DNA from: an uncultured Porphyromonadaceae bacterium
Lineage (GTDB): Bacteria > Bacteroidota > Bacteroidia > Bacteroidales > Muribaculaceae
Length of the DNA stretch: 64,000 nt
Reading direction: 5' to 3'
NCBI GenBank assembly: GCA_945873625.1
Contig: CAMCDS010000003.1
Location: 62,001-126,000 of the forward strand
Shown here: in pieces, positions 1-64,000 of the stretch
How the letters are laid out: each line of letters starts with the position of its first letter
How positions within the stretch are numbered: the stretch's first letter is position 1
Notes under the pieces: generated by a model
Database searches by the model: none
Told to the model about the DNA's origin: nothing
The model's input: only the letters and a program-made list of their open reading frames with translations
Translations under genes and position numbers: made by a program

Positions 1-406
1 CGGGCCTGGAGCAGCTGCCAGGGCACGATGTTGGCGTGATGTTCCATCACGGTTAGAATCACCTCGTCGCCATCGCGGAAGAATGCTCCGCCGTAGGAGG
101 CGGCCACGAGGTTGATGGCCTCGGTGGTGCCGCGGGTGAAGATTATTTCCTCGATGCCCGAGGCGTTGATGTACTCGCACACCCGGCGGCGGGTATGTTC
201 CTGCAGGTCGGTGGCCTCCTGCGAGAGGGTATGCACTCCGCGGTGCACGTTGGCTTTCGTGTGCTCGTAGAGGTGGGCGATGCTTTCCACCACCTCCTGC
301 GGCGTCTGCGACGTCGCAGTGTTGTCGAAGTATACGAGGGGCCTGTCGCCGATTCGTGAGTTCAGAATCGGGAACTCTTCGCGTATTTTTTTGATATCGG
401 TCGTCA
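1..406 (-). CDS. sufS: Cysteine desulfurase SufS, N-terminal part (runs off the left edge)
   Basis: PLP enzyme that takes sulfur from cysteine for Fe-S cluster assembly by the cytoplasmic SUF system. The 135 visible residues begin MTTDIKKIREEFPIL and include YFDNTATSQTP, the FTRGTTEAINLVA block and EHHANIVPWQ, the usual N-terminal landmarks of group II desulfurases. The catalytic lysine and cysteine lie beyond the window edge. It starts 17 nt after the sufD stop and is the last visible gene of the leftward operon. Family assignment is firm; only completeness is unknown. Confidence 0.95.
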
Positions 407-423
407 TAGCTTTAGGTGTGATG

Positions 424-1779
424 TCAGAGTGCCTGCGGACATTCCTGCCGGCATGAGGCGCATGCTCCGGAGGCACCGGAGAAACGTAGCTCCACGAGCT
501 GGCGCAGACGGTCTTTGAGGGCCGGGAGGCGTACGCCTTCGATCACGTCGGCCATGAAGGCCTGCTTGAGGAGCGTGCGGGCAGTCTGCTCGGTGAGTCC
601 GCGGGTGCGCATGTAGAACACCTGCATCGCGTCGAGCTGCCCGATGGCCGTGCCGTGGGAGCACTTCACGTCGTCGGCATAAATCTCGAGCTGCGGCTTG
701 GAGAACATCCTTGCGTCGGCCGAGCCGACGATGTTGCGGTTGGCCTGATATGCCTCGGTCTTCTGCGCTCCGGGAGCCACGTGGATGCGTCCAGAGAAGG
801 CGCCGACGGCATGGTCGTCGACCACGTATTTGAACAGCTCCTCGCTGTGGCATCGCTCGGCCTCGTGGCTTATGCGTGAATAGGTGTCGAGGCGGCGGTC
901 GTCGTCCTCGATACCCATGCCGTAGAGATGAAGCTCGGCGTCGGGTTCGGGCATGGTGCAGAAGTATTCGTTGCGCGTGGTGCCGTTGAAGAGCGTGATT
1001 CCGTCGAGGAGCACGTTGCTGCCGGCCTCCTGACGCAGATAGAGCGATGAGAGGCGCGTGGTGAGCCGGCTCGATTCCTCAAGGTCGTAGAGGTCGAAGC
1101 GGGCGTTGCGGCCCACGAATATCTCGGTGGTCTGCAGCGAGAGGAGCTTCACGTCGGGGTTCTGCGTATGGTCGCAGATGAGCAGGCGTGCCTCGGCGTC
1201 TTCCTCCACCACGATGAGCATGCGGCGGGGAGTCAGCAGCGGCATCCCGTACTGGAGGATGTCGACGAGCTGCAGGGGCTTTTCGAGCTTCACCCCCTTG
1301 CCGACGTAGAGGAAGAGGCCGTCTTGCGCGAGCATGGTGTTGAGGGCCACGAGCGGATTGGCCGGGTCGGCCAGCCGGTTGTAGTATTTCCCTACAAGTT
1401 CGGGCATCGTCTCGGCTGCGTGGGCCAGACTGTCGACAATCACGCCCTCGGGGAGCTGTCGGCGCGAGATGTCGGTTTCGGCCCAGCGGTCGTTGAGGAG
1501 CATGAAGAGGGCGGTCGAGAGGTTGGGGACATCGCAGCGGAACGTGTCGTGCGGATTCACGTCGAGAGGCACGCGGGCGAGGTTGATGGCATAGTCCGGC
1601 TCCAGCAGCTCCCGGAGGTCGGTATGCTCGTAGTTTTCCGAGCCTTTGGCCGGAAGCGCCATGTTGCGCAGGTTTTGGGCGGCGTGGGCGCGGTGGGCGT
1701 TCAGCGTCGGGCAGCTGTGGTCGTGAATCAGGCTGCCGTGGTCGCTGTAGAGGTCTATGTATTGTTGGAGTGCGTTCAT
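424..1779 (-). CDS. sufD: Fe-S cluster assembly protein SufD
   Basis: Scaffold subunit of the SufBCD complex, where Fe-S clusters are built on SufB/SufD with energy from SufC. The protein is about 451 residues and has the beta-helix-rich SufD pattern, with GSENYEHTDLRELL near the N-terminus and GAFSGRIHVAPGAQKTEAYQ and MFSKPQLEIYADDVKCSHGTA towards the C-terminus. I chose the ATG at 1779 (MNALQQYIDLY), 7 nt after the sufC stop; a start at 1806 would overlap sufC by 20 nt. Its normal partner SufB is not encoded in this locus. Confidence 0.93.
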   Translation of the reverse strand: MNALQQYIDLYSDHGSLIHDHSCPTLNAHRAHAAQNLRNMALPAKGSENYEHTDLRELLEPDYAINLARVPLDVNPHDTFRCDVPNLSTALFMLLNDRWAETDISRRQLPEGVIVDSLAHAAETMPELVGKYYNRLADPANPLVALNTMLAQDGLFLYVGKGVKLEKPLQLVDILQYGMPLLTPRRMLIVVEEDAEARLLICDHTQNPDVKLLSLQTTEIFVGRNARFDLYDLEESSRLTTRLSSLYLRQEAGSNVLLDGITLFNGTTRNEYFCTMPEPDAELHLYGMGIEDDDRRLDTYSRISHEAERCHSEELFKYVVDDHAVGAFSGRIHVAPGAQKTEAYQANRNIVGSADARMFSKPQLEIYADDVKCSHGTAIGQLDAMQVFYMRTRGLTEQTARTLLKQAFMADVIEGVRLPALKDRLRQLVELRFSGASGACASCRQECPQAL

Positions 1780-1786
1780 CTTGGGG

Positions 1787-2548
1787 TCAGAGATTCTGGG
1801 AGTCAACCTGTTCCTTAATCCAGTCGTAGCCGCGCTCCTCGAGGTCGAGGGCGAGTTCCGGTCCGCCCGTCATCACGATGCGTCCCTTGTAGAGGATATG
1901 CACGAAGTCGGGCTTGATGTAGTCGAGCAGGCGCTGATAGTGGGTGATGACGATGGTGGCGTTGTTGTCGCTCTTGAGCTTGTTGACGCCTTCGGCCACA
2001 ATGCGCAGCGCGTCGATGTCGAGTCCGGAGTCGGTCTCGTCGAGAATCGAGAGCTTCGGTTCGAGCACGGCCATCTGGAAGATTTCGTTGCGCTTCTTCT
2101 CGCCGCCTGAGAATCCCTCGTTGACCGAGCGGGAGGCGAGCTTGTTGTCGAGCTCCACGATTGCCCTCTTCTCGCGCATGAGCTTGAGGAAGTCGGAGGC
2201 CGACATCTGTGGTTCGCCGAAGTATTCGCGCTTGGCGTTGACGGCCGCGCGCATGAAGTTCATCATCGATACTCCGGGAATCTCGACGGGATACTGGAAT
2301 CCGAGGAAGAGGCCTTCGTGGCTTCTCACCTCCGGCTCCATTGCGAGGAGGTCTTTGCCGTAGAACTCGGCCTCACCCCCTGTGACGGTATAGGCGGGAT
2401 TGCCGGCCAGCACCATCGAAAGCGTCGATTTTCCGCTTCCGTTGGGACCCATGATGGCGTGTACCTCGCCGGGTTTCACTTCAAGATTTATCCCTTTCAA
2501 TATCTCTTTGCCACCGATTTCGGCGTGCAAGTCTTTGACTTTGAGCAT
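1787..2548 (-). CDS. sufC: Fe-S cluster assembly ATPase SufC
   Basis: ABC-type soluble ATPase that powers the SufBCD scaffold. The length of 253 aa is typical. Walker [10 protein letters not shown] is at about residues 34-42, the [11 protein letters not shown] signature at about 146-156, and Walker B is [11 protein letters not shown]. The start [13 protein letters not shown] is the normal family start, although the upstream cvpA reading frame runs 68 nt into this gene. It is followed by sufD and sufS. In most Bacteroidales that I know, sufB stands directly before sufC; here a CvpA gene does. Confidence 0.97.
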
Positions 2549-3227
2549 ATACGTTGTCTAATGTATTTAGTGGCAGGATTAATCTGTCCCTGCCTCGGGT
2601 TACTGTTCCGGTGTCGGCGCTCGAACCGGTCGCCTCAGTTATAACAACCGTAGGGCCTGAAGTTCTCGCATCCGATATAAGTTTGGCGTCGCGCAGCCGG
2701 CACGCGTGCCATAAGTCGGCGATGTCGTCGCATCCGAGAATGGCCGGAGCGAGGAGCATCACCTCGGTTATGGCGTTGCCGTCGGCCGCGTCGCCGTATT
2801 TCTCGAGCCTCGGGTCGATGCCGAGAGCCACGATGGCGTTGAGCGCCACCGAGGTCCACATCGCCCATACGAAAGTGCCGAACACGGCTCCGAAGAGCGA
2901 GCTGAGCACCCCCGTGGCTATTCCTCTGAGCAGCTTTCCGACCACCGACGTGAGCAGGGCCACGGCCGCATAGACGGCGATGAACACGGCGCCCCGCGCC
3001 AGATTGCCGACAATGAAAGGCGTGCGGCAGTCGGAGGCGCTGAAACGCCCGGCCTCCATCACCTCCGCCTCGGCCCAGGGAGCCGCGATGTGGGCGCATA
3101 CGGCTCCGAAAGCGAAGGCGAGCACGGCGGGAGTGAGTCCGGCCATGCCGCGCCGCCAGCCACCGACGGCTCCGCATGCCGCAGTGAGAATCACAAGTAT
3201 GAAATAAGCGGCTTCGTGCATCGGCAA
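2481..3227 (-). CDS. CvpA-family membrane protein
   Basis: Integral inner-membrane protein of the CvpA (colicin V production) family, whose biochemical role is poorly defined. Hydrophobic segments fall at about residues 5-25, 30-50, 75-100 and 105-135, with a GxxxG-rich stretch ([17 protein letters not shown]) typical of the family. The C-terminal 60 residues are hydrophilic, and the last 22 or so codons overlap sufC in another frame, which is unusual. That tail may be an artefact of a deletion that removed sufB. The start is ATG 3227, with 3221 possible. A TAATTTTG promoter core lies at 3286-3293. Confidence 0.75.
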
Positions 3228-3285
3228 TCGGTTGAAGTGGCGGAAGCGGCTCCGGCTGCCCGGTAGCAGGCGCCGAAACCGACAA

Positions 3286-3293
3286 CAAAATTA
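3286..3293 (-). promoter_or_regulatory. Bacteroidales promoter core for cvpA-suf
   Basis: On the minus strand this reads TAATTTTG, matching the Bacteroidetes -7 consensus TAnnTTTG, about 60 nt upstream of the cvpA start. Initiation is predicted a few bases downstream, near 3280. It is the only such match in this spacer that faces the suf genes. Confidence 0.6.
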
Positions 3294-3435
3294 CAAAAAA
3301 ATATACGGGCGTGCAAAAAGCGCCGCATAAATTCGCGCGCCCGCCCTCAAAATTGCCTTCTACAGGATATTTATACAGCAGTCTGTGGTAAGTTTACGGC
3401 GGTCTACATTGTAAGGTCGACATAGTCCATTAGTT

Positions 3436-3483
3436 GATTTGTTCCTGTTTTGTTGCAACGTTGCAACAAAACAGGAACAAATC
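3436..3483. repeat. Perfect 48-bp palindrome without spacer
   Basis: Two 24-base arms are exact reverse complements with no loop. Each arm runs from GATTTGTTCC through TGTTTTGTTGCAAC at the centre, where the sequence is AACGTT. Symmetry stops abruptly on both sides. It lies between the divergent cvpA-suf and PPIase operons, so a role as a terminator is unlikely. It could be an operator for a dimeric or oligomeric regulator, or the scar of a mobile element. The rest of the 3294-3583 spacer shows nothing else that I can support. Confidence 0.9.
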
Positions 3484-3583
3484 GGGTGTTAGGCGGATAG
3501 GTTGTGGAGCCAAAAACGGGTCGGGAGGAGGGACGGGGGAGGTAAAAACGCGTCGGGCAGGTGCGCGTTTGGAAAAAAAGTAG

Positions 3584-3591
3584 TAACTTTG
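3584..3591 (+). promoter_or_regulatory. Promoter core of the PPIase-OstA-mutL operon
   Basis: TAACTTTG, an exact TAnnTTTG match, ends only 9 nt before the ATG at 3601. The transcript would therefore be almost leaderless. No good TTG box is seen at the usual distance upstream. Confidence 0.6.
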
Positions 3592-3600
3592 CAAATTGAG

Positions 3601-4545
3601 ATGAAATGCTTGCGCCATATTATCGTTATCCTTTCGGTGGCAATCGCGTGCCTGGCCTCGGGATGCGGACGGGAGAAGGACGCTCCCGCCGGCGACGACG
3701 TGGCTCTGGTGAGTGTCGGCGACACCACGCTCTGGCTTTCGGAGGTGGTGAGGCAGATACCGCAGGGGCTTGCCGAGACCGACAGCGCCGAGATGTTTTC
3801 GGGCATTGTCGACGCATGGATTCAGGACGTGCTGCTCACTGAGGTGGCGGCCGACAATCTTCCCGACCTCGACAGAATCGAAAGGATGGTGGCCGACTAT
3901 CGCAACCGTCTGATAATGATGGAATACCGCAAGCGGATGAAAAACGACTCCCGCCGCAATATCTCCGACGCTGAGGTGAAGGAGTATTACGAGGCGCATG
4001 CCGACGACATGAGGCTTGAGCATCCGGTGGTGAAGGGTATCTACATAAAGCTCCCTTCCGACGCCGACAGGCTTGAGAATGTGCGCCAGTGGGTGTTCTC
4101 GGCCACACGCGAGAGCATCGACAAGCTGGAGAAGTATGGTCTCAAGGGCGCCATACAGTACGACTGGTTTGGCGACCGCTGGGTCGACTGGGAGATGATA
4201 GCCACCCAGATACCCTACCGCTTCTACGACGCCGACGCCTTTGTGGAGTCGACAGTCAATTTCGAGACCGAATACAACGGCTCGACCTATTTCCTCCACA
4301 TCTCGGAGTATCTGAAAAGCGGCGACGTGATGCCCTATCAGTTTGCTGTCGAGCAGATACGCGAGGCGCTTTCGGAGAGGGAGCTTGTGGAGGCCGACCG
4401 CAAACTGATGCGGTCGCTTTTCAGCCGCGCCGTCTCCGACGGGAAGCTCCGCCCCGGAGCCTACGACCCTGTGAAGCGGCGCATGAAGAACGGTGCCCCT
4501 GCCGCCAAGGCTCCGGCATCCGACAAAAAAGATAAACAACAATAG
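3601..4545 (+). CDS. Putative peptidyl-prolyl isomerase-like lipoprotein
   Basis: Predicted lipoprotein of 314 aa, first gene of an envelope-biogenesis operon. The start MKCLRHIIVILSVAIACLASG places a clear lipobox (LASGC) at residues 19-23. An upstream in-frame extension to 3502 lacks a signal and is rejected. The body resembles the SurA/PpiC chaperone N-terminal region (VGDTTLWLSEVVRQIP, then a helical domain with EVKEYYEAHADDM), but I see no clear parvulin catalytic domain. It probably helps outer-membrane protein folding together with the next gene. The C-terminus is a lysine/alanine-rich tail. Confidence 0.75.
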   Translation: MKCLRHIIVILSVAIACLASGCGREKDAPAGDDVALVSVGDTTLWLSEVVRQIPQGLAETDSAEMFSGIVDAWIQDVLLTEVAADNLPDLDRIERMVADYRNRLIMMEYRKRMKNDSRRNISDAEVKEYYEAHADDMRLEHPVVKGIYIKLPSDADRLENVRQWVFSATRESIDKLEKYGLKGAIQYDWFGDRWVDWEMIATQIPYRFYDADAFVESTVNFETEYNGSTYFLHISEYLKSGDVMPYQFAVEQIREALSERELVEADRKLMRSLFSRAVSDGKLRPGAYDPVKRRMKNGAPAAKAPASDKKDKQQ

Positions 4546-4557
4546 AAAAATACCAAC

Positions 4558-5922
4558 GTGAGAATCAAGACAATAGGACTTGCAGTGGCGGCTCTTGCCA
4601 CTTTGACCGCAATCGCCTCGCTGGCGCAGACCAAAACCAACATCATCGACGAGGTGGCATGGGTGGTAGGCGATGAGGCTATCTTCCGCTCCGACATAGA
4701 AGAGCAGTATTCACAGCTCCGCAGCGACGGCTCGCTTCCGAAGGGCAATCCCTTCTGCGTGATTCCGGAGCAGATGGCCGTCGAGAAACTTTATCTCCAT
4801 CAGGCCAAGCTCGACACTGTGGAAGCACCCGTGGCGCAGGTGAACGCCATGGTGGAGCGCCAGATCAACTTCTTCATCGCCAATCTCGGCTCGCGCGAGA
4901 AGATGGAGGAGTATTTCCGCAAGCCGCTGCCTCAGATTCGCGAACAGCTCGCCGAGGCCACGCGCAACCGTTATATCATCGAGCAGGTGCAGAGCTCGCT
5001 CACGAAAGACGTCAAGGCTACGCCGGCCGACGTCAGAAAGTATTTCGACAGGCTCCCGGCCGACAGCGTGCCTTACGTGCCCATGCAGGTAGAGGCTCAG
5101 GTGATTACCATCAATCCCGTGATTCCGCAGCAGGAGATTGAAGACGTGAAGGCGCGTCTGCGCGACTATTCCGACCGTGTGAACCGCGGCGAGACCGACT
5201 TCTCGACGCTCGCCATCATGCACAGCGAGGACGGATCGGCGATGCAGGGAGGCGAGCTCGGCTTCCGCAGCCGCTCCGACTTCGTGCCCGAGTTCTCGGC
5301 CGTAGCCTTCAACCTCTCCGACCCCAAGAAGGTGAGCCGCATCGTCGAGACCGAGTTCGGCTACCATATCATCCAGCTTATCGAGAAGCGTGGCGACCAG
5401 GCCAACTTCCGCCATATCCTCCTCACCCCGAAGGTCAGCACTAAGGAGCTTCAGACCTCAGTGGAGCGCCTCGACTCGCTCCGCAAGGAGATTGTGGCCG
5501 GCAAGATTACCTTCGACATGGCCGCGCGCCTGATTTCGCAAGACAAGGACACGCGCAACAACAAGGGAATCATGGTCAACCACAAGACCGGCACCTCGCG
5601 CTTCGAGATGCAGGACCTTCCGGTAGAGGTGGCCCGCCATCTGGAGTCGATGAAGGAAGGCGACATCTCGGAGGCCTTTGTGATGAAAGACGTGCAGCGC
5701 AACAAGGACGTGGTAGCCATCGTGCGCCTCACTAAGCGCATCGACGGACACCGCGCCAACCTCAGCGAAGACTTCAATCAGCTGAAACAGATGTATGAGG
5801 CTTCGCGCAAGAACGAGATTCTGAGCGACTGGGTGGAGAAGAAGATCAAAGACACCTACGTCCACATCGAGGAGGGTTGGGACGACTGCGACTTCCGCTA
5901 TAAGGGTTGGATGAAGAAATAA
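4558..5922 (+). CDS. SurA-type peptidylprolyl isomerase
   Basis: Periplasmic chaperone/PPIase of 454 aa, probably assisting outer-membrane protein assembly. A signal peptide occupies about residues 1-23 (cleavage near SLAQ). It is followed by a SurA N-domain (IIDEVAWVVGDEAIFRSDIEEQY) and a parvulin domain with the usual HSEDGSAMQGGELGFRSRSDFVPEFSAVAF and GYHIIQLIEKRGD signatures at about residues 220-280. A second, degenerate parvulin-like segment begins at NFRHILLTPK. Translation starts at GTG 4558, 12 nt after the previous stop. It sits between a related lipoprotein and the OstA-like gene. Confidence 0.92.
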   Translation: MRIKTIGLAVAALATLTAIASLAQTKTNIIDEVAWVVGDEAIFRSDIEEQYSQLRSDGSLPKGNPFCVIPEQMAVEKLYLHQAKLDTVEAPVAQVNAMVERQINFFIANLGSREKMEEYFRKPLPQIREQLAEATRNRYIIEQVQSSLTKDVKATPADVRKYFDRLPADSVPYVPMQVEAQVITINPVIPQQEIEDVKARLRDYSDRVNRGETDFSTLAIMHSEDGSAMQGGELGFRSRSDFVPEFSAVAFNLSDPKKVSRIVETEFGYHIIQLIEKRGDQANFRHILLTPKVSTKELQTSVERLDSLRKEIVAGKITFDMAARLISQDKDTRNNKGIMVNHKTGTSRFEMQDLPVEVARHLESMKEGDISEAFVMKDVQRNKDVVAIVRLTKRIDGHRANLSEDFNQLKQMYEASRKNEILSDWVEKKIKDTYVHIEEGWDDCDFRYKGWMKK

Positions 5923-5935
5923 TCCGGCATAAGGC

Positions 5936-8152
5936 GTGATGACAAGATTGATTCCTCATATCGGCGGAATGCGCTGGCTGGCTGTCGCGGTGGCGGTGGT
6001 GGCCGGCTTTTTCGCCGTGTCGGTGTTAGCGGGAGGCCAGACGGCTTCCCGCAAGCGTCAGTCCACGCCAAAGGAGACCTACACCCGTCCGAAACCCACG
6101 CGCCCGCTTAAGCCCGAAATAGGCGGTGTGAACCGCTACCGCGACGACAAGGTGTTTCTCGAGCAGGCCGATTCCCTCTATAAGCGCGATGAGCTGGAGA
6201 ACTACCAGATTGTGAAGGGCAGCGTGAAGTTCAGGCAGGCCGGAATGTGGATGTTCTGCGACTCGGCCTACTATTTCCCTGACGCCAACTCGCTCGATGC
6301 CTTCGGCCACGTCAGGATGCAGCAGGGCGACACGTTGTTCGTCTATGCCGACAAGCTCTTCTACAACGGCAACGACCGCATGGCTCTCCTGCGCTGCGGA
6401 TCCTCGGAGCGAGTGGTGAAGATGATAAACCGCGACGTGATGCTGACCACCGACTCGTTCGATTACGACCTCGGACGTGAGGTGGGATGGTACTCCGACG
6501 GAGGCACGCTCAAGGACCGAAACATCACGCTCCGGTCGGTCTACGGACAGTATTCCCCGGCTACGAAAGAGGCCGAGTTCTACCACGACGTGGTGCTCGA
6601 CAATCCGCGCGACGGATACCGGTTGCTCAGCGACACGCTGCTCTACAACACCGCCACCCATATAGCCGAGATAGTCAGCCCGACGAGGATAATAGGAACC
6701 ACCGACACCGTGCTCACATCGCAAGGCACTTACAACACCGTCTCCGACCTGGCGACGCTGACCTCGCGGTCGACCATCATACACCGCGACAGCAACAGCA
6801 ACGTTACCACCCTCGAGGGAGATTCGATAATCTACGACAAGGCGACAAGAGTGAGCAGGGCATACAGTTTCCGCGACGGGCGCAAGCTGCCGGCTCCGGT
6901 GGTGCTCACCGACACCGCGCGCAAGACCACACTCATCGGAGGTTTTGCCATGTATAACGATTCCACTGGCTATGCGCTCTCCACGGGTTACCCGCTGCTG
7001 ATGGAGTATTCACGTCCCGACACCCTCTTTCTCCGCGCCGACACAATCCTCACATATATTGAGAGGCACGACGTGTTTCCCGATTCGACATCAGGATTCT
7101 TCTTCGCCTTGCCCGACACCGCGGGGGGGATGAGACCATACACCGACTCACTCCCGCCCCTTGAAGTCGAAATTGACCTTACGGGGTCAATACCGGCCGA
7201 GAGGGTAGTGGAGCCCGGGCGTGTCAGCCTTCCGCTCCCTCCGCTGAGTAGTGCGGACGGGCATGGCGGTGAAAGCCGGCCGCTCCCCACGCTCGAACGC
7301 GACAGCGGCGTCATGATTCCCAAGGACTTCCGTGTAATCGAGGCCATCAGATACGCCCGCTTCTTCAATCAGGAGGTGCAGGGCGTCGCCGACACGCTCC
7401 GCTATGTGGAGTTTGACTCCATCCTGTATATGTACCGCAAGCCGGTGGTGTGGAGCGGCGAGCGGCAGGTGGCAGGCAATGAGATTCATGTGCATCTCAA
7501 CGACTCTACGGCCGACTGGGCACTGCTGCCAAAAGCCGGAATCATGGGCGAGCATGTGGAGGAAGACTTCTACAATCAGATGTCGGGCAACGTGATGAAG
7601 GCCTGGTTTGAGAACAACGACCTGCGCCGCCTCGAAGTGGAGGGTAACGTGCAGGTGCTTTTCCTGCCTCAGGACAACGACTCCACGTTCTCGCGCCTGG
7701 TGAATGCCGAGTCTAACTTCTTGACGCTCGAGACCACCGACCGCAAGCTCGACAAGCTCAAGATGTGGCCCGACGTCAGCGGAAGCACCACCCCGCTCTT
7801 CATGGTCAAGAAGAGCCAGAAACTCCTCCCCGGATTCCGCTGGTATGAAAGCATCAGGCCCGTGCGCGAATGGTATGGCGACCGCTGGCACTGGGCCGAT
7901 GACCTCGGCGAAGTGTCGGAGGAGCTTGAAAGATATTTCAACGAGGCCGAAAGCGATCTCGGTACAGGATACCGCAACCTCTCCAATCCGACGGCTCCGC
8001 CCCCTCCCGCCGAGCCGTCGGGCGAGGTGGAAGAGGCTCCGGCCTCGGGAGAATCCGTAGAGGAAAGCACCATGGTAATCACCTCGGAAGGAGAGGTGAT
8101 TGAAGGTGCGGAGGAGCCGTCCCGGAATGAAGGAGAGGAGGTGGCGCCATGA
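5936..8152 (+). CDS. OstA-like protein (LptA/LptD N-domain family)
   Basis: 738-aa exported protein of the OstA-like family, thought to take part in LPS transport or outer-membrane assembly. An N-terminal hydrophobic segment (residues 12-33) is followed by repeated beta-strand units typical of the LptA/OstA jellyroll, such as VFLEQADSLYKRDELENYQIVKG, FGHVRMQQGDTLFVYADKLFYNG and DSIIYDKATRVSRAYSF. The C-terminus is Pro/Glu-rich. Its stop overlaps the mutL ATG by 4 nt (ATGA), so the two are probably translationally coupled. Linkage to two PPIases supports an envelope role. Confidence 0.9.
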   Translation: MMTRLIPHIGGMRWLAVAVAVVAGFFAVSVLAGGQTASRKRQSTPKETYTRPKPTRPLKPEIGGVNRYRDDKVFLEQADSLYKRDELENYQIVKGSVKFRQAGMWMFCDSAYYFPDANSLDAFGHVRMQQGDTLFVYADKLFYNGNDRMALLRCGSSERVVKMINRDVMLTTDSFDYDLGREVGWYSDGGTLKDRNITLRSVYGQYSPATKEAEFYHDVVLDNPRDGYRLLSDTLLYNTATHIAEIVSPTRIIGTTDTVLTSQGTYNTVSDLATLTSRSTIIHRDSNSNVTTLEGDSIIYDKATRVSRAYSFRDGRKLPAPVVLTDTARKTTLIGGFAMYNDSTGYALSTGYPLLMEYSRPDTLFLRADTILTYIERHDVFPDSTSGFFFALPDTAGGMRPYTDSLPPLEVEIDLTGSIPAERVVEPGRVSLPLPPLSSADGHGGESRPLPTLERDSGVMIPKDFRVIEAIRYARFFNQEVQGVADTLRYVEFDSILYMYRKPVVWSGERQVAGNEIHVHLNDSTADWALLPKAGIMGEHVEEDFYNQMSGNVMKAWFENNDLRRLEVEGNVQVLFLPQDNDSTFSRLVNAESNFLTLETTDRKLDKLKMWPDVSGSTTPLFMVKKSQKLLPGFRWYESIRPVREWYGDRWHWADDLGEVSEELERYFNEAESDLGTGYRNLSNPTAPPPPAEPSGEVEEAPASGESVEESTMVITSEGEVIEGAEEPSRNEGEEVAP

Positions 8153-10029
8153 GCGACGTCATCCGTCTGCTGCCCGACTCGGTGGCCAACCAGATAGCCG
8201 CCGGAGAGGTGATACAGCGTCCGGCGTCCGTAATCAAGGAGCTGGTGGAGAATGCCGTCGACGCCGGTGCCACTGAGATTTCGGTGTTCATCCGCGATGC
8301 CGGCCGCACGCTCATACAGGTGGTCGACAACGGCCGGGGCATGTCGGTCTCCGACGCGCGCATGGCCTTCGAGCGCCACGCCACGTCGAAAATCAGTCAG
8401 GCAGCCGACCTCTTCACGCTCCATACCATGGGATTCCGCGGAGAGGCCCTTCCCTCGATATGCGCCATTGCCCAGATCGAGCTGAAGACCCGCACGCAGG
8501 ACGACAACATAGGCACGCGCCTCGTAATCAACGGGTCGAAGGTGGAGTGTCAGGAGCCTTGCGTATGTGAGAAGGGAACCAACATAATGGTGAAGAACCT
8601 CTTTTTCAACGTTCCGGCCCGGCGCAAGTTCCTGAAGAGCGACAACGTGGAGCTCGCCAACATCATGCGCGAGTTCGAGCGTCTGGCTCTGGTCAACAAT
8701 GCCGTAAAGATGACGCTCGACAGGGGCACAGGCAAGCCGCTTGAGCTCCGGCCCGGCAACTTCAAGCAGCGCATTGGCGACATCTGGAAAAACAACCTCA
8801 ACCTGCAGCTGCTTCCGGTGGACGTAGATACGTCGCTCGTGAAGATAAGCGGCTTCATCTCGCGTCCGGAGCATGCCCGGCGGCGCAACGCCCTGCAATA
8901 CCTCATAGTCAACGGGCGCAACATGCGTCATCCCTATTTCCACCGCGCCATCCTCTCCTGCTTCGACGGTCTTATCCCCTCCGACGCGCAGCCCTGCTAC
9001 TTCATCCGTTTCGACGTTGACCCCGAGACAATCGACGTCAACATCCACCCCACCAAAAACGAAATCAAGTTCGAGAACGAGGCGCAGATATGGCCCATAC
9101 TCACGGCAGCCGTCAGGGCTGCCCTCGGCAAGTTTGCAGCCGTTCCCTCAATCGACTTCACGGCTGATGTGCTCCCCGTGGAGCCTGTGCGTGACGGTAT
9201 GGCTCCCGAGGCCCCGCGCGTCGACGTGCCGGAAAACTACAATCCGTTCGAGCGTTATTCCGGAGCAACCGCCAAATCGCCCGTCGGACACCGTCAGCCG
9301 TCGAAGGCATGGCAGCCCACTGTGCAGAGCAGCAACTGGGAGAGCCTCTACGACTCCTTCATGCGCCAGGCCGGCGAGAAAGCCGCCGACATGGAGGCGC
9401 AGGCCGCCGCCGAGCGGCCGGAGCTTCCGCTCGATGAGGAAGTCAGGGAGGAGAACCCTCTCTGCGTGCAGTTCGCGCTCAAATACATAATCGCCCCTTC
9501 GCGCGAAGGTCTCCTCGTCATCGACCAATACCGCGCACACGTCAAGATACTCTACGAGAGGATAATGAGCGGCAGCTTCGGTGCCGACAACGCCTCGCAG
9601 CAGGTGATGTTTCCCGAATCAATCTCTATCGGCCCTTCGCGGCAGGCTGCCCTGAGGGATGTGGAACCGCAGCTTGTGAGGCTCGGATTCCGGATTGAAT
9701 ACACCGAGGGAGAGACATGGCAGATTTCGGCCGTCCCCTCGATGCTGAAAGGGGAGTCGCCCTCACAGCTCATAGAAGCCATACTCGACTCCGTATGCGA
9801 CGACTCGGAGAGCTACGGACGCGAAGGCAGCGCCGCCGACAGGCTGCTCTCGAAAGTGGCTCTGCTTACGGCCCGCTCGGCCGCCATAAAGCGCGGTGTG
9901 AGGCTCGGGACCATCGAGATGGAGCACATAGTGAGCGAGCTTTTCAGCCTTCCGGCTCCCGGCCTTACCCCCGACGGCAATCCCACCTACCGCCTGCTCG
10001 ACGAGTCGGCCGTCGCAAAAATGTTCTGA
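8149..10029 (+). CDS. mutL: DNA mismatch repair protein MutL
   Basis: Mismatch-repair matchmaker of 626 aa. The N-terminal GHKL ATPase is intact: ELVENAVDAGAT (about 31-42), DNGRGM (about 60-65) and GFRGEALPSI (about 95-104), followed by the transducer domain ending NIHPTKNEIKF. The C-terminal dimerisation domain has DQYRAH at residues 459-464 where endonuclease-type MutL proteins carry DQHA(x)2E(x)4E. The key glutamate is not present, so nicking activity by that motif is doubtful. It is the last gene of the operon and overlaps the OstA-like stop codon by 4 nt. Confidence 0.97.
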   Translation: MSDVIRLLPDSVANQIAAGEVIQRPASVIKELVENAVDAGATEISVFIRDAGRTLIQVVDNGRGMSVSDARMAFERHATSKISQAADLFTLHTMGFRGEALPSICAIAQIELKTRTQDDNIGTRLVINGSKVECQEPCVCEKGTNIMVKNLFFNVPARRKFLKSDNVELANIMREFERLALVNNAVKMTLDRGTGKPLELRPGNFKQRIGDIWKNNLNLQLLPVDVDTSLVKISGFISRPEHARRRNALQYLIVNGRNMRHPYFHRAILSCFDGLIPSDAQPCYFIRFDVDPETIDVNIHPTKNEIKFENEAQIWPILTAAVRAALGKFAAVPSIDFTADVLPVEPVRDGMAPEAPRVDVPENYNPFERYSGATAKSPVGHRQPSKAWQPTVQSSNWESLYDSFMRQAGEKAADMEAQAAAERPELPLDEEVREENPLCVQFALKYIIAPSREGLLVIDQYRAHVKILYERIMSGSFGADNASQQVMFPESISIGPSRQAALRDVEPQLVRLGFRIEYTEGETWQISAVPSMLKGESPSQLIEAILDSVCDDSESYGREGSAADRLLSKVALLTARSAAIKRGVRLGTIEMEHIVSELFSLPAPGLTPDGNPTYRLLDESAVAKMF

Positions 10030-10104
10030 TTCCGCCAGCCCGTTGCCCATCAGACAACATAACGGCTGCTTCAAGTAGTCGGTAATTTAATGAAAAAAGG
10101 CAGT

Positions 10105-10419
10105 TCAAATAGGCGCAGCTTCTTTTGCGGTGCAGATGCAGGTATCACGCCGCAAGCAGGAGCCATAACAGACCTCGGCATTGAAAATATGACAAGTGGC
10201 AAGGGTTTCGTCCTTCTCGATGTACTCGATGATTTTGAACGGCATAAGATTGTCGCCGCCCCACGGAATGTAAGAGAGCGTTTCGTCAACGATTGTCGGC
10301 ACAATGTCAACTTCCTCACGGAATATTGTAGCCGAGTTGACGGTAAACGCGGCGCTGGCATCGTAGTCAGGAAGCGTTTCGACGGAGTTGAAATTAAGGT
10401 CGGAAAAAGATAAGTCCAT
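10105..10419 (-). pseudogene. Phage portal-protein N-terminal fragment
   Basis: A 104-codon reading frame whose first 85 or so residues (TIVDETLSYIPWGGDNLMPF, YIEKDETLATCHIFNAEVCYG) look like the start of portal proteins of Bacteroidales phages, recognised from memory and not searched. Such proteins are several hundred residues long. Here the frame derails into CLRRDTCICTAKEAAPI and stops, so this is a truncated remnant. No other phage gene is adjacent. It marks an accessory insertion between mutL and guaB. A plus-strand frame over the same bases has no recognisable content. Confidence 0.45.
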
Positions 10420-10451
10420 AACTTGCTGATTTTTCAGCGAAGTTATGGACT
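10413..10451. repeat. Strong hairpin at the start of the portal fragment
   Basis: Arms AGTCCATAACTT (10413-10424) and AAGTTATGGACT (10440-10451) are exact reverse complements. The stem continues inwards as GCTGA/TCAGC with one bulged base, leaving a short T-rich loop. The ATG of the portal-like fragment lies inside the left arm. It could be an element end, or a terminator for the leftward genes that start at 10834. Confidence 0.7.
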
Positions 10452-10474
10452 ATATGAGGTGCGCGAAAAGACGC

Positions 10475-10834
10475 TTATTCTTTATAGCTATTATTGACAA
10501 TGCTTTCGAGTTCTTCATCAGTTACATCTTTAGAAAAGATGTAATATACCTTCGTATCTGTACTCCCATATCCGCCATAAGTACCACCTTGTGTAACAGA
10601 CTTTGTGTCGATTAATTCCCAGCCTTGTAAAGACATATAGTTTAGAGCACCTATAAGTGATGTAAACTTTAAGTCTTTGCCATCGTCTCCTTTAATTGGC
10701 TGTCGCTTCTTATTTGAACCATCATCGAGTTTAATGGAATTCTTGTGAAATTCCATCTCAACAAATAGTTTCTTGGCTTGAATGTTTGAGCAAGTCAAAA
10801 ACGACAATATAAGTATAGATAGAATCTTTTTCAT
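10475..10834 (-). CDS. Small secreted protein, unknown function
   Basis: 119-aa predicted exported protein. The start MKKILSILILSFLTCSNIQA gives a clear signal peptide; a longer in-frame version lacks one. The mature part contains a DUF4177-like pattern (ALNYMSLQGWELIDTKSVTQGG), with a core resembling proteins in which a LNxLGxxGWELV motif recurs, and ends in YYIFSKDVTDEELESIV. Its ATG shares one base with the stop codon of the upstream gene (TAATG), so the pair is co-translated. It is AT-rich compared with the flanking mutL and guaB, suggesting acquired DNA. I infer no specific function. Confidence 0.7.
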   Translation of the reverse strand: MKKILSILILSFLTCSNIQAKKLFVEMEFHKNSIKLDDGSNKKRQPIKGDDGKDLKFTSLIGALNYMSLQGWELIDTKSVTQGGTYGGYGSTDTKVYYIFSKDVTDEELESIVNNSYKE

Positions 10835-11226
10835 TAGTATAAAGATCGAATAGGAATTATACCACGATTTTCTGCTTCTTGAGACCATTGAACGTGCCAA
10901 ACATCCCCATTTATAGTGTCAAGAAGAAGAAACGTCCAATTATTCGTAGTTGGATATAATGCGAACTGCCCAGGTTTACCAGCAGCAACTAACTCACGAG
11001 AGTTTAGAACCACCTCAAACTCGTTTTCATCCATAGAATACTGAACTTGCCAGATCTTTCCATTTCGAGTATCTAGTTTGAGGAATGTAAACATGTTATT
11101 TGTCGGGTACAAAAGAAAGTTGTTGACAGCATTAGTGGTAGGGGCGACAACTGTCGCCGTTTCTGCGGCTGTAGAATGACTTACAGCACAGAATAAGATG
11201 AGTAGAAAAAGAGCTAATTTTTTCAT
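10834..11226 (-). CDS. Small secreted protein with two YPTxNxWTFLxLDT repeats
   Basis: 130-aa exported protein with a signal peptide (MKKLALFLLILFCAVSHSTA). The mature region has two copies of a repeat of about 45 residues: LLYPTNNMFTFLKLDTRNGKIWQVQ and ALYPTTNNWTFLLLDTINGDVWHVQ. The pattern suggests a duplicated small beta domain. I do not recognise a characterised family. It is translationally coupled to the next small secreted protein and preceded by a good TAACTTTG promoter. Low GC and isolation between core genes suggest acquisition as part of a patch that also contains the phage fragment. Confidence 0.7.
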   Translation of the reverse strand: MKKLALFLLILFCAVSHSTAAETATVVAPTTNAVNNFLLYPTNNMFTFLKLDTRNGKIWQVQYSMDENEFEVVLNSRELVAAGKPGQFALYPTTNNWTFLLLDTINGDVWHVQWSQEAENRGIIPIRSLY

Positions 11227-11247
11227 ATATTGCAGTTTTAGGTTTTA

Positions 11248-11255
11248 CAAAGTTA
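11248..11255 (-). promoter_or_regulatory. Promoter core for the twin secreted-protein genes
   Basis: Reads TAACTTTG on the minus strand, 22 nt upstream of the ATG at 11226. It matches TAnnTTTG exactly. Confidence 0.6.
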
Positions 11256-11484
11256 CGCATTTTAAGCGAAATATGCGTAATCAATGACTAAAAAAATACT
11301 TTGAGGTCATTCGGTGAAGTCTTATAGAAACTGTTTAATCTATTACGAAAATAAAAAGTGAAGCTTCTAAGGTGCGAAAGATTGGATTGACCAACGAATT
11401 CAGTGCAAAGATAATGAAACTTTTTGAAGAATGAACAGTTTTGATGCATATAAAGCATAAAAATAACTGAGCGGCGGTGAATGA

Positions 11485-13778
<2,294 letters not shown>

Positions 13779-13900
13779 AATAGGACCAAAACCCGGGCCG
13801 ATATAATTTTTCGGACGGCTTTGCGTTAAGTGAGAGAGGGAGAGTGCGCCCCGGCGTCATCTCCCCGAACAAAAAACGCCAACAATCACAACTGCATTAT

Positions 13901-15835
13901 ATGAAAAAACGACTTTTGGCAGGCAGCGCCCTCGCGGCGGCAATAGCCATGGCATGGGCGGCCAAGGATCCGGTGATCATGACCGTCAACGGTGTCGACA
14001 TACCCCTGTCGGAATTTGAATACCTGTATCACAAGAACAACCTTCAGCAGGCTGTTCCGCAGACTGTAGAGGAGTATGCCGAACTCTTCAAGCTCTATAA
14101 GATGAAGGCCGCCGAGGGAAGGGCTCTCGGGCTCGACACTACGGCCGACTTCCGCAGCGAGATGGAGAAATATCGTCTCGAGCTCGCGATGCCCTATATG
14201 ACCGATTCCACAAGCATCTATGCTCTTGTGGACGAAGAGGCCCGTTTCGCGGCCGAAGAGGCTTCGGCAACTCATATAATGCTATTCAAGTCGGGCAAGG
14301 GAGACAATACCCGCGTACATGCCCGCCTCGACTCAATCCGCAACGAAATCGTCAAAAACGGTGCTTCGTGGGATGAGATGGCACGCACCTATTCGCATGA
14401 TCAGGCTTCGGCCAAGAGCGGAGGCAACATGGGCTATATCTCAGCCATGAAGTATCCATACGCCTTTGAGAAAGCCGTGTTCGAGACTCCCGAAGGAGAG
14501 GTGTCGGAGATTGTAGAGACACCCAACACGATGCACATCGTCAAAGGCGGCAAGCATCGCCCCACCCGAGGCAAGGTGCTTGTGAGCCATATCCTCAAGC
14601 TCGTTCCTCCCGGTGCTTCGCCCGAGGTAGAGGCTGCCGTGAAGCGCAGTGCCGACAGCCTCTACAATGTGGTGGTCGCCAATCCTGAGAGCTTCGGCAT
14701 CGTGGCCCGCGACAACTCCGACGACAAGAGCGCGTCGCGCAACATGGGCCGTCTCCCCCTCTTCGGAGCCGGAGAGATGGTTGAGGAGTTTGACAAGGCA
14801 GCCTTCGCGCTTGCCGACGGCGAGATTTCCAAACCCGTGAAGAGCCGCTTCGGCTGGCACATCATCCAGCGCATCCAGGGTGCGCCCGGAGCCTCGAGAG
14901 AAGAGGTGAAGGCATTCGTGCTCAACCGTATCAATAACCCGCAGGACCCCCGCTACATGCAGAATATCAAGAATCAGACATCGCAAATGATGCGCCGACA
15001 TTCTGCCCGCATTGACGATTTCGTGGTGCAGGGGATGCTTGATTATGCCGCTTCCAACGGCCTTGATTCGACATTCTACGCTAAGTTCGGCACCGGTCCC
15101 GACTCGAAGAAGGCTATCATGTATATCGGAAAGACTCCGTTAGACTGCGGATACTTCGTTTCCAGAATCACCCATCTCAATATTCCTCCCTCCGCCGATG
15201 CTGTCAATTATTTAAATGATGGACTGGCATATTTCTTCAACCGCCGCATGCAGGAGATGGAGATGGAGCGTCTGGCTAAGGAAGAGCCCGAATACCGCAA
15301 CCTCATCAACGAATACCACGACGGCAGCCTCCTCTTTGCCGCCCAGACCAAGAAGGTGTGGGACAAGGGTATGAACGACACCGAAGGGCTCAAGGCATAC
15401 TTCGACGCCCACCGCGACGACTACCGCTGGGACAAGCCCCACGCCAAGGGGTATCTCGTGCAGGCCGTAGACCAGGCCATGGCCGACAGCCTGAAGCAGG
15501 TACTCGGCACCGAGGCTACCGACGAACGTATCCAGGCGCTCCGCAAGGAGTTCCGCGGCAAGGCTACCATCGACCGCGTGTGCGTGGCTCAGGGTGAGAA
15601 CAAGATGGTCGACTATCTGATGTTCGACGGCGAGAAAGTATCGCCCAAGAACACGAAATACACCGCCATGTTCATGTTCAGCCCCAGTGTGGCCCAGCAG
15701 CCCGAAGAGGTGGCCGACGTGCGCGGACAGGTTACCACCGACTATCAGAACGAGCTTGAGCGTCAGTGGAACGATGAGCTGAAACGCAAATACAAAGTGA
15801 AGGTCAATAAGAAGGTGCTTCAGAAAGTGAAGTAA
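13901..15835 (+). CDS. Periplasmic peptidylprolyl isomerase with two parvulin domains
   Basis: 644-aa exported PPIase/foldase. The start MKKRLLAGSALAAAIAMAWA is a signal peptide; an in-frame extension to 13844 is rejected. An N-terminal SurA-like segment (VIMTVNGVDIPLSEFEYLYHKNN) is followed by parvulin domain 1 (SATHIMLF to PNTMHIVKGG) and domain 2 (VLVSHILKLVPP to SRFGWHIIQRIQG). The C-terminal 280 residues contain only degenerate repeats. It belongs functionally with the PPIases at 3601-5922, from which it is separated by mutL, an accessory patch and guaB. A strong terminator follows. Confidence 0.9.
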   Translation: MKKRLLAGSALAAAIAMAWAAKDPVIMTVNGVDIPLSEFEYLYHKNNLQQAVPQTVEEYAELFKLYKMKAAEGRALGLDTTADFRSEMEKYRLELAMPYMTDSTSIYALVDEEARFAAEEASATHIMLFKSGKGDNTRVHARLDSIRNEIVKNGASWDEMARTYSHDQASAKSGGNMGYISAMKYPYAFEKAVFETPEGEVSEIVETPNTMHIVKGGKHRPTRGKVLVSHILKLVPPGASPEVEAAVKRSADSLYNVVVANPESFGIVARDNSDDKSASRNMGRLPLFGAGEMVEEFDKAAFALADGEISKPVKSRFGWHIIQRIQGAPGASREEVKAFVLNRINNPQDPRYMQNIKNQTSQMMRRHSARIDDFVVQGMLDYAASNGLDSTFYAKFGTGPDSKKAIMYIGKTPLDCGYFVSRITHLNIPPSADAVNYLNDGLAYFFNRRMQEMEMERLAKEEPEYRNLINEYHDGSLLFAAQTKKVWDKGMNDTEGLKAYFDAHRDDYRWDKPHAKGYLVQAVDQAMADSLKQVLGTEATDERIQALRKEFRGKATIDRVCVAQGENKMVDYLMFDGEKVSPKNTKYTAMFMFSPSVAQQPEEVADVRGQVTTDYQNELERQWNDELKRKYKVKVNKKVLQKVK

Positions 15836-15857
15836 ATTCCTGAAAAAGCAATAGAGA

Positions 15858-15898
15858 TTTCGGTCCGGCTCCTGGTGGAAGCCGGACCGAAAAATTTT
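15858..15898 (+). terminator. Rho-independent terminator after the PPIase gene
   Basis: Perfect 13-bp stem TTTCGGTCCGGCT / AGCCGGACCGAAA with a 9-nt loop, followed by a T-run. It ends the guaB-PPIase transcription unit 23 nt after the stop codon. Confidence 0.9.
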
Positions 15899-16022
15899 TA
15901 GGGATATCGTTGTAGCCTGCCGTGCGTTGATTATTAACGAGATAATGCATGATTGGCCTATTGCTTCCGGTGAGAGATGCAAAAAAATCGCGAAAAAATT
16001 TTGTCATGTCGGAAATAATGTC

Positions 16023-16030
16023 TAACTTTG
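16023..16030 (+). promoter_or_regulatory. tRNA-His promoter core
   Basis: TAACTTTG, an exact consensus match, lies 66 nt upstream of the mature tRNA end. A leader of about 60 nt would be removed by RNase P. Confidence 0.55.
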
Positions 16031-16096
16031 CAGTGCTTTTCCGGGGCACGCCTCCTTGCGAAGCCTTTAGTGGAAGTGAGTCTCGAAAAGCTTTAT

Positions 16097-16174
16097 GGTG
16101 AATGTAGCTCAGTTGGTTAGAGCGACGGATTGTGGTTCCGTAGGTCGTGGGTTCGAGACCCATCTTTCACCCCA
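16097..16174 (+). tRNA. tRNA-His (anticodon GTG), CCA encoded
   Basis: Cloverleaf read by eye. The acceptor is GTGAATG / CTTTCAC (one T-T mismatch at the sixth pair). The D arm is GCTC/GAGC, the anticodon stem ACGGA/TCCGT has loop TTGTGGT, and the T arm is GTGGG/CCCAT with TTCGAGA. The extra G at 16097 (position -1) opposite discriminator C at 16171 is the identity mark of bacterial tRNA-His. CCA is encoded at 16172-16174. A protein-like frame antisense to it is spurious. Confidence 0.97.
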
Positions 16175-16195
16175 CAAGAAAATAGGTTAGACCGG

Positions 16196-16237
16196 AAAGA
16201 GCTTATAGATAGTCCTGTAGGCTCTTTTTTCTTTTTT
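16196..16237 (+). terminator. Terminator after tRNA-His
   Basis: Stem AAAGAGC / GCTCTTT around a loop of about 18 nt, followed by a long T-rich tract, 22 nt downstream of the tRNA. Confidence 0.7.
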
Positions 16238-16269
16238 GGTTTTCCGGCCGGCCGCCTTATTCATTCCGT

Positions 16270-17250
16270 ATGAACGAATCCAACTCAACCGAACGTCTGG
16301 CCCGGATTACAGCCGATGTGCTTGCCGGGGGGAAAGTAACGCTCGACGACGCACTCTTTCTCGCCGACTATCCCGATATCGACGCCCTCTGCGACGCTGC
16401 CGATTCCATACGTATGAAGTTCGCCGGCAACGCCGTCGATTCATGCTCGATTGTCAACGCGCGCTCCGGACTATGCTCCGAAGACTGCAAATGGTGCGCA
16501 CAGGCCTCCCGCCACCACACCGGATGCGAGGTCTACGACTTCATAGATGAAAAAGAACTAATGGAGGCAGCCCGCCGAAACCAGAAGGCCGGCATCCACC
16601 GCTTTTCGCTCGTTACCTCGGGCCGCGCTGTCGGACCGAAGGAAATAGGGCGTTTCTGCGACATGATTCGCAAACTGTCGGAGGAAACCGACCTTTATCT
16701 CTGCGCCTCGATGGGCCTGATAGGTCCCGACGAGATGAAGCTGCTCGCAGAGGCGGGTGTGAAACGCTACCACTGCAACATGGAGACAGCCTCGTCGTTC
16801 TTCCCCACGCTCTGCACCAGCCATACCCCTGCCGACAAGGCGCGCACTATCCGTGCTGCCCGTGAGGCGGGACTCGACGTCTGCTCCGGAGGCATCATAG
16901 GTATGGGCGAGACCATGCGGCAGCGCGTGGAGTTTGCTTTCGAGCTTGCCGGGCTCGACGTGGATTCGGTGCCCCTCAATATCCTCAACCCCATCCCCGG
17001 CACGCCTCTCGCCGACCAGCCGCTGATTTCTGAAGAAGAGATAATCCGCACCGGCGCCGTGTTCCGTTTCATCCTGCCCGACAAGGCCATCCGCTTCGCC
17101 GGAGGACGCCTGCGCCTTTCTCGCGAGTCGATGATGCGAATGTTGCGCGGAGGCATCAACGGTGCCCTCATGGGCGACATGCTCACCACTGTCAGCAACC
17201 GTATCGCCGACGACCGGCGCATGTTTGCCGACGCCGGACTCGATTATTGA
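16270..17250 (+). CDS. bioB: Biotin synthase BioB
   Basis: Radical-SAM enzyme that inserts sulfur into dethiobiotin. At 326 aa it is of usual length. The SAM [4Fe-4S] motif CSEDCKWC is at about residues 70-77, preceded by CSIVNARSGL. Other family blocks are YHCNMETASSFFPTLCTSHT, DVCSGGIIGMGE and the C-terminal RFAGGRLRLSRE. It sits alone after tRNA-His; no bioA, bioD or bioF gene is next to it in this window. Confidence 0.97.
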   Translation: MNESNSTERLARITADVLAGGKVTLDDALFLADYPDIDALCDAADSIRMKFAGNAVDSCSIVNARSGLCSEDCKWCAQASRHHTGCEVYDFIDEKELMEAARRNQKAGIHRFSLVTSGRAVGPKEIGRFCDMIRKLSEETDLYLCASMGLIGPDEMKLLAEAGVKRYHCNMETASSFFPTLCTSHTPADKARTIRAAREAGLDVCSGGIIGMGETMRQRVEFAFELAGLDVDSVPLNILNPIPGTPLADQPLISEEEIIRTGAVFRFILPDKAIRFAGGRLRLSRESMMRMLRGGINGALMGDMLTTVSNRIADDRRMFADAGLDY

Positions 17251-17296
17251 CGCCCGCCGATTTGTGCGGACGGGATAATTTTTATATCTTCGCGTG

Positions 17297-17872
17297 ATGA
17301 CTGCCGAAAAAGAGAAATCCGTATACCTCTATGCCGCCGAGGCCGGGCCGGTCATGAGCCTTCCGCTCATGGCGGTGGCCGCGTCGGTGCTGCTTGCCAA
17401 CCGCCTCCCTATGGTCGGTGTGGTGGCGCTCCCGGCTCTGATGCTCGCGCCCGTGCTGCTTTTCCGGCAGATGAAGCGTGTGGTGGCTGAGTCGCCGCAG
17501 TATGCCGGATTCTATCCCCTCTGGCTTTTCGGCATCTATACCATGCTTGGAGCCACTCTCATCACATCTCTGGCCGCGACGCTCTATCTGATGTTTGTCG
17601 AGCCGACGTTCATCTCCACCTATTTCGACAATGCCATAGCCTCGCTGCGCGAGCTCTCGGCCCGCCCCGGCGGCGAGGAGCTGGCGCGTCAGGCCGACTT
17701 CTTCGCTGCTGCAAGAGACCGCAGGCTGCTCCCCAGCATGCAGGAGCTTGTGGCCTCGATGGGATGGCTCTCGGCCTTCACGGGAGCCGTGGTGTCGGCC
17801 GTAGTGGCACGTCTTTTCCCCCGTTTCAGCGGCTCATCCGCCGGGATGCCCTCTCCCTCGAATAGAAAATAA
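17297..17872 (+). CDS. DUF4199-like membrane protein
   Basis: 191-aa integral membrane protein with about four hydrophobic segments (residues 14-35, 38-56, 72-100 and 150-172), resembling Bacteroidetes DUF4199 proteins. It has the short LYLMFVEPTFISTYFDNAI segment typical of that family between the third and fourth helices. Function is unknown. GTG at 17294 immediately precedes the ATG at 17297, and either could start translation. TATCTTCG at 17285-17292 is a near-consensus promoter core. It precedes a glycosyltransferase by 37 nt, the usual neighbour of DUF4199 genes in this phylum. Confidence 0.8.
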   Translation: MTAEKEKSVYLYAAEAGPVMSLPLMAVAASVLLANRLPMVGVVALPALMLAPVLLFRQMKRVVAESPQYAGFYPLWLFGIYTMLGATLITSLAATLYLMFVEPTFISTYFDNAIASLRELSARPGGEELARQADFFAAARDRRLLPSMQELVASMGWLSAFTGAVVSAVVARLFPRFSGSSAGMPSPSNRK

Positions 17873-17909
17873 ACACACTGTCCCCCCAACGTTTTTTCCT
17901 TCTGGATAA

Positions 17910-18863
17910 ATGGATATTTCAATCGTAATACCGCTTTACAACGAAGCCGAGTCGCTTCCGGAGCTCACCCGGTGGATTCAGCGGGTGATGAACGAGAACG
18001 GATTCACCTACGAGATTCTTTTCATCAACGACGGCTCGACCGACGACTCGTGGAAGGTGATCGAAGAGCTTGCGAAGACCGACCCGGCCATCCACGCCAC
18101 CGCCTTCTCGCGCAACTACGGCAAGTCGCCGGCGCTCAACACCGGCTTCCGGCGCGCCCAGGGCGATGTGGTAATCACCATGGACGCCGACCTGCAGGAC
18201 TCGCCCGACGAGATTCCCGAGCTCTACCGCATGATAACGCAGGAGGGCTACGACCTCGTGTCGGGATGGAAGAAGAAACGTTACGACCCCCTCTCCAAGA
18301 CCATCCCCACAAAGCTTTTCAACGCCACGGCACGCCGGGTGAGCGGCATACGCAACCTCCACGACTTCAACTGCGGACTCAAAGCCTACCGCAAGGAAGT
18401 GGTGAAGCATATCGAGGTCTACGGCGACATGCACCGCTACATCCCCTATCTGGCCAAGAACGCCGGATATAAGCGCATAGGCGAGAAAGCAGTGCACCAT
18501 CAGGCACGCAAGTACGGAACCACGAAGTTCGGTCTCGACCGCTTCGTGAACGGTTATCTCGACTTAGGTACGCTCTGGTTCCAGACCAAGTTCGGCATCA
18601 AGCCGATGCACCTCTTCGGTCTGCTTGGCTCGCTGATGTTTGCCATCGGCTTCGTCGCCACGCTCGTGGTGCTCATCCTGAAATGCGTGAGCATGGCCAA
18701 TCCCGACACCTACCATTTCTACGTAACCAGGTCGGTCTACTTCTATCTCTCGCTTGCCTGCATGATAATGGGCCTGCAGTTCTTCCTCACCGGCTTCATC
18801 GGCGAGCTGATTACGCGCAATAGCCCTGAACGCAACAACTATCTGATAGCCGGAGAGTTCTGA
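17910..18863 (+). CDS. Family 2 glycosyltransferase, polyprenyl-phosphate sugar type (DPM1/GtrB-like)
   Basis: 317-aa membrane-anchored GT2 enzyme. The catalytic GT-A domain starts MDISIVIPLYNEAESLPEL, with FINDGSTDDSW at about 39-49, the metal-binding MDADLQDSPDEIP at about 91-103, and the Q-x-R-like HHQARKYGTTKFG segment. Two C-terminal transmembrane helices follow (about 232-258 and 270-296). The family transfers sugars to undecaprenyl phosphate for later surface modification. It overlaps the following lipoprotein gene by one base, so the two are probably co-translated. Confidence 0.93.
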   Translation: MDISIVIPLYNEAESLPELTRWIQRVMNENGFTYEILFINDGSTDDSWKVIEELAKTDPAIHATAFSRNYGKSPALNTGFRRAQGDVVITMDADLQDSPDEIPELYRMITQEGYDLVSGWKKKRYDPLSKTIPTKLFNATARRVSGIRNLHDFNCGLKAYRKEVVKHIEVYGDMHRYIPYLAKNAGYKRIGEKAVHHQARKYGTTKFGLDRFVNGYLDLGTLWFQTKFGIKPMHLFGLLGSLMFAIGFVATLVVLILKCVSMANPDTYHFYVTRSVYFYLSLACMIMGLQFFLTGFIGELITRNSPERNNYLIAGEF

Positions 18864-19372
18864 TGCGAAAAGCGAAAGCCATAAGGTTTCTGTCGGCTGC
18901 GGCGGTGCCCGCGCTGATAGCGGCGGGATGTTCGTCAGACGAATGTGCCGACAACAAGAACTCGCTTCCGCTCGCCGTGGTGATGGCGTCGCTTCCCGAG
19001 CCCCAGGAGGCCGTGCTCGACTCCATCTCTGTGTTCGGAATCGGGGCGCCCGGCGACAGTGTGCTCGTCGACTCTGCTTCAAATGTAGGCGAGTTTTACC
19101 TCCCTTTCCGAATCGACAAGGGCGAGACCACCTACGTGATCCGCTATCTGCAGCGCGTGATAGCCGAGACCGGAACGTGCGACACCATCAGCTTCACCTA
19201 CGACATCAAGCCGATGTTTGTCAGCTCGGCCTGCGGGGCGGTCTACTATTACGAGAACGTGCGCATGGGCCATACCACCCACTTCATCGATTCCATCACC
19301 TGCCCCGGCGAAAGAATCACCAACGCCAACGTCCCCAATATCTTCATCTATTTCAGGATGAACGAAGACTAA
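18863..19372 (+). CDS. DUF6452-family lipoprotein
   Basis: 169-aa predicted lipoprotein with an N-terminal signal (MRKAKAIRFLSAAAVPALIA) and lipobox IAAGC at about residues 19-23. The mature beta-rich domain (VFGIGAPGDSVLVDSASNVGEFYLPF, SFTYDIKPMFVSSACGAVYYYENV) matches DUF6452 from memory. The DUF6048 protein that usually follows is present 209 nt downstream, separated by a MITE-like element. The stop codon TAA (19370-19372) overlaps the first base of that element. Function is unknown; pairing with DUF6048 suggests an outer-membrane complex. Confidence 0.85.
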   Translation: MRKAKAIRFLSAAAVPALIAAGCSSDECADNKNSLPLAVVMASLPEPQEAVLDSISVFGIGAPGDSVLVDSASNVGEFYLPFRIDKGETTYVIRYLQRVIAETGTCDTISFTYDIKPMFVSSACGAVYYYENVRMGHTTHFIDSITCPGERITNANVPNIFIYFRMNED

Positions 19373-19566
19373 GAGTATGTTTGAATTTAACACGAATTGA
19401 TTTGAACATACTCCGAAAAGATTCTTTCTATCCCCCTGAAGGACTTTTTTGGCCGATTTCGCCAAGCCTCATCGGTCACGATGCCCGCATCGCTTCCTCT
19501 TCGACTTGCGAAATCATCTCAAAAAATCCTCTTCAAGTGAATAGAAGTTAAACTCAAACATACTCT
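19372..19566 (+). repeat. MITE-like element family A, copy 1 (full length)
   Basis: About 195 bp bounded by 20-bp terminal inverted repeats: AGAGTATGTTTGAATTTAAC and its near-perfect complement at 19547-19566. The two halves are imperfect reverse complements all along the element, with an apex CGATGC/GCATCG, so it can fold into one long hairpin. It contains no gene. Other copies are at 21497-21693 (inverted), 31509-31609 (deleted) and 51206-51402. It starts at the stop codon of the DUF6452 gene. Confidence 0.9.
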
Positions 19567-19581
19567 AACCGACTCCCGACC

Positions 19582-20415
19582 ATGCCGCTACGCATCATCC
19601 TCATATCGCTGACGCTCCTCCTTGCCATTCCCGCCTTTGGCCAGAGAAAGGTAACGCCTGTGGAGACCGACGACAAGAAGCCGCAGAAGCCGCGTCTGCA
19701 TTACTACGACAAGCACGGAAACGCGCTTAAGGAGCCGGTGGAGTTCATCGTCGAGACCGACACCGCGCCCAAGGCTTCGGCGCGGCCAAAATACCCCCTG
19801 CTCAACGGCCTGACGTTCGGCGTCAACTTCTTCGACGGCGTGATGATGCTCGCCGGACAGAAACACGCAAGCTTCGACGTCTCGGCCGAGGTGTCGCTCC
19901 ACAACTGGTTTTTCCCGGTGGTCGAAGCCGGTATCGGCTTTGCGAAGACCACTCCGGCTGCCGGCAACTTCACTTATACGGGAAAGCCGGGCTTCTATGC
20001 GAAGCTCGGCATGAACTATAATTTCCTTTATAAGTCGAATCCCGACTATCAGGTCTATCTGGGTGTGCGCGCCGGTTTCTCGCACTTCAGCTACGACATT
20101 ACCGACATCACCGTCAACTCCGACTACTGGGGGCAGACCTCCCGCTTCGACATCTTCGGGCAGAAAGCCACGGCCGTCTACGGCGAGGTGCTCGCGGGAG
20201 TGAGGGTGAAGATCGTAAAGGGGTTTTCGCTCGGGTGGTCGGGCCGCTACCATGTGAAATTCCACACTTCGGCAGGCTCCAACTCCAATCCCTGGTTCAT
20301 CCCCGGCTACGGCACCACATCCCCCATCTCCTTCACCTTCTCGGCATTCTACACTATTCCCTTCCCCGACCGCCGGCCCAAACCCGAGGCTGAGGCGGCT
20401 GCCGGAGAAGAGTAA
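19582..20415 (+). CDS. DUF6048-family outer-membrane-like protein
   Basis: 277-aa exported protein with a signal peptide (MPLRIILISLTLLLAIPAFG), a charged linker, and then a beta-barrel-like domain (GLTFGVNFFDGVMMLAGQKHASFD, YQVYLGVRAGFSHFSYDITDIT, FSLGWSGRYHVKFH) ending in an aromatic strand SFTFSAFYTIPFPD. It matches DUF6048 as I know it. It normally follows DUF6452 directly; here a family A repeat separates them. The function is unknown, but the C-terminal strand and pairing suggest the outer membrane. The last residues are an Ala/Glu-rich tail. Confidence 0.83.
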   Translation: MPLRIILISLTLLLAIPAFGQRKVTPVETDDKKPQKPRLHYYDKHGNALKEPVEFIVETDTAPKASARPKYPLLNGLTFGVNFFDGVMMLAGQKHASFDVSAEVSLHNWFFPVVEAGIGFAKTTPAAGNFTYTGKPGFYAKLGMNYNFLYKSNPDYQVYLGVRAGFSHFSYDITDITVNSDYWGQTSRFDIFGQKATAVYGEVLAGVRVKIVKGFSLGWSGRYHVKFHTSAGSNSNPWFIPGYGTTSPISFTFSAFYTIPFPDRRPKPEAEAAAGEE

Positions 20416-20418
20416 GAT

Positions 20419-21465
20419 TCAGTACATAGGCTTGAAAGGCTCGCTCATCTGCAGGCGTGATGTGGCGTCGCCCTCGTAGTCCCGGCTCTTTGAGGTGTCG
20501 ATTTTCATCACCGGAGCGCCGGGATTGAGATTGCATTTGTTGAGGTCGATGTAGAACACACCCTCGTTGGTTACGAGATTGAAGTAATAGAGCCTGTCGC
20601 GCAGGTTGGCATACGAAATCCACTGGGTCGACGACAGGTTGGGCTCCCCTTCGATCATATACGTGTAGGGCACGGCGGCATTGGCCACCACCGAACGGGC
20701 TATCGCTGCCCCCAGGGCGGCGTCGCCGGTCTTCTCGACGTGGTTCACGAAATAATGGGCGCGCACGCATCGGTCGGGGCTGCTCACTGTGCCCGGAAGC
20801 ATGTTCTTGCCCCCGATTTTATCCCAATAGGCGATTATCGCGTTCATCTGCGGCCACTTGGGGTCGTTGGTCATGGCGCTGATGTCGCCCTCGTAGATTC
20901 TCACCTTACCGTTGTCGAATTCGAGCAGGGCCGATTTGCCCGAGGCGTCGGTGATGCCCCAGTGGAGCGCCGACACGGTGCCTCCGTCGAAAGTGGCTCC
21001 GCCGATATTGAAGTCGTGCTTCTTCAGCACGGCCACCACCTCGTCGGTAGTGGCGTTGAGGTCGAGCAGCCATCCGACGAACATAGCCATCGACATGGGC
21101 GGGCGGTGGCGAGTATCCTCGTTTTCATACACCGTTCCTTTGCAGAAGAGGCCGTTGATGCAGAGTCCCTTCTCGTTCATCCCCTCGGTGATGCCGCCGT
21201 CGTAGCCCACGGCGTAGACCGCGCCGTATTTCGACTTCCACCTGATTGCGCCCGGCGCGTCGGAGCTTTGCTTGTCCATGCCGCGCGGATAGACGTAGAT
21301 GTTGGTCGGAATAGGCGTTTTCCAGTCGAGCGAGCGCCCGATTATGTAGAGATCGTCGAGACCCGAATAGACGATTCTTGTGCAGGCATCGGCCTTTCCG
21401 GGCACCATGCCGGCGAAAAGCGAGAGGCCGAGAGCGGCCGTGGCCAGATGTTTGATTACAGACAT
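20419..21465 (-). CDS. Linear amide C-N hydrolase, bile salt hydrolase/penicillin acylase type
   Basis: 348-aa exported Ntn hydrolase of the choloylglycine hydrolase family, which deconjugates bile salts or hydrolyses related amides. A signal sequence precedes Cys28, the expected N-terminal nucleophile after processing (DACTRIVYSG). Other landmarks are GRSLDW (Arg and Asp of the active site), GMNEKGL and the NDPKWPQMNAII segment. Export fits a gut Bacteroidales enzyme acting in the periplasm or on the surface. Substrate (taurine or glycine conjugates, or acyl-homoserine lactones) cannot be told from sequence. It is convergent with DUF6048, with 3 nt between. Confidence 0.92.
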   Translation of the reverse strand: MSVIKHLATAALGLSLFAGMVPGKADACTRIVYSGLDDLYIIGRSLDWKTPIPTNIYVYPRGMDKQSSDAPGAIRWKSKYGAVYAVGYDGGITEGMNEKGLCINGLFCKGTVYENEDTRHRPPMSMAMFVGWLLDLNATTDEVVAVLKKHDFNIGGATFDGGTVSALHWGITDASGKSALLEFDNGKVRIYEGDISAMTNDPKWPQMNAIIAYWDKIGGKNMLPGTVSSPDRCVRAHYFVNHVEKTGDAALGAAIARSVVANAAVPYTYMIEGEPNLSSTQWISYANLRDRLYYFNLVTNEGVFYIDLNKCNLNPGAPVMKIDTSKSRDYEGDATSRLQMSEPFKPMY

Positions 21466-21496
21466 ATCTTTATAGTATTAAATTGATTACATTCTA

Positions 21497-21693
21497 AGAG
21501 TATGTTTGAATTTAACTTCTATTCACTTGAAGAGGATTTTTTGAGATGATTTCGCAAGCCGAAGAGGGAGCGATGCGGGCATCGCGACCGATGAGGCTTG
21601 GCGAAATCAGCCAAAAAAGACCTTCAGGGGGATAGAAAGAATTTATTACAGAAGTATGCTTAAATCAATTCGTGTTAAATTCAAACATACTCT
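21497..21693 (-). repeat. MITE-like element family A, copy 2 (full length, inverted)
   Basis: Same element as at 19372-19566 in opposite orientation, with intact terminal repeats starting AGAGTATGTTTGAATTTAAC. It occupies the spacer upstream of the bile-salt-hydrolase-type gene, beginning 31 bp before its ATG, so it may push back or supply its promoter. Confidence 0.9.
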
Positions 21694-21732
21694 TAAAACG
21701 CGCCATGTGGAGCTAATGTTCGGGTGGGCGCC

Positions 21733-22188
21733 TCATGGCTTTGAATTGAAAATAATCACGTAAGCCATGTACGCGATGTAGGCGGCCACGAGGCAGCCTC
21801 CTGCCAGGCGTGTGATTTTATGTTTCTTCCAGAGTCCGAAGATGAGAAGGACGGTTCCGGCAGCTGTAAGCACGCCGAAGTCGATGGCCGAGATATTGCC
21901 GGTTTCGAGCGGCCGGCAGGTGGCACACGCCCCGATGATGAAGAAGATATTGAAGATGCAGGTGCCTACCACATTCCCTAACGCTATGCCCGGCTGACGC
22001 TTCACGGCAGCTATGGCCGAGGTGGCGAGGTCGGGCATGGAGCTTCCGAACGCCACCACCGTCAGGCCGATTACCAGCGGCGAGATGTGGAAGCGGCGGG
22101 CTATGGATTCGGCGCCGTCGGTAAGATAGTTGCCGCCGGCCATTATAAGCGCGAGTCCGAGAATAAGGAAGAGTATATCGTGAAACAT
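21733..22188 (-). pseudogene. Half-length sodium/calcium antiporter (YrbG type)
   Basis: 151 residues, about half of a CaCA-family Na+/Ca2+ antiporter (usually 310-330). The first alpha-repeat region is recognisable: GAESIARRFHISPLVIGLTVVAFGSSMPDLATS and GNVVGTCIFNIFFIIG. The protein then jumps to what looks like the C-terminal end of the second half (VLLIFGLWKKHKITRLAGGC, AAYIAYMAYVI). The conserved E of the GTSLPELATS-type motif is D here. This fits an internal deletion between the two homologous halves. It could be a dead remnant or a one-repeat protein that dimerises; I favour a remnant. Confidence 0.65.
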
Positions 22189-22282
22189 AATTCTGACACC
22201 TCAAGGCCTATTACTGAAGGCCAGTCGGTATCATTTCAACAAGCATGGCTCCTATATGGTTTGTAGCCGAGCGGGGACACGG

Positions 22283-22661
22283 CTATTTGACGAGAAGTGT
22301 CAGTTTTCCTTTGGGCACGAGAGGGAATAGCTGCCAGAGATGGCGTCTGATTTCCCGTAACTTCGTCGGAGGCTGCTGAAAGGGGATATTTTTCGCGTCG
22401 GTAAGAGATGAAATATGGCAGCCAGCTCAGGCTGATTTAGCCGGCTTTTGCCCTGAAAAACTTTCCGTAGGCCACTCGGCCGGTTCGTATCGCCGGTCCT
22501 TTCCATTCCCATGGGCCGTCGGCGTCGTCGGCAAACCATAGCGAGGGGTCGGCCATCTCCTGAATTGAGAAGCCGGCTATTTTGTTGCGGAAGAAAGGGA
22601 TGAATCCATATTTCTCGACGCGCTCCACAAGATTGTCGGCAGTACGGAGTTTTCTGTTCAT
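22283..22661 (-). pseudogene. Remnant of a winged-helix AlkZ/YcaQ-related gene
   Basis: From ATG 22661 an open frame of 74 codons (MNRKLRTADNLVERVEKYGF, then SLWFADDADGPWEWKGPAI and GKFFRAKAG) resembles the N-terminus of a Bacteroidales AlkZ-related protein, from memory. It stops at 22437. A further stretch ending at 22283 in another frame (KLREIRRHLWQLFP) could be the original C-terminus after an internal deletion. The AlkZ family repairs DNA cross-links; this copy should be inactive. 22189-22282 shows nothing else. Confidence 0.5.
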
Positions 22662-22680
22662 AAATGGTAAGTACAAGTTC

Positions 22681-24192
22681 TCAGAATTTATATGTAATCA
22701 TCGTGCGCAGGGCCATCGACGAACTTTTACGGTCGGGGAAGTCGCGATAGTGGGTAGAGCGCAAATAGTTCATGAAGCTCAGCGTGGCGTATAGGTGGCG
22801 CGTTAGCTTGAGGTTGGCGCGGAACTCCGTAACGTTGAACGACGCGCACGAGTGGTCGCCCTGCACGTTGAGCGTCTTCGGGTTTTCCTCGCTCAGGTCG
22901 GTGCCCGAGCGATACCCTTTCCAGCTGAAGAGCCGGTAGTAGTGGTGCATGAGCGAGAGGGAGAATTTGTCTTGCTTCACCACCACGTTGGCGCCGGCCT
23001 TGATTGAGAAGCCCGAGGCCCAGTTGTAGTTGCGCTCGTCGGCCCTGTAGTGGTCGGAGAGGATAGAGCCGAGTATCACGGCGTTGACGTGGGCGTAGGC
23101 GTCGAGGCGCCACTGGTGCTCCTCCACGTCGCGGAACATTATTCCGCCCCCCACCGACGCCGGGATGCCTAACTTATATGGAACGCGGTCGAGTCCGTCG
23201 ATAGTATCCGAATCGAAGAAATCGAAGTGCTGATAGAGACCCACGTTGATGTGGGAGCGGTAGTTCTCGAAAACCTCGCGGGCCAGCAGCCGTCCCTTTA
23301 TCTCGATCTGGTTGAGCACCGGCTGGCTCTTCATCACGGCCAGTTCTACAGTGGCCGTGAAATAGTCGTAAGGCTTCACCGACTTGGCTGCGAAGCGGTC
23401 GCCGTATTCCAGGTCTACCTGGGCTGCGAAACCGTGGCGCAGGTCGTGGAAATGTCCTTGAAACTCAAGCATCTTGTAGCCGATTGAGAGCTGCAGCGAG
23501 AAGGGGGGCCGGCCGAAAATGCGCCCCGGGGTGTCGCTTTTGCGCCATGCCTGCCCGGTTACGATACGGTTTATCCCCCGCATGGGCGAAATCACGAATG
23601 CCGCAGCCTCACGTCCGAAGCGTTCCCAACCCCACGTGCGGTCGTCGAGCACGGCGTCGGAGGCGCGGAAAAATGTCTCTCCGAGCACGGCTCCCCCTAT
23701 CGGCGTGGCGATGATGTCGTTGGTCGACGGGTATTCACACTCCATGAAGAGCTCCCACATCGCGCTGCCGCCGATGGCGAAGAGCTCCGACTGCCAGAAG
23801 TTGAAGCCGTTGGCGCGTCCGGCGTTGAAATAGAGCGAGCCGTTGTAGGGGTGGAGAAACGTGTTGGTGCCGAGCTTGTCGTTGTCCCAGATAAATCCGT
23901 GCCTGAAGTTCTCCTTTATCGAATTGAGCGAGATATAGGCGAAGTCGCCCTTCTGCACGAACCGGTCGAACGCCCACAGCCCGATGTTGAATCCCGCCGT
24001 CTCGGCCGCCGCCCTCCAGAAATGCTTTTTGGAATAATATGCGGCCACGTCGGCCGAATCGGGACTTACTGGATCCGCCACCGGTCTCTTGATTGCCATC
24101 TGCGCATGGGCAGGGAGCACCGGCAGCAGGGCAGCCAGCGCCAAGAGCAGACGCAGAAGCAGGGTCTTATGGTTGAGACCGGAAACGTTCAT
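22681..24192 (-). CDS. DUF3943-family outer-membrane-like protein (paralogue 1)
   Basis: 503-aa exported protein with a signal peptide (cleavage near AHAQ, residue 31), then the strongly conserved DUF3943 block (FWRAAAETAGFNIGLWAFDR, ENFRHGFIWDNDKLGTN, GFNFWQSELFAIGGSAMWE, STNDIIATPIGG). The remainder is beta-strand-rich and ends in an aromatic terminal strand (LRTMITYKF), as in outer-membrane barrels. A close paralogue lies at 32493-34100. Function is unknown. The region between its start and 24328 holds no gene that I can support. Confidence 0.85.
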   Translation of the reverse strand: MNVSGLNHKTLLLRLLLALAALLPVLPAHAQMAIKRPVADPVSPDSADVAAYYSKKHFWRAAAETAGFNIGLWAFDRFVQKGDFAYISLNSIKENFRHGFIWDNDKLGTNTFLHPYNGSLYFNAGRANGFNFWQSELFAIGGSAMWELFMECEYPSTNDIIATPIGGAVLGETFFRASDAVLDDRTWGWERFGREAAAFVISPMRGINRIVTGQAWRKSDTPGRIFGRPPFSLQLSIGYKMLEFQGHFHDLRHGFAAQVDLEYGDRFAAKSVKPYDYFTATVELAVMKSQPVLNQIEIKGRLLAREVFENYRSHINVGLYQHFDFFDSDTIDGLDRVPYKLGIPASVGGGIMFRDVEEHQWRLDAYAHVNAVILGSILSDHYRADERNYNWASGFSIKAGANVVVKQDKFSLSLMHHYYRLFSWKGYRSGTDLSEENPKTLNVQGDHSCASFNVTEFRANLKLTRHLYATLSFMNYLRSTHYRDFPDRKSSSMALRTMITYKF

Positions 24193-24327
24193 AGATAGTG
24201 GAGATATGTTTTTTCAGAGATTTCATCCTGTCTGTCCTTATAACGCCCGAGGGCGGCGAAGAGTTAGACCCCCTCCAACAAATATGGCGCCGTAGACGTT
24301 AAGCATAAAGAATATCAGAATGAAGAG

Positions 24328-24721
24328 ATGCGACAGATCATAACCCATTTCACCGACGACGACCTCTATAAGTTCACGATGTGCTGCGCCGTAATCGACC
24401 ATTATCCGCGCACGCGAGATTCTTGCCCGGCTCACCGACGTGGAGTCGGGCCGCTGGCCGCCTGACTTCTCCGACCTCACGGCCCGCGGCGTCAACAAGG
24501 CGCGGGGACTTGAGGTGGTGGCCGCCGACAGGGGCATCGATATTTCGGAGACAATGGCGTTTGGCGACGGCGGCAACGACCTGCCGATAGTGAGGCGCGC
24601 CGGCATCGGCGTGGCCATGGGCAATGCCGGCGAGGCACTCAGACGCGCCGCCGACTACGTTACCACCTCCGTCGATGCCGACGGCGTCAGCAACGCCCTC
24701 CGCCATTTCGGAGTAATATGA
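24328..24721 (+). pseudogene. Chimeric remnant: pncB 5' end joined to a Cof-type HAD phosphatase 3' end
   Basis: From ATG 24328 the frame reads MRQIITHFTDDDLYKFTMCC then AVIDHYPRTR, the start of nicotinate phosphoribosyltransferase. At about 24413-24418 it meets, in a different frame, EILARLTDVESGRWPPDFSD and the typical HAD C-terminus (FGDGGNDLPIVRRAGIGVAM, then NAGEALRRAADYV) ending at 24721. The pncB frame stops shortly after the joint. A deletion appears to have fused two neighbouring genes, removing most of both. A short product from an internal start could be made but would lack the catalytic Asp of HAD motif I. Confidence 0.75.
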
Positions 24722-24760
24722 AAGCATTAACACCCATATACTTAATCAAAATTTTTTATT

Positions 24761-26401
24761 ATGGAAATGTTCTGTTATCAGTGTCAGGAGACGGCCCGGG
24801 GTACGGGATGCACCCTGCAGGGCGTCTGCGGCAAGAAAGCCGATACGTCGGCACGTATGGATCTTCTGCTTTATGCGGTGAGGGGTATGGCGGCAGTCAA
24901 CCGCGCGTTGCGCGAGAAGCACGGCCAGAGCCGCGAGGCGTCACACTTCATCATCGACGCCCTCTTCGCCACAATCACCAACGCCAACTTCGACAACGAT
25001 ATGCTCGACGGATACGTGAGGCGTGCGTTCGAGTTGAAGAATCTGCTTTGTGGTCAGGCCAAGAAGGAGGGAATCGCTCTCCCCGGGCTGCCGCAGGTGG
25101 AGTTTGAGTCCCGTCCGGAAGACTATGAGCGTGCGGAGGCAGTTACGGGGGTCATGACCGAGCCCGACGCCGATATCCGTGGGCTTAAGCAGCTTGCGGT
25201 GTTCGGATGCAAGGGGATGGCCGCTTACGCACGCCATGCGGCGAACCTCGGATTCGAGAGCGAAGATGTCTATGCCATAATCGAGCACGCGCTCGCCGAA
25301 ACCTGCCGTAGTGACATCAGTGCCGACGAACTTCTGTCGCTTGTGCTCACCGTCGGCGACGGGGGCGTGAAGGTGATGGACCTGCTCGACCGCGCCAACA
25401 CCTCAACATACGGAGATCCGGAAATCACCAGAGTGGATATAGGCGTCAGAAAAAATCCCGGTATACTCATCAGCGGACACGATCTCAAAGACCTCGAAGA
25501 GCTGCTCGAACAGTCGGCCGGAAAGGGCGTCGACATCTATACCCATTCAGAGATGCTCCCGGCGCAGAGTTATCCTTTCTTCAAGAAATATCCTCATTTC
25601 GCCGGCAACTACGGCAACGCATGGTGGCGTCAGACAGAGGAGTTCGAGTCGTTCAACGGAATGTTTCTCTTCACGTCAAACTGCATAGTGCCTCCGCGCA
25701 AGAACGCCACATACGTCGACCGCGTGTATACGACAGGAGTGGTCGGAATGCCCGGCACACACCACATTTCGACCGGACCCGACGGAAAAAAGGATTTCTC
25801 GGAAATCATCGAGAGGGCGCGGCAGTGCCAGCCCCCGACCGAGATAGAGCATGGCGAGATTGTAGCCGGATTCGCCCACCATCAGGTGATTGCGCTCGCG
25901 CCTAAAGTGATAGAGCTCATCAAGGCCGGCAAGATACGCAAATTCGTTGTAATGGCCGGTTGCGACGGCCGTTTCCCCTCGCGAAGCTATTACACCGAAT
26001 TTGCCGGGCAGCTCCCGAAAGACTGTGTGATACTCACCGCCGGATGTGCGAAGTACCGCTACAACAAGTTGCCACTTGGCGATATAGAAGGTGTGCCGAG
26101 GGTGCTCGACGCCGGACAGTGCAACGACTCGTATTCGCTCGTGAGGATTGCGCTCGCGCTCAAAGACGCTCTCGGCCTCAAGAGCGTGAACGACCTGCCG
26201 ATCGTCTACAACATAGCCTGGTATGAGCAGAAGGCCGTGATAGTGCTTCTGGCGCTTCTCAGCCTTGGTGTGCAGAACATTCATACAGGCCCGACGTTGC
26301 CGGCCTTCTTCACCCCCGACGTGCTGAAAGTGCTTCAGGAGAAGTTCGGCATCGCGACCATCTCTACTGTCGACGAAGACCTTGCCGCGCTCGTAGGCTG
26401 A
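24761..26401 (+). CDS. hcp: Hybrid-cluster protein (hydroxylamine/NO reductase)
   Basis: 546-aa cytoplasmic Fe-S/Fe-S-O protein that reduces nitric oxide or hydroxylamine, a nitrosative-stress enzyme. N-terminal cluster cysteines are C5, C8, C17 and C23, the spacing seen in Hcp proteins of anaerobes. Hybrid-cluster ligand regions are present: [54 protein letters not shown] and [10 protein letters not shown]. The start [10 protein letters not shown] is fixed by the first cysteine. No hcr partner is adjacent. It is convergent with a flavodoxin-like reductase across a large inverted repeat. Confidence 0.97.
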
Positions 26402-26432
26402 CAACTGCGCCTCACCCCTATCCGATAAAGTT

Positions 26433-26487
26433 CAACCTGTCATATAGTATAGATAAACGCTATTTATCTTCACTATATGACAGGTTG
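26433..26487. terminator. Bidirectional hairpin between convergent hcp and reductase genes
   Basis: Perfect 16-bp arms CAACCTGTCATATAGT and ACTATATGACAGGTTG. A nested stem AGATAAA/TTTATCT lies inside the loop. It sits between two convergent stop codons, so a two-way terminator is the simplest reading, although a T-run is not evident on either side. Confidence 0.7.
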
Positions 26488-26529
26488 AGCTGCGTTAAAG
26501 GAGTGAGGCCGGTTGAATAATGGTATGCG

Positions 26530-27069
26530 TCAGGCGAGGGTGAGGCCGAGGGAGTAGGCCTTGGCGAGGGCGGGGTGTCCGTCGATTTCGCCCGGGGCGG
26601 TAACTCCGCCGGCGAAGAGGGTAGATGCGAGGCGAGCGCGGTCGAAACATTCGATCCATCCTTCAAGGCCGGCGACGGTGCGGGCAGGAGTAGCCGGGTC
26701 GTCTTCGGCGGCACTGGTAAGCAGATAGATGTCGGTGAAACGGTAGTCGCCGCCGAAGAGGGGATTGGAGCGGTCGAGCAGCGTCTTCATCTGTCCGCTC
26801 ATCTCATAATAGTAGATGGGGGTGGCGAAGCAGATGGCATCGGCATCGTGCATCTTTTTCATGATTTCCGGCATGTCGTCGGCAATCACGCATTTTCCGC
26901 TCTGCTGACAGCTCAGGCATCCGATGCAGAAGCGGATGTCCTTACCGCGCAGGGTGAGGAGCTCGACGTCGCATCCGGTCTCGCGTGCGCCGCGTGCAAA
27001 CGATTCGGCCATGGCGTGGGAGTTGCTTTCCCGGCGCAGGCTCGTGGATATTATCAATACTTTCTTCAT
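26530..27069 (-). CDS. Flavodoxin-like NAD(P)H-dependent FMN oxidoreductase
   Basis: 179-aa cytoplasmic FMN protein with the flavodoxin fold (MKKVLIISTSLRRESNSHAM phosphate loop; FATPIYYYEMSGQMKTLLDR). It carries a CIGCLSCQQSGKCVIADDM segment with three cysteines, typical of iron-sulfur-flavoprotein or azoreductase-like family members. I prefer ATG 27069; an in-frame ATG at 27099 adds ten polar residues and lies very close to the promoter. The precise substrate is unknown; the setting next to hcp and a CoA-disulfide reductase suggests redox stress. Confidence 0.88.
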   Translation of the reverse strand: MKKVLIISTSLRRESNSHAMAESFARGARETGCDVELLTLRGKDIRFCIGCLSCQQSGKCVIADDMPEIMKKMHDADAICFATPIYYYEMSGQMKTLLDRSNPLFGGDYRFTDIYLLTSAAEDDPATPARTVAGLEGWIECFDRARLASTLFAGGVTAPGEIDGHPALAKAYSLGLTLA

Positions 27070-27112
27070 CTTTATATTGTTGTTCGTGGTTTCGTTCATA
27101 CGTTTCCGGCTG

Positions 27113-27120
27113 CAAAGTTA
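27113..27120 (-). promoter_or_regulatory. Promoter core for the flavodoxin-like reductase
   Basis: Reads TAACTTTG on the minus strand. Predicted initiation near 27106 leaves a leader of about 37 nt to the ATG at 27069. Confidence 0.6.
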
Positions 27121-27206
27121 GAAGAAAAAAGGGAGAGACACCAGACCCGGATTACCTGAATACATACCCGAATCAAGGATTCGCCGTCGGCGCCACCCCG
27201 TCGCGG

Positions 27207-29645
27207 TCAGATGAATAGGTTGACGTTGGCATTCTCTGCACGGTTCATGTAGGTGGCCACTCCGCCGATGGTTACGTTGTCGAGCAGCTCCTCCTTCGAT
27301 ATGCCCATCACGTCCATCGACATCTGGCAGGCTATGAACTCAACGCCGTTGGCCACGGCCATGTCGCGCAGCGTCTCGAGCGACTCGATGTTTTTCCGCT
27401 TCATGATGAAGCGCATCATCCTGGGGCCGAGGCCGAGCATGTTCATCTTCGAGAGGGCGAGTCCGCGCGAGTCTTTGGGGAGCATCATGCCGAACATACG
27501 TCCGAATATGTCTTTCTCCGTCTTCGGCTTATGTGCCTTCTTGATAGCGTTCAGACCCCAGAAGGTGAAGAAGATGGTAACCTTCTCGCCTGTGGCTGCC
27601 GCGCCGTTGGCCAGCACGAAGGTGGCGAGGGCCTTGTCGAGGTCGTCGCTGAAAAGGATAAACGATTTCCCTTTTCCTCCGGGTCCCGAAGTCGCCGCCG
27701 GACGGCCGTCGCCCTTGCCGATGGTGATGGAGTGGATGCCGCGCGCCGACTCGTGGGAGAGGAACGTGTTGCCCGTCGACTCGCACCATGCCTCCGCATC
27801 GCGGGCAAAACCCGGGTCGGTGGCCTCGATGCTGATTACGGCTCCGGCGGGAGCGCTCTCCACGGCCTGTTTCAGTTTCATGATCGGCCCGGGGCATGAG
27901 AGTCCGCAGGCGTCGATGCGGATGGCAGGAGAGGCGGGCGTCGCGACAGCCGGTGTCGCGGGGGCGGCCGGAGCTTTTGCGCGGGCCGGAACGCCTACAG
28001 GGGCTGTGGCGGCACGGTAGGTCTTCAATCCCCCGACAAGGTTGCGCACATCGTCGAAACCACGCTGGCGGAGTATGCACGAAGCGAGATAGCCGCGCAG
28101 CCCCACGCCGCAGTAGAGCACTATCGGCTTGTCGGCCGGTATGCGTCCCGTCAGCTGCCTCATGTCATCGAGAGGGATGTTGACTGCCCCTTCGAGGGCG
28201 CCGGTGGCAAACTCTTCGGGCGTGCGCACGTCGATGAGCGTGATATGCTTCCGGTCCATATCCCTCAGTTCGCGCCAGTAGATGGGCTTCATCTTGCCGC
28301 TCAGCACGTTGCCGGCCACGTATCCGGCCAGGGCCACGGGGTCTTTCGCCGACGAGTAGGGGGGAGCGTAGGCGTGCTCGGTGCGCATCAGCGCAGCTAT
28401 GTCGCCGCCGGCCTTGATTACGCGGGCAAACTGGTCGATGCGCTTGTCGACCCCGTCGTAGCCCACTATCTGCGCTCCGAGCAGGCGTCCCGACTCCGGC
28501 GCGAACACCACCTTTATGGTCATCGGCGTGGCTCCCGGATAGTAGCCGGCGTGGGAGTTGGGATGGATTGTGGCCGTGAGGTAAGGTATCTTCTCCTGAC
28601 GCAGACGCTTGGCCGCCATTCCTGTGGCCGCCACCGTGAGGTCGAACACCTTGGCTATCGACGTCCCGATCGATCCCTCATATCGTTCGCAGTCGCCCTT
28701 CACCATGTTGTCGGCCACGATGCGGGCCTGGCGGTTGGCCGGTCCGGCGAGATAGTTCATCCACGGCTTGCCGTCGACGGGGTGGGGAAACTCTATGGCG
28801 TCGCCCACGGCATAGATGCCCGGTCGGGACGTGCGCAGATATTCGTCTACCTTTATTCCGCCCCTCGCGCCTACGTCAAGGCCCGCCTTCACCGCAAGGT
28901 CGTTGACCGGACGCACGCCGATAGAGAGAATCACGATGTCGGCCGTGAGCTTGCCGCCGTCGCCGAGCGCCACTTCGATTCCTGAATCCGTGCGGCTGAA
29001 CGACGTAACGGCAGTGCTCAGATGGAGCGACACCCCTTTCTGCACGAGATGCTGATGCACGATGGCCGCCATTGAATAGTCTACAGGCGCCATCACCTGG
29101 TCGGCCATCTCTACCACCGCCACTTCCGCGCCGGCGTCGTGAAGGTTCTCGGCCATTTCAAGGCCTATGAATCCGCCGCCTACCACCACCGCGCGGCGCA
29201 CTTCGTGCTCCGACATATACCCTTTCACGGCATCGGTGTCGGCCACGTTGCGCAGCGTGAATATTCCCGGCAGACCTATTCCCGGCAGGTCGGGCACGAA
29301 CGGCGCGGCGCCCGGCGAGAGGAGCAGTCGGTCGTAGCTCTCCTCGTAGACCTTGCCGTCGGAACCTTTCACCTCCACGCATCCGCGCTCGGGATGGATT
29401 GCCGTAACTTCGGAATTTACCCTCACGTCGATGGCGAACCGGCGGCCGAAAGCCTCCGGCGTCTGCACGAAGAGCTTGTCGCGGTCGGCTATCGTGCCTC
29501 CTATATAATAGGGGAGGCCGCAGTTGGCGTATGATATATATGCGCCTTTCTCGAAGAGGATAATCTCGTCGGTCTCGGCTATCCTGCGGATGCGGGCGGC
29601 GGCTGTGGCGCCTCCGGCCACTCCGCCAACTATGATATGCTTCAT
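27207..29645 (-). CDS. CoA-disulfide reductase-type flavoprotein fused to rhodanese, TusA and DsrE domains
   Basis: 812-aa multidomain sulfur-redox protein. Residues 1-440 form a pyridine-nucleotide-disulfide oxidoreductase with the CoADR-type active cysteine (YANCGLPYY, Cys42), FAD and NADH Rossmann motifs and YAVGDAIEFPHP. Residues 460-545 are rhodanese, with Cys512 in the CGVGLRG loop. After an Ala/Pro linker, residues 575-645 are TusA-like with CPxP (Cys584). Residues 660-812 are a DsrE/DsrF-like domain (FILFSDDLDKALATFVLANG). The chain suggests persulfide or polysulfide handling with internal sulfur relay. Divergent oxyR suggests peroxide-linked control. Confidence 0.93.
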   Translation of the reverse strand: MKHIIVGGVAGGATAAARIRRIAETDEIILFEKGAYISYANCGLPYYIGGTIADRDKLFVQTPEAFGRRFAIDVRVNSEVTAIHPERGCVEVKGSDGKVYEESYDRLLLSPGAAPFVPDLPGIGLPGIFTLRNVADTDAVKGYMSEHEVRRAVVVGGGFIGLEMAENLHDAGAEVAVVEMADQVMAPVDYSMAAIVHQHLVQKGVSLHLSTAVTSFSRTDSGIEVALGDGGKLTADIVILSIGVRPVNDLAVKAGLDVGARGGIKVDEYLRTSRPGIYAVGDAIEFPHPVDGKPWMNYLAGPANRQARIVADNMVKGDCERYEGSIGTSIAKVFDLTVAATGMAAKRLRQEKIPYLTATIHPNSHAGYYPGATPMTIKVVFAPESGRLLGAQIVGYDGVDKRIDQFARVIKAGGDIAALMRTEHAYAPPYSSAKDPVALAGYVAGNVLSGKMKPIYWRELRDMDRKHITLIDVRTPEEFATGALEGAVNIPLDDMRQLTGRIPADKPIVLYCGVGLRGYLASCILRQRGFDDVRNLVGGLKTYRAATAPVGVPARAKAPAAPATPAVATPASPAIRIDACGLSCPGPIMKLKQAVESAPAGAVISIEATDPGFARDAEAWCESTGNTFLSHESARGIHSITIGKGDGRPAATSGPGGKGKSFILFSDDLDKALATFVLANGAAATGEKVTIFFTFWGLNAIKKAHKPKTEKDIFGRMFGMMLPKDSRGLALSKMNMLGLGPRMMRFIMKRKNIESLETLRDMAVANGVEFIACQMSMDVMGISKEELLDNVTIGGVATYMNRAENANVNLFI

Positions 29646-29676
29646 GTTATTTTCGTGTTTTGTATGTTTTATGCCG

Positions 29677-29684
29677 CAAAGTTA
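29677..29684 (-). promoter_or_regulatory. Promoter core for the CoADR fusion gene
   Basis: Reads TAACTTTG on the minus strand, 31 nt upstream of the ATG at 29645. It lies about 25 bp from the putative OxyR operator, so activation from that site is geometrically possible. Confidence 0.6.
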
Positions 29685-29706
29685 GCTCTATAATGATAGA
29701 CGGGCA

Positions 29707-29742
29707 ACAGATTTTTACTATCTTTGCATAGATTTAATCTAT
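29707..29742. promoter_or_regulatory. Putative OxyR operator over the oxyR promoter
   Basis: 29728-29742 is a perfect 15-bp palindrome matching the E. coli OxyR half-site ATAGnTnnnAnCTAT at every fixed position. A second match with two mismatches lies at 29707-29721. Centre spacing is 21 bp against 22 in the classical tetramer site. The oxyR promoter core TATCTTTG (29719-29726) lies between and partly within them, which fits autorepression, with activation of the divergent redox gene. Function is inferred. Confidence 0.6.
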
Positions 29743-29746
29743 TGAT

Positions 29747-30673
29747 ATGACTCTTCAGCAGCTACAATACATAATCGCAGTAGACCGTTTCCGCAGTTTC
29801 GCTAAGGCGGCCGACCATTGCGGAATAGCCCAACCCACTCTCAGCAAGATGATTGCAAAACTCGAGGAGGAGCTCGACGTCAGGATATTCGACCGCACCA
29901 GCCGGAGCGTGGAGCCGACATCCACGGGGAGCCGGATAGTGCGCCAGGCAGTGAAGACCGTGCAGGAGGCCGCACGGATATCCGAGATAGTGGCCGATAC
30001 GCGCCAGGGGCTGTCGGGAGCGGTGCGCATAGCCGTCGGTCCCAGCATCGCCCCCTATCTGCTGCCGGGCTTCATCCGTGTGTTCGGCGCTGAATGTCCG
30101 GAGGTGGATCTTACGGTGGAGGAGATGCGCCTTGAGGGGATGATGGAGGCGCTCGAGAGGGGAGCGGCCGATATAGCGGTGGCAACGGCCGGACACGCAA
30201 GCGGAGAGATTCTCGAGATTCCTCTCTACGAGGAGCCCTTCTGGGTATATCTTTCGGAAGGATGCCGTCGCCGCCTCCCTGAGTTCACGCCCGAGCAGCT
30301 CAGCCACGAAAGCATGTGGGTGATGAAGGAGGCGCAGTGTCTGCGCGAAAGCGCTTTCAGCTTCTGCAAGGCACGCGAGACTGGGCGCCGCGTATATGAG
30401 GCGGGAAACATCGATACGCTCGTCAGGGTGGTCGACGAGAACGGTGGGTTTACCATCATACCCGAGATGCACCTGCCGATGCTCGGCGACAGGCAGCGTG
30501 CCAACGTGCGTCCGCTGTCGGGCGACTGCCTGAGCATGCGCCGCGTGTCGCTCTACATCCGCCACGACTATGTGCGCGAGCGGATGCTCAACAGCGTGGC
30601 GGCCGCCATGATGAAAGTGATTCCGCGCCGCATGCTCGACCAGGCCCTTCTTCGCGGGCCGATAAGACTCTGA
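29747..30673 (+). CDS. oxyR: LysR-family peroxide sensor OxyR
   Basis: 308-aa transcription regulator. The N-terminal winged helix-turn-helix is MTLQQLQYIIAVDRFRSFAK followed by AADHCGIAQPTLSKMIAKLE. The substrate-binding-like domain has Cys198 and Cys207 (QCLRESAFSFCK), the same eight-residue spacing as the redox pair Cys199/Cys208 of E. coli OxyR, so peroxide sensing by disulfide formation is expected. It is divergent from the CoADR-rhodanese-TusA-DsrE fusion, with a putative binding site in the shared spacer. Confidence 0.93.
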   Translation: MTLQQLQYIIAVDRFRSFAKAADHCGIAQPTLSKMIAKLEEELDVRIFDRTSRSVEPTSTGSRIVRQAVKTVQEAARISEIVADTRQGLSGAVRIAVGPSIAPYLLPGFIRVFGAECPEVDLTVEEMRLEGMMEALERGAADIAVATAGHASGEILEIPLYEEPFWVYLSEGCRRRLPEFTPEQLSHESMWVMKEAQCLRESAFSFCKARETGRRVYEAGNIDTLVRVVDENGGFTIIPEMHLPMLGDRQRANVRPLSGDCLSMRRVSLYIRHDYVRERMLNSVAAAMMKVIPRRMLDQALLRGPIRL

Positions 30674-30690
30674 GTATCGGAAGAAATCGT

Positions 30691-30698
30691 TAACTTTG
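30691..30698 (+). promoter_or_regulatory. proC promoter core
   Basis: TAACTTTG, an exact consensus match, 20 nt before the ATG at 30719. Confidence 0.6.
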
Positions 30699-30718
30699 CG
30701 AAAAATTACAGTTCAGAC

Positions 30719-31501
30719 ATGAAGATAGCAGTAATAGGAGCCGGCAATATGGGTTCGGCGATAGCCGCGTCGCTTGCCGGAGGCGCAGACGAGGTCGTAT
30801 GCACGGCAAGGTCGGCGGCCACTCGCGCGCGTCTGGAAAAGGAACTTCCCGGAGTGAAAGTTACGGACGACAACGCCGAGGCCGTGAAAGGGGCCGGAAT
30901 GGTGGTGCTCGGAGTGAAACCATACGCCGCCGCAGAAGTGATAGCGGGTATCCGCGACAGTGTGGCTCCCGGAGCCTCGATAGTGTCGGTGGTGGCCGAA
31001 CTGACCGTGGCGGAACTGCGGCAGGCTTTCCGTGCCGAAGAGAATCAGCTTGAAGTATTCAGGGTGATACCCAACACGGCCATCCGCTTCGGCGAAAGCG
31101 CCACGTTCATTGCCCACGCGCCCGGATGCAAGGGGGAGAGAGTGGCCGAGATAGAGCGCGTGTTCAACCTTTCGGGCCGGGCCTTTGTGGTCGACGAGAA
31201 AGAGATGGCGGCCTGCACGGCGCTGGCCTCATGCGGCATAGCATTCTTTCTGAGGTTTATACGCGCAGCCGCCGAGGGAGCCACGGAGCTGGGTCTTCCG
31301 CCCCGGTTTGCCACAGAGATAGCTGCCCTCACGGCACGCGGAGCAGCCGCCGTGCTCAGCGAAGGGGCGCATCCCGAAGCCGAAATCGACAAGGTAACCA
31401 CTCCCGGCGGACTGACAATCAGGGGGCTCAACGCCATGGAAGCGGCCGGTTTCACCCCTTCGGTGATAGCCGCCCTGCGTGCCTGCTGCCCTTCATCCTG
31501 A
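30719..31501 (+). CDS. proC: Pyrroline-5-carboxylate reductase ProC
   Basis: Last step of proline synthesis, reducing pyrroline-5-carboxylate with NAD(P)H. The 260-aa protein has the Rossmann motif IGAGNMGSAIAASLAGG at residues 6-22, the VLGVKPYAA segment, VFRVIPNTAIRFGES and the C-terminal dimer signature VTTPGGLTIRGLNAMEAAGF. It has its own promoter and is followed by a truncated family A repeat. Confidence 0.95.
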   Translation: MKIAVIGAGNMGSAIAASLAGGADEVVCTARSAATRARLEKELPGVKVTDDNAEAVKGAGMVVLGVKPYAAAEVIAGIRDSVAPGASIVSVVAELTVAELRQAFRAEENQLEVFRVIPNTAIRFGESATFIAHAPGCKGERVAEIERVFNLSGRAFVVDEKEMAACTALASCGIAFFLRFIRAAAEGATELGLPPRFATEIAALTARGAAAVLSEGAHPEAEIDKVTTPGGLTIRGLNAMEAAGFTPSVIAALRACCPSS

Positions 31502-31508
31502 CAATCTT

Positions 31509-31609
31509 AGAGTATGGTTGAATTTAACACGAATTGATTTAAACATACTTTTACAATAAATTCTTTCTATCCACTTGAAGAGGATAGAAGTTAACTTCAA
31601 ACATACTCT
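31509..31609 (+). repeat. MITE-like element family A, copy 3 (internally deleted)
   Basis: 101-bp version retaining both terminal inverted repeats (AGAGTATGGTTGAATTTAAC, and TTCAAACATACTCT at the far end) and the inner ATTCTTTCTATCC block. About 96 bp of the central hairpin region is missing. It abuts a solo end of family B. Confidence 0.85.
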
Positions 31610-31611
31610 TA

Positions 31612-31638
31612 GACCCTGTTCCCCAATATTTGTTAACG
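31612..31638 (+). repeat. Solo terminal repeat of MITE-like family B
   Basis: GACCCTGTTCCCCAATATTT and following bases match the left end of the element at 51524-51816 with one mismatch. No second end is found nearby. The stop codon of the GLPGLI gene (31633-31635) lies inside it, so the last bases of that gene are element-derived or the element inserted at its end. Confidence 0.75.
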
Positions 31639-32496
31639 ACGCTTGGGGCTATAGTCGGGTTCGAGGCTGTGGCGGGCCGCGTCGTAGACAGGCGCGTCAA
31701 TCGGGTTACCCTCTTCGTCGCTGTAAGTGATGCGGCCGAGGCCGCTGTTCTGCGCTTTCAGCAGGGCTTCCTGATTGTTGATGAAGTATTCGTTGTCGGC
31801 CTGGGCCTTCTTCCGCTCGGTCTTGCGGTATTCCGAGGCGGAATACATCGGTGTTATCAGGCGGTCGCTCTTCCTCACATCCGTGGCCGAGAATGAGAAG
31901 CCGCCGTCGGCTTCCGCCTTCAGTATCAGCCCCGGCAGGCCGTGTAGCTTCCACGGGCCGAAGGGGAGCGGCAAGTCGGGCGAGAACCATGCCCGCCAGC
32001 GGCGCCCGTGATAGTCCGACTCGGCCATCACACATTCATACCCGAGCACGTCGGCCGTGGAGTCGGGCACGAGGGTCCACTGCATCTCCTCGGCCGGTTC
32101 GGTGTAGTGCATCTCTTCCTCTCCCCACCGGTCGTAGACGGTAAGCGTTTCCGAAGCGTTGTCGCAGAACACGTAGGTGTAGACCGTCTTCACCGGCCCC
32201 TTCGTGAGGTCCCAGTAGTCGTAGCCTTCGGGGCTGCGCACGAGGCAGCTGGCGCGTATTATCTCTTCGAGGCGCGCTTTCCCTTCGGGCGTCGATTCGA
32301 GCGAGTCGGTCCAGAGGCTTATATCGTTGAAGTATTTTGAGCCGTCGGCATCGGCAAGAAGCGTCATGCGGCTGAGGCGTTCCCCTCCCCAGGAGTCGGG
32401 CGAACGGAACTCGTAGGTGGCCATGATGTCGGCATGGCGTCCGGCTGAAGCGGCGAAAGCTACGGCTGCCGCCGCGATGATAAGCATGTATCTCAT
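31633..32496 (-). CDS. GLPGLI-family protein
   Basis: 287-aa exported Bacteroidetes protein. A signal peptide (MRYMLIIAAAAVAFAASA) is followed by the family hallmark: GPWKLHGLPGLILKAEADG, after a region with MQWTLVPDSTADVLGYECVMA. The family often lies next to outer-membrane proteins, and its function is unknown. Its ATG overlaps the stop of the upstream DUF3943 gene by 4 nt, so the pair is probably co-translated. The C-terminus runs into a solo repeat end. Confidence 0.9.
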   Translation of the reverse strand: MRYMLIIAAAAVAFAASAGRHADIMATYEFRSPDSWGGERLSRMTLLADADGSKYFNDISLWTDSLESTPEGKARLEEIIRASCLVRSPEGYDYWDLTKGPVKTVYTYVFCDNASETLTVYDRWGEEEMHYTEPAEEMQWTLVPDSTADVLGYECVMAESDYHGRRWRAWFSPDLPLPFGPWKLHGLPGLILKAEADGGFSFSATDVRKSDRLITPMYSASEYRKTERKKAQADNEYFINNQEALLKAQNSGLGRITYSDEEGNPIDAPVYDAARHSLEPDYSPKRR

Positions 32497-34100
32497 ATCT
32501 TATAGGTGAGCATCAGGTGAAACCCGAGCTGTTTGCTTTCTATTATGGGGTTGAAAACGTCTGCCACGCTGAAGCTGTCGTAGTATGTCTTGCGGATATA
32601 CATGTCGAAGCCGGCGGTCAGATAGAGCCTTTTCCACATCCGCCAGCTTGCGGTGGCTTTGAAGTGGTTGAATATCGAGCGCGAGGTGTCGCCCTGCACG
32701 TCGACCGGTTTTCCGTCGGGGGTGGTCGACCAGTCGAAGTCATGGTCGTAGCCGTTCCACGTATACAGCCTGTAGTGGCGGTTGGCCACGCGCACCGACA
32801 CCTTGTCGTCGGCCAGTGCCCAGCCGATGCCGGCCTTTATGGAGAATCCCGAGCCCCAGTTGTAGTTGCGGTGGTAGTCGCGGTAGAAATCGGTGAGTAT
32901 CCCCGCGAGGATGATGCCGTTGGCGTGCAGGTACCCGTCGAGCGACATCCTCTTGGTCGGCGTGAAACGCAGCATGGCTCCCGCGCCGGCCGACGCCGGC
33001 GTGCCCAGCTTGTAGGGCACGGCGCAGGGGAAGAGGTTTGACCCTCCGCGTTCGGGGCGGATGGTGTCGGAGTCGAAAAAGTCGAAATGCTGATACATGC
33101 CGACGTTCACTTTAAGCCCCTTGAAGTCTGCCACTTCCTTCGACATCAGCCGACCCGTGATTTCGGCGCGGCTCAGCACCGGCTGCGACTTGATTCCCTG
33201 CACCTCGATCAGGAAGGTGAAATAGTCGTAGGGCGTCATCGACACGTCGGCATACCGGTCGCCGTATTCGATGTCGATTTCAGCGGCCGCTCCCGCCGCC
33301 CTGCCGTCGTCGTTGTCCCAGAGCGTCAGATAGCGTGCGCCGAGCGACACCTCGACGCTTATGGGCGGGATGCCGAAGTTGCGCCCCGACGTGGCACGCT
33401 TTCTCCATGCCGCGCCGGTGAAGATGCGGTTGAGGCCACGCATGGGATCGACCACGAAGGCCGCCACCTCGCGCCCCAGGCGTGCCCCGCCCGTGCTGCG
33501 GTCGTCGAGAATGAGGTCTGACGTGCGATAGAGCACTTCCCCTATCGCGGCTCCCCCTATCGGCGTGGCGATGATGTCGTTGGTCGAAGGGTATTCGCGC
33601 TCCATGAACATCTCCCACATCGCGCTGCCTCCGATGGCGAACAGCCCCGACTGCCAGAAATTGAAGCCGTTGCTGCGTCCGGCGTTGAAGAATATCGACC
33701 CGTTGTTGGGGTGGTCGAACATGTTGGTGTGCAGGTGGTCGTTGTCCCACTCGAAACCGTGTCGGAAATTCTCCTTGATGGTGTTCCACGAGATATAGGC
33801 GTAATGCCCTTTCAGCACATAGCGGTCGAACGCCCACAGGCCGATGTTGAATCCTACGGTCTCGGCGGCCGCGCGCCAGAACGTCTTTTTGCGGCAGAGG
33901 GCGATGTCGGCGCTGTCGGGGGCTACCGGCGGCGCCACTATATGGCGGTAAGGCACGGCCTGAGGGAGGAATTGCGCTGAATCGGAGCATACTACTTCGG
34001 CAGCGTCGCCGCTCCATTCGGCCGCGCAGGCCGCCGCGGGGTGTAGAAGCGCAGGCAGCAGCGACATGCACAATGCGAGTATATGAAGAGACAGCTTCAT
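32493..34100 (-). CDS. DUF3943-family outer-membrane-like protein (paralogue 2)
   Basis: 535-aa exported protein with signal peptide MKLSLHILALCMSLLPALLH (cleavage near AAACA). It shares the DUF3943 core with the gene at 22681-24192: FWRAAAETVGFNIGLWAFDR, ENFRHGFEWDNDHLHTN, SGLFAIGGSAMWEMFME, STNDIIATPIGG. It ends in a beta-barrel-like terminal strand (GFHLMLTYKI). Overlap with the GLPGLI gene suggests joint function at the outer membrane. Two copies within 10 kb point to a duplication, although the N-terminal parts differ. Confidence 0.87.
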   Translation of the reverse strand: MKLSLHILALCMSLLPALLHPAAACAAEWSGDAAEVVCSDSAQFLPQAVPYRHIVAPPVAPDSADIALCRKKTFWRAAAETVGFNIGLWAFDRYVLKGHYAYISWNTIKENFRHGFEWDNDHLHTNMFDHPNNGSIFFNAGRSNGFNFWQSGLFAIGGSAMWEMFMEREYPSTNDIIATPIGGAAIGEVLYRTSDLILDDRSTGGARLGREVAAFVVDPMRGLNRIFTGAAWRKRATSGRNFGIPPISVEVSLGARYLTLWDNDDGRAAGAAAEIDIEYGDRYADVSMTPYDYFTFLIEVQGIKSQPVLSRAEITGRLMSKEVADFKGLKVNVGMYQHFDFFDSDTIRPERGGSNLFPCAVPYKLGTPASAGAGAMLRFTPTKRMSLDGYLHANGIILAGILTDFYRDYHRNYNWGSGFSIKAGIGWALADDKVSVRVANRHYRLYTWNGYDHDFDWSTTPDGKPVDVQGDTSRSIFNHFKATASWRMWKRLYLTAGFDMYIRKTYYDSFSVADVFNPIIESKQLGFHLMLTYKI

Positions 34101-34136
34101 GTGCAGACGAGTTTAAGGAGCCGCATTATCAGGCTC

Positions 34137-34376
34137 ATGCCGTTCTTCAACCGCTCCAACAACGAAGACCTTATCCTCGCCATACAGTCAGCCGGAGTAA
34201 GCCGAGGTCGCAACGGCTTCCGTAAAGACAAGTCCGGCGAGAAACTTGCGGAGTCCGAGGAAGACCTCCTCGAACACCGCACCGACGGCACCGACGCTTT
34301 CGATACCCTCTACATCGGCTGCGAGAAATTCCCGTATCGGGATGCGTTCAGCCTCCCGACTTCGGGAATTTTGTAG
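34137..34376 (+). CDS. Small ORF of unknown function at the island edge
   Basis: 79-codon frame beginning MPFFNRSNNEDLILAIQSAG, with DLLEHRTDGTDAFDTLYIGC further on. The composition is protein-like and polar, with no signal or membrane segment. I have a weak impression of phage or mobile-element origin but cannot name a family. The final codons run through a hairpin (AAATTCCCG 34326-34334 / CGGGAATTT 34363-34371), which suggests truncation. A longer version from 34083 would overlap the DUF3943 start. Confidence 0.35.
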   Translation: MPFFNRSNNEDLILAIQSAGVSRGRNGFRKDKSGEKLAESEEDLLEHRTDGTDAFDTLYIGCEKFPYRDAFSLPTSGIL

Positions 34377-34466
34377 CGGCTGTGAACGGCGAAGCCCTCG
34401 CGAGTGGGCTTGCAGCGCATATCGGCCTTTGGCCGGTGCGCGGTCGTAGAGCAAGGCCCACCGCTA
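34374..34466 (+). other. Structured sequence at the left flank of the defence island
   Basis: Foldable unit closed by TAGCGG (34374-34379) and CCGCTA (34461-34466). It encloses AGCCC/GGGCT and the hairpin GCGCA-tat-CGGCC-ttt-GGCCG-g-TGCGC (34415-34441). A hairpin of the same layout but different stem bases (CGGCT/AGCCG) lies at 44245-44271 on the other flank. It could be an RNA, a recombination site or an element end. Confidence 0.5.
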
Positions 34467-34508
34467 AAGTTCTCATCTCTTAACACTTCATACTCTCTTT
34501 AAAGGATA

Positions 34509-35264
34509 TTATGATTTTCTAAACTCATAAACCCTAAACCGATTAATATCAACCATAAATATTCTTGTATAATTATTATCATAATTACTTGGGATGGTAT
34601 AGCTGCAGGCACTTAATGTACTATCCTCAGTTACTTCTAAACACAACCACCATTCCTTAAAATCTGGATGGGCTACGCGGAAGTGATTGTTTAGTAATTC
34701 ATTCTTTTTTTGTATTATCGTATGTAGGGGGTGACTTTCACTAAGTTCTTCTAACTCTCCATTTTTTATTACAGGAACCGAACCAACCATATAAATTAGC
34801 TCAACTTGAGTAGACGGAGAATAATTATCAAAACATCTAAACATCGAATCTTCAGGCATCTTCTTGGTTATCCATTCTCTAAACAGTTGGGGAATTTGAT
34901 CAAGATCTGAATTCTTTATCTCATTTAGATAAAATGGAGGTATTATTACCTGATATGTTTTATTTCTTTCTTCTTGTATGTTACATTGATTATTCTGACT
35001 GTGATATAGGTTCTGTGACTTAAGTATTTTTTTAATTCGATTCTCTATTATTTTTGCACGTTCTGTTATGAAGTTATCGTTATAGCAATATGCTTTAGCG
35101 ACTTCAACCCCTATGTTATAATCCACACTACTATGTAAAATAAAATCCGGCTCCTCAGTTTCAGATATTTCCATTACCCCCTGTTTGCCAAGTTTTGTAA
35201 GCACTAAGTCCAAGACAAATCTTTCTGCTCGCTTCTTTTGGGAGTCTATTTTTCGTTCTTTCAT
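34509..35264 (-). CDS. Uncharacterised protein, possible PD-(D/E)xK-type nuclease
   Basis: 251-aa soluble, lysine-rich protein. After a basic N-terminal helix (MKERKIDSQKKRAERFVLDL) comes EEPDFILHSSVDYNIGVEVAK, which resembles the core of restriction-endonuclease-like folds (acidic residue, beta hairpin, then E-x-x-K). The rest has no recognised motif. AT-rich codon use differs from the flanking core genes. It is divergent from the helicase-methyltransferase operon, the position in which an effector or accessory nuclease often sits. The nuclease call is inference from one motif; it could equally be a regulator. Confidence 0.55.
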   Translation of the reverse strand: MKERKIDSQKKRAERFVLDLVLTKLGKQGVMEISETEEPDFILHSSVDYNIGVEVAKAYCYNDNFITERAKIIENRIKKILKSQNLYHSQNNQCNIQEERNKTYQVIIPPFYLNEIKNSDLDQIPQLFREWITKKMPEDSMFRCFDNYSPSTQVELIYMVGSVPVIKNGELEELSESHPLHTIIQKKNELLNNHFRVAHPDFKEWWLCLEVTEDSTLSACSYTIPSNYDNNYTRIFMVDINRFRVYEFRKS

Positions 35265-35326
35265 TTTTTTGCTCTTTAAAACAAACGTCTATCACAATGT
35301 TATAGCAAATTTTATACCGAAATTTG

Positions 35327-35334
35327 CAAAGATA
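35327..35334 (-). promoter_or_regulatory. Promoter core for the putative nuclease gene
   Basis: Reads TATCTTTG on the minus strand, about 63 nt upstream of the ATG at 35264. It lies back to back with the operon promoter at 35383-35390. Confidence 0.5.
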
Positions 35335-35350
35335 TGCTAAAAAACATATT

Positions 35351-35390
35351 TACGAAATATTCGCTATGTGGCGAAAATTTCGTAACTTTG
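35351..35390 (+). promoter_or_regulatory. Operon promoter with overlapping palindrome
   Basis: TACGAAATATTCGC (35351-35364) and GCGAAAATTTCGTA (35371-35384) form 14-bp arms with one mismatch around a 6-nt spacer. The right arm runs into the promoter core TAACTTTG (35383-35390). A dimeric repressor bound here would block the helicase-methyltransferase operon and possibly the divergent promoter. No regulator gene is apparent in the island. Confidence 0.55.
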
Positions 35391-35436
35391 CAAACTAACA
35401 TGGATTTCATCTGTAAATGACCTCAAAATTAAATCA

Positions 35437-35535
35437 ATGACATACGGCGAGAGCCGAAAAATTTTTGAGAATACCTTAGTAGTTGTTACAGGCTTTGGTC
35501 AGCCTTCAGATGCTACTTGGGTATTCTCACTTTAA
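35437..35535 (+). CDS. Candidate 32-aa leader ORF
   Basis: ATG ACA TAC GGC to TAA gives a 32-residue peptide starting MTYGESRKIFENTLVVVTG and ending WVFSL, with its stop 3 nt before the helicase ATG. The same DNA forms a hairpin (GAGAATACC near 35469 and GGTATTCTC near 35520, extended by AGTAG/CTACT). It may be a leader peptide, an attenuator, or chance. No family is recognised. Confidence 0.3.
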   Translation: MTYGESRKIFENTLVVVTGFGQPSDATWVFSL

Positions 35536-35538
35536 AAT

Positions 35539-37206
35539 ATGAGTACAAAATTCTTCAACAATACTCCGGCTAATACCCTTTTTGAGAAACTTAAGGGTAT
35601 CGCTAATGGTATGTCTGACTTTAATCGTTTTCTTGCTGTTGTCGGCTATTTCCGTTCTTCCGGCTATTTCAAATTACGCAAGGAACTTGGAGATGTTTCT
35701 GACATCCGTATTCTTATTGGAATAAACGCCGATGATATTTTTCGCAAACATAATCTCGGTTGGGAAATGCTTGAAGCTCCTGAAAGAGCAAAAGAGTTAT
35801 ATAACGAGCAATTCAAGCAGGATATAGTTGACTCTCATTATTCAAAAGAGGTAGAAGAAGGCATATTGCAACTTTGCCAAGATTTGGCTGACGGCCGTTT
35901 ACAACTCCGTCTGCATCCCTCGAAAAATCTTCATGCAAAGTTTTATTTGTGCCTCCCCGAAAATCATAACGAACATTCCGATGGTTGGGTCATAATGGGT
36001 TCGTCCAACATATCTGACTCAGGTCTTGGTACTGGGAAGGCACCACGTTACGAGTTAAATGTTGCGATGAAAGACTTCGATGATGTTCATTACTGCCACC
36101 AAGAATTTGAAACTTTGTGGAGTGAGGCTATACCTTTAAGGCTTGACGAGATTAAGGAACCTATTGATGGAACTTATTTAAGCAGTTATCAACCCACACC
36201 ATACGAAATTTATATAAAAGTTCTTATTGAGGCTTTCGGCGACCAAGTCGAAGAAGATTTTAATATTCAACTCCCCGATGGAGTGAAAGAATTAAAATAT
36301 CAAAAGGATGCCGTTATTCAGGGATACCAAATGCTGATGCAGCACAATGGTCTCTTTTTGTCTGATGTTGTAGGTCTTGGTAAAACGATGATTGCTACAA
36401 TGATTGCAAAACGTTTCATCGAAGCTAACGGTAAAAATACTAAAATCCTTGTTGTCTATCCTCCGGCTCTTGAAGACAACTGGAAATCTACTTTTAAACT
36501 ATTCGGAATATACCGAAAAGCACAATTTGTAACTAACGGTAGCTTGTCAAAGGTCTTGGAGGGCAAGAACAACTATCACGATAAAGAAGATTTTGACCTT
36601 ATAATTGTTGACGAAGCACATCAGTTCCGTTCTGACACCTCCAACCGCTATGATGAATTGCAGAAGATTTGTAAGTCTCCGTGTCTTAATCCCGGCTTAC
36701 TGAAATCTTTTCGTAAGAAAGTTATGTTGCTCTCTGCAACCCCTCTTAATAACCGTCCTGATGATTTGGAAAATCTGCTTGCGCTTTTTCAAGATAAGCA
36801 TAGATCGACTATTGACGGTGTAACCAATCTCGACCAATTCTTCGCTCCACTGAAGACGCAATATAAAAAATTGATGCGTGAGCGTGAAAATCGAGATGTA
36901 AGCCACGAGGTTGACCGTATCTATGAACAGATACGTGATAAAGTTATTGATAAGGTAACTATTAGGCGTACAAGAAAAAATATCTTGAACGACCCCGATT
37001 ATAGAAAAGACCTTGCTTCGCAAGATATAGTCTTCCCCAATATTCTCCCCCCTGACGAGCAGGAGTATGAACTTACTCCGGAATTGAGCCATAGTTTTAC
37101 TTCAACTCTTACGGCTTTAACTGATGATGAAGCCGATGAATTTATTACATACGCTCGTTACCGTGCTGTTGAGTTCCTGAAAACCCGAACATCGCGAAAA
37201 GTATAA
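35539..37206 (+). CDS. PLD-nuclease/SNF2 helicase, N-terminal part (frameshifted gene)
   Basis: First 555 residues of what should be one protein of about 1,095 aa ending at 38827. Residues 1-200 form a phospholipase-D-type nuclease domain with HAKFYL (H132, K134) and GSSNISDSGL. An SNF2-type helicase domain follows: motif I VVGLGKT at about 277-283, DEAH at 358-361 (IIVDEAHQF), motif III LLSATPLNN. The frame breaks at an A4 run (37180-37183). Dropping one A continues as KPEHREKYKNAEQTGRSLAG and joins the next frame. Similar PLD-helicases act in DNA restriction and phage defence. Confidence 0.9.
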   Translation: MSTKFFNNTPANTLFEKLKGIANGMSDFNRFLAVVGYFRSSGYFKLRKELGDVSDIRILIGINADDIFRKHNLGWEMLEAPERAKELYNEQFKQDIVDSHYSKEVEEGILQLCQDLADGRLQLRLHPSKNLHAKFYLCLPENHNEHSDGWVIMGSSNISDSGLGTGKAPRYELNVAMKDFDDVHYCHQEFETLWSEAIPLRLDEIKEPIDGTYLSSYQPTPYEIYIKVLIEAFGDQVEEDFNIQLPDGVKELKYQKDAVIQGYQMLMQHNGLFLSDVVGLGKTMIATMIAKRFIEANGKNTKILVVYPPALEDNWKSTFKLFGIYRKAQFVTNGSLSKVLEGKNNYHDKEDFDLIIVDEAHQFRSDTSNRYDELQKICKSPCLNPGLLKSFRKKVMLLSATPLNNRPDDLENLLALFQDKHRSTIDGVTNLDQFFAPLKTQYKKLMRERENRDVSHEVDRIYEQIRDKVIDKVTIRRTRKNILNDPDYRKDLASQDIVFPNILPPDEQEYELTPELSHSFTSTLTALTDDEADEFITYARYRAVEFLKTRTSRKV

Positions 37207-37255
37207 AAATGCCGAGCAGACCGGTCGTAGCCTTGCCGGAATTTATAAAGTCCAC

Positions 37256-38827
37256 ATGGTAAAACGACTTGAAAGCAGTTTTTATGCTTTCAAGAAGTCT
37301 CTCCAAACATTACTCCGTATCACAAATGATATGATACGAATGTTTGAGGAAGATAAAGTTATCATTGCCCCGGAACTGAACATCAAGGATATGATGTTTA
37401 AGGGGATGGACTTGGATGAAATTACACAATATATCATTGATAAAAGAGGTTATTCCGAGTCAGATTTTCGTTATAAAGCCTCAGATTTTGAAGACACTTT
37501 TATCAAAATGCTTTATAACGACCGTGATATTCTTGAGCGTCTTAACACAGAATGGCAAGGAATTGATGCTGACCCGAAACTTGATAAGTTTTCAGGTCAA
37601 ATACCAAAATATATTTCTCCTGAAACCAACCCCACAGGCAAACTCGTTATTTTCTCTGAAAGTGTTGATACTGTCAATTATCTATACGATTTCTTGACGG
37701 GAACTCTTGGTCGTACTGATGTTCTGAAAATTACTGCTGCTAATCGCAACCGACTTTTTGATACAGTCAAAGCTAATTTTGACGCAAATGTACCGGCTGA
37801 GAAGCAACTTCATGACTATGCCATTATCATTACTTCTGATGTACTTGCCGAGGGGGTCAATCTGCATCGTTCCAATGTCATTATAAATTATGATTCTCCT
37901 TGGAACGCTTCTCGCCTCATGCAGCGCATCGGTCGTGTTAACCGCATTGGCTCTGTTGCGGATAACATATACAACTATATGTTCTATCCGTCGCCCGACG
38001 GAGATAAGCAAATTCAGCTATATAAGAACGCTCTTATAAAATTGCAAGGTTTCCACTCTGCTTTTGGGGAGGACGCTCAGATATATTCTCGCGAAGAAAT
38101 AGTCAAGGAGTTTAACCTCTATGACTCCAATGTCAAGGATATTGTAGACAAAAAAATTGCTCTGCTTCGGGAACTTCGCAATCTTTATAACTCTAATCGC
38201 GAGTGGTATCATCGCATCAAGAGCTTACCGCTCAAGAGTCGCGTTATGCGAGATACAGGAAAGCACGTAGGGGCAACTGTGGTTTTCGTTTCCTCAAAGC
38301 TTAAAACAGAGTTTTACCTTGTCGATGGCGAGCGTCAGCCTCAAGTATTAGATTTTCTCTCCGCCATTGGTTTTCTAAAAGCCAAACCTGAAGAGCTGCC
38401 TGTTCCATTCAGAAAGGATGATGAACACTACACGCAAGTTAATCGCGCATTAGTCGAGTTTCAAAATGACTTGCAAGCTCAGACAGATTCTGACTCTATA
38501 AAGAGTAAGAATATGGACACCACTGCTCAGACAGCAGATAAGTTTCTACGAACTATCGAGCAGGTCTGTGAAGATGATGCGCTCAAACGCGATTGCGGTA
38601 TTTTACGTGGATATATCAAAGAGGGAACTTATGCCCGTCTTCCAAAAACACTTAAAACAATATCACAAGAGTATAAAAACGACCGAGCTAAAATTAAAGC
38701 TGATAGCCGTGTTCTCGCTCATCGCATAGGAGAACTTGTGGAAGAATATCACCACGACTCCAATTCTGATACGGCAAAGGCTGAAATCGGTACCCCATCA
38801 ATAATAATCTCCGAAACTTTCATCTGA
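37256..38827 (+). CDS. PLD-nuclease/SNF2 helicase, C-terminal part (frameshifted gene)
   Basis: Second fragment of the helicase; 523 codons from ATG 37256. It contains RecA-like domain 2: KLVIFSESVDTVNYLYDFL (motif IV), ITSDVLAEGVNLHRSNVIIN (motif V), NASRLMQRIGRVNRIGS (motif VI arginines). A helical C-terminal extension of about 270 residues follows. Translated alone it would lack the ATP-binding motifs. It is separated from the methyltransferase ATG by one base, so the genes form an operon. The intact protein is expected to translocate on DNA. Confidence 0.9.
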   Translation: MVKRLESSFYAFKKSLQTLLRITNDMIRMFEEDKVIIAPELNIKDMMFKGMDLDEITQYIIDKRGYSESDFRYKASDFEDTFIKMLYNDRDILERLNTEWQGIDADPKLDKFSGQIPKYISPETNPTGKLVIFSESVDTVNYLYDFLTGTLGRTDVLKITAANRNRLFDTVKANFDANVPAEKQLHDYAIIITSDVLAEGVNLHRSNVIINYDSPWNASRLMQRIGRVNRIGSVADNIYNYMFYPSPDGDKQIQLYKNALIKLQGFHSAFGEDAQIYSREEIVKEFNLYDSNVKDIVDKKIALLRELRNLYNSNREWYHRIKSLPLKSRVMRDTGKHVGATVVFVSSKLKTEFYLVDGERQPQVLDFLSAIGFLKAKPEELPVPFRKDDEHYTQVNRALVEFQNDLQAQTDSDSIKSKNMDTTAQTADKFLRTIEQVCEDDALKRDCGILRGYIKEGTYARLPKTLKTISQEYKNDRAKIKADSRVLAHRIGELVEEYHHDSNSDTAKAEIGTPSIIISETFI

Positions 38828-38828
38828 T

Positions 38829-41822
38829 ATGACATACTCTAAAGAACAGCTACGCAATATTTTCCAAAACAAGTTTGACCGCGAAGCGTGGAAAGCTATT
38901 GTTGTCAATATCTTTGGTGCAAACAAGGTACGTCGGGAAAACGAATTATTTACCGACCCTGACGATGCAGAGGTTGGTTACTATATGGGATCTATTGACA
39001 CCACCGACTCTTTCAGAATAGGCTTGTTTTATTACAAGATCAATTCCGGGTCAGTTGCTCATAAAAAAGTCGGGTTGCGTAATCTAGTCAAGAAGTTCAT
39101 AAATCAGAACTGGGGCGAGTTTGACGCTGCTATTGTTGTATTCGATGATAATAAGGACTGGCGATTATCTTTTGTGTGCGACATCAAAGAGGAAGCCACC
39201 GCTCCTAAGCGTTTTACTTTTGTTTTCGGAGAGAAAGATAACTTCTATCGAACCGCCATAGACCGTTTCGATTATTTACAAACTCACGGAGCGTCATTTG
39301 AGAATATCCGTAAAGCGTTCTCGGTTGACGCTTTAAGCGATGATTTCTTTGACGAATACCGCGAATTATATGCTGATTTCGTTGAATACATAACTGGTAA
39401 ACGCTACGTTAAAGAAAGCAACAAGTGGGTGGAACGTGTTATTGATAAACCTAATTATCAATATGAATCTACTTTTGGGAAGGATGATAAACTGGTGCGT
39501 GACTACATCAAAAAGATGTTCGGACGCATTGTATTTCTTTACTTCCTCCAAAGAAAAGGCTGGCTTGACGGAAACCGTCAATATATGCATGACCTTTTCT
39601 ATAACTCCGACAAAAAAGACAATTTCCTTGATGGTGTTCTTGAACCCCTATTTTTTGAGGTCTTGAACACTGATAAACCTTACCGTACTGAGGCAGCTAA
39701 AGCCTTGCCTGGTAGTGAGAATATCCCATACTTAAATGGCGGTCTGTTCGCCCGTGATGAAATTGACGAGCGTACCTGTATCTTGAAGGAAGAAGATTTT
39801 GAAAGGCTTTTCAACTTCCTCGACAGCTACAACTTCACCATTGATGAAAACGATGTCGATGACGCAGAAATCGGTATTGACCCTGAAATGCTCGGTCGCA
39901 TCTTCGAGAATTTGCTCGAAGACAACAAGGACAAAGGTGCTTTCTACACTCCAAAGGAGATTGTAAACTATATGTGCCGTGAATCGCTTATTGCTTATTT
40001 GCAAAATGGAGCAGAGGAGAGTCTGAAACCTGTTATTCGTAACTTTGTTGAAACTTCCGATGCCTCGGCATTGACAAAGGAGCAATGCTATGAACTTCGT
40101 AAAAAACTCCAAGCTGTTAAGATTTGTGACCCGGCTATCGGTTCGGGTGCTTTCCCAATGGGGCTTGTAAACATTCTTTCTCGCCTCTATATTGCAATGA
40201 AAGCCGACACAGATACCTCTAAGATGAAACGCCACATTATTGAGAACAATATCTATGGCGTAGATATAGAAAAAGGTGCGGTTGATATTGCCCGACTTCG
40301 CTTCTGGCTTGCTATGATTGTGGAAGAAAAAGAGCCTATGCCTCTGCCTAACCTCCACTTCAAGATTATGCAAGGTAACTCATTACTCGAAAGCATAAAT
40401 GGCATAGACCTAAGCGACCTAACAAGAACGAATGCCGCTCGAAGCCTTTTCGATTCAACCGACACTGAACGTGAGAATTTGAAAACTGCATTATCGCAGT
40501 ATTACAATACATCAAATCATGCAGACCGCGACAGGCTATTTAATGAAATCATTAATAATGTTCGTCATCAAATTTATGCAAAAGACCCGAACATCGACCA
40601 AAAAGGTTTAGACCCTTCAGCAAACGATAAATTCTTCCTTTGGCATACTTGGTTCGCCGATGTGTTTGACAAAGGCGGTTTTGATATTGTCATCGGCAAT
40701 CCTCCGTATGGATATCTTTTTAAGGACTCTAAGTATCGGAATCAAATTATCTCAAATTATTCGGTTGCCGAATATAAGGTAGAGGCATACTCTGTTTTTA
40801 CTCAGTTGTCTCACAAATTACTACGCAATAATGGAGTTCTGAGCTTTATTACTCCCTACACTTTCGTTTCAGGAATATATTTTTCAAAATTTAGAAAGTT
40901 TCTTGCTAATACTGGAGTTCGAACTTTCGTACTACTCGGCAAGAAGGTTTTTGAGGACGCTGAAGTTGATACTGCAATTTTCCTTCTCCAAAAAGAGAAA
41001 AATATTGAGAATATTCAATTTGCAGACCTTCGTCCATTTGAAAGTGCCCGTGACCTTGACTCTATGCAATTGAGTCAAATTCGTTCTTCAGATTTCTTTG
41101 CTAAATATGATGAAGTTCTTTTAACAGCCACAAAAGAAGAAATAGACATCTATTTGAAATTATACAATAATACACCTGACCGCTTAGAAAACGCTGTGGA
41201 ATTTTATCATGGGGTTCAAACACGTGGTAATGGAAAAGCTCTGACTAAACAGAGAATTAATAATGATTCACTTCCGATTATAAAAGGTGCTGATTTTAAT
41301 AGATATAAATATCCAGTTCATTCCAATTATATTACCTTCACAAAAGATAATATTAAATCAGGAGGTGATATTTCTTACTATAATGTTCCCAAGAAATTAG
41401 TTGTACGGACTACAGCAGATCGAATAATCGCATCGATAGACTATAATCGATACATTGCGTTAAATAGTGTTAATGTCGCTATTCCTCGCGATAACTCTAT
41501 TGATCTTGAGTTTGTTTTAGCTGTCTTAAACTCTAAATTAATGGAATTTTGGTATCGTATGACAGTTCAAGAAACAGCAAAAACTTTTGCAGAGGTAAAA
41601 ATTGTCTATCTTAATCGATTGCCTCTTTTCTCAAGTTCTAAAGATACGCTGAGCATATCTAAAATGAGTAAAACGATTTACGATACTGAGGATGGCTCCA
41701 ATGTCATAGATTTATTAGATACTGCTATCTACAAGATGTATAATTTAACCTATTCGGAAGTATTGATTGTAGATCCCAGCACCAAAATTAGTCCGGAAAA
41801 ATACGAAAATTTTACCCTTTAA
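38829..41822 (+). CDS. Eco57I/type IIG-like N6-adenine DNA methyltransferase
   Basis: 997-aa class I SAM-dependent methyltransferase. The N-terminal 340 residues are an alpha/beta region of unknown role. Then come GAFYTPKEIVNYM at about 373-385, SAM motif I DPAIGSGAFPMG at 434-445, the catalytic NPPYGY at 624-629, and a C-terminal TaqI-like target-recognition region (FYHGVQTRGNGKAL, then LPIIKGADFNRYKYP). The architecture resembles PglX/BrxX and type IIG enzymes. No obvious PD-(D/E)xK nuclease is fused, so cleavage would have to come from partners. It probably marks self DNA for the helicase-nuclease. Confidence 0.93.
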   Translation: MTYSKEQLRNIFQNKFDREAWKAIVVNIFGANKVRRENELFTDPDDAEVGYYMGSIDTTDSFRIGLFYYKINSGSVAHKKVGLRNLVKKFINQNWGEFDAAIVVFDDNKDWRLSFVCDIKEEATAPKRFTFVFGEKDNFYRTAIDRFDYLQTHGASFENIRKAFSVDALSDDFFDEYRELYADFVEYITGKRYVKESNKWVERVIDKPNYQYESTFGKDDKLVRDYIKKMFGRIVFLYFLQRKGWLDGNRQYMHDLFYNSDKKDNFLDGVLEPLFFEVLNTDKPYRTEAAKALPGSENIPYLNGGLFARDEIDERTCILKEEDFERLFNFLDSYNFTIDENDVDDAEIGIDPEMLGRIFENLLEDNKDKGAFYTPKEIVNYMCRESLIAYLQNGAEESLKPVIRNFVETSDASALTKEQCYELRKKLQAVKICDPAIGSGAFPMGLVNILSRLYIAMKADTDTSKMKRHIIENNIYGVDIEKGAVDIARLRFWLAMIVEEKEPMPLPNLHFKIMQGNSLLESINGIDLSDLTRTNAARSLFDSTDTERENLKTALSQYYNTSNHADRDRLFNEIINNVRHQIYAKDPNIDQKGLDPSANDKFFLWHTWFADVFDKGGFDIVIGNPPYGYLFKDSKYRNQIISNYSVAEYKVEAYSVFTQLSHKLLRNNGVLSFITPYTFVSGIYFSKFRKFLANTGVRTFVLLGKKVFEDAEVDTAIFLLQKEKNIENIQFADLRPFESARDLDSMQLSQIRSSDFFAKYDEVLLTATKEEIDIYLKLYNNTPDRLENAVEFYHGVQTRGNGKALTKQRINNDSLPIIKGADFNRYKYPVHSNYITFTKDNIKSGGDISYYNVPKKLVVRTTADRIIASIDYNRYIALNSVNVAIPRDNSIDLEFVLAVLNSKLMEFWYRMTVQETAKTFAEVKIVYLNRLPLFSSSKDTLSISKMSKTIYDTEDGSNVIDLLDTAIYKMYNLTYSEVLIVDPSTKISPEKYENFTL

Positions 41823-41827
41823 TCAAT

Positions 41828-42469
41828 ATGTCGCGATTAAGTAAGTTATATCAAGCTATGGAAACCCTCGCACGTGAGGGTTTGGAGCTTAGTGTCGAAC
41901 AAGAGGCACAGCTTCGTAAAGCAGAAGAAGAAATTATCCAAAAGGAAATATTGCCGGTTCTTTCTGAAAAAATCGAACCAGTGCTTAATCAAATTGAGCG
42001 TGAACTTGTGCTTGTGGTAGATTATTCTCCAAGGCAACCATTGAAAGTAAGCCTATCGCGTAAACGAAATATCACCGATGTACTTTCTGATGCAGTTGAA
42101 ATAAAACCGGACCCGCATGTTGATCACCGCTCTTTCGGACCTCAATCCACACACAAAGGTGAGATTGCTTCTAAGACTATTCTCGCTGTAACGATGCCTG
42201 ACGGTCATATCATCAGACACCAGAAAGCCAAAGATACCTTTATTGAGGTAATCAAAACTATCGGAGTTGACAAGGTTAGGCCTCTTGGCTTAAAGTTCTG
42301 CAAAATACCTATAATCTCTAACACTCGAGACTCAAAATATGGAAAAGCCCAGCATCCAATAGGTAATGGGTGGCTTGTATTGACTCATAGCTCAACTCAC
42401 GATAAAAAGAACATGCTCGACAAAATCGCCAAAGCTCTTCATCTCAAATTAAAAGTTGAAATAGTTTAA
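41828..42469 (+). CDS. Uncharacterised 213-aa defence-operon protein
   Basis: The N-terminal 70 residues are helical and charged (LRKAEEEIIQKEILPVLSEK, IERELVLVVDYSP). The C-terminal 80 residues contain TFIEVIKTIGVDKVRPLGL and GNGWLVLTHSSTHDKKNMLD then KIAKALHLKLKVEI. I have seen this second block at the C-terminus of other restriction-associated proteins, from memory only, and no function comes with it. Starting 5 nt after the methyltransferase stop, it is in the same operon. It may be a DNA-binding or specificity accessory. Confidence 0.75.
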   Translation: MSRLSKLYQAMETLAREGLELSVEQEAQLRKAEEEIIQKEILPVLSEKIEPVLNQIERELVLVVDYSPRQPLKVSLSRKRNITDVLSDAVEIKPDPHVDHRSFGPQSTHKGEIASKTILAVTMPDGHIIRHQKAKDTFIEVIKTIGVDKVRPLGLKFCKIPIISNTRDSKYGKAQHPIGNGWLVLTHSSTHDKKNMLDKIAKALHLKLKVEIV

Positions 42470-42504
42470 ATTGGTTGGTATCAGTAATTACATTTCGCTA
42501 TTTT

Positions 42505-43692
42505 ATGTTTGATCTTCCTAAATATAAATTATACGAACTTATTCTTGATAAAGTTATAGATGAGTTTGCCGAACAACAAGATAAATTTGTCTTCAACAAT
42601 ATTCAAGAAGCCAAAGGATATCAATTTAGAAGTTTTAGGGAATCCCAAAATCTTCAAAAGAAGATTAGGAAATGTATCTTTCCTGGCTGTACATCTTTAT
42701 GTATTAAAAAGTCTCATACAATTCAAAGAGCTTGCTTACAGACTATCTCAGAGTCTCAGCACTTACTAACACCTGGGACAAAAGAAGGGGAAACAATTAT
42801 TGTTCCAATAGGCATAAATGAAGCATCTACATTTCCGGGATTTTGTCAAGTTCATGAGGAAGTATTCAAAGAATTTGAAAAAAGTAAGAAATTCGACACT
42901 GATAAGAGCTTCTATCTCCAGATTCTCAGAACGATATGTAGAGAAATCGTTATTATGGAATCTCAAATATCGGGCTTTCAAAGAACTAAAACTAATTATA
43001 TACAGTATCGAAATTTACAACTAACGAGAAGATTCAAGGAGTTATCAGGACTGATTCTTTCACCTGCATTGAAAAGTATAAATGTAGAATGTGAAAATTC
43101 GCGGTTAAAAGCTATTGAAAACAAAATAAGTGAAATTTCTAGTCGTTTAAAACAACTCAAAAAGTTGTACCGTAAGCTATATTCCGATATTAATTCGACG
43201 AGGTCTTCCAAATTTTGTATTGAACCTATAGAATTTGATTGGGTAATGCCTGTAGCACTTGCCGGAATGACAGGATTAACAATAAAACGGTCAAAAAGTT
43301 GCCACAACATAATTCTATTTATGAATATTATTCCCTTTGAAAATAAGACTTTAGTCATTTTAGGAGGTGAATCAAAGAATAAAGGTCTTATTCAAAAATA
43401 TAAAGAGACGTTTTGTAATCCATTAGCTGCAATAAACATTATTGAAAGATGGATGGTGTATGGTTCAGACCATTGGTTTATAAGACCCTCTGTTTGGGAT
43501 AAAATTCCGAATGAGCGGCAAAAGTTAATCTTAGAAGGTATATCAAAAGAGGATAAATGTATATTTGACGATTTATCTCTATCTATTTTTGATGATTTAC
43601 GGAAAGATCTTATTAATCTTGCAAAATCTAACACTGAATTTTACCAAGAAAATAGGGATTTTGTCCGTAATGAAGAAAGGAAACTTGTATAA
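42505..43692 (+). CDS. Uncharacterised zinc-finger protein, last gene of the defence operon
   Basis: 395 aa from ATG 42505 (a TTG at 42475 would add ten residues). Near residue 60 is RKCIFPGCTSLCIKKSHTIQ, a C-x4-C-type zinc-binding knuckle followed by Ser-His, and later FPGFCQVHEEVF. This paired pattern recurs in bacterial proteins that I associate with HNH-like or treble-clef folds. The middle (residues 205-235) is coiled-coil-like (IENKISEISSRLKQLKKLYR). The remaining domain (FDWVMPVALAGMTGLTI onward) is unrecognised. Position suggests an effector or sensor of the system; nuclease activity is speculative. Confidence 0.7.
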   Translation: MFDLPKYKLYELILDKVIDEFAEQQDKFVFNNIQEAKGYQFRSFRESQNLQKKIRKCIFPGCTSLCIKKSHTIQRACLQTISESQHLLTPGTKEGETIIVPIGINEASTFPGFCQVHEEVFKEFEKSKKFDTDKSFYLQILRTICREIVIMESQISGFQRTKTNYIQYRNLQLTRRFKELSGLILSPALKSINVECENSRLKAIENKISEISSRLKQLKKLYRKLYSDINSTRSSKFCIEPIEFDWVMPVALAGMTGLTIKRSKSCHNIILFMNIIPFENKTLVILGGESKNKGLIQKYKETFCNPLAAINIIERWMVYGSDHWFIRPSVWDKIPNERQKLILEGISKEDKCIFDDLSLSIFDDLRKDLINLAKSNTEFYQENRDFVRNEERKLV

Positions 43693-43845
43693 TTTTGCTA
43701 TATTACTACGTTTTCGACTAATCGCATATAGAGCTTCGCTTGGCTAAGGATTGAGGTCTCCACCGGAAGGCTTCAATCGCATAACTCATACGGACCCTCT
43801 CGGACACCTCCGAGGGACCTTGTTGTATATGGACTTTTCGCTACC

Positions 43846-43984
43846 GGCGATGTTCGCTGTTATTGGATTTTACCGGATACTGTTTCTTTGAGCGGCTTCG
43901 GCACCAACTTTAGGTTGGATCCGAGGCTCGCTTGCTATTTGGTAGTCGCCGCGAGGCGATGTTAGCAATAATTGGAGGTTACCG
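43846..43984 (+). repeat. Two-unit degenerate repeat in the ORF-free region
   Basis: 43846-43875 and 43955-43984 share 23 of 30 bases: GGCGATGTT, ATTGGA and TTACCG are identical. Similarity continues weakly downstream (CTTTGAG followed by GG). Spacing is 109 bp. Confidence 0.6.
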
Positions 43985-44200
43985 TGCTTTATGCCCTTTG
44001 AGGGGATTTTACCTACTGAACTCTGACCCATTCGCTCCATCGACTCGTGCAGGGGCGAGTTGCCTCATTCAATAATTGATTTCAGAGGTATTCGGCGATT
44101 GCGTTGCAATTCATTTTCTGCGCTACCTCGTCCGGGCTTCATTGTTTATGTTCCGCTTTGGCCGTCGGTGATTACATAGAGTTGATGCGTATTCGCGCCG

Positions 44201-44298
44201 GCGGTCGGCGTTCACCGCCAAATATATTCGCGTGTCGGCAATTAGCGCATGTCGGCTGAAAGCCGGTGCGCGATCCCGTAGGGAAATTGACCGACCGC
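44201..44298 (+). other. Structured sequence at the right flank, counterpart of 34374-34466
   Basis: Closed by GCGGTCGG (44201-44208) and CCGACCGC (44291-44298). It encloses GCGCA-tgt-CGGCT-gaa-AGCCG-g-TGCGC (44245-44271) and a TCCC-gta-GGGA hairpin. Loop-proximal stem bases differ from the left-flank copy in compensating pairs, which suggests selection on structure. Confidence 0.5.
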
Positions 44299-44570
44299 AA
44301 ATATGCCTCGCAGGTTACGTGATTCGGGATTTTGTCGGGACGTTTCGCGAGGAACTTTACTTGTAAACACGCACGAGGCACATTGAATTTACATCGCAAA
44401 GGTAGGGCTGACCGCGCATCTGCGCCTGTTGGCTTGACCCTCCGGGCTTGCAATCAACATTTCATAAATTCTTCACCCTCCAGGACCCAAGTCATCGGCT
44501 CTGCCGCTTTGCCTTGGCAAAGAATTTACCGCGTGGGCTTGAAATAACGTTTGCAACTCCGCTTTCTCTC

Positions 44571-44746
44571 TGAGTTTTCCTATAATTTGTACCTAAAAAT
44601 CAGAAACGATTGATATATTGCATTTTATAATTTTACGCCTTTGAATTATAGGTACTAATATAACCATAACTAATATTTGCTAAAATTTTTACCACCTGAA
44701 TTTAAACATGTTATAATTTTGGATACTTTTTTTGGAAAAACTCAGA
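44571..44746. repeat. AT-rich segment bounded by inverted repeats
   Basis: CTGAGTTTTCC (44571-44581) and GGAAAAACTCAG (44735-44746) are inverted repeats with one extra base. Between them lie further inverted motifs (TATAATTTGTACCT and AATTATAGGTAC). No gene fits. It may be a small foldback element or an island end. 44747-44973 is AT-rich with nothing that I can identify. Confidence 0.5.
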
Positions 44747-44973
44747 TTTAAAAACAATTACAAGACAATCATAAACTACTTCCGGTCTCGGGCAACCAAC
44801 GCCTCCGCTGAATCTTTCAATGCGAAAATCAAGATGTTTCGCACTCAGTTGAGAGGTGTCTCGGATCCTCTCTTCTTCATATTCAGATTATGTAAGATTT
44901 TCGCTTAAAATAAGACAAGCACCGAAAAAATCCGCTGACCCCTTTTTTCGGTCCTTAATCGAAAGGAATAGAC

Positions 44974-45010
44974 AAAAGAAAACCCCGGAACTACTTGATA
45001 GTCCGAGGTT
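44974..45010 (-). terminator. tmRNA terminator
   Basis: On the minus strand AACCTCGGACTA pairs with TAGTTCCGGGGTT (one bulge) across a short loop, followed by TTTTCTTTT. It lies about 38 nt beyond the mature tmRNA 3' end. Confidence 0.75.
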
Positions 45011-45047
45011 TGTCTCGTTAAGTCCGATTTAGTTCGGTAGTACATAG

Positions 45048-45449
45048 TGGAGATGGAGGGAATTGAACCCTCGTCCAAACGCGGAATCAACGGGCTTTCT
45101 ACATGCTTAGTCATCGAGTTGGTTTTCGTGTTGCGACAGGCTCGAGACAACCAATCGCAACCTTATCCTCTAAGTTTCAGAGACGCCGCGAGGCGTGACG
45201 TCTCCAATTTCCGAATTTCTCTGCACCACCTTATCCAAACGTCTCGGAACAGGGCAATGGGGTGATGTCTCGTCTGCGCCACTGTGGCGCGGATTAAGCG
45301 ATTCTACTATACTTCAAATCAAGCAGCGAGAGCGTAGTTGTTGTTTTCGCCAATTATAGTTCGACGACATTGTGATTATAGAGCTTTATCGCCGAAGCTC
45401 TGCATGCTTACCGGTCGCTTCTACACGCTGTCAAAGCCAAGTCATCCCC
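45048..45449 (-). ncRNA. ssrA: tmRNA (ssrA), tag GENNNYALAA
   Basis: Rescues stalled ribosomes by trans-translation. The 5' end GGGGATGACTTGG pairs with CATCTCC at the 3' end to form the tRNA-like acceptor, and the T arm GAGGGTTCAATTCCCTC is intact. The tag frame at 45319-45351 reads GGC GAA AAC AAC AAC TAC GCT CTC GCT GCT TGA, giving GENNNYALAA, one Asn longer than the GENNYALAA-type tags that I recall from relatives. CCA is not encoded (CTA follows the discriminator A), so it must be added. Pseudoknot arms are visible, for example GAGACGTC/GGCGTCTC. Confidence 0.95.
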
Positions 45450-45494
45450 GTGTGTCGTAAGCGGCCTCGAACCCTCCGGTCCGTAGTCAGTCTG

Positions 45495-45502
45495 CAAAAT
45501 TA
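45495..45502 (-). promoter_or_regulatory. ssrA promoter core
   Basis: Reads TAATTTTG on the minus strand, 45 nt upstream of the mature 5' end. Confidence 0.6.
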
Positions 45503-45698
45503 CTCATTTATTTCTATTTCAGCAATCGTTTGCTGCGGTTTTTAAATAAGTTTAACATAAAATGGCAGACTATCCTCGAAGAATCGAATGGCGGGGGAGG
45601 AAAGGGTGCGAGCCGCGGCGGAAGGCCGACGGCTCGCTGTATCGTCTAAATTATGGGGTAGGGGTGTGCCTGAATGAGACAGGGCGGCCACCCGGGGA

Positions 45699-45860
45699 TC
45701 AGGGTTCTTCTACGAAGTCTTCCTTGCCGACGCCGCACACGGGGCATACCCAGTCGGCGGGGAGGTCTTCAAAAGCGGTGCCGGGGGCTATGCCTCCGTC
45801 GGGGTCGCCTTTTGCGGGATCGTAGATATAATCGCAAACTTCACATCTGTATTTTTTCAT
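45699..45860 (-). CDS. Rubredoxin
   Basis: 53-aa electron carrier with one iron bound by four cysteines: CEVC (residues 6-9) and CPVC (39-42), in [19 protein letters not shown] and [18 protein letters not shown]. In anaerobes rubredoxin passes electrons to superoxide reductase, rubrerythrin or flavodiiron proteins. It is a single gene between tmRNA and a membrane-protein gene. A hairpin GCGAGCC/GGCTCGC at about 45608-45637 lies downstream and may end transcription. The opposite-strand frames over this region are spurious. Confidence 0.95.
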
Positions 45861-45975
45861 AGTTTTGTTTTTTGATTTGTTGTGGTTTCAATGTCATAAC
45901 GTTTCATCGAGGGGAGGGGTTCACCAGGGTCTGACGTTTTTTAGGCCGATGCTTGGGCGCAGGGGGATGATTTGG

Positions 45976-45983
45976 TAATTTTG
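45976..45983 (+). promoter_or_regulatory. Promoter core for the YczE-like gene
   Basis: TAATTTTG, an exact consensus match, 16 nt before the ATG at 46000. Confidence 0.6.
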
Positions 45984-45999
45984 CATCCCTATTTTTGCT

Positions 46000-46752
46000 A
46001 TGACTAATATTTCAGACGTACTACCAGCGCGAAGCCGTGTGGCTTCGTTTCTGTGGCAGCATTTTCTGCTGCTCGTGTCGCTTTATATCCTCACTCTTGG
46101 CGTGGCATTGTGCATCCGGTCGAATCTGGGGAGCAGCGTTATTTCGTCGATGCCTCTGGCGTTCACGCTTGCCGGAGAGCGAGGTCTGGCTCCCGGGCTT
46201 TCGCTGGGGATGTATACCAACGTGCTCAACGTGTTTCTGGTGGCGACGCAGATTGCGGTGCTCCGGCGCCGCTTCCCACCCGTGCAGTTGCTTCAGCTTG
46301 TGATAAGTCTTGTGTTCGGAGTGCTGATTGACGTGAATATGGCGCTTACTGCGGGTGTGGTGTGTGAAGAGCTTTGGTCGCAGGCTCTGACGCAGGTGGC
46401 CGGGTGTGTGGTGATGGGGCTGGGCGTGGCGCTTGAAGTGCGCTGCGGTTCGGTAACGATGGCCGGTGAGGGTGTGCCCATCGCGATGAGCCGGGCTTAC
46501 GGCATCCCTTTCCCGAAGGCGAAGATTATGCTCGACGTGACGCTCGTGGTGCTTGCCGTGGCGAGCTGCTGGCTCTTTTTCGGGCGTTGGCTCTGGAACG
46601 TGGTAGGCGCAGGCACGCTTTTCGCCATGGTGTTCGTGGGGCTTGTGGTGAAGTTTCTGGGGCGGTATATGGGCTGGTTCGACCGTCTGATGCGCTATCA
46701 GCCCGGTTTCAGGCGCTATCTCTACGGGCTGGCGCGGTTTCTGCACCGGTAA
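46000..46752 (+). CDS. YczE/YitT-like integral membrane protein
   Basis: 250-aa inner-membrane protein with about five hydrophobic helices (residues 22-45, 68-90, 95-115, 125-150 and 175-230). The pattern LGVALCIRSNLGSSVISSMP with GEGVPIAMSRAYGIPFPKAK is characteristic of the YczE/DUF6198 family. Function is unknown; transport is often assumed. It has its own promoter and converges on phosphoglucomutase with a shared terminator between. Confidence 0.82.
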   Translation: MTNISDVLPARSRVASFLWQHFLLLVSLYILTLGVALCIRSNLGSSVISSMPLAFTLAGERGLAPGLSLGMYTNVLNVFLVATQIAVLRRRFPPVQLLQLVISLVFGVLIDVNMALTAGVVCEELWSQALTQVAGCVVMGLGVALEVRCGSVTMAGEGVPIAMSRAYGIPFPKAKIMLDVTLVVLAVASCWLFFGRWLWNVVGAGTLFAMVFVGLVVKFLGRYMGWFDRLMRYQPGFRRYLYGLARFLHR

Positions 46753-46761
46753 TGTGCTGAA

Positions 46762-46795
46762 AAATGCCGGAATCCCCGAGGGGACGCCGGCATTT
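46762..46795. terminator. Bidirectional terminator between convergent genes
   Basis: Stem AAATGCCGG (46762-46770) / CCGGCATTT (46787-46795), with an inner CCCC/GGGG, between the stops of the YczE-like gene and phosphoglucomutase. Confidence 0.75.
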
Positions 46796-46829
46796 GCATC
46801 GGATATATTTGGATAGAAAGCTTTTCGCT

Positions 46830-48581
46830 TTATTTCACCTTGAGGTCGCTGAGTATCTGGTCGATGTGTTTCTCGGCCTTTACCACGGTTGCCTCGTAGT
46901 CTTCTTTCGAGGCCATGTCTTCGCGCACCTCTACGTAGAATTTGATTTTTGGTTCAGTGCCTGAGGGGCGGATCGAGATCTTGTCGCCCGACTCGGTGAA
47001 GAACTGGAGCACGTTGCTCGTAGTCGGGAAGTTCATCTTGGTAACTTCGCCGGTCTTGAGGTTTCGGCAGTTGAGGTCGCTGTAGTCCTTGATTTCGACT
47101 ATGGGTGATCCGGCGAGCTCCCTGGGGGGATTCTCGCGGAATTCCTTCATCATGGCGACAATCTCGTCGGCGCCGCTCTTTCCGGGACGCACTACGCTCA
47201 CTCCGCGTTCGCGCGAGAAGCCGTATTTGGCATAGATGTCGATGAGGAGCTCATAGAGGTTCATACCCTTGTCGGCTGCCCAGGCTGCCATTTCGGCCAT
47301 GAGCGAGTTGGCCGAGATGGAGTCTTTGTCGCGCACGAAAGTCTCGGCGAGGAATCCGTAGCTCTCTTCGCCGCCTCCGATGTAGCGTCCTTTGCCCTCC
47401 ATGTCGCGCATCACGTTGGCAATCCATTTGAAGCCGGTGTAGCAGTCGAAGCACTTCACGTTGTTGGCGTCGGCTATGCGCTTGATGGTTTCGGTGGTAA
47501 CGATAGTCTTCACGCAGTATTCGTCGCCCTTGATGCGTCCGAGCTCGGCGTTGCGGGTGATGATGTAGTTGAGGAGCATCATCACGAGCTGGTTGCCGTT
47601 TACGAGCTGATACTCGCCCTTCTTGTCGCGCACGGCGAGGGCGATGCGGTCGGCGTCGGGGTCGGCGGCGAGCACGATCTGTGCGCCTACCTTCTTGGCC
47701 TTTTCGATAGCCATCTCGAGGGCCTCGTGGTTTTCTGGGTTAGGTGATTTCACAGTGGGGAAATCACCGTTGTGTATGTCCTGTTCGGGCACATGGATTA
47801 CCTCGTTGAATCCCCAGAGCTCGAGCGAGCGGTAGGTGAGGCGTGTGCCGACGCCGTGAAGCGGAGTGTAGACGATCTTCATGTCGGAGTGGCGTCTGTC
47901 GCTTTCGGGCGAGAGTGAGAGGGTGTGGACGTCGGCGAGGAACTGCCGGTCGATGTCGGGTCCGATCACTTCGATGAGCTTCTTGTCGCCCTCGAATTTC
48001 ACCTGGTCGAGCGAGGTGATTGCCTCTACGTATTCGATGGTCTTCACGTCGTGGGGCGAAATCATCTGGGCACCGTCGCTCCAGTAGGCTTTATAACCGT
48101 TGTATTCGCGCGGGTTATGGCTGGCGGTTATCATCACGCCGCTCTGGCATCCGAGCTTGCGGATGGCGTACGACACTTCGGGCGTTGGGCATCCGTCGTC
48201 GAAGAGATAGACCTTGATGCCGTTGGCCGAGAATATGTTGGCGGCGAGCTCGGCAAACTTGCGCGAGTTGTGGCGCACGTCGAATCCTACCACCACGCTT
48301 ATCTGCGGCAGCTCCTTGAAGCAGTCGTTGAGATAGTTGGCGAGACCCTGGGTGGCTGAGCCCACGGTGTAGATGTTCATGCGGTTGGTGCCTGCGCCCA
48401 TGATGCCGCGCAGTCCGCCCGTGCCGAACTCGAGATCCTTGTAGAAGGCCTCGATAAGTGGAGTCTTGTCGTCAGCTTCGAGCATTGCCTTCACTTCGAG
48501 GCGTGTCTGCTCGTCATATTGGGGACCGAGCCATTTCTCGGCTCTGGCTTCTACTGTTTTTAGCAATTCCTGATTGTCCAT
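46830..48581 (-). CDS. Phosphoglucomutase/phosphomannomutase (phosphohexomutase family)
   Basis: 583-aa cytoplasmic alpha-D-phosphohexomutase interconverting sugar 1- and 6-phosphates. All four family motifs are present: the phosphoserine loop TASHNPREYNG (about residue 150), the metal loop DPDADR, sugar-binding GGGEESYG, and phosphate-binding RPSGTEPK near the C-terminus. The long form (about 580 aa) resembles the PgcA/PGM2 type rather than the short ManB type. The promoter core at 48702-48709 gives a leader of about 115 nt containing a GACGGAA/TTCCGTC hairpin. Confidence 0.95.
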   Translation of the reverse strand: MDNQELLKTVEARAEKWLGPQYDEQTRLEVKAMLEADDKTPLIEAFYKDLEFGTGGLRGIMGAGTNRMNIYTVGSATQGLANYLNDCFKELPQISVVVGFDVRHNSRKFAELAANIFSANGIKVYLFDDGCPTPEVSYAIRKLGCQSGVMITASHNPREYNGYKAYWSDGAQMISPHDVKTIEYVEAITSLDQVKFEGDKKLIEVIGPDIDRQFLADVHTLSLSPESDRRHSDMKIVYTPLHGVGTRLTYRSLELWGFNEVIHVPEQDIHNGDFPTVKSPNPENHEALEMAIEKAKKVGAQIVLAADPDADRIALAVRDKKGEYQLVNGNQLVMMLLNYIITRNAELGRIKGDEYCVKTIVTTETIKRIADANNVKCFDCYTGFKWIANVMRDMEGKGRYIGGGEESYGFLAETFVRDKDSISANSLMAEMAAWAADKGMNLYELLIDIYAKYGFSRERGVSVVRPGKSGADEIVAMMKEFRENPPRELAGSPIVEIKDYSDLNCRNLKTGEVTKMNFPTTSNVLQFFTESGDKISIRPSGTEPKIKFYVEVREDMASKEDYEATVVKAEKHIDQILSDLKVK

Positions 48582-48701
48582 AGTTTCCTGTTTTATGGGA
48601 AGGTATAGGGGTTATAAATAATAGGCGAAGCGATGAAGCTTGCATTGTTACCTGAAGAAACAAAAAGCCGACGGAACGGTGTTTCCGTCATCGTTAAAAC
48701 A

Positions 48702-48709
48702 CAAAATTA
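48702..48709 (-). promoter_or_regulatory. Promoter core for phosphoglucomutase
   Basis: Reads TAATTTTG on the minus strand, with a leader of about 115 nt to the ATG at 48581. Confidence 0.55.
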
Positions 48710-48756
48710 GTAAAAAAAGTTGAGCCCAACAAGCCCCGACTTCCCGATTTTTTTTG

Positions 48757-48764
48757 TAATTTTG
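48757..48764 (+). promoter_or_regulatory. Promoter core for yicC-gmk-nadD
   Basis: TAATTTTG, an exact consensus match, 55 nt before the ATG at 48820. It is divergent from the phosphoglucomutase promoter. Confidence 0.6.
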
Positions 48765-48819
48765 TTGTCAATAGTTATAATCTCTCCGCTAAAGATTATA
48801 ATAACCGCTGATAATCATT

Positions 48820-49698
48820 ATGATACAATCAATGACGGGTTTCGGCCGCGGCACGGCGTCGTCGGCCTCGAAGAAGATAACAGTAGAAATCAAGTCGCTT
48901 AACAGCAAGCAGCTCGACCTCTCGATGCGCGTGCCCTCCTATTTCCGCGAACTGGAGGTTACGATGCGCGGCGAGATAGCCTCGCGCCTGCAGAGGGGCA
49001 AGGTAGACCTCAGCGGCACGGTCGAAAGCATTGTGGCCGAGTCGAATGCTGCCATCAATATCGAGCTTCTGGCTCAGTACAAGGGTCAGGTCGAGGCTAT
49101 GAAGCAGGCCCTCGGGCTTCCGGAGCCGGCCGACTGGTATGCCACGCTGCTGCGCCTTCCCGATGCTATCAAGACCGAGCTCAAGCAGATCGACTCGGCC
49201 GACGAGAAGGCCTTCCGCGACGCTTGCCTCGAAGCCGTAGAGGCCCTTGTGGTGTTCCGCAGGGCAGAGGGGGAGAGGCTTTGCGGCTTCTTTGAGGGAA
49301 AAATAAGGAATATCAGCGAGTTGCTCGACTCCGTCGAGCCGTTCGAGGCCGGTCGCGTGGCCAAGATACGCCAGAGGCTCGAGGAGCAGCTCAGCCGCCT
49401 CGAAGGTATCGACTACGACCGCTGCCGGCTTGAGCAGGAGCTGATTTTCTATATCGAGAAGCTCGACGTAACCGAAGAGAAGACGCGCCTGCGCTCTCAC
49501 CTCAGATACTTCACCGACACGCTTCATCTCCCCGACGGCTCCGGCCAGGGTAAGAAGCTCGGCTTCATAGCCCAGGAGATGGGTCGCGAGATCAATACCC
49601 TCGGCTCGAAGGCCAACGACCCCGACATGCAGAAGATTGTGGTGAGGATGAAAGACGAGCTCGAACAGATCAAGGAGCAGGTGCTCAACGTGTTGTAA
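48820..49698 (+). CDS. yicC: YicC/YloC-family endoribonuclease
   Basis: 292-aa cytoplasmic protein of the YicC family, some members of which are endoribonucleases. The N-terminal signature MIQSMTGFGRG followed by VEIKSLNSKQLDLSMRVPSY and the C-terminal GQGKKLGFIAQEMGREINTL then GSKAND are diagnostic. The middle is coiled-coil (RQRLEEQLSRLEGIDYDRCR). It leads an operon with guanylate kinase, the usual neighbour of yicC in many bacteria, and nadD. Confidence 0.95.
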   Translation: MIQSMTGFGRGTASSASKKITVEIKSLNSKQLDLSMRVPSYFRELEVTMRGEIASRLQRGKVDLSGTVESIVAESNAAINIELLAQYKGQVEAMKQALGLPEPADWYATLLRLPDAIKTELKQIDSADEKAFRDACLEAVEALVVFRRAEGERLCGFFEGKIRNISELLDSVEPFEAGRVAKIRQRLEEQLSRLEGIDYDRCRLEQELIFYIEKLDVTEEKTRLRSHLRYFTDTLHLPDGSGQGKKLGFIAQEMGREINTLGSKANDPDMQKIVVRMKDELEQIKEQVLNVL

Positions 49699-49714
49699 TC
49701 ATATATCGACCACC

Positions 49715-50299
49715 ATGGAAAACGCAGCTAAAGGGAAGATAATCGTCATCTCGGCTCCGTCGGGCACCGGCAAATCGACCGTCATCGGCCGCCTCATGAA
49801 GGTGCCCGGTCTGAATCTCGGATTCTCTATCTCGGCCACGAGCCGCAGTCCGCGTGCCGGAGAGGCCGACGGACGCGAATACTGGTTCATCACCGACGAG
49901 GAGTTTCGCCGCCGCATCGAGGCAGGCGACTTTGTGGAATATGAGGAAGTCTATGCCGGCACTCACTACGGCACACTTAAGTCGGAAGTGGAGCGCGTGT
50001 GCGACAGCGGGCGCAACCTCATCATGGACATCGACGTGAAAGGGGCGCTCAGCGTCAAGAAGCTCTACGGCGACCGTGCCCTTTCAATCTTTCTCGCGCC
50101 GCCGAGCCTCGAAGTGCTCGAAAAGCGGCTGCGTGGCCGCGCGTCCGACAGCGAGGAGACCATCCGGGCCCGTCTCGGTAAGGCAGAATACGAAATCGGC
50201 TTTGCCCCTGAGTTTGACGTGCGCGTCGTGAACGACAGTCTCGACAGGGCCGTTGAGGAGATGGCCGGAGCCATCCGCGGCTTCATCGCCCGTCGCTGA
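49715..50299 (+). CDS. gmk: Guanylate kinase
   Basis: Phosphorylates GMP to GDP, downstream of the GuaB step encoded at 11566. At 194 aa it is of standard length. P-loop SAPSGTGKST is at residues 13-22. GMP-binding residues lie in SATSRSPRAGEADGREYWFI and YEEVYAGTHYGT, and the lid contains RLRGRASDSEETIRARL. It starts 16 nt after yicC, and its stop shares one base with the nadD ATG. Confidence 0.97.
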   Translation: MENAAKGKIIVISAPSGTGKSTVIGRLMKVPGLNLGFSISATSRSPRAGEADGREYWFITDEEFRRRIEAGDFVEYEEVYAGTHYGTLKSEVERVCDSGRNLIMDIDVKGALSVKKLYGDRALSIFLAPPSLEVLEKRLRGRASDSEETIRARLGKAEYEIGFAPEFDVRVVNDSLDRAVEEMAGAIRGFIARR

Positions 50300-50880
50300 T
50301 GCTCACGGGAGTGTTCGGCGGGTCGTTCGACCCCGTCCACATAGGCCATTACCACATGGTGGAATATCTGGTTGAGCGCCGGGTGTTCGACCGCCTGCTG
50401 CTGCTCGTCAGCCCGCTCAATCCGCTTAAAGTGAAGGCTCCCCCGATGTTTACCGACGCCGAGCGGCTCGCCATGACGCGCGAAGCCATGAGCCGGTTTT
50501 CCGAAGTAGAGGTGTCCGACTTTGAGCGAACGCTCCCCATCCCATCCTACACCTACCGTACGCTTACTGCCCTCGCCGAGGCATATCCCGGAAGGCGCTT
50601 CCGCCTGATAACCGGTGCCGACAACCTGCGCGACTTTCGCAAATGGCGCAATCCCGGCGAGATACTCCGCGAATTTGGCCTCACCGTCTATCCCCGTCCG
50701 GGAGTAGAGATAGAGTCCGGCTTCATCACTGCCTTAGAGGAGGAATATGGCGCTCCCGGCAGTGTCAGCTACCTTGCCGATGCCCCTTTGAGCGACGTCT
50801 CCTCAACGCGGATACGCGCGATGCTGAGCCGAGGCGAGAATCCCGCTCCGCTCCTCCCTCCCGGAGTCTCGCTCCGCTGA
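50299..50880 (+). CDS. nadD: Nicotinate-nucleotide adenylyltransferase NadD
   Basis: Converts nicotinate mononucleotide and ATP to deamido-NAD. 193 aa, with the nucleotidyltransferase motif GGSFDPVHIGHYHM at residues 7-20, an S-x-x-NPLK loop (LLLLVSPLNPLKVK), and the C-terminal ISSTxIR variant (SDVSSTRIRAMLSRG). ATG overlaps the gmk stop. A strong terminator ends the operon 27 nt downstream. The pncB remnant at 24328 suggests that a nicotinate salvage gene was lost elsewhere in this window. Confidence 0.96.
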   Translation: MLTGVFGGSFDPVHIGHYHMVEYLVERRVFDRLLLLVSPLNPLKVKAPPMFTDAERLAMTREAMSRFSEVEVSDFERTLPIPSYTYRTLTALAEAYPGRRFRLITGADNLRDFRKWRNPGEILREFGLTVYPRPGVEIESGFITALEEEYGAPGSVSYLADAPLSDVSSTRIRAMLSRGENPAPLLPPGVSLR

Positions 50881-50907
50881 CCCCGCGCTCAAGATTGATA
50901 AAAATGA

Positions 50908-50947
50908 ATTCCCCCGCAGATAACTGCTATCCGGCGGGGAATTTTTT
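50908..50947 (+). terminator. Terminator after nadD
   Basis: AATTCCCCCGC (50908-50918) and GGCGGGGAATT, with one unpaired base, followed by a T-run (50942-50947). Confidence 0.88.
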
Positions 50948-51205
50948 GCTGCCATAGATGTCGGCTTCTGTCGTCGTGCAATGGGGTAGGGCCGGCGACG
51001 AGAAGGGGCGGGAAACAGTTGTGGCGACCCATTCGGGCCGCCACCATGAATAGCGATGAATTTTTAATCTCTTGTGCAAATGTCCGTGAATAAATCTATA
51101 CTTAAATCTCACCTTTATAACAAATAACTCTAATCAAAATATTCCAATACATCATGACAATTATCAACTGTTCTTACTTTATGTCAGATTCTGTTTCTGT
51201 CACTA
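50948..51205. other. Intergenic sequence, nothing identified
   Basis: The left half is GC-rich and the right half strongly AT-rich. A minus-strand frame at 50927-51112 lacks any recognisable feature and overlaps the terminator. I see no gene here. 51403-51523, between the two repeats, is equally uninformative. Confidence 0.5.
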
Positions 51206-51402
51206 AGAGTATGTTTGAATTTAACACGAATTGATTTGAACATACTTCTGTAATAAATTCTTTCTATCCCCCTGAAGGTCTTTTTTGGCTGATTTCGCCA
51301 GGCCTCATCGGTCACGATGCCCGCATCGCTCCCTCTTCGACTTGCGAAATCATCTCAAAAAATCCTCTTCAAGTGAATAGAAGTTAACTTCAAACATACT
51401 CT
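51206..51402 (+). repeat. MITE-like element family A, copy 4 (full length)
   Basis: 197 bp, same orientation as the copy at 19372-19566 and nearly identical to it. Terminal repeats AGAGTATGTTTGAATTTAAC and its complement with one or two changes are intact. Flanks read TA on the left and TA on the right, which may be a duplicated TA target or part of a longer terminal repeat. Confidence 0.9.
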
Positions 51403-51523
51403 TAACGATTGCAAATTTAAGTCAATTTTTCGGAAGTTGAAACGGCCGCTTTTTCCGATTCCGCGATTCTCTTTCTTTTTTTTGCCAAAACATTTGCCGA
51501 TTTCGGTAATTCGGAAATTATTA

Positions 51524-51816
51524 GACCCCGTTCCCCAATATTTGTCAGCGCTGGGGTCGCATATCTCTGAGTGATTTTTGTCTTGTGATGAAGGAGCGTA
51601 GCAGTGGCTACGTGACTGAAGAACAAGACAAAAAGCGCCAGAGAGATGCGGTGTTAAGGTATTTCTTCATACCGCTAAGTTGCAAGTCCCGGCCAATCGT
51701 CATGCATCTGCGTCCGCTTGTTTCGGTTACAATGCTACCGCATTGCTCTCACTGCGCGAACACATCTGCACGACGCTTTACCGCCCCGGCGTTAACAAAT
51801 ATTGGGGAACGGGGTC
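51524..51816. repeat. MITE-like element family B (full copy)
   Basis: 293 bp with perfect 22-bp terminal inverted repeats beginning GACCCCGTTCCCCAATATTT, and weaker symmetry for about 12 bp more. An internal hairpin pairs ATCTCTG and TTTTTGTCTTG (51556-51587) with CAAGACAAAAAGCGCCAGAG (near 51624-51643). It has no credible gene; the short frames inside are repeat-encoded. A solo end lies at 31612-31638. Confidence 0.88.
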
Positions 51817-51902
51817 CAACTACCTGAAATAAAGAGACGGAGCGCGAAAGAGGTCGCTTTGACCCTTTTCGCGCTCCGAAAGCGGTGTTGGCCCGGAGGA
51901 CA

Positions 51903-53465
51903 TTATTCCTTTGCCAGGCGTAGATAGTGGGAGGGGGTAACGCCTGTGAGCTTCTTGAAGGCTGCGATGAAATTTGTCGACGAGCGGAAGCCGACGCTTT
52001 CGGCTATTGCCCCGATGGTGTAGTTTCCGTAGTTCTCGGTATCCGACATGCGGCGCAGTGCCGTGTGTATGCGGTATTCATTGATCAACGTGCGGAAGTT
52101 TTTGCCATACCGGTCGTTGATACATGCCGAGACGTATTTTGCATTGACGCCAGCGAGCGAGGCAAGCGACGAAATCGAGAAATCGGGGTCGAGCCATTTG
52201 TCGCTGCTCTCCATCACCTCCTCGATTCTCTTCCCGAGTTCTTCGGTAGATGCTTCGGTGGCGTGCTGCTGCTTATCGGGGCAGTCGGTGTCGGTCGTTT
52301 CTTCAGCTGATTCGGTGTCGGCTGCCGCATCGGGCCCCGGCGCAGCTTCGGCCTGACCCTGTTGCGAGGTCAGAACACCCTCCTCGCGTGTGGCTTCGGC
52401 ATGTTCGCGCCGGGCCGACTGCGCCATCTCACGGTTGCTCTCATAGACCACTCCATAGGCCTTTCTCAGCCTGCGGGAGTTGCGGCTCCAGAAGTAAATC
52501 ACCGCTCCGATGAGGATTATGAGCGCGAGAGCCCATATCATCAGCTGCAGTCGGCTCACCTGAAACTGCAGGGTCTTGATTTTCGACCGCTCCTTACGGT
52601 CGAGTTCACGCTGGTACTGGTCGGAAATCTTGAGGAATGAGTCGGTGTCGAAAGCCGAATCGCGGATTTCGAAATAGCGGTTTATGTGTTCGCTGAGAAG
52701 AGCCGACTTGTCGGGTATGTTCTGATAGATACGTCTATAGCCTCGTTCGGCATCGACGAGCATGCTCGGCACGTGGAAGTCGGAGGCGAGCTGCCGGTAG
52801 CGTTAGAGATAGACGAGGGCCGAGTCAAGCACCCCATGCTCTTCGTAGGTCTGGAAAATTTCCGACACAGGGGTGAGCTGGTGGCGTGGGTCGATTCTGT
52901 CGTTGTTGCGAGCCTCGATGTAGGCGGTCTTCATTATCTCTATCGACTTTTGCCAGTCGGCGAAAGCGCGCTCATAGATGGAATGGCGTATATGTTTCAG
53001 AAATGACTCGAATTCCGGGTCCGACACCGGATTGCGGTCGGCGAGCCTTATGTAGCGGCGGGCCTGCAGGCTGTCGTGCATATAGCAGGCGGCGAGCGCC
53101 ATGTTGCTGATAATCTTAGCGGCAGCCTCCTTGTCGTCGGTCGAGCGGCTTATTTTCAGGCTCTCTTCGTAGCAGCGGAGCGAGCGTCCGTAGTCGTGAT
53201 ACATGAAATGCACGTTTCCGAGCAGACGGTAGCAGAGGTTGAGCGTTGAGTCGAGCTCCGGGTTCCGTTTCAGTTCCGAGGTATGGATTAGAAACTCGTG
53301 GCAGTAGTGCAGCGTCGAGAGGTTGTCGCCGGCCTGATACGACTCCCAGGCGGCGTCCATGATATTGCGGTCGGCGTCGGAGACGTCGACGGTGAAGCGC
53401 GCACGTCCGCAGGCCGCGACGGTCAGCAGAAGGGCGATCAAAGGGATTTACAGGCGTAAACGCAT
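51903..53465 (-). pseudogene. Membrane-bound TPR/AraC-type regulator interrupted by two in-frame TAA stops
   Basis: One continuous 521-codon frame encodes a lipoprotein-like or signal segment (MRLRL-stop-IPLIALLLTVAACG), TPR-like helices (LLGNVHFMYHDYGRSLRCYE), a transmembrane helix (LQLMIWALALIILIGAVIYF), a Glu/Asp/Thr-rich linker and a C-terminal AraC helix-turn-helix (SISSLASLAGVNAKYVSACI, AESVGFRSSTNFIAAFKKLT). TAA stops interrupt it at 53448-53450 and 52803-52805. Everything else stays in frame, so the changes are point mutations. Possible partial products run from TTG 53441 to 52803 and from ATG 52772 to 51903. Confidence 0.8.
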
Positions 53466-53470
53466 GTCGT

Positions 53471-54262
53471 TCAGTGTTGTTTCATCAGTTCGAGGCTGAG
53501 CTGGGTGAAAATGTCGGGAGAGCCGGCCACGGCGCTTATCCCGCGGTCGGGGCGCCATAGCGAGTAGAGGGCTCCGGCTTCAGCGGCTATCAGGCGTCCG
53601 GCGGCCACGTCCCATTCGTGAAGGTTCATCTCCCAGTATCCGTCGAGGAAACCGGCGGCTACGTAGCAGAGGTCGAGTGCGGCCGACCCGAGCCGGCGCA
53701 AACCTCTGAGCTTCGGCGCGATGCGCACGGTCTGGCTGAGATTGTTGTCGGGGTTGGTGTCTTTGTCTACGGGAAATCCCGTGGCTACCACGGCTTCGGC
53801 CAGACGCCGCTTGCCCGAACACTCGATGGGGCGACCGTTGAGGTAGGCGCCTTTTCCGGCCACTGCCTCAAACAGTTCGCCGAGCTTTGGGGCGTAGACC
53901 ACTCCCACGGTGTCGAGTCCGTCGACCTGCACGCCTATCGAGACGGAAAACATCGGCAGGCCCTGGCTGAAATTGGTGGTTCCGTCGAGCGGGTCGATAA
54001 TCCATCTGAGTCGAGCGCGGACGTTTCCGCCCTCGCCCGATTCCTCCGAAAGGATTTCCGAATCGGGGAAACGGCTCAGGATTTCGCCGATGATAAAGCT
54101 TTCGGCCTCCTTGTCGGCGGTGGTTACGATGTCGCTGTCGTTAAACTTGGCGTCGATCCTCAGGTCGGGGTCGCGGAAATAGCGCAGATGTATGTCGCCG
54201 GCGGCGAGAGCTATCTCTTTGGCGGCGAGCAGAAGCGTCAGAGTGTCGCAGTTTGATTCCAT
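53471..54262 (-). CDS. Inositol monophosphatase-family phosphatase
   Basis: 263-aa Li+-sensitive-type phosphatase (SuhB/CysQ superfamily). Metal-binding motifs are EILSEESGEGG, WIIDPLDGTTNF (about residues 88-99) and WDVAAGRLIAAEAGA near residue 215. The substrate may be inositol phosphate or another sugar phosphate. ATG 54262 (MESNCDTLTLLL) is preferred; ATGs at 54280 and 54298 are possible. It ends 5 nt before the start of the interrupted AraC-type gene. Confidence 0.92.
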   Translation of the reverse strand: MESNCDTLTLLLAAKEIALAAGDIHLRYFRDPDLRIDAKFNDSDIVTTADKEAESFIIGEILSRFPDSEILSEESGEGGNVRARLRWIIDPLDGTTNFSQGLPMFSVSIGVQVDGLDTVGVVYAPKLGELFEAVAGKGAYLNGRPIECSGKRRLAEAVVATGFPVDKDTNPDNNLSQTVRIAPKLRGLRRLGSAALDLCYVAAGFLDGYWEMNLHEWDVAAGRLIAAEAGALYSLWRPDRGISAVAGSPDIFTQLSLELMKQH

Positions 54263-54346
54263 GACAAAGCCTTTTTGCATTCGGAGCGGACGTCGCACGG
54301 ATGCGACTGTCTCCGCTCTTTTAAACGCGGGGCTGAGCGCACGGGT

Positions 54347-54628
54347 TCAGCGCGGCATCTCCATCGTGTTGAGATGCATCTCCGAGTTAGCGCGCATTAT
54401 GCCGACATACTTTGCGAAATGCTCCGAAGCCGAATGGCGGTCGAGAGCCTCGCGGTCGGCCCACGTCTCGCAGATCATCATGATGTCGGGCGTGCGGTCG
54501 CTGATGAAGAGGCCGTAGTCCACGCATCCCTCCTCGCGGAGCGATTCGGCCACGAGCTTGCGGGCGGCTTCCGCCACTGTGGTGCGGTTTTCAGGTGTAG
54601 TCTTTATGAAACAGTTGAGTCTGAGCAT
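54347..54628 (-). CDS. Antibiotic-biosynthesis-monooxygenase-like protein (YgiN type)
   Basis: 93-aa ABM-fold dimeric alpha-beta barrel protein with the family pattern: MLRLNCFIKTTPENRTTVAE, then EEGCVDYGLFISDRTPDIMM, ETWADREALDRHSASEHFAK. Members act on quinols, haem or aromatic polyketides without cofactors; the substrate here is unknown. It starts 24 nt after the DMT transporter stop and could share its transcript. Confidence 0.88.
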   Translation of the reverse strand: MLRLNCFIKTTPENRTTVAEAARKLVAESLREEGCVDYGLFISDRTPDIMMICETWADREALDRHSASEHFAKYVGIMRANSEMHLNTMEMPR

Positions 54629-54652
54629 GATGGTATGGTGAGTTTGGATAAA

Positions 54653-55615
54653 TTATTCTATTTTCTTTTTGAGCTTTCCCCCTCCGGGATTCCACTTGTC
54701 GCTGAGCACGAGGCCTCCGATGATGAGCACGCATCCGATGTAGCCCACAAGGTAGATTACCTCTCCGAGCACGATATAGGCGGCTATCATGGTAACCAGC
54801 GGCTGCAGGTAGAGATAGTTGTTGGTGAGCACGGGGCCGAGCACGTTCATCACCTCGTTCCAGATGAGGTAAGCGCAGCATGAGCACATGATAACGAGGA
54901 AGAGGAAGTTGAGCATTAATTTAGGCTGCGAGATGTCGAAGAGGAGGTGGAGGTGGTAGGGTTCAGACTGGAACAAGAGAAGCGGCAGAGCTGTTATCAC
55001 GCCGTAGAAGAAGAGCTTACGGGTGATGAAGAGGGAAGAGTAGTGAGGTATGAGGCTCTTCACCACGATTGTGTATATTGCCCAGGAGAGCGATGCCGAC
55101 AGAGCGAGGAGGTCGCCTTTGGGCTTGATTACGAATCCCTCTCCGTGGCTGAATATGATGCAAACCACACCGGCGAAGGCAATCAGCGAGCCGATGGCTT
55201 CTCCCACCTTGATGCGGGTGTGGAAAATGATTGCCACGAGAATTGTGGTGAAAATCGGCGAGACGGAAGCGAGGAGCGAGACGTTGCCGGCGGTGGTATT
55301 GTTGAGCGCGAAGTTTTCAGTGATGAAGTAGAGAGAACCGGAGCAGACGCCACAGATGAGGAAGTTGAGCTCGTCGCGCCAGTTGTTAGACCGTATGTGC
55401 TTGAATGTCAGTAAAAGCAGCAGAATGTAAGCCGCAGCAAAGCGATAGACGAACATTTCTACCGGGGTGAAGCCTCCGCCACCGCTTTCTGTCGGGAGCA
55501 TGAGCACTTTGGTGCAGAGGAACGATGTGCCCCATGCGCATGCGGCGAGCAGGGCGCCGATGTTGGCTATTACCTTGACGTACTTTGAATTACGCATTGA
55601 TATCTGAGCGTTCAT
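54653..55615 (-). CDS. DMT-superfamily (EamA) transporter
   Basis: 320-aa inner-membrane protein with ten predicted helices in two EamA repeats (ACAWGTSFLCTKV in the first, LSASLSWAIYTIVVKSLIPH in the second), probably a metabolite exporter. A basic tail (GGGKLKKKIE) follows the last helix. The start MNAQISMRNSKY is chosen because upstream in-frame ATGs lie on the far side of, or within, the promoter region (TACTTTTG at 55663-55670). It is independent of the ncRNA upstream, which has its own terminator. Confidence 0.93.
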   Translation of the reverse strand: MNAQISMRNSKYVKVIANIGALLAACAWGTSFLCTKVLMLPTESGGGGFTPVEMFVYRFAAAYILLLLLTFKHIRSNNWRDELNFLICGVCSGSLYFITENFALNNTTAGNVSLLASVSPIFTTILVAIIFHTRIKVGEAIGSLIAFAGVVCIIFSHGEGFVIKPKGDLLALSASLSWAIYTIVVKSLIPHYSSLFITRKLFFYGVITALPLLLFQSEPYHLHLLFDISQPKLMLNFLFLVIMCSCCAYLIWNEVMNVLGPVLTNNYLYLQPLVTMIAAYIVLGEVIYLVGYIGCVLIIGGLVLSDKWNPGGGKLKKKIE

Positions 55616-55662
55616 GGTATAGTAAGTTAATTCTGACAGTCGGAGAGAACGGATTTTGATTG

Positions 55663-55670
55663 CAAAAGTA
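55663..55670 (-). promoter_or_regulatory. Promoter core for the DMT transporter
   Basis: Reads TACTTTTG on the minus strand, 47 nt upstream of the ATG at 55615 and downstream of the ncRNA terminator. Confidence 0.55.
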
Positions 55671-55724
55671 GTCAAAATCGCCGACATACCCAATTCTTTG
55701 CCTCGATTATTGCAGGGGATGTCT

Positions 55725-55759
55725 AAAAAAAGAGTCAGGCGTCCGGTAGCGGACGCCTG
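55725..55759 (-). terminator. Terminator of the unidentified RNA
   Basis: Perfect 10-bp stem CAGGCGTCCG/CGGACGCCTG with a 4-nt loop (55736-55759), followed on the minus strand by ACTC and a T7 run. Confidence 0.92.
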
Positions 55760-56066
55760 AGAGGATGTGCAATCGTTTCCATCCTAATAACACTAATCGT
55801 TTTCCGGCACTTCGGCACGGATGATAGTTCCATGATTCACATCACAGACCACAAGAGCATAACAGCAGACGCAGCGCTTACGGATTGCACATCACCGGAT
55901 TCGCACCGGCAGGATCAGGACTTGCCGCGTATGCATTTCATCATTCACTATTATTATTCACTTGTATCCTTTGTCGGTTCCGAGCCTTGCAGGCCGCACG
56001 TGCAGGAGAGGAGGCAGGCTGCTTTAAGACCCGGCAAGCGTCTCCCTTTCGGGGCATACGCTTTCG
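55725..56066 (-). ncRNA. Unidentified structured RNA of about 340 nt
   Basis: A free-standing transcription unit without an ORF. It has a promoter core TAATTTTG (56072-56079), strong internal pairing and a near-ideal terminator. Stems include AAGCGT/ACGCTT capped by CCC-GAAA-GGG at the 5' end, CCGG-TGCGAAT-CCGG near the middle, and an 11-bp perfect pair GATGTGCAATC/GATTGCACATC (55764-55774 with 55883-55893) closing a 3' domain. I find no RNase P, SRP, tmRNA or clear cobalamin-riboswitch signature. A 6S-type RNA or lineage-specific RNA are options. Confidence 0.6.
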
Positions 56067-56071
56067 GACTG

Positions 56072-56079
56072 CAAAATTA
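56072..56079 (-). promoter_or_regulatory. Promoter core of the unidentified RNA
   Basis: Reads TAATTTTG on the minus strand. Predicted initiation is near 56066. It lies downstream of the LuxR-type gene's stop, so the RNA is separate from that operon. Confidence 0.6.
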
Positions 56080-56123
56080 CGCATTTATGGCCGATAAGTC
56101 GGAAAGCCTGATGTTAAAAAACA

Positions 56124-56723
56124 TTAAATCTTTATTTCAGCGAGGTCTACGAGGCGGTTGACAATGGCATAGATCGTGAGTCCGGTGGCGCTGTGGATCT
56201 CGAGTTTGCGCGCTATGTTGCGCCTGTGGGTCATCACGGTATGGACCGAAATAAAGAGGCGGTCGGCTATCTCCTTGTTGGTCAATCCCTTCACCACGAG
56301 TGTGATAATCTCCTTCTCGCGCTGGCTCAGGGGCTCGCGGTCGGTGTCGGTCTCAGAGCCTGAATCTACGAGGGCGCGAATCTTGGCGGCTATTGTCGGG
56401 AGGTCGTCGACTACCGACACGGCGTCGTCGTAGAGACGGAGCGTCTGTTGCGGCAGCTGGCTGACGGCTACGGCCACTATGCGGATGTCGTAGCCGGCGT
56501 CGTGGCGGAGCTGCTGAGGGTCGAAAGCCCCTCCGAACGTGGGGTTGACCACCACGATGTCGATATGCGCGCTGCTAAGGCAGTCGAGCAGTTCGGGGTA
56601 AGTATGCGCCTCGATGGCGCGGGCCTGCACCCCGGGGAGGCGGCAGAGGCAGAAGCTGAGCCCGGCCGAGATGACGGGCGAGGTCTCGGCCACCACTATG
56701 TGGATTTTACCGTCGCGGCTCAT
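56124..56723 (-). CDS. LuxR-family response regulator with a degenerate receiver domain
   Basis: 199 aa. The N-terminal receiver-like domain (KIHIVVAETSPVISAGLSFC) has Asn60 in VVVNPTFGG where the phosphorylated Asp should be, so conventional phosphorylation is unlikely. The C-terminal NarL/FixJ-type helix-turn-helix is normal (LSQREKEIITLVVKGLTNKE then IADRLFISVHTVMTHRRNIA). ATG overlaps the hemerythrin stop by 4 nt, indicating translational coupling. The pair probably senses redox or NO conditions and controls transcription; targets are unknown. Confidence 0.9.
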   Translation of the reverse strand: MSRDGKIHIVVAETSPVISAGLSFCLCRLPGVQARAIEAHTYPELLDCLSSAHIDIVVVNPTFGGAFDPQQLRHDAGYDIRIVAVAVSQLPQQTLRLYDDAVSVVDDLPTIAAKIRALVDSGSETDTDREPLSQREKEIITLVVKGLTNKEIADRLFISVHTVMTHRRNIARKLEIHSATGLTIYAIVNRLVDLAEIKI

Positions 56724-57427
56724 TGCGGAGTCTCTCTTGAGCCCGTCTCCTTCTCGAGCCTTACTATGGCCGGCACCAGAAGCTCGTCTTCCACCATGCA
56801 GTGGCTGCGCAGCTCCTCCTCGCAGCGGTAGATGTCGTAGAGGGCGGCGTTGAGCAGGTTGGAGTCGGCGTCGCCGGGTCCGTATTTGATGATGATGCTT
56901 TTCAGCTCGTGGAGTCGCGACGACACCTCTTCGTGGTGGTCGCTGTAGGTGCCGATGCTGAAGCCCGGCTTCGCTCCCGGCGAAGGAAGCGACTCGATGT
57001 AGGCGAACACGGTGCGGTCTTCATACTCCATGTGGGTGCGCACTTCGGCCACATATTCGTCGAAGAACTTGAGTATCAGTATCGATACGCTGTCGGTGCG
57101 CATGGGAATGCCGTCGAGCAGCCTGCGCCTGATGGAAGGCAGCAGCCAGTCGAGGAAGTAGGCATGGCTTTGTTTGAGATAATGGAGCAGAGAGCTTACC
57201 GACACGTGGGCGGCCGCGTCGGCGTGGGCGTAGCCGTCGACCACGAAGTTGACTACGGAGAGGAACGTGTCGCAGTCCACCCCGGAGGCGGAGCACACTT
57301 CTCTCACGGTCTGGTCGCCGAAGCCCACGCTGATGCCGAACCGGCTCATCACCTGGATGAGGCGGTAGTCGTCGGCTATGAGCCGGGCCATCTTCTCGTC
57401 GGGGGAATAGTGGTATTTCGATTCCAT
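56720..57427 (-). CDS. Hemerythrin-domain protein (YtfE/ScdA-like)
   Basis: 235-aa di-iron protein related to the RIC family that repairs Fe-S clusters or senses O2/NO. An N-terminal DUF542-like segment (VGFGDQTVREVCSASGVDCD) precedes a hemerythrin four-helix bundle with candidate ligands in SHAYFLDWLLP, HMEYEDRTVF, DHHEEV and EELRSHCMVEDELL. ATG 57427 (MESKYHYSP) is preferred over 57436. It is co-translated with the LuxR-type regulator and has a leader of about 160 nt containing a CCCCGGAGC/GCTCCGGGG hairpin (57493-57521). Confidence 0.9.
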   Translation of the reverse strand: MESKYHYSPDEKMARLIADDYRLIQVMSRFGISVGFGDQTVREVCSASGVDCDTFLSVVNFVVDGYAHADAAAHVSVSSLLHYLKQSHAYFLDWLLPSIRRRLLDGIPMRTDSVSILILKFFDEYVAEVRTHMEYEDRTVFAYIESLPSPGAKPGFSIGTYSDHHEEVSSRLHELKSIIIKYGPGDADSNLLNAALYDIYRCEEELRSHCMVEDELLVPAIVRLEKETGSRETPQ

Positions 57428-57592
57428 GGATATCATTTAGCTTTTGCGGAAGGGGTACGAAGGGCAAGGTCGGTGTCAGAGAGGCAGTTTGCCCCGGAGC
57501 GACGCTCACGCGGCTCCGGGGAAATGCCTAACTTAAATCTAATTAACTATGCGGCCTTCATGCCGAATTCTGCTTAGTGGTTTTTCACATTG

Positions 57593-57600
57593 CAAAATTA
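57593..57600 (-). promoter_or_regulatory. Promoter core for the hemerythrin-LuxR operon
   Basis: Reads TAATTTTG on the minus strand. Initiation near 57586 leaves a structured leader of about 160 nt before the ATG at 57427. Confidence 0.55.
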
Positions 57601-57638
57601 CAACCGTTCCGCTGCGCCGGCAATCCCGAAAAGTAGGT

Positions 57639-57675
57639 AAAAGAGCGTCGGGCGCATACCTACATCGAGCGACGC
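57639..57675 (-). terminator. Possible terminator of the pyrBI-flavin reductase operon
   Basis: On the minus strand GCGTCG pairs with CGACGC across a long loop, followed by TCTTTT, 7 nt after the flavin reductase stop. Confidence 0.5.
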
Positions 57676-57681
57676 CGCCGT

Positions 57682-58248
57682 TCAGGGCTTCTTGCGCACC
57701 GAGAATCCGAAGCCTCCGATGGCAGGGCCAAGTTCGTGGTAAAACCCATGACTGTAGGTGATTAGCCCCGCTTTATCGAGGTCGAGGCGACCCGTGGCCG
57801 GGTCGATCCAGCGCGAGTCGGCCCTGACGCCGAGCACTTCGGCTATGAACATCGAATGGCTGCCCAGACGCTCGATGCGCTTCACGCGGCACTCAATCGA
57901 GATGGGCGACTCCGCGATGGACGGCGACTTCACTTTCTCGCCGGGCACCGGGGTAAGTCCCGTCTCCTTCCATTTGTCGTAGTCGCGGCCCGAGCGCACG
58001 CCGGCCCAGTCTGTGGCGCGCGCCATGTCGGCGGTCGTGAGGTTGATGGTGAACTCCATGCACTTCTCAAGAATCGGGTAGGAAGCCCGCTCGGGGCGCA
58101 CGGATATATAGCACATGGCCGGATCGGTGCATATAGTACCGGTCCAGGCCACGGTCAGCATGTTCCATTCCTCCGGAGAGGCACCGCATGTTACGAGCAC
58201 CGCCGGCAACGGATATATCATCGTGCCGGGTTTCCAGCTCTCTTTCAT
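57682..58248 (-). CDS. Flavin reductase-like FMN-binding protein
   Basis: 188-aa protein of the flavoredoxin/flavin reductase family: start KPGTMIYPLPAVLVTCGASP, then NMLTVAWTGTICTDPAMCYI, ISVRPERASYPILEK and the C-terminal GFSVRKKP. It probably binds FMN and transfers electrons or reduces free flavin. ATG overlaps the pyrI stop by 4 nt, so it is the third gene of the pyrBI operon. A link to pyrimidine synthesis is not obvious; it may be a passenger. Confidence 0.92.
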   Translation of the reverse strand: MKESWKPGTMIYPLPAVLVTCGASPEEWNMLTVAWTGTICTDPAMCYISVRPERASYPILEKCMEFTINLTTADMARATDWAGVRSGRDYDKWKETGLTPVPGEKVKSPSIAESPISIECRVKRIERLGSHSMFIAEVLGVRADSRWIDPATGRLDLDKAGLITYSHGFYHELGPAIGGFGFSVRKKP

Positions 58249-58706
58249 TTCAGCACTATTGAGTCGCCGCTGAGTTCATGCTCGCAGTAGTGGCAGCGGA
58301 GCGTTACGGGGTTGCGGTCCACCACCTCGAAGCGCGAGGGGATAGGCTCGTTGCGGCTCACGCATTTGGGGTTGTCGCAGCATACGAGTCCGACGATTTC
58401 GCCGGGGAGCGCCACCGGCTGCTTGTCGACCACCTCGTAGTCGCGGATGGTGTTGACCACGGCCGTCGGGGCGATGATGGCTATGCGGCTGAGGGTCTCG
58501 GGCGAGAAGAAGGTGTCGGCCACCTTGATTATACCCTTCTTTCCGAGCCGGTTGCTCTGAAGGTTGTAGCCGATGGTAACGCTCACTCCGAGGTCGGCGA
58601 TGCCGAGGAGGTCGACGGCCTTGAAGAGCGCGTCGGAGGGTATGCGGTCGATCACTGTGCCGTCGCGGAGGGCGGCCACTGCGAGTTCTTTGCTTTTTTC
58701 GCTCAT
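58245..58706 (-). CDS. pyrI: Aspartate carbamoyltransferase regulatory chain PyrI
   Basis: 153-aa regulatory subunit that binds nucleotides for feedback control of PyrB. The N-terminal allosteric domain has AALRDGTVIDRIPSDALFKA, and the C-terminal zinc domain has CDNPKC (about residues 109-114) and CHYC (about 138-141), the four zinc ligands that hold the catalytic contact. It starts 25 nt after pyrB. Confidence 0.97.
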   Translation of the reverse strand: MSEKSKELAVAALRDGTVIDRIPSDALFKAVDLLGIADLGVSVTIGYNLQSNRLGKKGIIKVADTFFSPETLSRIAIIAPTAVVNTIRDYEVVDKQPVALPGEIVGLVCCDNPKCVSRNEPIPSRFEVVDRNPVTLRCHYCEHELSGDSIVLK

Positions 58707-58731
58707 AGTATATGTATGGTTAAGGAGATGG

Positions 58732-59685
58732 TCAGTGGATGTCGGCGGGCACCTTGATGCCGAGTGCGGTGCATATCATGGCCTGACGGGCGAAGAGTCC
58801 GTTTTTGGCCTGCTGGAAATAGTAGGCCTTGGGGCTGTCGTCCACGTCTTGGTCTATCTCGTTGACTCTCGGCAGCGGATGGAGCACGCGGAGGTTGTCG
58901 GGAGCCACGTCGAGCATTCTTGCGTCGAGGTTGTAGAGGTCTTTGACGCGCTCATACTCCATGAGGTCGGTGAAGCGCTCGCGCTGCACGCGGGTCATAT
59001 ATAGGATGTCGGTCGAAGCGATGATTTCGGGCGAGAAATCGGTCGACTCGCGGTATTCGATTCCGTTGCGGTCGCAGAAAGTGCGAAACTCCTCGGGCAT
59101 ACGCAGCTCGTCGCAGGCCACGAAGTTGAACTTCACGCGGAAGTGGCTGAGGGCCATGAGCAGCGAGTGGACGGTGCGGCCGTATTTGAGGTCGCCCACC
59201 ATCGTTACGGTGATGTCGTCGAGGCGTCCCTGGGTCTTGAATATCGAATAGAGGTCGAGCATCGTCTGCGAGGGATGCTGGTGGGCACCGTCGCCGGCGT
59301 TGATGACGGGCACTTCCGTAACCTCCGAGGCATAGCGTGCCGCTCCTTCGAGGTAATGGCGCATCACGATGAGGTCGACGTAGTTGGCCACCATCTTGAT
59401 GGTGTCTTTGAGCGTCTCGCCCTTCGATGTGGATGTGGCCGCCGGGTCGGAGAATCCGATGATGCGGCCTCCGAGGCGGTTGACTGCCGTCTCGAAGCTG
59501 AGGCGGGTGCGGGTAGAGGGTTCGAAGAAAAGTGTGGCGACCACCTTGCCGTCGAGCAGGCGGCTGTTGGGGTGTTCCTCGAAGTAGGCGGCGAGTTTCA
59601 GAAGCGATAGAATCTCATCTTTCGACAGGTCGGCTATCGAAACGATGCTTCTCGTGGGGTTTTCGTTAGCGGAAGGCATATTCAT
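58732..59685 (-). CDS. pyrB: Aspartate carbamoyltransferase catalytic chain PyrB
   Basis: Second step of pyrimidine synthesis, joining carbamoyl phosphate and aspartate. 317 aa. The carbamoyl-phosphate site is [15 protein letters not shown] at about residues 53-67. Other family blocks are [53 protein letters not shown] and [13 protein letters not shown] 59685 or 59679 could start. The leader of about 110 nt from a promoter at 59805-59812 holds two stable hairpins (GCCGGCG/CGCCGGT and CGCGGC/GCCGCG), which may matter for regulation. Confidence 0.97.
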
Positions 59686-59804
59686 TTGTCGTTAGTAACC
59701 AGCTTCTTGATAAGCCGCGGCTTGAAGGCCGCGAGCGTCCTGTAGAGTCGGGAGGGGAGTGGACCGGCGTCGCTGTGGCGCCGGCTCCGAGTCTCCGGAT
59801 AGTG

Positions 59805-59812
59805 CAAAGTTA
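59805..59812 (-). promoter_or_regulatory. pyrBI promoter core
   Basis: Reads TAACTTTG on the minus strand, about 120 nt upstream of pyrB. It lies just beyond the stop of the alkylation-repair gene. Confidence 0.6.
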
Positions 59813-59858
59813 GCAAAAAAAACCGAAATGCCCCATAAAGCGCCCGTTAAAAATGAAA

Positions 59859-60611
59859 TCAGGGTTTAGCTTCGCGGACCCGGGCCTCCATGAAGTAGCG
59901 CCGGCGTGGCTCGGGAAGCCTCTCGACGGCATAGCGCAGCATGGTGCGGGGCATGCCGGCGGCGTGCGCTTCAAGAAAGGCGAGCATCGGAGGCAGGCCG
60001 GCGGTGCGCTTGCCGCATTCGCGCAGCATCCATCCGGTGGCCTTGTGGATAAGGTCGTGGCTGTGTGTCAGATACCTTTCGGCTATGGCGAGCGTCGGCT
60101 CGAAGATGTCGTTCTTTATAAGTGTAAGCGTCGCCACTATCGCCACCCTCTGGTGCCAGAGTTTCCCCTCCATGGCTGAGAGGCGGTCGAGCACCGGCAT
60201 CATCTCCGGATTTGACGCTATGTGGCGGCCGAGTAGCTTCGGAGCCGAGAGGTCGACGAGGTCCCAGTTGTCGGCGCGGTCGAGGATGCCGAGGTAGAGG
60301 TCTATTGCTTCAGAGCAGAGGCGGCCGTCTCCTTTTCTGGCGGCGCGGTGGTATATGTCGGTGAGGGTCAGAAAACCGGCCAGACGCACTTCGTGCCATT
60401 CCGAGAGCGTCAGGGCGTCGGCGTCGGCGAGAGTGGCCTCGGCCGAATGTCGCTTCACTACGGTGCGGGTGTCGGGCACGCGGATGCCGAGAAACCGGTC
60501 GCCCTCGCCGTATTCTCCCGGGGCGGTCTTGAAGAAGCGCATCAGATGGGCGGCCTGCGCCGGGTTGGCGAGGGCCGTGAGCTCGCGGGTGATTGTGTCT
60601 GCGGTGTTCAT
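59859..60611 (-). CDS. DNA alkylation repair protein (AlkD family)
   Basis: 250-aa HEAT-like-repeat DNA glycosylase family protein: MRFFKTAPGEYGEGDRFLGI then RVPDTR at the N-terminus, DNWDLVDLSAPKLLGRHI in the middle, and LIHKATGWMLRECGKR near the end, all typical of AlkD-like proteins that remove alkylated bases. The start at 60611 overlaps the acyltransferase stop by 4 nt; a longer same-strand extension runs antisense-like through that gene and is rejected. Confidence 0.93.
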   Translation of the reverse strand: MNTADTITRELTALANPAQAAHLMRFFKTAPGEYGEGDRFLGIRVPDTRTVVKRHSAEATLADADALTLSEWHEVRLAGFLTLTDIYHRAARKGDGRLCSEAIDLYLGILDRADNWDLVDLSAPKLLGRHIASNPEMMPVLDRLSAMEGKLWHQRVAIVATLTLIKNDIFEPTLAIAERYLTHSHDLIHKATGWMLRECGKRTAGLPPMLAFLEAHAAGMPRTMLRYAVERLPEPRRRYFMEARVREAKP

Positions 60612-61621
60612 TTGTCGGTAAGGCTGATTGTGATTGATTTCGACAGTGTGTCCCAGATGAGCCGGCGTATGGCGTCCACAGCCATGGCGGCGAGGTAGAT
60701 GCCGAGGGCAAGGACGGCTGCCGCGAGGGTGAACTGCGTAAGGGTCAGCGAGTCCCAGAGGTCGGTTACGGCAGGTCGCATGAGATTGTTCCATACGAGC
60801 GGCGCCTTGTGGAGCAGGTAGGCGGCTAAGGCCGACCGGGCGGCATAGTTGACGGCCCGGCTGCGGAAGTCGGATGTGGTGAAGAGGAAGAAGAGAGCCA
60901 CTGTGGCGGCCATCACGAGAGGAGAGTTGTAGGCGAAGGCCTTGGTGAACGGCAACCATAGGCTTGTGAGGAATATCCCTGCCGTTGCCGCCGCGAAGAG
61001 GGCTGCCCAGAGGAGACGATGCCTGCGGAGGAAGGTCGCGGATACGTGAAGGCGGACGTAGCGAGCGGTCATATAGACAAACACGAGTTGCATCACCGTG
61101 TATCCCGTGGGGTTGAACCGGCCTCCCCGCCACCATCCGCACCAGAACGTGAACAGGGCGAAGAGCGCCAGCACGATGGCGAACCTACGGCGGGAGAGGG
61201 CTTCAAGCCCGGGATTGAGCACCGGAGCGAGGAGCATGAGGCAGAAATAGGCCGGCACGTACCAGAGGTCGGTATATGTGAGCACGAGCCAGCTCCTTGC
61301 CCATCCTTCCGCCGAGGTCAGTCCGGGCCATAAAAGCATCCCGAGCGAATAGACGCCCACCGAGTAGAAGACGCACTGGAAGAGGAAGGAAGCGATGCTG
61401 CGGAAGCGTAGGCGTATGCCGAAATAGCCTGAAATCATCGTGAAGCAGTTGACGCCCGTGATGGCCGCCGCCTCGACGGCGAGCTTCCACGCCTCCCGGG
61501 CGCCGATGTCGGTGCCCGGAGCCGAAGGGAGTCCCAGCGACGCTCCGTCGATATGCACTGTCAGCACCATCAGCATGCTGAGTATGCGCAGTGCCTCCAT
61601 GTTGCTCTTCCTTTCGCTCAT
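60608..61621 (-). CDS. Acyltransferase family 3 membrane protein (OafA/WecH type)
   Basis: 337-aa polytopic membrane protein with about ten hydrophobic helices. The N-terminal SNMEALRILSMLMVLTVHID contains the conserved catalytic-type histidine (VH) after helix 1. NCFTMISGYFGIRLRFRSIA and YLLHKAPLVW are also family features. It probably O-acetylates a surface polysaccharide or lipid. ATG 61621 (MSERKSNMEAL) is preferred; 61666 would sit inside the promoter core (61664-61671). Confidence 0.92.
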   Translation of the reverse strand: MSERKSNMEALRILSMLMVLTVHIDGASLGLPSAPGTDIGAREAWKLAVEAAAITGVNCFTMISGYFGIRLRFRSIASFLFQCVFYSVGVYSLGMLLWPGLTSAEGWARSWLVLTYTDLWYVPAYFCLMLLAPVLNPGLEALSRRRFAIVLALFALFTFWCGWWRGGRFNPTGYTVMQLVFVYMTARYVRLHVSATFLRRHRLLWAALFAAATAGIFLTSLWLPFTKAFAYNSPLVMAATVALFFLFTTSDFRSRAVNYAARSALAAYLLHKAPLVWNNLMRPAVTDLWDSLTLTQFTLAAAVLALGIYLAAMAVDAIRRLIWDTLSKSITISLTDK

Positions 61622-61663
61622 AAGTAATACTATTCGGTTAAGTTTGAATACTTGCTTAATATG

Positions 61664-61671
61664 CAAAAGTA
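61664..61671 (-). promoter_or_regulatory. Promoter core for the acyltransferase-AlkD operon
   Basis: Reads TACTTTTG on the minus strand, 42 nt upstream of the ATG at 61621. Confidence 0.55.
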
Positions 61672-61783
61672 ACTATTTTTTCTGAAACGACGGCTATCTC
61701 AACCCCCGGGCGCGAACGATTGTTTAATCAGAAAAGCCCTGCCACGCCCTCTGCGACGGTAAGCCTCATCATATTGCAACACT

Positions 61784-64000
61784 ATGGAATCAAACCGACA
61801 GCTTATAAAGAATCTTCGCGACTTCCTGCGCAAAGACCAGATATTATCGTCCGACCTCTGGCGTGAGATATATGCCCGCGACGCCTCTTACTTCGACATC
61901 ACCCCCCTCTGCGTGGTCCGTCCCGACACCGTGGAGCAGGTGGAGCGCCTCCTTGATCTCGCGTCGCGCGAAGGCGTAGGGGTTACGTTCCGCACAGGCG
62001 GAACGTCCCTTTCAGGGCAGAGCGTCAACAGCGGCATCATCTGCGAGCTGCGCACCGCCTGGCGCGGACTGCAGATACACGACCACGGCAAGCGGGTGTG
62101 GTTCGAGCCGGGACTCACCGCCATGCAGGTCAATGCCCGCCTGAAGCCTTACCATACCCACATCGGCCCCGACCCCGCCTCCTCAAAGGCCGCCATGATG
62201 GGCGGCATACTCTCCAACAACAGCAGCGGAATGTCGGCCGGAGTAACCTACAACTCATACCATACGCTCAGTTCACTCGAGTTCATGCTCGCCAACGGCC
62301 ACAGATACAACAGCGCCTCGGCCGCCGACCGCCGGCGCTTCGCCGAAGATGAACGCGAGCTGTGCGACGGGCTGATGAAGATACGCGGGGAGATAATGGC
62401 CGACGAGCCCACGCGGCGCAGGATCGAGGAGAAATACACCATCAAGAACGTTACGGGGTATTCGATGAACTCGTTTGTCGACTTCTCCGACCCGATGGAC
62501 ATCTTCATCCATCTGCTCATAGGCAGCGAGGGAACGCTGGCATATATCATCGCCGGTGAGCTCAACACCGTGCCGCTCTATCCGGTCTATACTTCGGCCA
62601 TGCTTTATTTCCCCGATGTTACGCAGGCTGCGGCGGCGGCCGCTCCGCTCGGAGAGACCGGCGCCCTCTCGGTAGAGATGATGGACTATGCCTCGCTCCG
62701 CAGCTCGCTCGGAATGAGGAGCGACATGCCAGCAGGCACCACCGCCATGCTCATCGACTACGGCGCCGAGTCGTCAGAAGCCCTCGCTGACATCACCGCG
62801 CGGGTGCTTCCCGGGCTGAAAGACCTCAAAGGCCTCAGCCGTTTCGACCCCTTCACCACCACCGTGGCCGAGCGCGCCCGCCTCTGGAACATACGCGACG
62901 GAGTGTTCCCCTGCGTGGCCGGAGCAAGAGTGCCCGGTTCGTCGGTGATTCTTGAAGACGTGGCCGCTCCGGTGGGCAATCTCGACCGCCTCGTGGAGGG
63001 CGTGCAGCGGATATTCCACAAGCACGGATACGAGGGTGCCATATTCGGCCATGCCCGCGACGGAAACATCCATCCGCTCGTTACCACACCGATTGATACG
63101 GAAGCGCAGATCGACCGCTTCCGGAGCTTCATGGACGACTTTGTCGACCATGTGGTCGCGCTCAACGGCTCGCTCAAGGGTGAGCACGGCACGGGCCGCG
63201 CCATAGCCCCCTTCGTGGAGCGCGAATGGGGCGAGAAGATCTATTCGATGATGAAGAGGGTGAAGAAACTCGCCGACCCGCAGGGTGTGCTCAACCCCGG
63301 AGTGATAATCAATTCCGACCCCGAGGCATTCATAAAGCCGTTGAAGAAGCTCGGCATCTTCGGCGACTCGCTCGGATACGACCGCGCCGACAAATGTATG
63401 GAATGTGGCTACTGCGAACACGTATGCCCCTCGCGCAACATCACCCTCACCCCCCGCCAGAGGCTGCAGGCTCTCCGCGTGATAGCCGCCGACCCCGCCA
63501 ACCGAAAGCTGCGCCGCCAGTTCCGCTATATAGGCAACCAGACGTGCTGCACCGACGGCTCGTGTCAGCTGCCGTGTCCGATGGGAATCAACACCGGGGT
63601 CGTAACCGACGCCGTACGTTCGTATGCCAATCCCGCTATCCTCAACAAGGGGCTGACAGCCGGCGCGCGCCATTACGGCGATGCGGAGTCTGTAATCCGC
63701 GGCATGCTCCGTGCCGCCGTCGCCACTCAGCGCGTGCTCTCGCCCTACCCGCTGGTATGGGCCTCCGGATTCCTCAACTCCATCTGCAAGCAGGTGCCCC
63801 GTTGGTCGGAATATTTCCCGATGCCTCCGAAACCGCTGTACCACGAAGAGCAGAAACCGGAGTTCATCTACTTCCCTGCGTGCGTTACGCGTATATTCGG
63901 AGCCTCCAACTTCGGCAAGGACGACATGCCGACCGTCGTGCTCCGTCTCGCCCGCAAGGCCGGAGTAAGCATGAGCCTTCCGAAGAGGGTGCATGGGCTG
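61784..64000 (+). CDS. FAD-linked dehydrogenase with 4Fe-4S domain (D-lactate/glycolate type), truncated by the window
   Basis: 739 visible residues, 3' end outside the window. The N-terminal FAD-binding domain (VVRPDTVEQVERLLDLASRE, RTGGTSLSGQSVNSG, GPDPASSKAAMMGGILSNNS) is followed by a FAD-oxidase C domain (FGHARDGNIHPLV, LKGEHGTGRA, DPQGVLNPGVI). A ferredoxin-like segment CMECGYCEHVCPSRN and the start of a CCG-type domain (YFPACVTRIFG) follow. The architecture matches GlcD-GlcF-type fusions or Dld-II, membrane-associated D-2-hydroxyacid dehydrogenases feeding the quinone pool. A long minus-strand frame over 62774-63994 is a shadow. Confidence 0.93.
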   Translation, partial: MESNRQLIKNLRDFLRKDQILSSDLWREIYARDASYFDITPLCVVRPDTVEQVERLLDLASREGVGVTFRTGGTSLSGQSVNSGIICELRTAWRGLQIHDHGKRVWFEPGLTAMQVNARLKPYHTHIGPDPASSKAAMMGGILSNNSSGMSAGVTYNSYHTLSSLEFMLANGHRYNSASAADRRRFAEDERELCDGLMKIRGEIMADEPTRRRIEEKYTIKNVTGYSMNSFVDFSDPMDIFIHLLIGSEGTLAYIIAGELNTVPLYPVYTSAMLYFPDVTQAAAAAAPLGETGALSVEMMDYASLRSSLGMRSDMPAGTTAMLIDYGAESSEALADITARVLPGLKDLKGLSRFDPFTTTVAERARLWNIRDGVFPCVAGARVPGSSVILEDVAAPVGNLDRLVEGVQRIFHKHGYEGAIFGHARDGNIHPLVTTPIDTEAQIDRFRSFMDDFVDHVVALNGSLKGEHGTGRAIAPFVEREWGEKIYSMMKRVKKLADPQGVLNPGVIINSDPEAFIKPLKKLGIFGDSLGYDRADKCMECGYCEHVCPSRNITLTPRQRLQALRVIAADPANRKLRRQFRYIGNQTCCTDGSCQLPCPMGINTGVVTDAVRSYANPAILNKGLTAGARHYGDAESVIRGMLRAAVATQRVLSPYPLVWASGFLNSICKQVPRWSEYFPMPPKPLYHEEQKPEFIYFPACVTRIFGASNFGKDDMPTVVLRLARKAGVSMSLPKRVHGL

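What the first reader, a model, noticed from the sequence alone, without database searches (positions are those of the whole stretch)
55725..56079. Unidentified ncRNA of about 340 nt with its own promoter and terminator
Promoter core, dense pairing including an 11-bp long-range stem (55764-55774 with 55883-55893) and a textbook terminator define a free-standing RNA gene. It lacks the hallmark sequences of RNase P RNA, SRP RNA and tmRNA, and I could not confirm a riboswitch. The terminator strength suggests high expression, as in 6S-type housekeeping RNAs.
Basis: partly seen in the sequence, partly recalled or inferred. Interest (0 to 1): 0.6.

Follow-up and report, generated by a model that had tools for sequence, protein, structure and literature searches.

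The report
Rare structured non-coding RNA gene
A gut bacterium carries a gene for a folded, non-protein-coding RNA of about 340 letters that matches no known RNA family and was found in only one other species, where its shape has been preserved despite mutations; what it does is not known, but it is probably a regulator.

Summary
No Rfam family matches.

The decisive new evidence is a homologue in another species of the same genus (G033), at the same place, just after a LuxR-type regulator gene. The 3' two thirds align far above chance (z = 22.8 against shuffles). All six substitutions in the 11-bp stem keep it paired, including two compensatory double changes. Promoter and terminator recur. 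In G033 the next gene (mutL) points the opposite way, so the RNA is not a leader or riboswitch of a downstream gene.

It is not a housekeeping RNA. RNase P RNA, tmRNA and the Bacteroidales-1 (6S-type) RNA are found elsewhere in this genome. A covariance model finds this RNA in 2 of 111 species of the genus and in no other Bacteroidota genome sampled. It is best read as a young, lineage-restricted, structured regulatory RNA, probably acting in trans. Target and protein partner are unknown; a two-genome target search gave nothing above control.

The parts
56072..56079 (-). Promoter -7 element TAATTTTG (Bacteroidota consensus TAnnTTTG)
   Evidence: Sequence; motif list; the same octamer, TAATTTTG, precedes the homologue in G033; consensus from PMC7366714
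55725..56070 (-). RNA gene, about 340-346 nt; 5' end inferred from promoter position (about 56066-56070), 3' end in the T-run
   Evidence: Promoter plus terminator; homologue with the same layout
55966..56070 (-). 5' domain: variable in sequence; folds into an extended imperfect hairpin in both species
   Evidence: Folds; not alignable between the two species
55938..55965 (-). A-rich conserved linker (ACAAGTGAATAATAATAGTGAATGATG)
   Evidence: Alignment with G033
55907..55927 (-). Hairpin PA: CGGCA / TGCCG, loop with GTCCTGAT; CGGTA / TACCG in G033 (one compensatory change)
   Evidence: Comparison; read by eye
55894..55910 (-). Hairpin PB: GCCGG-TGCGAAT-CCGGT, 7-nt loop resembling a tRNA T-loop; shares CCG with PA, so the two exclude each other; the 4-bp equivalent is ACCG-TGAAAGT-CGGT in G033
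   Evidence: Comparison; fold
55883..55893 (-). 5' strand of the 11-bp long-range stem P2 (GAUGUGCAAUC)
   Evidence: Exact complement; 11/11 pairs kept in G033 with 2 double and 2 single-sided changes
55832..55845 (-). Hairpin capped by a GUGA tetraloop (GUGAU-GUGA-AUCAU), nearly invariant
55776..55793 (-). Conserved segment GTGTTATTAGGATGGAAA, 17 of 18 identical in G033; candidate interaction site
55764..55774 (-). 3' strand of stem P2 (GAUUGCACAUC)
55725..55760 (-). Intrinsic terminator: 11-bp stem, CUAC loop, U7 after CUC
   Evidence: terminator of a different sequence at the equivalent place in G033
56124..56723 (-). Upstream neighbour: LuxR-type regulator; the RNA follows its orthologue in G033 too
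   Evidence: Pfam GerE; synteny
54653..55615 (-). Downstream neighbour: EamA-family transporter with its own TAnnTTTG at 55670-55663; not the neighbour in G033
   Evidence: Pfam EamA; motif

Best explanation
This is a free-standing gene for a structured non-coding RNA of about 340 nt, read leftwards (minus strand) from a sigma-ABfr-type promoter to an intrinsic terminator. It has a fast-evolving 5' hairpin domain and a conserved core of about 200 nt, folded around an 11-bp long-range stem that closes just before the terminator. The core holds a GUGA-capped hairpin and an 18-nt conserved segment. Shown computationally: the gene layout, the homologue, the preserved stem, independence from the downstream gene, and restriction to one small lineage. 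Inferred: that it is transcribed, and that it acts in trans as a regulatory RNA, through base-pairing of the conserved unpaired segments with mRNAs or by binding a protein. The target is not identified.
For: Homologue in G033 with promoter, conserved blocks, stem and terminator; similarity z = 22.8 over 1,000 dinucleotide shuffles; 16 of 16 pairs of the two named helices kept in both, 2 with changes on both sides, whereas slid partners pair at 13-52%; same genomic place after LuxR in both; convergent mutL downstream in G033 excludes a leader role; no Rfam match; RNase P RNA, tmRNA and Bacteroidales-1 present elsewhere in this genome; found in 2 of 111 species of the genus and in none of the further family, order and phylum samples; no matches on phages or plasmids beyond short chance stretches.
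Against: There are only two members, so covariation is thin: 128 of 500 column shuffles do as well, as is unavoidable with two sequences. P2 is favoured in this species (pair probability about 0.8) but not in the minimum-energy fold of G033 (about 0.1; 2.8 kcal/mol worse), so P2 could be one of two alternative states. A comparative target search over 720 orthologue pairs found nothing above shuffled controls. There are no expression data. No clear -33 TTTG is evident here.
Confidence: 0.55

Rival explanations
1. It is the processed 3' untranslated region of the hemerythrin-LuxR operon. The strong hairpin is that operon's terminator, and the RNA is released from, or also made from, the operon mRNA, coupling its level to that operon.
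For: In both species the RNA lies directly downstream of LuxR on the same strand, and no terminator on the RNA strand was found between LuxR and the RNA. 3'UTR-derived sRNAs are a known class (own knowledge).
Against: Both species have the TAATTTTG promoter core between LuxR and the RNA, at different distances from LuxR (about 45 and 230 nt). Other species keep the operon without the RNA.
Confidence: 0.15
2. It is a protein-binding or scaffold RNA (6S-like in function, or an RNP component with a tertiary fold) rather than an antisense regulator.
For: Sequence is conserved on both strands of stems (the GUGA hairpin is nearly invariant), and there is an extended closed architecture with a GNRA loop; pure antisense sRNAs are usually constrained mainly in the seed (own knowledge). 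No target was found.
Against: No partner protein is known. The genome already has a 6S-type RNA. The distribution is too narrow for a core RNP.
Confidence: 0.2
3. It is a riboswitch or attenuator leader of the EamA transporter gene: the mutually exclusive hairpins PA and PB, and P2, control the terminator.
For: In the window the RNA, its terminator and EamA follow each other on one strand. Hairpins PA and PB exclude each other, and P2 has a competitor in G033.
Against: In G033 the next gene is mutL on the opposite strand. EamA has its own TAnnTTTG core at 55670. No riboswitch family matches.
Confidence: 0.05
4. It is not an RNA gene but intergenic DNA with a strong terminator and chance pairing.
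For: Folding energy here is only mildly better than shuffles (z = -1.5), and the gene was found in two species only.
Against: Core conserved at z = 22.8 between species whose flanking LuxR proteins are 69% identical; stem changes are pair-preserving; promoter and terminator recur.
Confidence: 0.05

Closest known systems
Intergenic trans-encoded sRNAs of Bacteroides (catalogue in PMC7366714)
   Same: Intergenic, own TAnnTTTG promoter and intrinsic terminator, same phylum
   Different: Not compared with that catalogue by sequence here; no Rfam member matches; restricted to one small lineage
6S RNA / Bacteroidales-1 (RF01693)
   Same: Free-standing structured RNA in Bacteroidales
   Different: A separate copy of RF01693 is in this genome; length about 340 nt rather than about 180; no matching sequence; not universal in the genus
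RNase P RNA class A (RF00010) and tmRNA (RF00023)
   Same: Similar length, complex fold, long-range stem
   Different: Both occur elsewhere in this genome; no family match here
Riboswitch leaders with intrinsic terminator
   Same: Mutually exclusive hairpins upstream of a terminator and, in this species, a transporter gene
   Different: No downstream gene on the same strand in G033; no family match

Membership tests
6S RNA | Match to the Bacteroidales 6S-type model (RF01693) or other 6S models | tested here: not met
   No Rfam hit at this locus; RF01693 matches G000:C26:13019-13213 instead
6S RNA | Long hairpin with a large central bubble over its whole length | tested here: not met
   Predicted folds are multi-domain in both species
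6S RNA | Near-universal presence in related species | tested here: not met
   2 of 111 species of the genus
6S RNA | Binds RNA polymerase and templates pRNA synthesis | not testable with these tools
   Needs experiment
RNase P RNA | RF00010 match; one gene per genome | tested here: not met
   The gene is at G000:C2:93383-93755
tmRNA | tRNA-like ends and tag reading frame | tested here: not met
   tmRNA is at window 45047-45449; none at this locus
SRP RNA | RF00169 match or domain IV motif | tested here: inconclusive
   No Rfam hit at this locus; RF00169 is found nowhere in this genome nor in the Bacteroides control, so the model may miss this group; the narrow distribution argues against SRP
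Riboswitch / attenuator leader | Co-oriented downstream gene in all members | tested here: not met
   Convergent mutL in G033
Trans-encoded sRNA | Own promoter and terminator in an intergenic region | tested here: met
   (sequence evidence only; transcription not shown)
Trans-encoded sRNA | Conserved base-pairing with target mRNAs | tested here: inconclusive
   720 orthologue pairs, nothing above control; only part of both genomes was available

The most novel reading that the evidence does not exclude
A new class of complex structured RNA with a tertiary fold (GUGA tetraloop, mutually exclusive hairpins, long-range stem next to the terminator) that binds a protein or ligand, or switches between two states, arose recently and is confined to one small lineage of Bacteroidales gut bacteria.
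Probability: 0.22. Interest if true: 0.6.

Novelty: new member of a known kind. Interest (0 to 1): 0.38.

Why it matters
If transcribed, it is a new RNA family in uncultured or little-studied Bacteroidales gut bacteria. It would show that a large, well-structured RNA can be restricted to a couple of species, placed by single-origin inheritance next to a conserved operon. Such recently arisen RNAs are useful for asking how structured RNAs originate. It has no immediate practical consequence.

Tried and rejected
Rfam on the window, and at permissive E-values on both homologues: nothing meaningful. DNA search in 150 relatives: only short matches, one of which (G033) led to the homologue. The 18-nt conserved segment with up to 2 mismatches in 397 genomes: only the two RNAs match exactly, the rest looks like chance. 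Two-block pattern in 84,980 species genomes and in viral contigs: only G033 is real; 14 other genome hits and 2 viral hits read by eye are unrelated. Viral contig L041: chance. Weak model hits in G045, G042 and G197: inside coding sequence, chance. Phages and plasmids: short chance stretches only. Diversity-generating template or repeated copy: no second copy in this genome by similarity search. Short open frames on the RNA strand, by eye: none conserved in G033. Target prediction with four conserved segments: not above shuffled controls. The antisense ORF 55832-56161 (+): no Pfam match.

Full report
What was checked. Read on the minus strand, the stretch runs from a TAATTTTG element at 56079-56072 to a terminator whose stem is 55760-55735 and whose U-run ends at 55725. 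TAnnTTTG is the published -7 consensus of the Bacteroidota primary sigma factor (PMC7366714). It occurs 59 times in the window on both strands, including just upstream of the EamA gene (55670) and about 50 nt upstream of tmRNA (45502). The 11-bp stem is at exactly the coordinates given. The neighbours on the same strand are a LuxR-type regulator (56124-56723, ending about 45 nt before the promoter core) and an EamA transporter (54653-55615).

Known families. Rfam at gathering thresholds finds only tmRNA and tRNA-His in the window. Permissive searches of this locus and of the homologue give only eukaryotic snoRNA-type and other low-scoring chance matches. RNase P RNA is at G000:C2:93383-93755. 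Bacteroidales-1 is at G000:C26:13019-13213 with 128 bits. That Bacteroidales-1 is the 6S RNA of this group is my recollection of Wehner et al. 2014, which is not in the library; PMC7366714 cites that paper for Bacteroidetes 6S RNA. SRP RNA was not found by RF00169 in this genome or in the Bacteroides control, so that exclusion rests on the locus having no hit and on the narrow distribution.

The homologue. A DNA search of 150 relatives gave one 26-nt match in G033 lying about 440 nt downstream of the orthologous LuxR gene. Reading that locus shows a TAATTTTG promoter core, the blocks AGTCCTAATTCTACCG, CTCTTGTAGTCTATGATGTGAATCAT and GTGTTATCAGGATGGAAA, the partner strand GCACATC, and a terminator. 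The 3' part (from about nt 100 on) aligns with z = 22.8 (soft scoring) or 10.5 (BLAST-like scoring) against 1,000 dinucleotide shuffles. The 5' third does not align, but forms an extended hairpin in both. The G033 record is CANEHE010000003.1, an uncultured Porphyromonadaceae MAG (contig length 138161 in both lists).

Structure. In stem P2 the two species differ at six positions: two pairs change on both sides (A-U to G-C) and two on one side (A-U to G-U, C-G to U-G). All 11 pairs remain. Sliding the partner by 1-3 columns drops pairing to 13-52%. With two sequences the shuffle control has no power, and I do not claim statistical covariation. P2 is probable in this species (0.5-0.8) but not in the minimum-energy ensemble of G033 (0.1), where it costs 2.8 kcal/mol. 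Hairpins PA and PB share nucleotides in both species, so they cannot form together. Whether this is a switch is open.

Context and history. In G033 the order is pyrBI-like, flavin reductase, hemerythrin, LuxR, RNA, then mutL on the opposite strand (gene names for pyrBI and mutL read from the translations, not from a family search). In the window it is the same up to the RNA, then EamA. The RNA therefore cannot be a leader of a conserved downstream gene. Many other genus members have hemerythrin-LuxR without the RNA. A tree of LuxR plus hemerythrin places G000 and G033 together (support 0.71) within a clade with G029 (0.996). G029 is complete and lacks the RNA. A single gain after the G029 split, or a loss in G029, explains the pattern.

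Distribution. Model R1 (two sequences, 208 positions, 16 pairs) finds 2 of 111 species of the genus. It finds no further member among 397 genomes drawn from the family, 393 from the order and 395 from the phylum; these samples overlap. The weak extra hits lie in coding sequence. A model from two sequences misses distant relatives, so 'absent' means 'not recognisable'.

Function. The layout says an independently made RNA, and conservation of stems and loops says a fold under selection. I commit to a trans-acting regulatory RNA as most likely, with antisense pairing or protein binding not separable. A target search with four conserved segments in 720 orthologue start regions (about 1.6 Mb of this genome and 1.2 Mb of G033) gave no excess over shuffled segments.

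Verdict. The 6S/housekeeping reading is not supported. It is a new, narrowly distributed member of the general kind 'intergenic structured sRNA'. Function remains to be found.

Noticed in passing
whole genome G000: The small bacterial SRP RNA model RF00169 finds nothing in this genome or in the Bacteroides control genome, although it hits 9 of 14 control genomes above cut-off. Bacteroidales SRP RNA is either divergent or of another type.
   Followed up: partly
window 56124-57436 (-): A hemerythrin-domain gene and a LuxR-type regulator gene form a conserved pair across the genus, usually downstream of a flavin-reductase gene; possibly a redox or nitric-oxide response unit.
   Followed up: partly
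window 45047-45449 (-): tmRNA with tag peptide GENNNYALAA; a TAnnTTTG element lies about 50 nt upstream at 45502.
   Followed up: no
L094 1501-1695 (G000:C26:13019-13213): Bacteroidales-1 RNA, 128 bits, folding into a long hairpin closed by an 11-bp stem.
   Followed up: partly
L142 about 7700 (G000:C3) and its G033 orthologue in L158: A gene pair has 9-nt complementarity between its start region and the A-rich linker of the RNA in both species; AT-rich and not above controls.
   Followed up: no
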